A stretch of 36,807 bases of DNA from Candidatus Desulfaltia bathyphila (GTDB taxonomy: Bacteria; Desulfobacterota; Desulfobacteria; Desulfobacterales; ETH-SRB1), in NCBI GenBank assembly GCA_014381545.1, contig JACNLL010000047.1:1-36807 (forward strand). Direction: 5' to 3'. This document shows positions 1 to 36,807 of the stretch, one piece after another (within the stretch, counting starts at the first letter, position 1; every line of letters starts with the position of its first letter). The translations under genes and the position numbers were made by a program. The notes beneath the pieces were generated by a model that ran no database searches, was not told the DNA's origin, and saw nothing but the letters and a program-made list of their open reading frames with translations.

Positions 1-2
1 AC

Positions 3-1715
3 CTTGAAATCAGCAAGCTTACAGATAGGGAATCAAAAAGCCCCGGGGGCGGCAAAGCGCTCTTTTTCGAGAATGTAAAAGGTTCATTGTTTCCGGTTGC
101 CACGAACATATTCGGAAGTTCCCGCAGAATCTGCTTAGCCCTCGGGGTGGATCATCTTGACCGGTTGGGAGAAAGAATAAAGAAATATATTGATCTAAAC
201 CCGCCAAAGAGTTTAATGGGGGCCCTGCAAATGCTGCCGATGGCTTTCGGGTTTGCAAAATTCTTTCCCCGTTCATTCAAAGCATCAACCCCGCCCTGCC
301 AGGAAGTGGTGTATAAAGATGATGATGTAGATCTTTCAAAGCTCCCTGTTCTCCACTGCTGGCCAAAGGATGCCGGCCCCTTTATCACTCTTCCTCTTGT
401 ATTTACAAAAAGCCTTAGCACAAAAAGGAGAAATGTCGGGATGTACAGGATGCAGGTGTTTGACCGGAATTCCACCGGCATGCACTGGCATATTCACAAG
501 GATGGGTCTCACTACTTTAATGAATATCGCAAAGCTGGAATGAAAATGCCTGTTGCTGTCGCAATAGGAGCAGACCCTGCCATCATATATTCTGCGACCG
601 CTCCCATGCCCAGAGGGATTGATGAAATGCTTCTTGCAGGTTTCATACGAAAGAAGCCTGTAACCATGGCAAAGTGCTTAACCGTGGACATGGAGGTGCC
701 GGCCGAAGCCGAATTTGTGCTTGAAGGATATATTAAGCCCGACGAACTACGCAGGGAGGGTCCATTTGGAGATCATACCGGATACTATTCACCTGCCGAC
801 GACTATCCTGTTTTTCATGTTACCGCTGTTACACATCGAAAGAATCCTGTATATAATGCCACCTTGGTAGGACGGCCTCCAATGGAAGACTGCTATATGG
901 CAAAGGCAACCGAACGGATTTTCCTTCCATTGCTCCAGACAGTAATGCCTGAAATATGCGACTACTGGTTCCCATGGGAGGGAGTATTTCATAACATAGT
1001 TGTGGTATCTATTGACAAGGAATATTCGGGACATGCGCAAAAAGTAATGAGCGGGCTGTGGGGACAGGGCCAGATGAGCTTTTGCAAGGCAATAACGGTT
1101 GTTGATAAAAATATCAGCCCGCAGAATCCTGAAAGAATAATAAAAGAGCTTTTGTCAAGGCTCGACATAACCTCAGATATCACCATTACCAAGGGTGTTC
1201 TCGACGTGCTTGATCACTCATCCCCTTTTGCCAGTTATGGAAACAAGATAGGAATTGACCTTACAGCAAGATTCAAAGGGGAACCGCCGAGAAGTGACAG
1301 GCGTTGTTTATCAAAACCCCCTTCTGAAGCCAGCCTGTCTGATATAATCAAAAACAGTATGCCGGGATCTGTAAAATGCAGACACCTGTTTAACAAGCTT
1401 CAGGAAGGCAAAGAGATTTCAAACAGGATTCTAACTGTTTCAGTGGAAAAGACTACTGATAGAGGGGGAAAGGTTTTTGCCTCAATTTTATTAGGCCTGA
1501 ATGAACTTGATATGTTTAATATTTTTGTTCTGTTTGATAAAGAGATCGATCTTAATGACGGCTCTCTAATGCTGTGGAAACTGTTTAACAATGTCGATCC
1601 CGGGCGAGATATGATTTTTAAAAACGATCGGGTGGTAATTGATGCCTGTAAAAAAGGGGTTATGGACGGCCATGAAAGAGAGTGGCCGGATGAGCTGAGT
1701 TTCGACCCACATTAA
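3..1715 (+). CDS. ubiD: UbiD family decarboxylase, 5'-truncated by window edge
   Basis: Frame is open from base 3 (LEISKLTDRESKSPGGGKALFFENVKGSLFPVATNIFGS...), so the track's TTG at 87 is internal. UbiD-like signatures include EGPFGDHTGYYSPADDYPVFHVTAVTHRKNPVYNATLVGRPPMED. Confidence 0.9.
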   Translation, partial: LEISKLTDRESKSPGGGKALFFENVKGSLFPVATNIFGSSRRICLALGVDHLDRLGERIKKYIDLNPPKSLMGALQMLPMAFGFAKFFPRSFKASTPPCQEVVYKDDDVDLSKLPVLHCWPKDAGPFITLPLVFTKSLSTKRRNVGMYRMQVFDRNSTGMHWHIHKDGSHYFNEYRKAGMKMPVAVAIGADPAIIYSATAPMPRGIDEMLLAGFIRKKPVTMAKCLTVDMEVPAEAEFVLEGYIKPDELRREGPFGDHTGYYSPADDYPVFHVTAVTHRKNPVYNATLVGRPPMEDCYMAKATERIFLPLLQTVMPEICDYWFPWEGVFHNIVVVSIDKEYSGHAQKVMSGLWGQGQMSFCKAITVVDKNISPQNPERIIKELLSRLDITSDITITKGVLDVLDHSSPFASYGNKIGIDLTARFKGEPPRSDRRCLSKPPSEASLSDIIKNSMPGSVKCRHLFNKLQEGKEISNRILTVSVEKTTDRGGKVFASILLGLNELDMFNIFVLFDKEIDLNDGSLMLWKLFNNVDPGRDMIFKNDRVVIDACKKGVMDGHEREWPDELSFDPH

Positions 1716-2623
1716 TTAGCCCCGTCCAACCGTGTAATCCCCTCCTCTTTTGCTGCCTGCAGGGCTGATTTATATTCTTCCGGCAAAAGATAATTAGAAA
1801 GTTCCTTTACTTCATAGGCTCTGCCGCAAGGTCTGTACTGGGGCATAATATTTACATAGCTGTTTGAAGATACTTTCTGGGCTATAAATTTCATTATATC
1901 GCGTGTTCCGGCAAGTCCATGAGGCAGGACAAGATGTCTTATCAAAAGGCCTCGCCTTGCAATGCCTGATTTATCAATGACAAGATCTCCTACCTGGCGA
2001 TGCATCTCAAGTATGGCATTTTGCGCTATTTCCGGATAATCTTGAGCTTCACAGGTAAGTTCGGCGACTTTTGGATCCCATAATTTAAAATCAGGCATAT
2101 ATATATCGATTACCCCTTCAAGTAGTTTCAGGGTTTCAACACGATCATAACCACCCGTGTTGTAAACCAGGGAAACGCCTAATCCATTTTCGATTGCTAT
2201 CTCAAGAGCGGAAAGGATCTGGGGCACAACATGGGTTGGAGTAACAAAGTTTATATTGTGGCAACCGGAATTTTGTAAAAAGAGCATCATGCCGGCTATC
2301 TGCTCGCAGGATACTTCATCGCCGCGGCCTTCATGGCTGATATCGTAATTCTGGCAAAAGTTACACAAAAGATTGCAGTAAGTAAAAAATATAGTGCCGG
2401 AGCCATTATGTCCAACCAGCGGGGCCTCTTCTCCATAGTGCGGATGATAGCTGGAAACAGATGCATTTTCACCTGTTTTGCAAATGCCAAGCTCTCCTGA
2501 AAGCCGGTCAACTCCGCATCTTCTCGGACACAGAGAGCAGGAGCTTAATATCTCCCGCGCCTTTTTTATCTTTTCCTTAAACAACCCCTTGTTATAAGTT
2601 TTTAGGTAGACAGGTTCGTACAT
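1712..2623 (-). CDS. PflX-like radical SAM protein (COG1313 type)
   Basis: Radical SAM motif CNLLCNFCQNYDIS, preceded by a Cys-rich N-terminus CSLCPRRCGVDR...GICKTG. Confidence 0.85.
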   Translation of the reverse strand: MYEPVYLKTYNKGLFKEKIKKAREILSSCSLCPRRCGVDRLSGELGICKTGENASVSSYHPHYGEEAPLVGHNGSGTIFFTYCNLLCNFCQNYDISHEGRGDEVSCEQIAGMMLFLQNSGCHNINFVTPTHVVPQILSALEIAIENGLGVSLVYNTGGYDRVETLKLLEGVIDIYMPDFKLWDPKVAELTCEAQDYPEIAQNAILEMHRQVGDLVIDKSGIARRGLLIRHLVLPHGLAGTRDIMKFIAQKVSSNSYVNIMPQYRPCGRAYEVKELSNYLLPEEYKSALQAAKEEGITRLDGAN

Positions 2624-2650
2624 GTAATCAGTTTTTCCAGGATTAATTCC

Positions 2651-4324
2651 TCAATCCCTTAATCCCTCAATCCCTGTATATCCTTGAGCCAGGGGATATC
2701 TCCTGCCATCACCAAAAGCCTTTGATGTAACCTTAAGAGCCGGCGGTGCCTGGCGTCTCTTGTATTCATTTTGATCGACTCTGCGAACAACATCCTCTAC
2801 AAGGCTTCTTTCAAATCCCATCTTAACCAGTTCATCTATTCCTTTGAGCTCCTCGATATATCCATTTAATACAGGATCCAGTATTTCATACGGCGGCAGA
2901 TCATCCTGGTCTGTTTGGTTGGGTTTAAGTTCCGCCGAAGGGGTCTTTTCAATTATACGTTGCGGGATATATTCCTTTTCAGAGTTTATGAAACGGGCAA
3001 TATCGTAAACAATAGTTTTTGGAACATCTGCAATCACTGCCAGACCTCCGCTCATATCACCGTAAAGTGTGCAATAACCGACGCTGAGCTCGGATTTGTT
3101 CCCGGTGGAAAGAAGAAGACTGCCATGCATGTTGGAAAAAGCCATTAGAATGGTTCCCCTGATTCTTGCCTGTATATTCTGCTGCGCAACAGTCGGGTTG
3201 CTTTCATTAAAAGATGGTGAAAGAAGCCTGGTAAATTCTCTGAATAAGCCTTCAATCGGAATCTCTTTCAGCTCGATCCCAAGATTTTCCGCAAGTTTTT
3301 CAGCATCATTTATGTTTTCTTCGGCGGTATACATTGACGGCATAGATACAGCCAGCACATTATCACGTCCCATAGCCTTTGTCGCAATGTATGCGGTCAG
3401 GGCTGAATCAATGCCCCCGCTAAGCCCTAAAACAACCTTTGAAAAGCCGCACTTTGTTGCGTAGTCCCGCGTCCCCATGATAAGGGCTTTTAAAATGCTT
3501 TCAGTGTCTGAGCCGGATATGCTATGGAGATTTTCTTCAGGGGAATGCTCTCGCTTTTGCGGTTCAGTATCAAAGACAACGATGTCCTCCTCAAAATCAC
3601 AGGCTCTGGCCTTTATCTGCCCATGTTGGTCAAAAGCAGCGCTCAAACCATCAAAAAGGATGCTGTCGTTCCCGCCCACCTGGTTCACATATAGCAAAGG
3701 AACATTGTATTTTCCGGCTATAGAACCCAGCATATCTGTTTTTAACTTATTTTTCCCGACATAAAAAGGGGAGGCGGAGATATTTATGATAAGATCGGCT
3801 CCATCCTGTATCAGCAACGATACAGGATCCAAGTGATATATCCTCTTTTTTATTATATCCCTGTCATTCCAGATATCCTCACAAATAGTAAGCCCAATCC
3901 TGCGACCTTTGTATGTATATGACTCGCATGACAAGCCGGGTTCAAAATACCTGCTGTCATCAAACACGTCATAATTTGGAAGAAGCCTTTTTTTAACCTG
4001 ATGCAGCAAAACGCTGTTTTCAAATAAAGCTGCCGAGTTGTAAAGAGCCTTTCCCTCCTTATCAGGATTTTTATCAACAAATCCGCATATTACTCCGATT
4101 CCATGTATCGACTCTATAAGTTTATTTAGACATTTAAGATTTGCTTCAACAAAATCCTTTTTTTCAAGAAGATCACGCGGCGGATATCCGGTGATAACAA
4201 GTTCAGGGAAAACAATCAGGTCGCATGAAAGCTGTTTTGCCCTGTCTGCAAAATTCATAATTTTGTCAAAATTATAATTAAAGTCGCCGATTATCGGATT
4301 TATCTGAGCTATAGCTATTTTCAT
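2651..4324 (-). CDS. nadE: NAD+ synthase, glutamine-hydrolysing
   Basis: N-terminal nitrilase domain (IAQINPIIGDFNYN, CEDIWND) plus synthetase PP-loop VVLGLSGGIDSALTAYIA. Confidence 0.95.
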   Translation of the reverse strand: MKIAIAQINPIIGDFNYNFDKIMNFADRAKQLSCDLIVFPELVITGYPPRDLLEKKDFVEANLKCLNKLIESIHGIGVICGFVDKNPDKEGKALYNSAALFENSVLLHQVKKRLLPNYDVFDDSRYFEPGLSCESYTYKGRRIGLTICEDIWNDRDIIKKRIYHLDPVSLLIQDGADLIINISASPFYVGKNKLKTDMLGSIAGKYNVPLLYVNQVGGNDSILFDGLSAAFDQHGQIKARACDFEEDIVVFDTEPQKREHSPEENLHSISGSDTESILKALIMGTRDYATKCGFSKVVLGLSGGIDSALTAYIATKAMGRDNVLAVSMPSMYTAEENINDAEKLAENLGIELKEIPIEGLFREFTRLLSPSFNESNPTVAQQNIQARIRGTILMAFSNMHGSLLLSTGNKSELSVGYCTLYGDMSGGLAVIADVPKTIVYDIARFINSEKEYIPQRIIEKTPSAELKPNQTDQDDLPPYEILDPVLNGYIEELKGIDELVKMGFERSLVEDVVRRVDQNEYKRRQAPPALKVTSKAFGDGRRYPLAQGYTGIEGLRD

Positions 4325-4430
4325 GACGCTAATTTAAAATTCTTCGTGGACTTCGTGGTAAAATAATTTTACACGTTTAATCAAAAACTACTATATGCTA
4401 TTACGAGTTGTCAACTCGACTAAAACAATA

Positions 4431-5372
4431 TCATGTTCCGGCCAGAAATTTTTTTATCAGCCGGATAATATCTTCCAATTGCTCAGGCTTTATCCATGCA
4501 ATCCGTAAATCAGCCTTGAACCAGGTCATTTGACGTTTTGCATATCTTCTTGTATCCCGTTTAAGGGTCGACAAGGCCTCATCCCATGAAAGACGACCCT
4601 TTATATAATCAACTGCATGTCGATAACCGATCGATTGCATCGGCTTGAGGTTTTCCGAATATCCCTTGTGAAGAAGCCACTTAACCTCATCTACAAGCCC
4701 TGCATCAATCATTGCCTCAACCCTGGAGTTAATACGATCATACAGGATATCCCTGTTCATATCCAGGCCAATGGTCAAAACTTTAAACGGCTCATCTGTA
4801 AACCTGTGATCTTCATGGTATTCTGATATACTCTTTCCGGTTATTTCATATATTTCAAGAGCCCTTATTATCCTGTATGTGTCATTAGGGTGTATATTTT
4901 CTGCCGCTGTTGGATCACATTTGCTCAGCCGTGTGTGGAGAAAGGCTGCACCATGGGCTGCCGCCTCCCCTTTCAGGCGCTCACGGATATTTACATCCCC
5001 GCTTTTGGCGGGGCCTATAAACAGGCCATATAACAGCGCCTTGATATAAAATCCCGTGCCTCCCGCAACAAATGAAACAGTATCCTGCCTGTCAAGTCTC
5101 ATGATAATTTCACGCGCCATCTTTGCATACATGGCAGCATCAAAGGATTCATCAGGATAAACAATATCGATCATATGGTGTTTGACACGGGCCTGTTCAT
5201 CAGGGGTCGGCTTTGCCGTGCCGATATCCATATATTTGTATATCTGCATTGAATCTGCATTTATAATCTCGCCCTTAAATTCTCCGGCGATTTCAATGGC
5301 CGCAGATGTCTTGCCGGCCCCGGTCGGGCCGCAAATTACAATCACCTTTGGTTTTGGTCTTTCAGAATTCAC
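4431..5372 (-). CDS. miaA: tRNA dimethylallyltransferase
   Basis: P-loop VICGPTGAGKTSAAIEIA, NADSMQIYKYMDIGTAKPT, VAGGTGFYIKALLYGL. Confidence 0.95.
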   Translation of the reverse strand: MNSERPKPKVIVICGPTGAGKTSAAIEIAGEFKGEIINADSMQIYKYMDIGTAKPTPDEQARVKHHMIDIVYPDESFDAAMYAKMAREIIMRLDRQDTVSFVAGGTGFYIKALLYGLFIGPAKSGDVNIRERLKGEAAAHGAAFLHTRLSKCDPTAAENIHPNDTYRIIRALEIYEITGKSISEYHEDHRFTDEPFKVLTIGLDMNRDILYDRINSRVEAMIDAGLVDEVKWLLHKGYSENLKPMQSIGYRHAVDYIKGRLSWDEALSTLKRDTRRYAKRQMTWFKADLRIAWIKPEQLEDIIRLIKKFLAGT

Positions 5373-5535
5373 AGCAAACCTTTTTTACGAACCGTTTTCA
5401 TCACAAATCAGAACTCTTTACATAGCGCGTAACAATAAAATGATCAATTTTTAAAAACAGTTAAATCTTGCAATGCTTAAACTTTTACTAAAACATTTTC
5501 TCTTAACAAAATTTTATGCTATGTACTCTATAAAA

Positions 5536-5621
5536 GTAACCGTTTACGGTTCACGGTTCACAGTTTTTTAATGATTTTTTTGATCAACCACGCCAGGGCG
5601 TGGTTAACCGTGAACAGTTAC
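5536..5621. repeat. Imperfect inverted repeat GTAACCGTTTACGGTTCACGG...AACCGTGAACAGTTAC with nested hairpin
   Basis: Outer arms are near reverse complements. Inner perfect hairpin AACCACGCC-ag-GGCGTGGTT at 5586-5605. Related copies at 28338 and 34866. Confidence 0.75.
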
Positions 5622-5711
5622 CTATAAAAATTTGTCGCAAGAAAGAGACCGGCAGAATTGAATAGTCTGCGGTTCTCTTTTTTTATGCAAACAACAGGAG
5701 TCTTTTTTTGT

Positions 5712-7448
5712 ATGGCTTTTAATGTTTTACTTTATACATCCCTGTTTGTCTTCATTTCCGGCGTTATCTACAAGATCTACACCTGGTTTTCCTGGGAAAT
5801 CGGCATTTCATCCAGAGATATCGACAGGTCCGAAAGACTATCTGCGGCTTTTAAAGGTATGCTGGAGGTAATTTTCAGCGCAAAGATCCTTATCCTGATT
5901 AAGGTATTTATCCTTGATGTAGTGTTTCAAAAAAGGATTCTTAAAGAGGATTTTCTCCGCTGGGCCATGCATATGCTCATATACACAGGTTTTATGTTAT
6001 TACTGCTCATGCATGCGCTTGACGAGCATATAACCGCCTCCCTGTTTAGCGAATATTACTCCACGTTAAATCCATTTTTCTTTCTAAGAAATTTTTTCAG
6101 CATGATGGTAATTGCCGGGCTGACAATCGCTATATACCGGCGCTTTATCCTGAAGGTGCCCCGCCTGAAAACAAACAGCATGGATTATTATGCTATAATC
6201 ATTCTAACTGTCATTATGATTTCCGGTTTTTTTCTTGAAGCAACGAAAATCACCTCTATCTCCGATTTTGAAAGGATGGTGGAAGAATTCTCAGATGTGG
6301 ATGAAAAGAAAGATATCAATGCGCTTGAAAGTCTGTGGGTCCATGCATTTGGTGTTGTTTCCCCGGATCTTAAGGAGCCCTTTGAGGAAAAGCTGCTTGA
6401 ATATGGCCGTGAAATCCACGAAATAAATTGCGCTTCCTGTCATTCTTCTCCAAAATGGGCATTTACAGGATATGCTCTGGCCAATATTCTAAATCCAATA
6501 GCTTTAAGACTTGACAGGGCAAAAGGCTCCAAAATTCTGTGGTATATTCATATACTGGCCTGTTTTTTCGGGCTGGCCTACCTTCCGTTCAGCAAGATGT
6601 TTCATATAATCGCCGGCCCGATAAGTTTGCTTGCCAATGCTGTTATGGAAAAGGATAAACCAGACCCTGCAAACATTGCAACAAGACAGGTGATGGAGCT
6701 GGATGCATGCACCCATTGCGGAACCTGCAGCCTTGGATGCTCCGCTGCAACGGCATTTGATGCTTTGGACAATGAAAATATTCTGCCCTCGGAAAAAATG
6801 GTCTCCCTAAAGAGCTTAATTGCCGGCAAAAAGATGAGTCCTGAAGAGTTAAAGGCCATCCAGGAGGGGGTCTGCCTTTGCACAAATTGTGATCGATGCA
6901 CCGTGGTTTGTCCTGTTGGTATCAATCTTAAGGAATTATGGCTTAACGTGCGGGAAGATTTAATCCAAAAAGGATATCCTGAACCGCTGCTCCTTTCTCC
7001 TTTTTCTTTTGTCAGAGGCTTAAACCGTTATGATATCCCGGCTGATGAGTATTATAAACCTGTTAATGCCGCAAAACAGGCAGTGGCAGGAAAATTTGAC
7101 TCGCTGATTAAGCAAAGCCCTCTGATTCTTCAGGGTGCAGGTATCGAAGAATTTAATCAATTAGCCAAAGACAATACATTTTCATATTGCTTTAGCTGTC
7201 AGAACTGCACCAGTGTATGCCCGGTGGTGTGCAGTTTTGACAAACCTGAAGAGACGCTGGGACTGCTGCCGCATCAAATTATGCGCTGCCTCGGCCTTGG
7301 CCTTATTGAAATGGCATCAGGTGCAAGTATGATCTGGGATTGTTTGACCTGTTATCAATGCCAGGAACACTGTCCACAGAACGTAAATGTCACCGATCTG
7401 TTTTTTGGATTAAAAAATCTTGCAATCAAAAATGTGAAAAAAGCATGA
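5712..7448 (+). CDS. Membrane cytochrome b-like protein (DsrM/NarI-like N-terminus) with CxxCH motif and two tandem HdrC-like 4Fe-4S modules
   Basis: Start chosen at ATG 5712 (MAFNVLLYTS) after AGGAG at about 5696; the track start at 5658 is TTG. About six hydrophobic helices, NCASCH, then CTHCGTCSLGCS / CTNCDRCTVVCPVG / CFSCQNCTSVCPVV / CLTCYQCQEHCPQN. Confidence 0.8.
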   Translation: MAFNVLLYTSLFVFISGVIYKIYTWFSWEIGISSRDIDRSERLSAAFKGMLEVIFSAKILILIKVFILDVVFQKRILKEDFLRWAMHMLIYTGFMLLLLMHALDEHITASLFSEYYSTLNPFFFLRNFFSMMVIAGLTIAIYRRFILKVPRLKTNSMDYYAIIILTVIMISGFFLEATKITSISDFERMVEEFSDVDEKKDINALESLWVHAFGVVSPDLKEPFEEKLLEYGREIHEINCASCHSSPKWAFTGYALANILNPIALRLDRAKGSKILWYIHILACFFGLAYLPFSKMFHIIAGPISLLANAVMEKDKPDPANIATRQVMELDACTHCGTCSLGCSAATAFDALDNENILPSEKMVSLKSLIAGKKMSPEELKAIQEGVCLCTNCDRCTVVCPVGINLKELWLNVREDLIQKGYPEPLLLSPFSFVRGLNRYDIPADEYYKPVNAAKQAVAGKFDSLIKQSPLILQGAGIEEFNQLAKDNTFSYCFSCQNCTSVCPVVCSFDKPEETLGLLPHQIMRCLGLGLIEMASGASMIWDCLTCYQCQEHCPQNVNVTDLFFGLKNLAIKNVKKA

Positions 7449-7461
7449 TGGGGGTCGTTGA

Positions 7462-8328
7462 GTGATCAAATACGCATTATTTTTGGGCTGCAATATACCG
7501 GCAAGAGTAAGCCAGTATGAAGATTCTTCCAGGGCAGTTTTAAAGAATTTGGGTGTAGAGCTGATTGAAATCCGCAGCTTTAACTGTTGTGGTTATCCCC
7601 TGAAAAATATTGACCAAAAAGCATATCTTCTGTCTTCTGCCCAAAACCTGGCATTGGCTGAAAAGCAGGGCCTGAACATACTTACTCTGTGCAAATGCTG
7701 CTTTGGAAGTCTTAAAAAGGCTGAATATCTCCTCAAAGAAGATTTAAATCTACGGCAGGATGTAAACCACACGCTCGCTGATATTGGTTTGAAATATGAG
7801 GGCAATATTAGTGTAAAACATCTTCTTTCGGTACTTTATCATGATGTGGGCATTGATGCCATAAAAAGCAGGTTGTCAGGGTCATATAAAGAGCTCAGGA
7901 TTGCTGTCCATTATGGATGCCATGCCTTGCGTCCAAGCAGGATCACCCGGTTTGACAATCCAATTGCGCCCACGATATTTGATGAGCTCGTGGAGATAAC
8001 CGGCGCCGTATCTGTTGACTGGCCCCAAAAACTGGAATGCTGCGGAGCGCCTTTAACAGGGATAAATAATGATATCTCGATTAATTTGACAAAAAAGAAA
8101 GTATCGGATGCTAAAAAATCAGGCGCCGACTATCTGTGCACAGCCTGTCCATTCTGTCATCTGCAATTCGATTTTCTTCAAAAGAGGATGGTCGAAAATA
8201 ACGGGAACAGCGAACATCTTGCCTCTGTTCTTTATCCTCAACTTCTTGGGCTGTGTATGGGCATCGACAAAGAAACTCTTGGAATCGACATGAATCAACT
8301 TGAGGAACATGAAGATGCCAAAGGATAA
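7462..8328 (+). CDS. hdrB: Heterodisulfide reductase subunit B-like protein (two CCG domains)
   Basis: Both cysteine-rich CCG motifs intact: FLGCN...FNCCGYP...LCKCCFG and HYGCHALRPS...LECCGAPLTG...CTACPFCH. GTG start. Confidence 0.9.
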   Translation: MIKYALFLGCNIPARVSQYEDSSRAVLKNLGVELIEIRSFNCCGYPLKNIDQKAYLLSSAQNLALAEKQGLNILTLCKCCFGSLKKAEYLLKEDLNLRQDVNHTLADIGLKYEGNISVKHLLSVLYHDVGIDAIKSRLSGSYKELRIAVHYGCHALRPSRITRFDNPIAPTIFDELVEITGAVSVDWPQKLECCGAPLTGINNDISINLTKKKVSDAKKSGADYLCTACPFCHLQFDFLQKRMVENNGNSEHLASVLYPQLLGLCMGIDKETLGIDMNQLEEHEDAKG

Positions 8329-11300
8329 AACAGGCTCGGTTATGGTGATAGGCGCCGGAATCACCGGGATGCAGGCAGCATTGGATCTGGCTGATTCCGG
8401 TTATTATGTCTATCTTGTGGAAAGGTCAAGCTCAATCGGCGGAATGATGTCGCAATTAGATAAGACCTTTCCCACCAATGACTGCGCCATGTGTATTATA
8501 TCCCCTAAGCTGGTAGAAGTCGGCCGGCATATCAATATAGAGTTGCTAACCCTTTCTGAGGTAAACGGAATTTCCGGCGCCGAGGGGAATTTTGAGGTCA
8601 GTGTGACACAACATCCACGTTATGTGGATACTGATAAGTGCATTGCGTGCGGCTTGTGTGCCGAGAAGTGTCCCAAAAAAGTGCTTAATGAGTATGATGG
8701 CGGACTGAGTAAGCGCAAGGCGATTTATGTGAAATATCCCCAGGCTGTTCCGTTAAAATACACCATTGATGCAAAGAATTGTATCTACTTTAAAAAGGGA
8801 AAATGCAGAATATGCGAAAAATTCTGCCCCAATGAAGCTATCAATTTTGACGATCAGAAAAAGGAATTGACCCTGAAAGTAGGGGCTGTTGTCCTGGCCG
8901 TGGGAAGCAAGGTCTTTGACCCGGGAGTCCATGATACTTACGGCTACAGGAAATATCCCAATATTGTGACAAGCCTGGAATTTGAGAGGATTCTCTCTGC
9001 CTCAGGACCGTATGGCGGACACCTGGTTCGGCCATCAGATAAAAAAGAGCCCGAAAAAATTGCCTGGCTTCAATGTATAGGATCCAGAGATGAATGTCTC
9101 GGCGCCAAAGGATACTGCTCTGCTGTCTGCTGTACCTACGCCATTAAAGAGGCCATGCTGGCCAAAGAACACAGCAAAGAGCCGCTGGATACAGCCATTT
9201 TTTATATTGATATCCGCACGCATGGAAAAGACTTTGAGAGATATCTTAACCGCGCAAAGGATGAATCAGGAATCCGTTTTATCAAATCGAAAGTTACCGG
9301 CCTTCCACCGGTTAATGGAACAGAGAGGCATCTTATCCGCTATGTAGATGAGGCGGGCAAGAGAGTTGAAGAAGAATTTGATATGGTGGTGCTCTCCGTG
9401 GGCCTGGGCATAACCAGGGAATGTGCGGACCTGGCTCAAAAATTGGGCATCGAACTTGATCGCTATAATTTTGCAGCCACCAGCAGCTTTGAACCTGTCC
9501 GGAGCTCCAGACCGGGCATTTATGTTTGCGGCGCGTTTCAGGCTCCAAAGGATATTCCATCCTCGGTCATAGATTCCAGCGCAGCAGCAGGCGCGGTTGG
9601 GAGTAAATTAGCCGAGTCCAGGTGGACCCTGACAAGCACAAAACATATCCCTGAGGAGATTGATATCCGTGGAGAACCTCCCAGAATCGGCGTTTTTGTC
9701 TGCCGTTGCGGCACAAATATTGCGGGCACTGTTGATATCCCTCCTCTGGTTGAGTTTGCGCAAAGCCTGCCCTGTGTTGTCTATGCAGAAGAAAACATGT
9801 TCAGTTGCTCCCAGGACACCCAGGATAAAATAACCCTGGTTATCAAAGAGCAGCGATTGAATCGGGTGGTTGTCGCGGCTTGCACCCCTAAGACGCATGA
9901 ACCACTTTTTCAGGAGACATTAATCAATGCGGGCATTAATAAATACCTTTTTGAGATGGCTAATATCCGCAACCTGTGCTCCTGGGTACATAAGGATAAT
10001 CCCGAACAAGCTACTGAAAAGGCCAAAGATCTCATTAGAATGGCCGTGGCAAAGGTAGCCCTCTTTGAGCCCCTGACCGAACCTGTTATGCAGATTGATC
10101 AGAAGGCCCTTGTTATTGGTGGAGGCGTCGCAGGTATGGTGGCGGCTAAGAACCTGGCAGACCAGAACTACGTAACATACCTGATTGAAAAGACCGATGC
10201 TCTTGGCGGACAGGCGCGTCATCTGCATGAAACCTGGCGGGGTGAGGACATTCAACAATATTTATCCGGCCTGATAGAAAAAGTACAATCCGATAAAAAC
10301 ATAGATATATTTCTGAATTCCGAGATAGAACATGTGGACGGTTTTGTAGGGAATTTCAAAACAACGATCCAGCACAATGGCGAGAGCAAAGTCCTGGAAC
10401 ACGGGGTAACGATCATTGCGTCCGGCGCCTCGGCGCTCAAGCCGAACCAGTACCTTTACGGCGAAGACCCCCGTGTTGTAACAGGGTTGGAATTTCAGCA
10501 ACGACTAATTGACAACGATCCCTCGTTAGGACAGCTCAACACGGCTGTGTTTATACAATGCGTTGGTTCGCGCATCCCCCAGCGACCTTACTGCTCTAAG
10601 GTCTGCTGCACGCAGTCCATTAAAAGCGCCCTGAAGCTCAAAGAGATCAATCCCAAAATGAATATTTTTGTTCTTTACAGGGATATGCGATCCTATGGGC
10701 TGCGAGAAGATCTTTACCGGAAAGCGCGTTCAAGCGGGATTAACTTTGTCCGCTATGATTTTGACAAGGAGTTTACAGTAGCAGCCAAGCAGGGGGATTT
10801 ACAGGTTGCTTTCAATGATTGCGTGCTCAGGCGTCAGATGGAAATCCGGCCCGACCTTTTGATTCTGGCCTCTGCTATTGTCCCGGAAAAAAAGAATCCA
10901 TTGGCGCAGTTCTATAAAGTGCCGCAGAATGATGACGGTTTTTTCGTGGAAGCGCATGTCAAACTACGGCCTGTTGATTTTGCCACAGACGGCGTGTTCG
11001 TGTGCGGGCTTGCCCATGCCCCGAAAACGATAGATGAATCCATAACACAAGCTCAGGCAGCGGCGGCAAGAGCTGTTACGCTTCTGTCGGCAATAAGCAT
11101 CTCGGTGAGCGGCACAGTAGCTTATGTCAATCCAAACGACTGTAGCAGTTGCGGTGTGTGTGTATCTGTCTGCCCCTATTCTGCGCCGCAATTTAATGAC
11201 AAGAGCGGTAAGGCGGAAATACTGCCCACCCTGTGCAAAGGATGCGGTATATGCGTAGCTTCCTGCCGGTCCGGCGCCATCCATCTGAAGGGATTTGATA

Positions 11301-11350
11301 ACGACCAGATCTTCGCGCAAATCTTTGCGACGAATGAAGCGGTTTTTTAA
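8315..11350 (+). CDS. hdrA: Double-length heterodisulfide reductase subunit A-like flavoprotein
   Basis: Two FAD Rossmann motifs (VMVIGAGITGMQAALDLA, ALVIGGGVAGMVAAKNLA), two QC(I/V)GSR...YCS(A/K)VCC motifs, and ferredoxin motifs internally and at the C-terminus. The 5' end overlaps hdrB; ATG 8309 or 8315 is more plausible than TTG 8300. Confidence 0.9.
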   Translation: MPKDKTGSVMVIGAGITGMQAALDLADSGYYVYLVERSSSIGGMMSQLDKTFPTNDCAMCIISPKLVEVGRHINIELLTLSEVNGISGAEGNFEVSVTQHPRYVDTDKCIACGLCAEKCPKKVLNEYDGGLSKRKAIYVKYPQAVPLKYTIDAKNCIYFKKGKCRICEKFCPNEAINFDDQKKELTLKVGAVVLAVGSKVFDPGVHDTYGYRKYPNIVTSLEFERILSASGPYGGHLVRPSDKKEPEKIAWLQCIGSRDECLGAKGYCSAVCCTYAIKEAMLAKEHSKEPLDTAIFYIDIRTHGKDFERYLNRAKDESGIRFIKSKVTGLPPVNGTERHLIRYVDEAGKRVEEEFDMVVLSVGLGITRECADLAQKLGIELDRYNFAATSSFEPVRSSRPGIYVCGAFQAPKDIPSSVIDSSAAAGAVGSKLAESRWTLTSTKHIPEEIDIRGEPPRIGVFVCRCGTNIAGTVDIPPLVEFAQSLPCVVYAEENMFSCSQDTQDKITLVIKEQRLNRVVVAACTPKTHEPLFQETLINAGINKYLFEMANIRNLCSWVHKDNPEQATEKAKDLIRMAVAKVALFEPLTEPVMQIDQKALVIGGGVAGMVAAKNLADQNYVTYLIEKTDALGGQARHLHETWRGEDIQQYLSGLIEKVQSDKNIDIFLNSEIEHVDGFVGNFKTTIQHNGESKVLEHGVTIIASGASALKPNQYLYGEDPRVVTGLEFQQRLIDNDPSLGQLNTAVFIQCVGSRIPQRPYCSKVCCTQSIKSALKLKEINPKMNIFVLYRDMRSYGLREDLYRKARSSGINFVRYDFDKEFTVAAKQGDLQVAFNDCVLRRQMEIRPDLLILASAIVPEKKNPLAQFYKVPQNDDGFFVEAHVKLRPVDFATDGVFVCGLAHAPKTIDESITQAQAAAARAVTLLSAISISVSGTVAYVNPNDCSSCGVCVSVCPYSAPQFNDKSGKAEILPTLCKGCGICVASCRSGAIHLKGFDNDQIFAQIFATNEAVF

Positions 11351-11364
11351 AGGAGTTTTTCAGG

Positions 11365-11799
11365 ATGTCTGATTGGGAACCAAAAATTGTAGCTTTTTTA
11401 TGTAACTGGTGCAGCTATGGAGCCGCTGACCTTGCAGGTATCAACCGTCTGCAGTACCCAACCAATATCAAGGTCATCAGGATTCCCTGTACCGGACGGA
11501 TGAGCCCCAAGTTTATACTGGCTGCTTTTGGAAAAGGTGCGGACGGTGTTTGGGTATCAGGGTGCCATCCTGGAGACTGCCATTACATGGAAGGTAATTA
11601 TTACGCCCGTAGAAAGTTTACACTCTTTAAAAACCTCATAGAACATATGGGTATTGAGCCTGGCCGTCTCCATTTTTCATGGATCTCCTCGGCGGAGGGA
11701 ACAAGGTTTGCTGAAATCGCAAATAAAGTGACCAAAACAGTAAAGAACTTAGGATCTTCAAGGCATCTTATCAAGAAAATAAATGCTAAGGTAGATTAA
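11365..11799 (+). CDS. MvhD/FlxD-like hydrogenase iron-sulfur subunit
   Basis: FLCNWCSYGAADLAG...IPCTGRM...VSGCHPGDCHYMEGN, a canonical MvhD signature. AAAGGAG RBS upstream. Confidence 0.9.
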   Translation: MSDWEPKIVAFLCNWCSYGAADLAGINRLQYPTNIKVIRIPCTGRMSPKFILAAFGKGADGVWVSGCHPGDCHYMEGNYYARRKFTLFKNLIEHMGIEPGRLHFSWISSAEGTRFAEIANKVTKTVKNLGSSRHLIKKINAKVD

Positions 11800-11800
11800 C

Positions 11801-12745
11801 ATGTTAGGATATATAACCAAAATACGGGAAATATCAGAACGGCTCTTAAAAGAAGGCAAAGTGGATATGGTAATAGGTTTCCGCAAGGGAACCGTGCCGA
11901 TGATGAATGAGCCTTGTGTTGTTAAAAATCCCGAAAATGTAAAAGAGCTTGTGTGGGACAGCAATTGTGGCATCAACCTGGCAAACTATCTGACCGACAG
12001 AAAAGAAAAAATAGGTGTTGTTGCCAAGGGGTGCGATTCACGGAACATTGTCACCCATCTAATTGAAAACAAGATTAAAAGAGACCAACTGTTTATTATC
12101 GGAGTGCCATGCAAGGGGATGATTGACAGACACAAGATTACCTCAATGTTTGCAAAGGAAATAAAAGAGGTTGTAGAGGAGGAAAACAGGATCATTGTAA
12201 GGGGTGATGATTATGAGAAAATTTTTAAAAAAGCCGAGGTGTTGCAGGAAAACTGCGCAATATGCATCCATCGAAACCCTGTTATATACGATGAACTTGC
12301 TGCTGATCTTGTCGAAGAACAAAAGGATGTAGATAGATATGAGGATGTACGCCGAATTGAAGCCATGCCCGCTGAAAAAAAAGGGAATTATTTCGACAAT
12401 CTGCTCTCGGCCTGCATCCGTTGTTATGCATGCAGAAATGCATGCCCCCTTTGTTACTGCCTCACATGCTTTGTGGACGAATCCCGGCCCCAGTGGGTAG
12501 GTAAAAGCATAAACCCAACGGATATAAGAACATTCCATTTCTTAAGGGCCTATCATTGCGCGGGCAGGTGTACTGATTGCGGCGCCTGTGAGCGCGCATG
12601 TCCGATGGGCATAAAGGTAAGGGAATTCACTAAGAAACTGGAAAAAGATTGTTTTGAACTGTATGGCTGGGAGGCAGGTATGTCCTTAGATGAACGTCCG
12701 CCACTTGATACGTACAGACCTGACGATCCGGATTTTATAAAATAA
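11801..12745 (+). CDS. FlxC-like / FrhB-related 4Fe-4S protein
   Basis: GVVAKGCDSRNI, IIGVPCKGM, CAICIHRNP, CIRCYACRNACPLCYC, CTDCGACERACPMGI; begins 1 nt after the MvhD-like gene. Confidence 0.75.
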   Translation: MLGYITKIREISERLLKEGKVDMVIGFRKGTVPMMNEPCVVKNPENVKELVWDSNCGINLANYLTDRKEKIGVVAKGCDSRNIVTHLIENKIKRDQLFIIGVPCKGMIDRHKITSMFAKEIKEVVEEENRIIVRGDDYEKIFKKAEVLQENCAICIHRNPVIYDELAADLVEEQKDVDRYEDVRRIEAMPAEKKGNYFDNLLSACIRCYACRNACPLCYCLTCFVDESRPQWVGKSINPTDIRTFHFLRAYHCAGRCTDCGACERACPMGIKVREFTKKLEKDCFELYGWEAGMSLDERPPLDTYRPDDPDFIK

Positions 12746-12757
12746 AAGACTAAAAAA

Positions 12758-12848
12758 TTAAGGGATTGGGGAATTTAGGGATTTAGGGATTAAAATCAAT
12801 AGGATACCTTCAATTCCTGAATTCCCCAATTCCTGAATCCCTCAATTC
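12758..12848. repeat. Long imperfect inverted repeat of GGGATT/AATCCC-type units inside the redox cluster
   Basis: AATTAAGGGATTGGGGAATTTAGGGATTTAGGGATT versus CAATTCCTGAATTCCCCAATTCCTGAATCCCTCAATTC; arms pair with a few mismatches. Confidence 0.75.
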
Positions 12849-12862
12849 AATAAAGGTATGCT

Positions 12863-13909
12863 ATGAAGGTCGTAAAAATTGACAAGAGGAATTGGGCCGG
12901 CAAACTTGAAAAATTGAAAGAGTCTTATCGATTGTTTGGCCCTGTTAAGGATAATGAATTCCACATCTTTGAAAGGCTCGACAAAGGTGAACTGCCGGAT
13001 TTTAATTATTTCAATACACGCCTTTCACCAAAATCGATTATTTATCCCCAATCTGAAACTATGCTTGAATTTTCTCTGGATAAAAGCAAAGAAAATCATC
13101 ATATATTGAAAGAGACAGATACGGATTGTTCGCCGCGGGCTGTAATCGGCATAAGACCTTGTGATGCAGCAGCTTTTTTATTAGTTAAACGCAACTTTGA
13201 TACTGCTGAGCACAAAGACCCATACTGGGTCAAGGCCTATGAAACAACCACATTTGTCGGGCTTGCATGCAACAACCCGCAAGCAACCTGTTTCTGCACA
13301 AGCGCCGGTTGCGGGCCTTTTTACGAAGAGGGGCTTGACCTGCTTCTTGTCGACATGGAAGATCATTATTTTGCAAAGATAATTACTTCAAAGGGAGAAA
13401 ATCTTTTAGAAGCTGCCGGCTGGAATACCGGGACTGATGCCGACCCTGCCGGAAAACAAATCAAAACCATGAAACAGGAAGCAGAGGCCAAAATAACCTC
13501 TTCTATTACCACTGATAAATTAAAGGACAAAACAACTACAGACCTTTTTGACGCGCCTTTTTGGGAAGAGGTAGCTTTTGCATGCATAAACTGCGGGACC
13601 TGCACATATGTTTGTCCGACATGCTGGTGCTTCGACATTCAGGATGAAGTGAACGGGTACTCAGGAATACGTATGCGGAACTGGGATAGCTGCATGTTTC
13701 CTCTTTTTACTCTCCATGGATCAGGCCACAACCCAAGAAGCACAAACATGCAGAGGGTCAGGCAGCGGTTTATGCACAAGCTGAAATATTATATGGACAA
13801 ATATGACAATGGGATTCAGTGTGTCGGATGCGGTCGATGCATACGTCTCTGTCCGGTAAATATCGATATACGAAAAGTTTGTGATTTGATGAACAGCTAC
13901 GGGGATTGA
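12863..13909 (+). CDS. FlxB-like 4Fe-4S dicluster protein (AsrA/hydrogenase beta-like)
   Basis: GIRPCDAAAFLLVKRNF, CINCGTCTYVCPTCWCFDI, CVGCGRCIRLCPVNIDIRKV. Confidence 0.8.
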   Translation: MKVVKIDKRNWAGKLEKLKESYRLFGPVKDNEFHIFERLDKGELPDFNYFNTRLSPKSIIYPQSETMLEFSLDKSKENHHILKETDTDCSPRAVIGIRPCDAAAFLLVKRNFDTAEHKDPYWVKAYETTTFVGLACNNPQATCFCTSAGCGPFYEEGLDLLLVDMEDHYFAKIITSKGENLLEAAGWNTGTDADPAGKQIKTMKQEAEAKITSSITTDKLKDKTTTDLFDAPFWEEVAFACINCGTCTYVCPTCWCFDIQDEVNGYSGIRMRNWDSCMFPLFTLHGSGHNPRSTNMQRVRQRFMHKLKYYMDKYDNGIQCVGCGRCIRLCPVNIDIRKVCDLMNSYGD

Positions 13910-13938
13910 TAATATTTTAGGTTTTTGAAGATAAATCT

Positions 13939-14139
13939 GCTTCGGGTGTGATCAAATTTAAAACAGGAAACTGTTTGAGCGAATTAGAAATCGTTAAGAA
14001 AGAACCTTGTATAAAATGCCGTTTTTTGCTTAACTATCTGTTTAAACTACCACTATTTCTTTATAGTTATGGCTGGTTATTTCTTTACGATTTCTTATTC
14101 GTGAGTTTTTCATGGTTTAAATTTGATTATACCCGAAGC
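13939..14139. repeat. About 200-bp MITE-like element with about 26-bp terminal inverted repeats
   Basis: Left GCTTCGGGTGTGATCAAATTTAAAAC (13939) versus reverse complement of right end GCTTCGGGTATAATCAAATTTAAACC (right end at 14139): 3 mismatches in 26. Confidence 0.65.
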
Positions 14140-14179
14140 TCGATTGCAAATGATAAAAATCAGTTGCCAGGAGTTCATA

Positions 14180-15025
14180 ATGGTAAATCCATATCTGCCT
14201 TATCCGGTTCGAATCGACGAGATAATAACCGAAACCGAAGATAAAAATCTCAAGACATTCAGGCTGGTTTTTATAAACCCCGACGACGAAGAGAAATTTT
14301 CTTATAAAGCGGGTCAGTTTGCAGAGCTTTCCGTAGCAGGAAAAGGAGAAGTGCCTATAGGAATTGCCTCATCCCCTTCGGAAAAAGGATATCTGATGTT
14401 TACAATCAACAAGGTCGGGCTGGTTACAACCGCCCTCCATTGCATGAAACCGGGAGATATTATGGGTATTCGCGGGCCTCTCGGCAATAGTTATCCCTGG
14501 GATATTCTAAAAGGAAAAAATGTTGTGATAATAGGCGGCGGCTTTGCCTTTACCACGCTTCGCTCCTCTATAGTATATATGCTTGATCCTGTGAATCGCC
14601 CGAATCTCAAAGAAATCCATGTAATATACGGCGCTCGGTCTCCTGGTATGCTTTTATATAAGGATGAACTGGCTGCATGGGAATCACGTGATGATATTAA
14701 TATGCACATTACGGTCGACGGCACAGATGATCCAAACTGGAAATATAATGTCGGGTTTGTGCCGACCGTCACCGAACAGAAAGCGCCCCAGGGAAATGAT
14801 GATACATACGCCATTATTTGCGGCCCGCCGATTATGATAAAATTTACCCAGCCGGTATTAGAAAAGCTCGGCTATTGCCATGACAATATTATTATGTCCC
14901 TTGAAATGCGCATGAAATGCGGTATCGGAATTTGCGGCAGGTGCAATATCGGAAAAGAATTTGTATGCAAAGATGGGCCAATTTTTACGCTGGCCCGGTT
15001 AAACGAAATGCCAAAGGAATATTGA
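14180..15025 (+). CDS. FlxA-like FAD/NAD(P)-binding oxidoreductase with C-terminal [2Fe-2S] motif
   Basis: FAGQF-like FAD module (YKAGQFAELSV), NVVIIGGGFAFTTLR, C-terminal CGIGICGRCNIGKEFVC. ATG at 14180 preceded by CCAGGAG; the track start at 14123 is less likely. Confidence 0.85.
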   Translation: MVNPYLPYPVRIDEIITETEDKNLKTFRLVFINPDDEEKFSYKAGQFAELSVAGKGEVPIGIASSPSEKGYLMFTINKVGLVTTALHCMKPGDIMGIRGPLGNSYPWDILKGKNVVIIGGGFAFTTLRSSIVYMLDPVNRPNLKEIHVIYGARSPGMLLYKDELAAWESRDDINMHITVDGTDDPNWKYNVGFVPTVTEQKAPQGNDDTYAIICGPPIMIKFTQPVLEKLGYCHDNIIMSLEMRMKCGIGICGRCNIGKEFVCKDGPIFTLARLNEMPKEY

Positions 15026-15253
15026 GATGAATTAAACTTTCAAATAAGTTAACTAATGCATGAACAAAAAAGTCCGGTTTTTGGCAGGTACCGCTCCAAG
15101 TATAATTAAATTTAATCATACCTGAAGCTCACTGCAATCGGCTTGTTTTATAAACCTGACAAGTTATTTTCGTCTGCAGTGTCGCGAAGCGGCATAATTT
15201 AGCTTTTTATGAAATGTGTTAAGCGTTTGATATAACAGATAATTACCTCATCT

Positions 15254-15311
15254 TAACACCTAACACTTAACACCTAACACCTGATGAATTAGCCTTTTTA
15301 CGAATTCATCA
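15254..15311. repeat. Tandem heptamer (TAACACY)x4 abutting palindrome TGATGAATT-N12-AATTCATCA
   Basis: TAACACC TAACACT TAACACC TAACACC, then perfect 9-bp arms with a 12-nt spacer. Confidence 0.85.
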
Positions 15312-15321
15312 TGTTTTAATA

Positions 15322-15350
15322 TTGACATTTATTGATTAATAATATATTAA
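15322..15350 (+). promoter_or_regulatory. Sigma70-like promoter upstream of dsrC
   Basis: TTGACA, 17-nt spacer, TATTAA, followed by an AAAGGAGG RBS just before the dsrC ATG. Confidence 0.6.
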
Positions 15351-15427
15351 ACTCTGATAAATTAATACGAGATTAAAGGGCGGAAAGCCATAATGATTTC
15401 ATTTTTTACAAAGGAGGATTTTTTTTA

Positions 15428-15745
15428 ATGGAAACTATTGAATACATGGGTAAAACATTTAGCGTAGATGAGGACGGGTTTATTGATGATTTTAATAACT
15501 GGTGTCCTGAGTGGGAACAGTGGGTAAAAACTGTAGAGGGTATTGAGGAGATAAATGATGAGCACAGGAAGCTTGTCACGGTTCTTCGCGATTATTATGA
15601 AAAAAACGGAATTGCTCCGATGGTTCGGATACTTTCCAAGGTTACAGGATTCAAACTGAAACATATATATGAGCTTTATCCGTCCGGACCAGGCAAAGGA
15701 GCATGTAAGATGGCCGGTCTTCCAAAACCTACAGGATGCGTCTAA
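15428..15745 (+). CDS. dsrC: DsrC/DsvC/TusE family protein with both conserved C-terminal cysteines
   Basis: C-terminal arm GACKMAGLPKPTGCV; AAAGGAGG RBS. Confidence 0.95.
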   Translation: METIEYMGKTFSVDEDGFIDDFNNWCPEWEQWVKTVEGIEEINDEHRKLVTVLRDYYEKNGIAPMVRILSKVTGFKLKHIYELYPSGPGKGACKMAGLPKPTGCV

Positions 15746-15783
15746 GTCAAGAAATCAATGGCCTGTTTAAGACATTTTTAACT

Positions 15784-15817
15784 AAAAAAGCCCTGCATAT
15801 TATGCAGGGCTTTTTTT
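15784..15817 (+). terminator. Rho-independent terminator after dsrC
   Basis: AAAAAAGCCCTGCATATTATGCAGGGCTTTTTTT; perfect 9-bp stem (GCCCTGCAT/ATGCAGGGC), 3-nt loop, T tract. Confidence 0.95.
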
Positions 15818-15835
15818 ATTAAGGTAAAAATAATC

Positions 15836-16291
15836 ATGTCTTCAATGGATGACATAGACAGGGAAATTCTAAACAGGATACAGTCCGACTTTCCGATAAC
15901 CTCCCGCCCCTATCTTGTCGTGGCAAATAATCTGGGTCTTTCCGAAGATGATGTTTTAAAGCGTCTTGCCAGGTTGAAGGAAAAAAGGATTATTAGACGA
16001 ATAGGGGGCAACTTTGTCCCTGAAAAATTAGGATTTGTCAGCACTCTCTGCGCAGCAAAAGTGCCGGAAGATAAAATTGAATTTTTTGCCAAGGAAGTCA
16101 ACGGCTATCCGGGAGTAACTCATAATTATAAGCGGGACAACAGGTATAATATATGGTTTACCTTTATTGCTCCATCCATGGAGGAAATAGAGGAAAATCT
16201 TGCAAAGATCTCCAGCAAAACAGGAATAACAGATATTATCAATCTGCCTGCAACAAAGGTTTTTAAGATAAAGGCTCACTTTGACCTATAG
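15836..16291 (+). CDS. Lrp/AsnC-like siroheme decarboxylase subunit (AhbA/NirD-like)
   Basis: N-terminal HTH (MDDIDREILNRIQSDFPI) and GVTHNYKRDNRYNIWFTFIAPS motif typical of siroheme decarboxylases. Confidence 0.8.
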   Translation: MSSMDDIDREILNRIQSDFPITSRPYLVVANNLGLSEDDVLKRLARLKEKRIIRRIGGNFVPEKLGFVSTLCAAKVPEDKIEFFAKEVNGYPGVTHNYKRDNRYNIWFTFIAPSMEEIEENLAKISSKTGITDIINLPATKVFKIKAHFDL

Positions 16292-16311
16292 CAGGTTGCG
16301 AGAACTAATTA

Positions 16312-17124
16312 ATGAAGGATATAAGGGTTGCGGTTGCTATTTTCAATTCGCCTGTCAACAAAACCGAGCATAATATTGACCGCATGGCCGGGTGGATAAA
16401 GAAAGCAAAGAGAAAAGGCGCCGAAATAATCTGTTTCCCTGAAATGAATGTTACAGGGTACTGTATACATAAGGATATCAATAAGATAGCAGAGCTTGTC
16501 TCCGGCAGGGCGACACAAGACCTTTTACGTTTAGCCGGAGAGGAAAAAATTGTTATTCTTGCGGGTATGGCTGAGAAAGATGTAACCGGCCAGATATTTG
16601 CAAGCCACCTGGTTATTACGCCTGACAGTGTTTCAGGTATATATCGAAAGCTGCATATAGCTCCCCCTGAGAGTGCTTTTTTTACTCCGGGCAACAAAAT
16701 TCCGCTGTTTGAGACAATAGGAATAAAATTTGGGATTCAGCTCTGTTATGATGCGCATTTTCCCGGGCTTTCCGAACATATGGCTATAAATGGAGCAGAA
16801 CTAATCTTCATTCCACATGCATCTCCAAGAGGAACTCCAGACAAGAAATTCATATCATGGATGCGGCATCTTCCTGCAAGGGCTTATGATAACAGCCTTT
16901 TTATTATCGCATGTAACCAGACAGGTAAAAATGGCAAAGGGCTTACTTTCCCGGGCGTCTCAGTGATAATCGGTCCATCCGGCAAAATTATAAAGAAAAG
17001 GATAAGCGGCAGGGAGGGTATAATGGTAGGAGATTTAAAGGCTGATGACTTGGCCAGGGTACGGAATAACAGGATGCATTTTTTCCTTCCAAACAGAAGG
17101 GCGGGTCTGTATAACAGCCTTTAA
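16312..17124 (+). CDS. Carbon-nitrogen hydrolase (nitrilase superfamily)
   Basis: CFPEMNVTGYCIH, RKLHIAPPESAFFTPGN, IQLCYDAHFPGLSEHMA: E-K-C catalytic triad context. Confidence 0.9.
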   Translation: MKDIRVAVAIFNSPVNKTEHNIDRMAGWIKKAKRKGAEIICFPEMNVTGYCIHKDINKIAELVSGRATQDLLRLAGEEKIVILAGMAEKDVTGQIFASHLVITPDSVSGIYRKLHIAPPESAFFTPGNKIPLFETIGIKFGIQLCYDAHFPGLSEHMAINGAELIFIPHASPRGTPDKKFISWMRHLPARAYDNSLFIIACNQTGKNGKGLTFPGVSVIIGPSGKIIKKRISGREGIMVGDLKADDLARVRNNRMHFFLPNRRAGLYNSL

Positions 17125-17130
17125 TTATTC

Positions 17131-17298
17131 TTATTTCCTGCTTCGTACATAATCCAGAAGATATGCTATCCCGACTAAAAAAATGGTAAGACCGGATACA
17201 TGGAAAACATCGGTTTGGGCGTAAAAAAACCGTGTTAAAATAACCGCAAAAACAACTCCGAGTATGGCCCTGATTATAAAAATATGAAATTGATTCAA
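17131..17298 (-). CDS. Small (55 aa) predicted membrane protein, TTG start, not in the ORF track
   Basis: Manual translation MNQFHIFIIRAILGVVFAVILTRFFYAQTDVFHVSGLTIFLVGIAYLLDYVRSRK*; two hydrophobic helices, basic C-terminus; about 35 nt downstream of rmuC on the same strand. Confidence 0.6.
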   Translation of the reverse strand: MNQFHIFIIRAILGVVFAVILTRFFYAQTDVFHVSGLTIFLVGIAYLLDYVRSRK

Positions 17299-17333
17299 AA
17301 TAATTACCTGTAATATAATTTATTGGGTTGTAG

Positions 17334-18611
17334 TCAGGAATCATCCATCGGTATTTCCTGAACTTTTTTGAGGTTGCGTTCAATGACCCTGGTGCGTACC
17401 TCTGCCTGGTCTATGGTGTTGGCGGCTTCCTGAAGCTTCTTTTTTGTTTTAGCCAGCATGCCGCCAAATTTATCAAACTCTGTCTTAACCCTGCCTAAAA
17501 GTTCCCATACTTCACTGGAACGCCTCTCTATCGCAAGAGTTTTAAAACCCATCTGCAGACTGTTAAGCAATGCTGCAAGAGTTGTCGGGCCGGTAACATT
17601 AATTCGGCATTCACGCTGCAAAAAATCGAACAAACCAGGCATGCGCAGCACCTCTGCATACAACCCCTCCACCGGCAAAAACATAATGCCAAAATCGGTT
17701 GTATTGGGAGGGTCCAGATACTTTTCCTTAATTTTCTTTGCTTCGGCCTTAATACACATTTCAAGATTTTTAATTGATCTTTCTACCAGCTCTTTATCCG
17801 CCGCCTCCTGGGCATCAAGCAGACGCTGGTAATCTTCCTGCGGGAATTTAGAGTCAATCGGCAACCAAACTATCTGTTCTTTATCAACCCCTCTGCCCGG
17901 CAATTTAACGGCAAACTCTACTCTGTCATCACTATTCTTTTTGGTCGCCACATTAACTTCATACTGGTCCTGCGTTAAAATCTGTTCGAGAATATTGCCT
18001 AACTGAATTTCGCCCCATGTGCCGCGCGTTTTCACATTTGTCAAAACCTTCTTAAGATCTCCCACGCCTGCAGCCAGGCTTCTCATTTCTCCAATGCCCT
18101 TATACACCTGCTCTAAGCGCTCACTTACCTGTTTAAACGACTCTCCTATACGTGTTTCCAGAGTTAACTGAAGCTTTTCATCAACAACTGCCCGCATCTG
18201 TTCTAATTTCTTGCTGTTATCCTCCTGCAGCTCCCTCAAGCGGCTATCTATAGTTGCGCGCATCGTATCGAACTTTTCTTCATTGATTTTGGTCATATCG
18301 CCCAGCAGCCTTGAAAAGGAATCAAGCTGATCTTTCTGCATACCAGCGTTTTCGGTCATCCTTTTTAGTAAAGAATCGCTGGAATCCTTTAAGGACCCGC
18401 TTAGTTCTTCCCGAGCCTGTTTGGCGTTTGCGCTGCTTTCTTCCCTGTTTCTTGCGATCTCATCCTTTACCATCCGCTCGGTATTATTATAGATATTGCC
18501 CAGGGCATCTATATCGGTCGCAATTTTTTTAAAAACGTCATCCGATTTACGCTTAATAAGCGCCAAAAGAAGGATGAGTAAAACAATAAAAATCAGCAAG
18601 ATGTCTGTCAT
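17334..18611 (-). CDS. rmuC: DNA recombination protein RmuC
   Basis: N-terminal TM, long coiled coil, GTWGEIQLGNILEQILTQDQYEVN...LPIDSKFPQEDYQRLLDA...MFLPVEGLYAEVLR. Confidence 0.93.
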   Translation of the reverse strand: MTDILLIFIVLLILLLALIKRKSDDVFKKIATDIDALGNIYNNTERMVKDEIARNREESSANAKQAREELSGSLKDSSDSLLKRMTENAGMQKDQLDSFSRLLGDMTKINEEKFDTMRATIDSRLRELQEDNSKKLEQMRAVVDEKLQLTLETRIGESFKQVSERLEQVYKGIGEMRSLAAGVGDLKKVLTNVKTRGTWGEIQLGNILEQILTQDQYEVNVATKKNSDDRVEFAVKLPGRGVDKEQIVWLPIDSKFPQEDYQRLLDAQEAADKELVERSIKNLEMCIKAEAKKIKEKYLDPPNTTDFGIMFLPVEGLYAEVLRMPGLFDFLQRECRINVTGPTTLAALLNSLQMGFKTLAIERRSSEVWELLGRVKTEFDKFGGMLAKTKKKLQEAANTIDQAEVRTRVIERNLKKVQEIPMDDS

Positions 18612-18765
18612 AAGCGTTCCCGTGTTAAATAAAGCAACTCACAATAAACTTCATTATCTTTTTTATCAATTATCAATATTAAAGATTTGTGTCAAATTTA
18701 TCTGTTTTTTTCTTTACTTAATTATCAGTTATTGTTATAAATTAATTTTTTTTAGGTGTTAAGTG

Positions 18766-18922
18766 TGATGGCTTCGTAAAAAGTCGAAAAACAGGTCACT
18801 CCCGCGAAAGCGGGAGCCCATAAGTGCTTGAAAGAACTGGATAGCGCTAATGCTTCACTACGTGCCCCGATCAGGTCGAGAATGACAAAAGGGTAGAAAT
18901 TCGACTTTTTAAGAGTTCATCA
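18766..18922. repeat. MITE-like repeat element, copy 1 (about 157 bp, both ends present)
   Basis: TGATGGCTTCGTAAAAAGTCGAA ... TTCGACTTTTTAAGAGTTCATCA; contains internal hairpin ACTCCCGCGAAAGCGGGAG. Confidence 0.75.
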
Positions 18923-19041
18923 GTGTTAACCATTTGATAAAATAAATAGTTTCTTTAAAGCCTTATGAATTAGATTTTCATCAACAGTTGGAAAGTAAGC
19001 AAAATCGTCTTTATATAAAAGGTTACCGGAGGATTATAAAA

Positions 19042-19197
19042 ATGGACATCAGCAGGAAGTTGGGGATTTTAGTTTTTTGTGCTGTACCGGCAATTGTTGG
19101 CGGAGGTATTGTTTACGCTATTTTTGGAACTTATGCCCCTGTTTTCATATATGAAATCCTTCTTTTATTCGTAACTCTCGGCATTATAAGCAAGTAA
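19042..19197 (+). CDS. Small (51 aa) predicted membrane protein
   Basis: MDISRKLGILVFCAVPAIVGGGIVYAIFGTYAPVFIYEILLLFVTLGIISK; start refined from the track's 18988 to ATG 19042, which follows CCGGAGG. Confidence 0.55.
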   Translation: MDISRKLGILVFCAVPAIVGGGIVYAIFGTYAPVFIYEILLLFVTLGIISK

Positions 19198-19269
19198 AGT
19201 GGGGCGTTCGAAAAATCCCGGATCTTTACGCCAGGGGCAAGGAATAAATATCTTAGCGCATAGAAATTT

Positions 19270-19345
19270 GATGGCGTTGTAAAAAGTCGAAAAACAGGTC
19301 ACTCCCGCGAAAGCGGGAGCCCATAAGTGCTTGAAAGAACTGGAT
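19270..19345. repeat. MITE-like repeat element, copy 2 (left part; right end not recognisable)
   Basis: 76 bp matching 18767-18842 with only two mismatches by eye (GATGGCGTTG versus GATGGCTTCG). Confidence 0.85.
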
Positions 19346-19536
19346 TCTCGCTCTCGCGGGAATGACGGGAAAAGAGGACACTTTACAAAGGTCTCATTTC
19401 CCGTGGCCTGTCTGCGTCTGCCTGCGCGTTGCATCCGTCTACGTGTTATTTTCCGCCAAACAGGCTTGAACGGGCCGTTTCCGGATCGAAATTTTATTCC
19501 AAGCGGTAAATTATTAATTTTGTTCGTGGAGGTATT

Positions 19537-20622
19537 ATGCGAGATGGCAATTCTCGAAATATCATTTTTGGGTTTTTTCTTAGCCTTTTTATCCTTTCAA
19601 TTGCAATGCTCGCATGGCTTATATGGCCATTTATATCGATAATTATTCTTGCATCTGTTATTACAGGCATTTTCAGCCCTGTTTTTAATTTAATAAGTGT
19701 AAAAGATAAAATAACCCCCCCTTTTGCCTCATTTTTAACCTGCATTTTAATATTTTTTGTCGTGCTTGTTCCAATAGGATTTTTTGTGGGCATACTATCA
19801 AAAGAGGCGCATGATCTTTATATAACTGCGAAGGATGCATTATTAAATGACCAGATAAAAAACCTTTTTGCAAACAGCGTTCTTCTTGAAAAAACAAACC
19901 TTGTGCTTAAAAATTTCAATCTTGAACTCACAGGAGAAGCTCTAAACAAGACTATTTCAGAAATTGGTAAAATTGTCGGCTTTTTTCTTTACGAGCAGGC
20001 CAGATCGATCGCCGCAAATACTCTTGCATTTTTTGCAAACATATTTCTTATGCTTCTTGTTGTCTATTTTCTTTTAATTGACGGCAGCGGGCTGATTTCT
20101 TTTATTACCGACCTTTCCCCGTTCCCAAAAGAACAGGACGAAAAATTAATTCAAAAGTTTAAGGATATGGCTGGAGCCATTCTGATCGGCAACGGCCTTG
20201 GTGGTTTGATCCAGGGAATCTTGGGCGGAACCGTTTTCATGCTGTTTGGCTTAAAGTCCCCTTTTCTGTGGGGTGTGATAATGGCTCTGCTTGCATTTCT
20301 TCCTATAATAGGGATTGGAGTTGTATTTATCCCGGCGGCTATATATCTTTTTTTAAAAGGACAGATCGCCTCAGCTATTTTCTTTGTTATTTTTTATATA
20401 ATCCTTTCCGGCGGCATTGAATATATATTCAAGCCAAAAATAGTGGGCCAGCGCGTTAAAATGCATACACTTCTTGTATTCTTTTCCATAATCGGAGGCC
20501 TTAAGCTGTTCGGAATTCTTGGCATTATATACGGCCCGCTTATTGTGACCGCATTTTTGACCCTAACTGATATTTATCATGCCAGTTACCAGAAACTACT
20601 TGGGCCAAAGGAATTGATCTAA
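19537..20622 (+). CDS. AI-2E family transporter (PerM/YdiK-like)
   Basis: Multiple TMs; GNGLGGLIQGILGGTVFMLFGLKSPFLWGVIMALLAFLPIIGIGVVFIPAAIYL; GGLKLFGILGIIYGPLIV. Confidence 0.9.
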   Translation: MRDGNSRNIIFGFFLSLFILSIAMLAWLIWPFISIIILASVITGIFSPVFNLISVKDKITPPFASFLTCILIFFVVLVPIGFFVGILSKEAHDLYITAKDALLNDQIKNLFANSVLLEKTNLVLKNFNLELTGEALNKTISEIGKIVGFFLYEQARSIAANTLAFFANIFLMLLVVYFLLIDGSGLISFITDLSPFPKEQDEKLIQKFKDMAGAILIGNGLGGLIQGILGGTVFMLFGLKSPFLWGVIMALLAFLPIIGIGVVFIPAAIYLFLKGQIASAIFFVIFYIILSGGIEYIFKPKIVGQRVKMHTLLVFFSIIGGLKLFGILGIIYGPLIVTAFLTLTDIYHASYQKLLGPKELI

Positions 20623-23070
20623 ATGTATACAGAAAAAATGTCGGAAATCAGCATTGAAAGCGAGATGAAAAAATCTTATCTCGATTATGCCATGAGCGTG
20701 ATCATAGGAAGGGCTTTGCCGGATGTGCGTGACGGCCTGAAACCTGTCCACAGGCGCGTGCTATATGCAATGCGTGAGCTCAAAAACGACTGGAATAAAC
20801 CTTATAAAAAGTCTGCCCGCATTGTCGGAGATGTTATCGGTAAATATCATCCTCATGGCGATGCTGCCGTCTATGACACAATTGTGAGGATGGCGCAGGA
20901 TTTTTCTTTAAGATATCCCCTTATAAACGGCCAGGGAAATTTTGGCTCCGTTGACGGGGATTCTCCCGCAGCAATGAGATACACAGAGATCAGAATGATG
21001 CGCCTGGCGCATCAGATGCTGGAGGATCTGGACAAAGAAACAGTTGACTGGAGCCCGAATTATGATGAATCCTTGAATGAGCCTTCAGTGCTTCCTGCTA
21101 AACTTCCTAATCTTTTGATCAATGGTTCTTCCGGCATAGCGGTCGGCATGGCGACCAATATTCCGCCGCATAATCTTTATGAAATAATTGCGGCAATAAA
21201 TGCGATAATAGACAACGATGCAATTTCATGTCAGGACCTTATAAAATTGGCGCCTGGACCCGACTTTCCTACAGGCGGCATTATTTACGGAACAACCGGT
21301 ATATTTGACGCATATAAAACCGGACGCGGTATAATCCGTGTAAGAGCAAGAATTCAAATCGAAAAGGACAAAAGAACACAAAGCGAAACCATAATAATTA
21401 CAGAACTCCCTTATCAGGTTAACAAAGCCAGGCTTATTGAAAAGATTGCCGGAATGATGAGGCACAAGCAAATAGAAGGAATAAGATATATAAGGGATGA
21501 ATCCGATAGAGAGGGAATGCGGATCGCTATAAGCCTTAAGAGGGATCAGGTTGCAGGGGTGGTGATTAATCAGCTTTATAAGCACACACAGATGGAAAAC
21601 ACCTTTGGCATTATACTTCTTGCTATTGTAAACAACCAGCCGCGACTTCTATCTTTTAAAGAAATCCTTAAACATTTTATTTTTCACCGCAAAAACATAA
21701 TTATTCGGCGGACCAATTACGATCTGAAAAAGGCTCAGGCGCGCGCTCATATACTTGAAGGCTTGAAAATCGCCCTTGATAATCTTGATAATGTTGTTTC
21801 CCTTATTAGAAAATCAAGATCCCCTGTTGATGCAAAAGCAGGTCTGATCCAAAAATTTGATTTAAGCGCGATTCAGGCTCAGGCAATATTGGATATGCGC
21901 CTGCAAAGGCTTACCGGTCTTGAACGCGAAAAAATATTAGAAGAATACAAGAATGTTTTACAAGATATCGCAAGATTCAAAAAAATACTTGCCAGCGAAA
22001 AAATAGTAGAACAAATCATCAAAGAGGAGCTTTCTGAGATACAAAACGAATTCGGAGATCCTCGCCGCACTGAAATATTGGAAGCTACAAAGGAGATTAC
22101 AATAGAGGACATGATTGTTGAAGAGGATATGGTCGTCACCATATCCAACAGCGGTTATATAAAACGGAATCCGATTACCCTTTATCAAAGCCAGCATCGG
22201 GGCGGTAAGGGAAAGACAGCAATGGGAATAAAAGATGAAGATTTCGTCAAACATCTCTTTGTAGCCTCCACTCACCATACATTTCTTTTTTTTACAAATC
22301 TGGGAAGGGTTTACTGGCGCAAAGTATATGATATCCCTCAGGCAGGTCGTTTGAGCCGCGGCAAAGCGATTATTAATTTTCTTAACTTCGAAAAAGATGA
22401 AAAGCTTACAACGGTGCTTGACGTGCCGTCGTTTGAACCGGGCTATCATGTTATTATGGCCACAAAAAATGGGCTTGTAAAAAAGACCGATCTTATAGCT
22501 TACAGCCATCCCAGGGCAGGAGGTATCATAGCCTTGAAACTTGCCGCAGATGATGAGTTGATCGGAACACGGATAACAGACGGAACGATGAATGTGTTTT
22601 TGTGTTCTGCTACTGGCAAATCAATACGTTTTCACGAATCTGATGTTCGTCCGACAGGTCGTGTTACAGGTGGGGTACGTGGACTGAAGCTGGCTCCCAG
22701 TGACCGCATGGTCGGCATGGAGGTTTTGAGCCATGGACAGACATTGTTTACCGCCACAGAAAACGGGTATGGAAAAAGAACATCAATCGATGAATATCCT
22801 GTTCAGAAACGCGGGGGCAAAGGTGTAATTACTATCAAAACAAGCAAGCGGAACGGGCTCGTAGTTGCAATGCTTCTTGTGGAAGAGGATGACGACCTTA
22901 TGCTCATGACTAACTGCGGCAAGATTATACGCATGCCCATAAAAGGATTTTCGATCATCAGTCGCAACACCCAGGGCGTAAAGCTTATAGATATTAATCG
23001 TGGAGAAAAGGTCATGGGAGCTGCCGGGCTTGCTGAAAAGGAAGAGGAACAAGGTAATACAACTCAATGA
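20623..23070 (+). CDS. gyrA: DNA gyrase subunit A
   Basis: [43 protein letters not shown] (catalytic Tyr), GyrA-box-like QKRGGKG near the C-terminus. Confidence 0.95.
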
Positions 23071-24089
23071 ATAATATTTCTACAAAAATCGGTGTCGTTG
23101 GAGGTGGAAGCTGGGGAACAACTCTGGCCGATCTTCTTGGCAGGAAAGGTTTTAATATTGACCTGTGGGTATTTGAAGCTGAAATAATTAAGCAAATTAA
23201 GGAGTTAAGAGAAAACAGGCTGTTTCTTCCAGGCATTTCACTCTCTTCAAACATATGCCCGTCAAACGATCTGTCTCGCGTTGTATCAGGCAAGGACCTG
23301 GTGCTCATTGTTGTGCCCTCTCACTTTATGAGAGAAACATCACATGCAATTGCCGGATATGTTTCAAAGGATACCATAATAGTTTCCGCCTCAAAAGGGA
23401 TTGAGAACAAAACCCATTTAACTATGTCCGGCGTGCTTAAAGAAACACTTCCGAAAATTCCAGAAAAGCATATTGCAGCCCTTTCCGGCCCAAGTTTTGC
23501 CCGTGAGGTTGCTTCAAACGTTCCAACCTTAGTCGCTGTGGCATCAAAAGATAAAAAGACGGCCGCCTTCGTGCAGCATGTTTTTGCCACAGATCTTTTT
23601 AGAGTATACACAAACAATGATATTATCGGAGTGGAATTAGGCGGTTCCGTCAAGAATGTAATTGCCATTGCCTCAGGAATGATCGATGGGCTCGGTTTGG
23701 GTTTGAATACCAGAGCTGCCCTGATTACCAGAGGTCTTACGGAAATCAGGCGTCTCGGCTTAAGGCTTGGGGCAAATCCACGCACATTTACCGGTCTAAC
23801 CGGCGTTGGAGACCTGATCCTGACCTGTACCGGAAAATTAAGCCGCAACTATACTGTCGGCAAACAGTTAGGCCAGGGGAAGAAGTTGCAGGATATCCTA
23901 TCTAAAATGCGCATGGTTGCCGAGGGAATTAAAACAGCTAAATCTGTTTACAACCTGTCTCGCAAGATCAACGTTGAAATGCCTATCTCTCACGAGATCT
24001 ATCATATACTCTATGACGATGCTTCTCCAAAAGAGGCGCTGCATAAGCTGATGACTCGTGATCTTAAGCATGAGCTGGATGAGTTATGA
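23067..24089 (+). CDS. gpsA: Glycerol-3-phosphate dehydrogenase [NAD(P)+]
   Basis: [60 protein letters not shown] overlap with gyrA. Confidence 0.95.
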
Positions 24090-24130
24090 TAAATTCGTAG
24101 AAAGTCGAATTCATCAGGTGTTAGGTGTTA
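24087..24130. repeat. Palindrome TGATAAATT-N12-AATTCATCA plus (GGTGTTA)x2, overlapping the gpsA stop
   Basis: Same module as 15254-15311 in inverse orientation. Confidence 0.75.
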
Positions 24131-24150
24131 ATTGACTGGTATTTAAGTAG

Positions 24151-24879
24151 ATGAGAAAGACCAAGGCTCATAAAGGAACGGGACACAGACAAAGGTTGCG
24201 GGACAAATTTCTTGCTTCAGGCCTGTCCGGATTTCATGACTACGAGGTGATTGAACTCCTTCTCACCCTTGCCACTCCGCAAAAGGACTGCAAAGAAACC
24301 GCTAAAGCCGCTTTAAAAAGGTTTAAAACTCTCCAGAATGTATTTGAGGCATCCCCTGCGGAGCTTTGCGAGATTGATGGCATAGGCCCTAAAAATTTAA
24401 TCGGGTTGAAACTGATAAAGGCTGTTGCCGACAGGTATCTGAAAAAGAAATTGATAGAAAAAAAACCTCTTAACAGCTCAAAAGAATTATTTGAATATCT
24501 ATATCACAGCATGAAGGAAAAAAGCAGGGAAAATTTTAAGGTAATTTTTTTAGATGCAAAAAACAATGTTATTGCAATCAAAACACTCTTTCAAGGCACC
24601 TTAACCGCCAGTTCTGTTTACCCAAGGGAGGTTGTACATGCAGCCCTGAATCAGCACGCGGCAGCGCTTATCTTTGCCCATAACCATCCTTCCGGGGATC
24701 CAGAACCCTCCGCAGAAGACATCTCCATAACTAAGCAACTTGTTTTTGCATGCAAAACAATGGGGATAACCGTTCATGAACATTTGGTAATAGGAAATAA
24801 CAACTATTTCAGCTTTGCGGATCAAGGATATATCGCCAGAATGAATCGTGAGTTTGAAGCAATAAATAAAGGAAAATGA
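24151..24879 (+). CDS. radC: RadC/JAB-domain DNA repair-like protein
   Basis: HxH...D metal motif HNHPSGDPEPSAEDISITKQL; N-terminal HhH (EIDGIGPKNLIGLKLI). Confidence 0.93.
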   Translation: MRKTKAHKGTGHRQRLRDKFLASGLSGFHDYEVIELLLTLATPQKDCKETAKAALKRFKTLQNVFEASPAELCEIDGIGPKNLIGLKLIKAVADRYLKKKLIEKKPLNSSKELFEYLYHSMKEKSRENFKVIFLDAKNNVIAIKTLFQGTLTASSVYPREVVHAALNQHAAALIFAHNHPSGDPEPSAEDISITKQLVFACKTMGITVHEHLVIGNNNYFSFADQGYIARMNREFEAINKGK

Positions 24880-25172
24880 AAGATAAAAAGAAAAAATATC
24901 CATCCTGTTTTGGAATTATTGAGGTTGTTTTCCCAAAAGCAGATGATGGCCTGAGAACCACTCCGGATGCTTGTCTTGAGTGTGCCCATAAAACTCAGTG
25001 CCTGAGATCAGCCATGAAGGAATTGGAAGGGCTCAAGGTCCGTGAAGAATTTGTAGACAGGGCATATGAGTCGGGTATGATAGGTTTTCTGGATAGATGG
25101 TCCAAAAAAAAGGGGTTAAGCCGCAGGATAAAGGAGCAGAAAAGCAAAGATAAAGTGACTAAAGTAAACTAA
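24876..25172 (+). CDS. Conserved-looking hypothetical small protein with clustered cysteines
   Basis: Overlaps the radC stop (ATGA); CLECAHKTQCLRSAM motif. Confidence 0.65.
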   Translation: MKDKKKKYPSCFGIIEVVFPKADDGLRTTPDACLECAHKTQCLRSAMKELEGLKVREEFVDRAYESGMIGFLDRWSKKKGLSRRIKEQKSKDKVTKVN

Positions 25173-25276
25173 AGTTAAAGAATCGATTCGCTCTATTTTT
25201 AAATTTTGAGTTATGAGTTTTTAATTCAAAACTGAGAATTTAAAATTCAAAATTATTCAGATTCAGGAGATATATA

Positions 25277-26473
25277 ATGAAATCAATCAAAGAAATAGAT
25301 ATTACAAACAAGAGGGTTTTTATCAGGGTCGATTTTAATGTTCCTATGGATGAACAGCAGAATATTATGGATGACACCAGGATTCGGTCTGTTCTTCCCA
25401 CATTAAGATATGCTCTGGACAATAAGGCAAAGCTGATCATAGCTTCACACATGGGCAGACCAAAAAGAAAGAAATCTCCTAAACTAAGCCTTAAACCAAT
25501 AGCCAAACGGCTGGGCAGACTGCTTGAAAAAGATGTGAAGATGGCAAACGACTGTATAGGGCCTGATGTAAAATCCCTTATATCAGCTATGAAAGCAGGC
25601 GATATTATTCTTCTTGAAAACTTACGATTCCATCGAGAAGAACAGGAAAATAACGATGAATTTGCCAAAAAGCTTGCGTCGCTTTGCGATATATATGTAA
25701 ATAATGCTTTTGCCGTATCACACCGTGTCAACGCTTCTGTCGTGGCTATTACAAAATATGCGCCTGTCTCGGTTTCCGGCTTCCTGCTTCAAAAAGAAAT
25801 CGGTTATTTTTCAAAGATAATGGCCGATCCGCAACACCCTCTTGTCGCAATTATCGGCGGCGCAAAAGTATCTGACAAGCTTATGGCATTAGATAACATG
25901 CTGGATCACGTTGATAAGTTCATAATCGGCGGAGCCATGGCAAACACCTTTTTGAAAAGCAAAGGCTATGATCTTGGGAAGTCAAAAATCGAAGAAGATC
26001 TTGTAGGGGCAGCCGGATCGATCATGAAAAAAGCAGCCAAACGCAAAGTTAAGTTCTATCTTCCGATTGATGCCGTAGTTGCAAGACGCCTTGATTCAAA
26101 AGCTCAAACAAAGGTAGTGCCTACACAGGAGATCCCTGAAAACTGGATGGCCCTGGATATAGGCCCTGCCACTTCTTTGCTCTTTTCCGAAGTTCTTTAT
26201 AACGCAAAAACAGTAATTTGGAATGGCCCCATGGGTGTGTTTGAAATCGATTCTTTCAGCAGGGGCACAATTGCCATGGTTCACAGTGTAGCCAACTGCT
26301 ATGCCCTCTCTATTGTCGGCGGAGGCGATACAGATGTGGCTGTCCATAAAGAAATGGCAGACGACAGGATAACATATATTTCAACAGGTGGCGGGGCATT
26401 TCTCACCATGTTAGAAGGAAAGATATTGCCTGCAGCAACTGCCCTGGAAGATTCTGAAAAAAAATGGCTATAA
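25277..26473 (+). CDS. pgk: Phosphoglycerate kinase
   Basis: [67 protein letters not shown]. Confidence 0.95.
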
Positions 26474-27171
26474 AGTCTTTTTCCGGCAAACATATTGCTT
26501 TAATACTTATAATTTTATTCTCCCTTGCATTGCCTGCTTATTTTTACAGGATGCAATTATGGGAAAGTATTACGCAGTGGTATAATCTTTTTGTTGACAG
26601 AGAAAAGGTTACAATATTTATCAAATCATTCGGCTGGGCAGCGCCTGTAATTTTTATGATCATTCAGACTCTACAGGTGCTTTTTGCTCCTGTCCCCGGT
26701 GAAGTTAGCGGCTTTATCGGAGGCTATCTGTTCGGAGCAACTAAAGGTTTCTTGTATTCCAGCATGGCTCTGACCATAGGATCGTTGATCAATTTTGCTA
26801 TTGGTCGCTTTCTGGGAAAACATTATATCAGAAAGCTTATCCCAACCGTTTATTTAAACAAATTCGACACTATTTTAAAACGACAGGGGATTTTTGTTTC
26901 TTTTATTTTATTTGTTTTCCCAGGCTTTCCAAAAGACTACTTTTGTTTTTTCCTTGGCTTAAGCTCTATTCCCGCCAAGATTTTCATTATTATTGCCTGC
27001 ATAGGACGCATGCCCGGGACATTTATGCTAAGCCTTCAGGGAGCATCGATTTATGAACAAAATTATAAGCTGTTCGCTATTGTCCTTGGCTTAAGTCTTG
27101 TTGTTGCCCTATTTGCATACATGCGCAGAGAAACTCTTTATCAGTGGGTGGAAAGGTCTAACAATAAATAA
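26464..27171 (+). CDS. TVP38/TMEM64 (VTT/DedA-like) membrane protein
   Basis: [62 protein letters not shown]; overlaps the pgk 3' end. Confidence 0.85.
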
Positions 27172-27251
27172 TCGGCTGTTGACGGTTGAAGTAAATGATG
27201 ATAATTAGTTTACTAATTGGAAAAATAAAAAAATACAACGGGGCTTGAAAA

Positions 27252-28337
27252 TTGATCGGCACAGTGGAAAAAAAACTTGCATTCTGGACCGTAAGGGAGG
27301 AACTTAGCCAGGCAAACAGATTAAGGCGCTCATATTACGAGCTTTTGAGAGATGAGCTTGATCAATTTCTGATCCAGTATGGCCTAATAAATTCCTATAC
27401 AAATTTTACCAACAAAAAACTTCCTTATCCCTTTGTTGAAAAACGGGAACTCAAACCACGCGCTCGCATCCCGGATATTGAATACGAATGCCAGAATACC
27501 TTTCTTGTAATCTTTATCGAAGACACACTACCTGCAACCCACAAGAAATATATTAGATTCTTTGATGTTAACAAAACCACAAAGGCTAATTTACTTCTCT
27601 CCAAGACCCTTCCTCTTTCAAAAAAGTTTGACAGGAATCAAAAACACTTAGAGTCTGTCCATTTTTTTAATTTTTTAAAGGTTCTTCTTCCGCTCGATTA
27701 TGCCCTTCTTCTTCAAAGGAATCCGGCCAGCAAGGCCAGAGACCGATATGATCTTTCCCACTTTCATGTTAGAATAGACTGGCCGATTGCTGAGGCCGCA
27801 GAAGATCTTGCGCAAAGTATTCGATATATATCAAAGGATCTTTATGAAAAAGGGGATAAATACGCTGAAGATATACAGAAAAAGTTTTTCGGATATTACG
27901 GACTCCCTGTAATGTCCGGAGGAAGAAGAACGGCAGCCATAGTGGCGGCCCAGTATTTGAAAAGGCTCCCGTGTATCTCAACCGTGTACGCAGGAAGCAG
28001 TGAATCAAGAGCTCTTATACGCATTTCTGAAAGGGGAACCTCTAAATCGGTCCTAATTAAGCTCACAGAGGAAGAGATGAAACAGACTGCAGAGGATAAT
28101 AATCTTGCGTTGCAGACTTTCAAGAAGAACTATATGATTTCCCGAAACAAAAAGAACGGTGTGTTTATTTTCCAGACCACCTATTCATTTACAGAACATG
28201 CCAAACCGCCTGATGACGGCAAACTGAGAGAACTTATCCCTGATCTTTATATGCTGACGGTCAGCGGCCAGCATATACTTCCAAAACCCGGCGTGTGGAA
28301 GTATCCCCTCCTTTCGTTAAATATTATTTATTCATAA
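27252..28337 (+). CDS. Uncharacterised protein, about 361 aa; start codon uncertain (TTG/GTG)
   Basis: Long single ORF with soluble, balanced composition; no family recognised. Confidence 0.7.
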   Translation: MIGTVEKKLAFWTVREELSQANRLRRSYYELLRDELDQFLIQYGLINSYTNFTNKKLPYPFVEKRELKPRARIPDIEYECQNTFLVIFIEDTLPATHKKYIRFFDVNKTTKANLLLSKTLPLSKKFDRNQKHLESVHFFNFLKVLLPLDYALLLQRNPASKARDRYDLSHFHVRIDWPIAEAAEDLAQSIRYISKDLYEKGDKYAEDIQKKFFGYYGLPVMSGGRRTAAIVAAQYLKRLPCISTVYAGSSESRALIRISERGTSKSVLIKLTEEEMKQTAEDNNLALQTFKKNYMISRNKKNGVFIFQTTYSFTEHAKPPDDGKLRELIPDLYMLTVSGQHILPKPGVWKYPLLSLNIIYS

Positions 28338-28393
28338 GTAACCGCTCACGGTTTACAACTGTGAGCTGTGAACCGACAACCGTGAACGGTTAC
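28338..28393. repeat. Inverted repeat GTAACCGCTCACGG...CCGTGAACGGTTAC between convergent genes
   Basis: Arms are near-perfect reverse complements; same family as 5536 and 34866. Confidence 0.8.
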
Positions 28394-28401
28394 ATTCATA
28401 A

Positions 28402-28860
28402 TTAATCTATATCCTTCATCATTGCTATTTCATCACAATCCGGGAACTTAATGCACAGCAGGCAGTCCCCCCAGATTTTAAGCGGGAGCTTAGATCTCTC
28501 TATTTCCACAAAACCGTATTTCTTAAAAAATTCAGGCTGGTAGGTAAGAGTAAATACCTTTTTCATATTATATGATTTTGCCTCGGAAAGGGCTGCTTCT
28601 GTGAGCGTTGAGCCGATATTTTTACCAGTGTGCTCAGGCTGAACCGCTAACGACCGTATTTCCGCCAAGTCCTCCCAGCAAAATTGCAAAGCACAGCAAC
28701 CCAGAACTTTATTTTCCTGATTATCCACGTATACCGAAAAATCCCTGAGATGATCATAAAGTTCACTTAAAGGCCGAGATAGAAGTTCTCCTTTTTTTCC
28801 GTATTCATTAAGAAGCCGGTGTATAGCTTTTATGTCATCTATTTTCGCTTTTCGAATCAT
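28402..28860 (-). CDS. GNAT N-acetyltransferase, short N-acetylglutamate-synthase-like
   Basis: MIRKAKIDDIKAIHRLLNEYGKKGELLSRPLSELYDHLRDF, LAVQPEHTGKNIGSTL, YQPEFFKKYGFVEIERSKLPLKIWGDCLLCIKFPDCDE. Confidence 0.85.
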   Translation of the reverse strand: MIRKAKIDDIKAIHRLLNEYGKKGELLSRPLSELYDHLRDFSVYVDNQENKVLGCCALQFCWEDLAEIRSLAVQPEHTGKNIGSTLTEAALSEAKSYNMKKVFTLTYQPEFFKKYGFVEIERSKLPLKIWGDCLLCIKFPDCDEIAMMKDID

Positions 28861-28912
28861 AATAATTTACATACCATCATTGTTGATTAAATCAAGCAGG
28901 AAAGTCGCAAAC

Positions 28913-29644
28913 TCAATTATGATTAAAAACATATCCTACTGACCTAACACTCTTAAAATATACAGGCTTCTTTGGATCGTCCTCAAAATATTTTCGAAAC
29001 CGCACAATAAAATTGTCCACTGTCCGTGTTGTAGTTCCTCTGGCATATCCCCACCCTATTTCCAGCAACCTGCCTCTTGAAAGAGGTTTTCCCTCGTTGG
29101 CTATAAAAAGTTTTAAAAGCTTTACCTCCTGCCCTGTCAGCTTAACCTTGCCGCATTTACAATAAGTGATTGATGTTTCAAAATCGATCCGGTTGCCGCC
29201 AAAATTATAAGTCTGCATTGAGATAGAAAAATCGGTTTTGCTTATATCCTCGCCGCCACGATGCCATGACGCCCTGACTAAAAGACGCTCTACCCTCATC
29301 AAAAATTCCTCAAGGTTGAACGGCTTTGAAAGATAATCATCCACACCGTAAGAAAACCCTTTTATCTTATCATCAGGGGATCCTTTAGCCGACAGAATCA
29401 AAATCGGAATTCGCTCATCCTCAAGACGAATATTTTGAAGCACAGACAGCCCATCAATATCCGGCAGCATTATATCTAAAATAATCAGAGCAGGCATCCA
29501 CCTTTTCCATTCTTGCAAGCCTGAAACTCCGTCACCAGCTATCTTTACATCATATCCCTGAAACGACAGATTTAATTTCAAACCCTCCGCTATATGCTTT
29601 TCATCTTCGATTACCAGAATCCGTTTTTTATCGCTATCTTTCAT
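28913..29644 (-). CDS. OmpR/PhoB-family response regulator
   Basis: RILVIEDEKHIAEG, MPALIILDIMLPDIDG, ILSAKGSPDDKIKGFSYGVDDYLSKPF, winged-helix C-terminus. Start trimmed to MKDSDKKRILV. Confidence 0.93.
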   Translation of the reverse strand: MKDSDKKRILVIEDEKHIAEGLKLNLSFQGYDVKIAGDGVSGLQEWKRWMPALIILDIMLPDIDGLSVLQNIRLEDERIPILILSAKGSPDDKIKGFSYGVDDYLSKPFNLEEFLMRVERLLVRASWHRGGEDISKTDFSISMQTYNFGGNRIDFETSITYCKCGKVKLTGQEVKLLKLFIANEGKPLSRGRLLEIGWGYARGTTTRTVDNFIVRFRKYFEDDPKKPVYFKSVRSVGYVFNHN

Positions 29645-30632
29645 AATCCCTAATCCCTGATAAATTGAAGGTAAAGGCCGATCCCTTTCCTGTTCCTTTG
29701 CTTTCAGCAATTACCTTTCCCTTATGAATGCGAGCTATGTTCTGCACCAGATATAGCCCAAGCCCGCTGCCCCTAAGTGATATATTATCCGGACTGTTAG
29801 CCCGATAAAATTTTTTGAAGATTTTTTTGATCTCTCTTTTTTCAATTCCAATACCGTTATCTTCAAACCGGATATTTAACTTGCCTTTATTAACTGCAAA
29901 AGAAATATCAATTATTGGTTTCTTAGACCTGTTATATTTGATAGCGTTAGTCATAAGGTTCATCAAGAGCATTTCAAATAAAGACAGATTAATACGACAT
30001 AGAAAAGACCGGCCTAAAGGATTATGAATCTTGACTTCACAACCCCTGAAAAGGTGAATGTTGTTTTTATAAAACCGCTCAATTGTTTGAACAAGATCCA
30101 ATATCGCAAACTCCCTTCCATAGCTCTTGCTCTCAATTCCGGCAAGATTCAAGATTCGGCTAATATTATCAGAAAGCTGGGTAACATCCTGAATCATATA
30201 ACCTATATATTTTAACCGATCCTCCCTTGAAAGCTCATGTTTTTCAAATGTTTCAAGATACAATTTTAAAGAAGTAACAGGGGTTTTCAGCTCATGAGTA
30301 AAATTGTTGATAAAGTTGCGCTGCGTCCTGTAAAGTTGCAATGCCTTATGATGATATACAAAGATAATAAATATCCCCATCAAGATAATCCCGACAAGTA
30401 TCGAAAGTACCATAATTACCACCCAGGTCTGAGATTCCAGAACCTGTTCGGGATCGAGATTTAACTCCAGCACAACCTTCTTTAAACCCGCGCTTACCTC
30501 CATATACCAGTAAATATACAAAAAAAGAGACAAGGCCAGGGCCACGATAGAAAATATTAAAATAAGGATGGGATGAAAAAACCACTTTGATCGATACATA
30601 GGCTGTCTTGTGTAAAACTTTTGTAAAACCAA
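29634..30632 (-). CDS. Membrane sensor histidine kinase
   Basis: Two TMs, H-box NFTHELKTPVTSLKLYLETF, N-box NLMTNAIKYNRS, DNGIGIEKRE, GSGLGLYLVQNIARIHKG; 3' end overlaps the RR gene. Confidence 0.93.
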   Translation of the reverse strand: MVLQKFYTRQPMYRSKWFFHPILILIFSIVALALSLFLYIYWYMEVSAGLKKVVLELNLDPEQVLESQTWVVIMVLSILVGIILMGIFIIFVYHHKALQLYRTQRNFINNFTHELKTPVTSLKLYLETFEKHELSREDRLKYIGYMIQDVTQLSDNISRILNLAGIESKSYGREFAILDLVQTIERFYKNNIHLFRGCEVKIHNPLGRSFLCRINLSLFEMLLMNLMTNAIKYNRSKKPIIDISFAVNKGKLNIRFEDNGIGIEKREIKKIFKKFYRANSPDNISLRGSGLGLYLVQNIARIHKGKVIAESKGTGKGSAFTFNLSGIRDYER

Positions 30633-30728
30633 AAAAACTACTGTAATTTAATTAACTTTTTTGTAATACTTTAATATTAATGAATTCGTAAAAGGTCAAA
30701 CTCTCAGGTATCAGGGATCATATAATAT

Positions 30729-32585
30729 ATGCAAAATTATTACCACACATTTCATATTCCTGTTATGGGCACAGGACATTCAGTCGACACCCCTATCCGT
30801 GTTGCCCCATTTGGCATTACCTCTGTAATTTCTCTCGTAGATGATATTTTACTTGAAAAAATCAGAAAATATTACTGCGATATGTATTCAATGCAGTATC
30901 ACAGGATTCTTAAGAATGCAAAGGATGGCAGGGCAAGACGGATTACAGCCTATCTTGAAACAGTCGGCAAGATAGTTCAGATTAAAATGGAGAATATCAA
31001 AGAACAGCCTTTTTTTAAAAAAAACGACAAAACAAAATACTTTGAGCTTCTGCCTGATAAATCCCGGCTAAAAACTGAATACAACAAACTTCTAAAAATG
31101 AAGGCCGGACTTAAAAGAAATGTACTGGCAAAAGATTTGACCAATAGAATGCGGCCCGGCTCTATCGACGTCAACATTATGGTTAAACTTGACCGGATTT
31201 ATCATGACAATATCCTCCCTATTTCTGATGAATTCAGCGATGCCAAAACAGCGCTTAGAGGATATGCCGACAGCAGCCTCGAGTCAGCCATCATATTTTC
31301 AGCGGGCATCAATCAACGTTTGTTCGATTATATGACCCGTTTTAAGGAGTTTTACAGAAACAAAACAGGTAAAATCAAAAAGAAAATAATTCTAAAGGTC
31401 AGCGATTTCCGCTCAGCCCTTATCCAGGGCAAGTTTTTGGCAAAAAAAGGGTTGGAAGTATATGAATTCCGAATTGAATCAGGGCTTAATTGCGGAGGTC
31501 ATGCCTTTGCTTCAAACGGAATTTTACTTCCCAGTCTTTTAAAGGAATTCAAAGAAAAACGTGACGGCCTCACGGCAAAATTCCTGCCCCTGATACAAAA
31601 ATATTACAAAAAAATGGGCTGGAAATATCCTGAAAAGGCTTTAAGCACCAGACCGGTTATTACCGTCCAGGGCGGAATCGGCACTAACGGCGAAGACCGC
31701 AGGCTCAGAGAGCAGTTTGGAATGGATCTTACAGGCTGGGCCAGCCCTTTTTTGCTGGTTCCTGAAACCACCTGCATAGATGCCCCCACACGTGAGCTTC
31801 TAAGACAGGCCGGCAAAGAGGATCTTTATCTGAGCGACATCTCACCCATTGAAATCCCCTTTAATAATATACACAAATGCGGATCTGAAATCTGGACAAA
31901 GAAAAGAGTCGCAAAGGGAAAGCCAGGCTCCCCATGCGCCAAGGGTTTTCTTGTATCTAATACCGAGTTCACAAAACAGCCAATCTGTCTTGCCTCCAGT
32001 CAGTATCAGAAAATGAAGCTAAAGGAAATAAAGAATATGGAGATTTCTGCCAAAGAAAAGGAAAGGCTGATCCAAAAAGTTGTTGAAAAAACATGTCTAT
32101 GTGATCATCTGGGGAATGGAGCCCTTATCGCTTTAGGAATCGCCGGTAAAAAGAGTTCGCCTCAGTCAATATGCCCGGGGCCCAATATTGCCTGGTATAA
32201 CAGATTATATTCGCTTAGAGAGATGGTAAGCCATATTTACGGAAGAGGTCGATCGCTGGTTCCATCAAAACGGCCGCACATGTTTGCCGCTGAGATAGTG
32301 ATGTATGTGGACTATTTTGAAAAACTGATAACTCATAACGCCTACACCCAGATCGAAATAAAAAGACTGCGTGAGTTTAAAGACAATCTTGAACAGGGAA
32401 TGGATATTTGCCTTGATATTGCCAAAATGAATCCGTATCATGGAGAAAATTTGGCGTCCATTCCTCCATGCGTTGAAGAGCAAAGAAAACGCTTGATAGT
32501 TATCTATGCCTCTTTTAAAAAAAATAACATAATAACAATTACGCAAAAGCATAAGGATAACACACCCGCAATGATGGCTTTGTAA
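30729..32585 (+). CDS. Large uncharacterised protein (618 aa)
   Basis: Single ORF; GTGHSVDTPIRVAPFGITSVISLVDD N-terminus; GGIGTNGEDRRLREQFGMDLTGWASPFLLVPETTCIDAPTRELLRQAG core; many Cys and His. No characterised family recognised. Confidence 0.8.
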   Translation: MQNYYHTFHIPVMGTGHSVDTPIRVAPFGITSVISLVDDILLEKIRKYYCDMYSMQYHRILKNAKDGRARRITAYLETVGKIVQIKMENIKEQPFFKKNDKTKYFELLPDKSRLKTEYNKLLKMKAGLKRNVLAKDLTNRMRPGSIDVNIMVKLDRIYHDNILPISDEFSDAKTALRGYADSSLESAIIFSAGINQRLFDYMTRFKEFYRNKTGKIKKKIILKVSDFRSALIQGKFLAKKGLEVYEFRIESGLNCGGHAFASNGILLPSLLKEFKEKRDGLTAKFLPLIQKYYKKMGWKYPEKALSTRPVITVQGGIGTNGEDRRLREQFGMDLTGWASPFLLVPETTCIDAPTRELLRQAGKEDLYLSDISPIEIPFNNIHKCGSEIWTKKRVAKGKPGSPCAKGFLVSNTEFTKQPICLASSQYQKMKLKEIKNMEISAKEKERLIQKVVEKTCLCDHLGNGALIALGIAGKKSSPQSICPGPNIAWYNRLYSLREMVSHIYGRGRSLVPSKRPHMFAAEIVMYVDYFEKLITHNAYTQIEIKRLREFKDNLEQGMDICLDIAKMNPYHGENLASIPPCVEEQRKRLIVIYASFKKNNIITITQKHKDNTPAMMAL

Positions 32586-32586
32586 A

Positions 32587-33999
32587 ATGAAGATAGCCCT
32601 TGCTCATTATCATCTTAAAACCGGCGGGGTGACAACTGTCTTAAGGCAACAGATTGAAGCTGTCAAAAACGATTGTGAAATTCTTGTTCTTACGGGAGAA
32701 CTCCCTGATTCCCCCTTCCCTGCCGATATAAAACATATCCCTGGACTTGCTTATTACGGCAGGTCATCCCAAAAAATATTTAATCCAAAAAAGGTCGCGG
32801 AATCAATAATCAAGGCAATCCATTCAAAGTGGAAAGAGGGATGCAACATTCTGCATGTTCATAATCCCTTGCTTGCCAAAAATAAAATTTTCTTAAAAAT
32901 TTTACACGAGCTGCGGAAAAGGGAAATCAGGCTTTTTTTGCAGATCCATGATTTTGCGGAAGACGGCCGTCCATTATCATACTTTAATGAGGATGAATAT
33001 GTGCCTGACTGCCATTACGGGGTAATAAATTCTCGCGATTACGAGATGCTGCTTAAGGCAGGTTTAAAAAAGAAAGGTCTGCACAAGATTTTCAACACAA
33101 TAAAACCTTTCGAGTTTAAAAAAAAAGCTGCAAAAGCAGAAAACTTTGTTCTATATCCGATTCGCGCCATTAGAAGGAAAAATATCGGCGAAGCAATTCT
33201 TTTATCTTTGTTTTTCAAAAATAATGAAGCTCTTTTTATAACGCAACCGCCAAACAGCCCGATTGACATCATAAGTTATAAAGGATGGAAAAGATTTGCA
33301 GAAGAAAACAGCCTTGATGTGGTGTTTGAGGCTGGATTAAAATATGATTTTGAAAAGCTTGTACTTGCCGCAAGATTTCTTATTACAACAAGCATAACAG
33401 AAGGATTCGGCTTTTCATTTCTTGAACCATGGACAGCTAAAAAAATACTTTGCGGAAGAAAGCTTCCGGATATATGTTATGATTTCGAACAAAATGGAAT
33501 TAAGCTCGATCATCTTTATACAAAACTGCTTGTTCCTGTAAAATGGATCGACAAAAAAGATCTTTACGAAAGATGGAGGGCATCTGTTTTAAAGGCCTGC
33601 TCTTTGTTTAATTACAAAATTGATAATAACAATATTGAAAAGGGTTTCTCTGCAATAACTAACAATAATAATATTGATTTTGGGTTGTTAGACGAATCTT
33701 TTCAAAAGCAGATAATCTCCTGTGTACTCTCGGACAAAAAGAATGCAAACAGGCTACTGTCCCTTAATCCGTATCTTTCATACATAGGAGAAATAAAAAA
33801 TAAAGAGGACTTGATACAAAATAATATGAAAGCTGTGCTTGGTAATTATAATAATAGAATATATAAGAAAAAGCTTTTTGAGATTTACTCAAATGTATGC
33901 AAAAATCCGGTTAGACAGAGGATAGATAAAAAGATTCTCCTTTCAGAATTTTTGAATCTGCAAAAATTCAGCCTCCTTAAATGGGGCAATTATGTTTAA
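32587..33999 (+). CDS. GT4-type glycosyltransferase-like protein
   Basis: HYHLKTGGVTTVLRQQIEAV N-terminus and EX7E-type motif EGFGFSFLE. Confidence 0.75.
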   Translation: MKIALAHYHLKTGGVTTVLRQQIEAVKNDCEILVLTGELPDSPFPADIKHIPGLAYYGRSSQKIFNPKKVAESIIKAIHSKWKEGCNILHVHNPLLAKNKIFLKILHELRKREIRLFLQIHDFAEDGRPLSYFNEDEYVPDCHYGVINSRDYEMLLKAGLKKKGLHKIFNTIKPFEFKKKAAKAENFVLYPIRAIRRKNIGEAILLSLFFKNNEALFITQPPNSPIDIISYKGWKRFAEENSLDVVFEAGLKYDFEKLVLAARFLITTSITEGFGFSFLEPWTAKKILCGRKLPDICYDFEQNGIKLDHLYTKLLVPVKWIDKKDLYERWRASVLKACSLFNYKIDNNNIEKGFSAITNNNNIDFGLLDESFQKQIISCVLSDKKNANRLLSLNPYLSYIGEIKNKEDLIQNNMKAVLGNYNNRIYKKKLFEIYSNVCKNPVRQRIDKKILLSEFLNLQKFSLLKWGNYV

Positions 34000-34857
34000 T
34001 AACAAGCTTATATCACAATATATAGTCCCCCTTTCCCCTATTCCGACCACACTTCGCCAGAGCGGAAACTTAAAAAAAAGATCAAATGCATGATGTTTGA
34101 TGTTTACGGCACACTATTTATCAGCGGATCCGGTGACATCGGCATCGCAAAGAAAAAGTCCCCGGAAGCATACGAACAAGCATACGAAGAAACATACGAA
34201 CTGGAACAATTGCTGATTGAATTCAAAATAAGAAAAACCCCTAAAGCTGTTTTGAATGATTTTTTCGCAGGTATTGAAAAAAAACACGACAAACTGAGAA
34301 AACAGGGAATTGACTTCCCGGAAGTCGAGATAGACCGCATATGGATGAGCATTCTGAAAAATAATGACTTGGTCACAGTCAGAAAATTTGCGGTTAGGTT
34401 TGAAATGATCGTAAATCCTGTATATCCGATGCCGAATCTTGAAGAGATGCTTTCTGCCTGCAAAAAATCAAAAATACTGCTCGGCATTATCTCTAATGCT
34501 CAGTTCTATACATCCTGTCTGTTTGAGTGGCTCTTGGATTCAAACCTGGAAAAGCTCGGATTTCATCCTGATCTAATCCTCTTTTCATATAAATCAGGCC
34601 ACGCAAAACCATCGCCATTTATGTTTCAATCAGCACTTGAAAGGCTTAAACGTTTAAATGTTCCTGCTAACTCAGCCCTTTACATAGGCAATGATATGCT
34701 AAACGATATTTACCCTGCAAAAAAGACCGGATTTAACACAGCCCTTTTTGCAGGAGATACAAGATCTTTAAGGCTCAGAAAAGATGTTACGGAATGTAAA
34801 ACCTTATCTCCAGATCTTGTAATAACCGATCTAATCCAACTTCTCGACTATATATAA
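33992..34857 (+). CDS. HAD-family hydrolase; intact downstream ORF from 34090, apparent native start at 33992 in another frame
   Basis: MMFDVYGTLFISGSGDIG, GIISNAQFYTSCLFEWLLD, SGHAKPSPFMFQSALERL, YIGNDMLNDIYPAKKTGFNTALFAGD. Upstream reading MFNNKLISQYIVPLSPIPTTLRQSGNLKK joins by -1 at the A8 run 34072-34079. Confidence 0.75.
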
Positions 34858-34865
34858 AATATGGG

Positions 34866-34902
34866 GTAACCGTTCACGGTTTACAGTTATCGGTTCACGG
34901 TT
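34866..34902. repeat. GTAACCGTTCACGG...TCGGTTCACGGTT repeat between convergent genes
   Basis: Same family as 5536 and 28338; shorter copy. Confidence 0.65.
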
Positions 34903-34951
34903 GGATAGTGGGTTATGCTAATTTAAAAAAAATGATGACCATTCTTATTTT

Positions 34952-35527
34952 TTAAAACGGTTGCAAAAGAGCGCTGACAGCCTTTTTTACATCTTTGAGG
35001 ACTGTTGGATGTTTTTCCATATCTCCTGGATTCGATATTCGCCTGTATGTAAGACTTCCATAATAGCTGGCGCCAACAGCATCGAAAAAATATTTTGCGG
35101 TCAGGTGTACTCCATCAAACAGGTTTTTCCCCTTTGAAGCTCCAAGTGCTAACAAAAACCCGCGCCTGAATTTTTGGCCCGGGTCACTCAGTTTCAGCAA
35201 ATATTTTCTTGCCCAAAATACCTGGCATCTGTCGATGAGCGCCTTAAGCTGAGCAGTGGTATGGTAAAAAAATATCGGGGTCGCAGCTACAATAACGTCC
35301 GCTTTACGCAGCAGTGGATATATTTCATTCTTCATGTCGTCATCAATAGGACAAAACCCTTTTTTTGAACACACAGTATATTCTCTGCAAGGGATAATGT
35401 TTTTTTTGTCCACTTCAATAACATGTGTCTGAGCGCCAAGTTTTTTTGCTTCACGCATAAAGACAGACAGCAGAAAGGCTGTGTTCCCTTTTTCCCGTGG
35501 GCTTCCCTGTAAACCGAGCACCATCAT
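34952..35527 (-). CDS. NADPH-dependent FMN reductase / flavodoxin-like fold protein
   Basis: VLGLQGSPREKGNTAFLLSVFM, IIPCREYTVCSKKGFCPIDDDM, ATPIFFYHTTAQLKALIDRCQVFW. Confidence 0.9.
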   Translation of the reverse strand: MMVLGLQGSPREKGNTAFLLSVFMREAKKLGAQTHVIEVDKKNIIPCREYTVCSKKGFCPIDDDMKNEIYPLLRKADVIVAATPIFFYHTTAQLKALIDRCQVFWARKYLLKLSDPGQKFRRGFLLALGASKGKNLFDGVHLTAKYFFDAVGASYYGSLTYRRISNPGDMEKHPTVLKDVKKAVSALLQPF

Positions 35528-35630
35528 AATATAAAAATCCTTGCTTTAAGAGTATACCTTGAATAAAAAAGAAATGATTTCACAAATTGTAATATTTTGG
35601 CATTATTCAAAATAAGGATAAACAATTAAA

Positions 35631-35963
35631 ATGGCAACAGAAAAAGATGTTGTGCTTATATATTCGGAAGACACACCGCTTACCTTTGCAAGAATAGAGG
35701 AAATATTACCGGATATAAAACCAAACTGGTATCATGTAAAGTTGCTTATTCTCCAGATACCCCTTCAGCCTGTCACATGGATTTTAAGAGATTCATATCT
35801 TAATGGTGAAGAATTTACAATGGATGGGAGAAAAGTACGTTTGGAGCTGATAGAATGCCCGGAAATTGCTGAAAAACCTGACGTGCATGAAGAAAAGGGC
35901 CGGATATCCCGGGGCTCAAAAAAAGGAAATGTAATATTGCTGAAAAATCGAAAGAAGGTATGA
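35631..35963 (+). CDS. Hypothetical protein (110 aa)
   Basis: Overlaps the downstream gene start (ATGA); no family recognised. Confidence 0.6.
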   Translation: MATEKDVVLIYSEDTPLTFARIEEILPDIKPNWYHVKLLILQIPLQPVTWILRDSYLNGEEFTMDGRKVRLELIECPEIAEKPDVHEEKGRISRGSKKGNVILLKNRKKV

Positions 35964-36807
35964 AGAAAATAGTAATTTCCGCTTCCCGCAGAACAGACAT
36001 TCCAGCCTTCTACATGCGCTGGTTTATGGAGCAGATTCAAAACAAATACTTTGAAGTTATAAATCCATACAACAGGCATGTATCAGTAACTCCTGCAAGA
36101 CCCGACATGGTTCACACCATTGTGTTCTGGTCAAAAAATTTTGGTCCCTTTATAGAGGGCAAATTCGGTGAAAAGCTTCTAAAAATGGGATTTAATCTCT
36201 TTTTTAATTTTACCATCAATTCGGATTCGCCCATACTTGAGCCTAATGTGCCCCCTTTAAAGGAACGCTTAAAGCAGCTTGAATATCTCTGCGGCAATTT
36301 TGGCGCAAGATGTATAAACTGGAGGTTTGATCCAATATGTTTTTACAAGACAAACAATGGAGGCATAAAAGAGAATCTGCATGATCTCACGATAATTACA
36401 AAAAAAGCATCAAAAAGCGGTATAAAAAGATGTATAGTAAGCTTTATGGATGATTACCCGAAAATTCGAAAAAGGGTTGCATCAATACCGGGTTTCTCCT
36501 TTATCCATCCGCCTATTGAAAAGAAAAAAGGAATTATTTTAAAAATTGAAAAGGAGCTTGCAGCAAAAAAGATTAACATATATACCTGCTGTGAAAAGGA
36601 ATTGATGAATATATTACCGGTAAATTCCGGCATCAAGCAAAGTTCATGCATACCAAACGATCTTCTGGTAAAAATATACGGCGGAAAACTTTCCTTTAGA
36701 AAGGATTCCGGCCAGAGAAAAAACCAGGGGTGCAAGTGCATGGTCTCTATTGACATAGGATCATACAACCTTCATCCATGTTATCATAATTGTCTTTTCT
36801 GTTATGC
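35960..36807 (+). CDS. DUF1848 family protein, 3'-truncated by window edge (absent from ORF track)
   Basis: Open frame to the window end: MKKIVISASRRTDIPAFYMRWFMEQI...VFWSKNFGPF...NWRFDPICFYK...GCKCMVSIDIGSYNLHPCYHNCLFCYA. Confidence 0.88.
   Translation, partial: MKKIVISASRRTDIPAFYMRWFMEQIQNKYFEVINPYNRHVSVTPARPDMVHTIVFWSKNFGPFIEGKFGEKLLKMGFNLFFNFTINSDSPILEPNVPPLKERLKQLEYLCGNFGARCINWRFDPICFYKTNNGGIKENLHDLTIITKKASKSGIKRCIVSFMDDYPKIRKRVASIPGFSFIHPPIEKKKGIILKIEKELAAKKINIYTCCEKELMNILPVNSGIKQSSCIPNDLLVKIYGGKLSFRKDSGQRKNQGCKCMVSIDIGSYNLHPCYHNCLFCY

Follow-up and report, generated by a model that had tools for sequence, protein, structure and literature searches.

A candidate membrane-anchored, modular variant of the FlxABCD–HdrABC complex encoded beside dsrC in Candidatus Desulfaltia bathyphila

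Genes of the locus

The window, by which we mean the whole stretch of 36,807 nucleotides that was analysed, is contig C71 of the Candidatus Desulfaltia bathyphila genome (2.07 Mb, 97 % complete). Between positions 5712 and 15745 its forward strand carries, in this order, genes for a fusion of a cytochrome b/c with two HdrC modules, HdrB, a double HdrA, FlxD, FlxC, FlxB, FlxA and DsrC, and inspection of the ORFs together with family searches for each gene recovered the complete gene set, order and strand given in an earlier note on this DNA. The genes are consecutive, as that note had it, but they are not tightly packed throughout, since the gap between flxB and flxA (13910–14179) holds a MITE-like repeat. 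This element (13939–14139, without assigned strand) has 32-nt terminal inverted repeats and lies outside the genes of the complex; it has 26 matches in the genome, about 13 of which are near full length. To the left lies a divergent gene on the reverse strand (4431–5372), named from its sequence as a miaA-like tRNA dimethylallyltransferase gene, which often forms the left border of the locus and is a conserved boundary in several relatives. To the right are ahbA (15836–16291, forward strand), encoding the siroheme decarboxylase alpha subunit (NF040708, over the cut-off) and a conserved neighbour of dsrC, and a carbon–nitrogen hydrolase gene identified by family search (16312–17124, forward strand), the conserved third neighbour; in relatives the flx–dsrC block often runs on into both. 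The genome also encodes aprA–qmoABC, DsrK (C16), TmcB, HmcF, Rnf, CODH genes and a single dsrC, so that the host is very probably a sulfate reducer.

The product of the first gene (5712–7448, forward strand) is predicted to contain two b hemes, one periplasmic c heme and two HdrC-like dicluster 4Fe-4S modules. Its ATG start at 5712 is in register with those of its relatives, the closest named ones (88–90 % identity) being Desulfobacterales metagenome bins, Eth-SRB1 and Ca. Desulfaltia, and it matches NarI (PF02665), Fer4_8 (two dicluster 4Fe-4S modules), HdrC and the HdrC part of QmoC. There are five hydrophobic segments with a positive-inside charge pattern, the more positive loops lying on the side of the HdrC modules, and a CxxCH motif at residues 241–245 (numbered by the 579-residue alignment row) in the loop between segments 4 and 5, which has a net negative charge. 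Membrane protein topology follows the distribution of charge, and c hemes are attached in the periplasm; since this loop is net negative and the opposite side more positive, it should be periplasmic. Four histidines (H88, H102, H281 and H299), the likely ligands of the two b hemes, are invariant in 23 sequences down to 41 % identity, as are C241xxC244H245 and the sixteen cysteines of four CxxCxxCxxxC 4Fe-4S motifs. The last two histidines are spaced by 18, the same spacing as in NarI of Escherichia coli. The second HdrC module aligns with HdrC of solved Hdr complexes, and the first also resembles SdhB-type modules; because it is the second that aligns in this way, an order of membrane, relay, HdrC and HdrB would be a natural one. 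The AlphaFold2 model is of moderate quality (pLDDT 75, pTM 0.67); its closest PDB fold is EtfD of Mycobacterium smegmatis (9ojn; E 6e-5, TM 0.41), and its C-terminal module matches HdrC chains. In a sample of 297 genomes of the phylum, 44 have a match to the fusion, a few of them partial. A conserved family with invariant heme and Fe-S ligands makes the proposal of a membrane-linked Hdr, put forward in the earlier note, a well-founded one.

HdrB (7462–8328, forward strand), the predicted disulfide-active subunit, has two CCG domains. Its score against TIGR03288 (264 bits, 1.2e-78) falls short of the strict equivalog cut-off, which is 345. Both CCG motifs are intact, however, and the protein aligns from end to end with the HdrB subunits of solved Hdr structures (E 1e-65), which places it in the HdrB family. 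An HdrB of this type is the sole full-length HdrB-family match in the host genome, in G072, in Eth-SRB1 and in the genome of locus L084. Although soluble HdrC-like genes occur elsewhere in the host genome, the presence of only one HdrB-family gene makes it fair to speak, for this genome, of the fusion replacing HdrC. With HdrB single, a Flx-Hdr enzyme acting on DsrC through an HdrB would have to use the HdrB of the window and the fused HdrC, which is the best single argument for Flx, HdrA, HdrB and cytochrome belonging to one complex in the window lineage.

The double HdrA (8315–11350, forward strand, in an ORF that opens at a TTG at 8300) consists of a first module with an inserted ferredoxin domain and a second with an HdrA N-terminal domain and a C-terminal ferredoxin domain. 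It corresponds to HdrA of structure 5odc in three blocks, namely residues 459–614 (N-terminal domain), 20–384 (flavin domain with the inserted ferredoxin) and 874–1008 (C-terminal ferredoxin domain). FAD motifs are found at residues 18 and 607, and both modules keep a lysine (K283 and K775) equivalent to Lys409 of HdrA 5odc, the residue near the flavin that has been discussed for bifurcation; with the FAD motifs, the ferredoxin domains and this lysine retained, bifurcation itself is a prediction. The remaining subunits are all encoded on the forward strand. FlxD (11365–11799) is a 2Fe-2S protein of the MvhD/FlpD type (PF02662, 2e-54, 183 bits) with cysteines at 13, 16, 42, 67 and 72, and FlxC (11801–12745) is an FdhB-like Fe-S subunit whose likeness to formate dehydrogenase beta (1.8e-25, residues 202–305) is to the C-terminal part of FdhB. 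FlxB (12863–13909), an AsrA-like Fe-S subunit, matches the beta subunit of sulfhydrogenase 1 (5e-44), and FlxA (14180–15025), an AsrB-like reductase subunit with FAD/NAD(P)-binding and 2Fe-2S domains, matches its gamma subunit (2e-54), so that both resemble subunits of an NAD(P)-linked sulfhydrogenase.

dsrC and its linkage to flxA

The last gene of the array is dsrC (15428–15745, forward strand), the only one in the genome. Its product has Cys93 and Cys104, the latter in the penultimate position of an end reading KPTGCV, and is thus a redox-active DsrC of the sulfite-reducing type, the canonical form with both C-terminal cysteines that had been described. A strong Rho-independent terminator (15778–15822, forward strand, z −6.3) stands behind the gene and a gap of 402 bp lies upstream, which together indicate that dsrC probably forms a separate transcript. 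A promoter of its own, which the earlier note had assigned to it, does not stand out, promoter-like sites in the region being no more frequent in a scan than expected by chance (28 found, 23.5 ± 5.3 expected).

That note had also held the connection between Flx and DsrC to be one of neighbourhood only, and here the linkage proved much stronger. Among ten flxA-bearing genomes sampled in the order, eight (G000, G072, G105, G134, G210, G232, G254 and G295) have dsrC directly downstream of flxA on the same strand, and over 17 loci the gap between them is 142–417 bp (median 230); outside the order, no such adjacency occurs among the listed matches of that sample. The adjacency extends across several families of the order, which rules out a chance neighbourhood. 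It also survives in Eth-SRB1, where the locus is split, with fusion–HdrB–HdrAA–FlxD–FlxC on one contig and FlxB–FlxA–dsrC–ahbA–hydrolase on another. In G304 the fusion-linked flx set (L091) has no dsrC within reach, and a second flx set elsewhere in the genome carries one. Most genomes tested have a single dsrC; G301 has two. The conserved adjacency agrees with a direct interaction of Desulfovibrio vulgaris DsrC with FlxABCD–HdrABC reported by Ferreira (2023), as cited in PMC10553843.

Conserved core and exchangeable modules

HdrB follows the fusion directly in almost every locus long enough to tell, only about seven of some 118 loci being without it, and the fusion–HdrB pair is the conserved core. 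The complete order fusion–HdrB–HdrAA–FlxD–FlxC–FlxB–FlxA–dsrC is found in the window and, within the named collection, in loci L084, L099, L108, L122, L126, L141 and L150. Elsewhere the parts are combined differently. In L089, L093, L096, L098, L103 and L153, fusion and HdrB are followed by HdrA, NuoE, NuoF and a NuoG/HdrAA fusion; in L124, and probably its relatives, by MvhD, an FdhB-like gene and molybdopterin genes; and in L047, L054, L056–L058, L061–L063 and L066, among others, the pair occurs without HdrA.

Conversely, the genes in front of flxDCBA–dsrC in G295, G232 and G254 are, in place of fusion and HdrB, a short HdrA with an in-frame TGA, probably encoding selenocysteine, then NuoE, NuoF and a NuoG/HdrAA fusion, a layout read in detail in G295, in part in G232 and by size and position in G254; what might have passed for a search artefact, a 3-kb break inside HdrA of other lineages, is in fact such a TGA followed by the NuoE, NuoF and NuoG/HdrAA genes. 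In G210 the flxDCBA–dsrC block is preceded by HdrAA alone, with neither fusion nor HdrB upstream, and in G105 by an HdrA of 1411 residues that carries a GltD-like insertion. G070, G184, G273 and G231 have flxDCBA without dsrC, behind HdrA proteins whose insertion sits where that of G105 does.

In a tree of 111 fusion proteins, built with FastTree and approximate because several branches are long, the partner types cluster, yet at least 16 changes are needed among the entries whose partner is known. Of the synteny that the earlier note had proposed to look for across the phylum, fusion–HdrB and, within the order, flxA–dsrC stand as conserved pairs, but fusion and Flx are paired only in some lineages. 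This swapping of modules among genomes rules out an obligate complex of fusion and Flx, and since partner types are exchanged both across genomes and over the tree, the synteny favours a membrane module whose input modules can be exchanged. With fusion and Flx separate in many genomes, the subunits may take part in more than one complex.

Relationship to known complexes

Known systems that share parts of this composition are Flx-Hdr, Qmo, HdrDE and DsrMK, none of which has all of it. The closest is the FlxABCD–HdrABC (Flox-Hdr) complex of D. vulgaris and its relatives, all of whose components (FlxA, FlxB, FlxC, FlxD, HdrA, HdrB and HdrC) are encoded in the window, HdrC as the fused and doubled module. 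For the D. vulgaris type, NADH input and a proposed output to ferredoxin and DsrC are given in PMC10553843 and PMC5539420. The known complex is described as soluble, with a free HdrC and no cytochrome, whereas the window encodes two HdrC modules joined to a five-segment cytochrome b/c, a double HdrA and a dsrC that adjoins flxA. On these predicted features the window complex is to be filed as a membrane variant of FlxABCD–HdrABC, not as the standard enzyme.

QmoABC likewise has HdrA- and MvhD-type subunits bound to a membrane HdrC–cytochrome b fusion, but it has no HdrB or Flx and serves AprAB. In QmoC the HdrC part comes first and cytochrome b last, with no second HdrC; against the QmoC model, which has a cut-off of 300 bits, the window fusion reaches 67, over the HdrC part only, and the genome has a separate aprA–qmoABC locus with its own QmoC (C36). 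HdrDE, DsrMK and Tmc share the combination of cytochrome b, an HdrC-type relay and a catalytic CCG protein, but there CCG and HdrC parts are fused (HdrD, DsrK, TmcB), cytochrome b is a separate chain and HdrA and Flx are absent; the domain order of the window genes differs, and DsrK is encoded elsewhere in the genome. The membrane FeS oxidoreductase EtfD (EMO) of M. smegmatis resembles the fusion in having cytochrome b followed by 4Fe-4S modules. EtfD continues into CCG domains of its own and works with ETF; in the window a protein of its own, HdrB, carries the CCG domains, and HdrA–Flx takes the place of the donor. In Sporomusa ovata, according to PMC9430772, the HdrABC-type module of MetVF–HdrCBA–MvhD is found partly at the membrane and is proposed to be quinone-linked, its integral partner not being identified; the window cluster differs in encoding a candidate membrane anchor.

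Alternative readings

The locus might instead hold two machines, with fusion and HdrB forming a quinol (or cytochrome c):disulfide oxidoreductase of the HdrDE/DsrMK kind, and HdrAA–FlxABCD a soluble enzyme linked to NADH that only borrows HdrB, or works on DsrC by itself. The many genomes in which fusion and HdrB lack HdrA, and the HdrAA–FlxDCBA–dsrC array of G210, are what such an arrangement would leave behind. In the window lineage and several others, however, fusion, HdrB and HdrA are consecutive, and with no second full-length HdrB-family gene a disulfide-active Flx-Hdr would have to use the window HdrB, whose natural partner is the fused HdrC. We regard the division into two machines as unlikely, if well worth keeping in mind. 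It seems to us distinctly improbable that the locus encodes an NADH:ferredoxin bifurcating enzyme linked to quinone or cytochrome that does without DsrC. HdrB would then be only a relay or act on another disulfide, and dsrC would be present, like ahbA, as a housekeeping gene of sulfite reduction; dsrC does neighbour ahbA in many genomes, and fusion–HdrB–HdrAA also occurs in genomes that have dsrC at another place (G033/L119) or in which no dsrC was found (G010 and G012). Against this, the flxA–dsrC adjacency survives both the rearrangement in Eth-SRB1 and the second flx copy in G304, and the literature (PMC10553843 and PMC5539420) links Flx-Hdr with DsrC.

An ordinary Desulfovibrio-type Flx-Hdr, its cytochrome domain degenerate and no more than a passive anchor, is very improbable indeed, since the heme b and heme c ligands are all invariant across the 23 relatives, as would not be expected of a passive anchor, even though forms with a double HdrC and no fused cytochrome domain do exist (L067 and L068). 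A DsrC-reducing role would in any case not be exclusive. A CCG search had seemed to miss DsrK, and thereby to suggest that DsrMKJOP was absent, but a search with the DsrK model recovers it in each of the 12 genomes tested. Because the established partner of DsrC at the membrane, DsrMKJOP, is encoded too, the reduction of DsrC does not need the Flx-Hdr complex.

Proposed function

To the reading that the locus encodes a membrane-anchored, modular variant of FlxABCD–HdrABC, linking NAD(P)H, ferredoxin and DsrC with the pool of quinone or periplasmic cytochrome, we assign a probability of about 0.6; the complex is best read as intermediate between Flx-Hdr, Qmo and HdrDE/DsrMK. Its composition, cofactor ligands, predicted topology, gene order and conservation are taken directly from the sequences; electron bifurcation, NADH as the donor and DsrC as the substrate are ascribed to it by analogy with its relatives, and its use of quinone or periplasmic cytochrome c and the direction of flow are conjecture.

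In such a complex, hydride from NAD(P)H would enter at FlxA, and electrons would travel through FlxB, FlxC and FlxD to the double HdrA and its flavins. HdrA would exchange electrons both with ferredoxin and with the relay of HdrC modules. Of these modules the second would lead to HdrB, whose two CCG sites would reduce or oxidize a substrate of the disulfide type, most probably DsrC. The relay would be tied to the membrane through the first module and the two b hemes, and the c heme would be an exit or entrance for periplasmic cytochromes. With the c heme outside and the Fe-S relay inside, and provided that charge crosses the membrane, electrons moving inwards to DsrC from quinol or a periplasmic cytochrome would be a means of conserving energy. 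Electrons moving outwards from NADH, to quinone or cytochrome, would be drawn by the membrane potential, which could assist the reduction of ferredoxin. A reverse transport of electrons, from the periplasm up to NADH, would be both uphill and against the field, and is thus the least likely direction unless ferredoxin confurcation pays for it. The standard potentials of NADH (−320 mV), menaquinone (−74 mV) and ferredoxin (−400 to −500 mV) would make an NADH-driven reduction of ferredoxin and menaquinone feasible.

Implications

A full-text literature search of incomplete coverage returned no description of a cytochrome-fused HdrC with Flx, and the novelty of the arrangement is correspondingly uncertain. 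Murali et al. (2023; PMC10553843) have Flx-Hdr operons of related clades in supplementary figures, and they describe for HotSeep-1 a different HdrA together with a heme c/CCG protein. More broadly, fusion and HdrB could be a general membrane platform on which HdrA-based inputs dock, drawing on NAD(P)H through Flx, NADH through NuoEF or formate through a formate-dehydrogenase-like set, a generalization that we offer tentatively and would not yet favour. Were it true, flavin-based electron bifurcation would have a direct connection with the pool of quinone or periplasmic cytochrome and, through it, with the membrane potential. HdrABC-type enzymes have been placed at membranes without a known anchor, as in Sporomusa (PMC9430772), and the locus offers a genetically encoded candidate with b and c hemes, which adjoins the only dsrC of its genome and so makes for a testable complex. 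The locus suggests a single complex in which NADH, the reduction of sulfite and the electron pool of the membrane are connected, and it bears on how anaerobic sulfate reducers, including relatives of the syntrophic partners of alkane-oxidising archaea, may join membrane electrons with NAD(P)H, ferredoxin and DsrC.

Organization of the locus in relatives

In two loci of relatives, L067 and L068, the double HdrC lacks the cytochrome domain of the fusion; immediately 5′ of its gene lies a separate gene for a cytochrome of distant similarity, and 3′ of it lies the HdrB gene, so that the membrane fusion is present here in split form. In L093 (12753–18937) and L167 (5229–11385), HdrA with an in-frame TGA, NuoE, NuoF and a NuoG/HdrAA fusion are encoded in that order, a set in which HdrA carries an NADH input module of the NuoEF type. 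The in-frame TGA of both HdrA genes sits within the motif ...DC(S/A)MUII... and probably encodes selenocysteine. The membrane fusion and HdrB are located upstream of this set in L093, and flxDCBA-dsrC downstream of it in L167. In the close relative Eth-SRB1 the locus is divided between two contigs (loci L162 and L166) with a break in the middle of the flx genes, one containing the fusion through FlxC and the other FlxB through the hydrolase.

Intergenic elements and dsrC

Between flxB and flxA (13939–14139) lies a MITE-like element, about 201 bp long and bounded by terminal inverted repeats of 32 nt, whereas in relatives such as L084 the flxB-flxA gap is short; genome-wide matches include approximately 13 near-full-length copies at 65–100 % identity. 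The flxA-dsrC gap contains a palindrome (15093–15128) whose end motifs resemble those of the element and which is possibly a remnant.

The genome containing L126 (G301) has two dsrC genes, on contigs C26 and C54. The copy on C26, which adjoins the flx locus, has a stop codon within its open frame and an altered C-terminal region (...RRGACKMAGLTKPTGCV) and is perhaps decaying, whereas the C54 copy appears normal. In the window, the siroheme decarboxylase gene ahbA (15836–16291) adjoins the sole dsrC of the genome, a neighbourhood found in many genomes of relatives too, and siroheme/heme synthesis may be tied to sulfite reduction.
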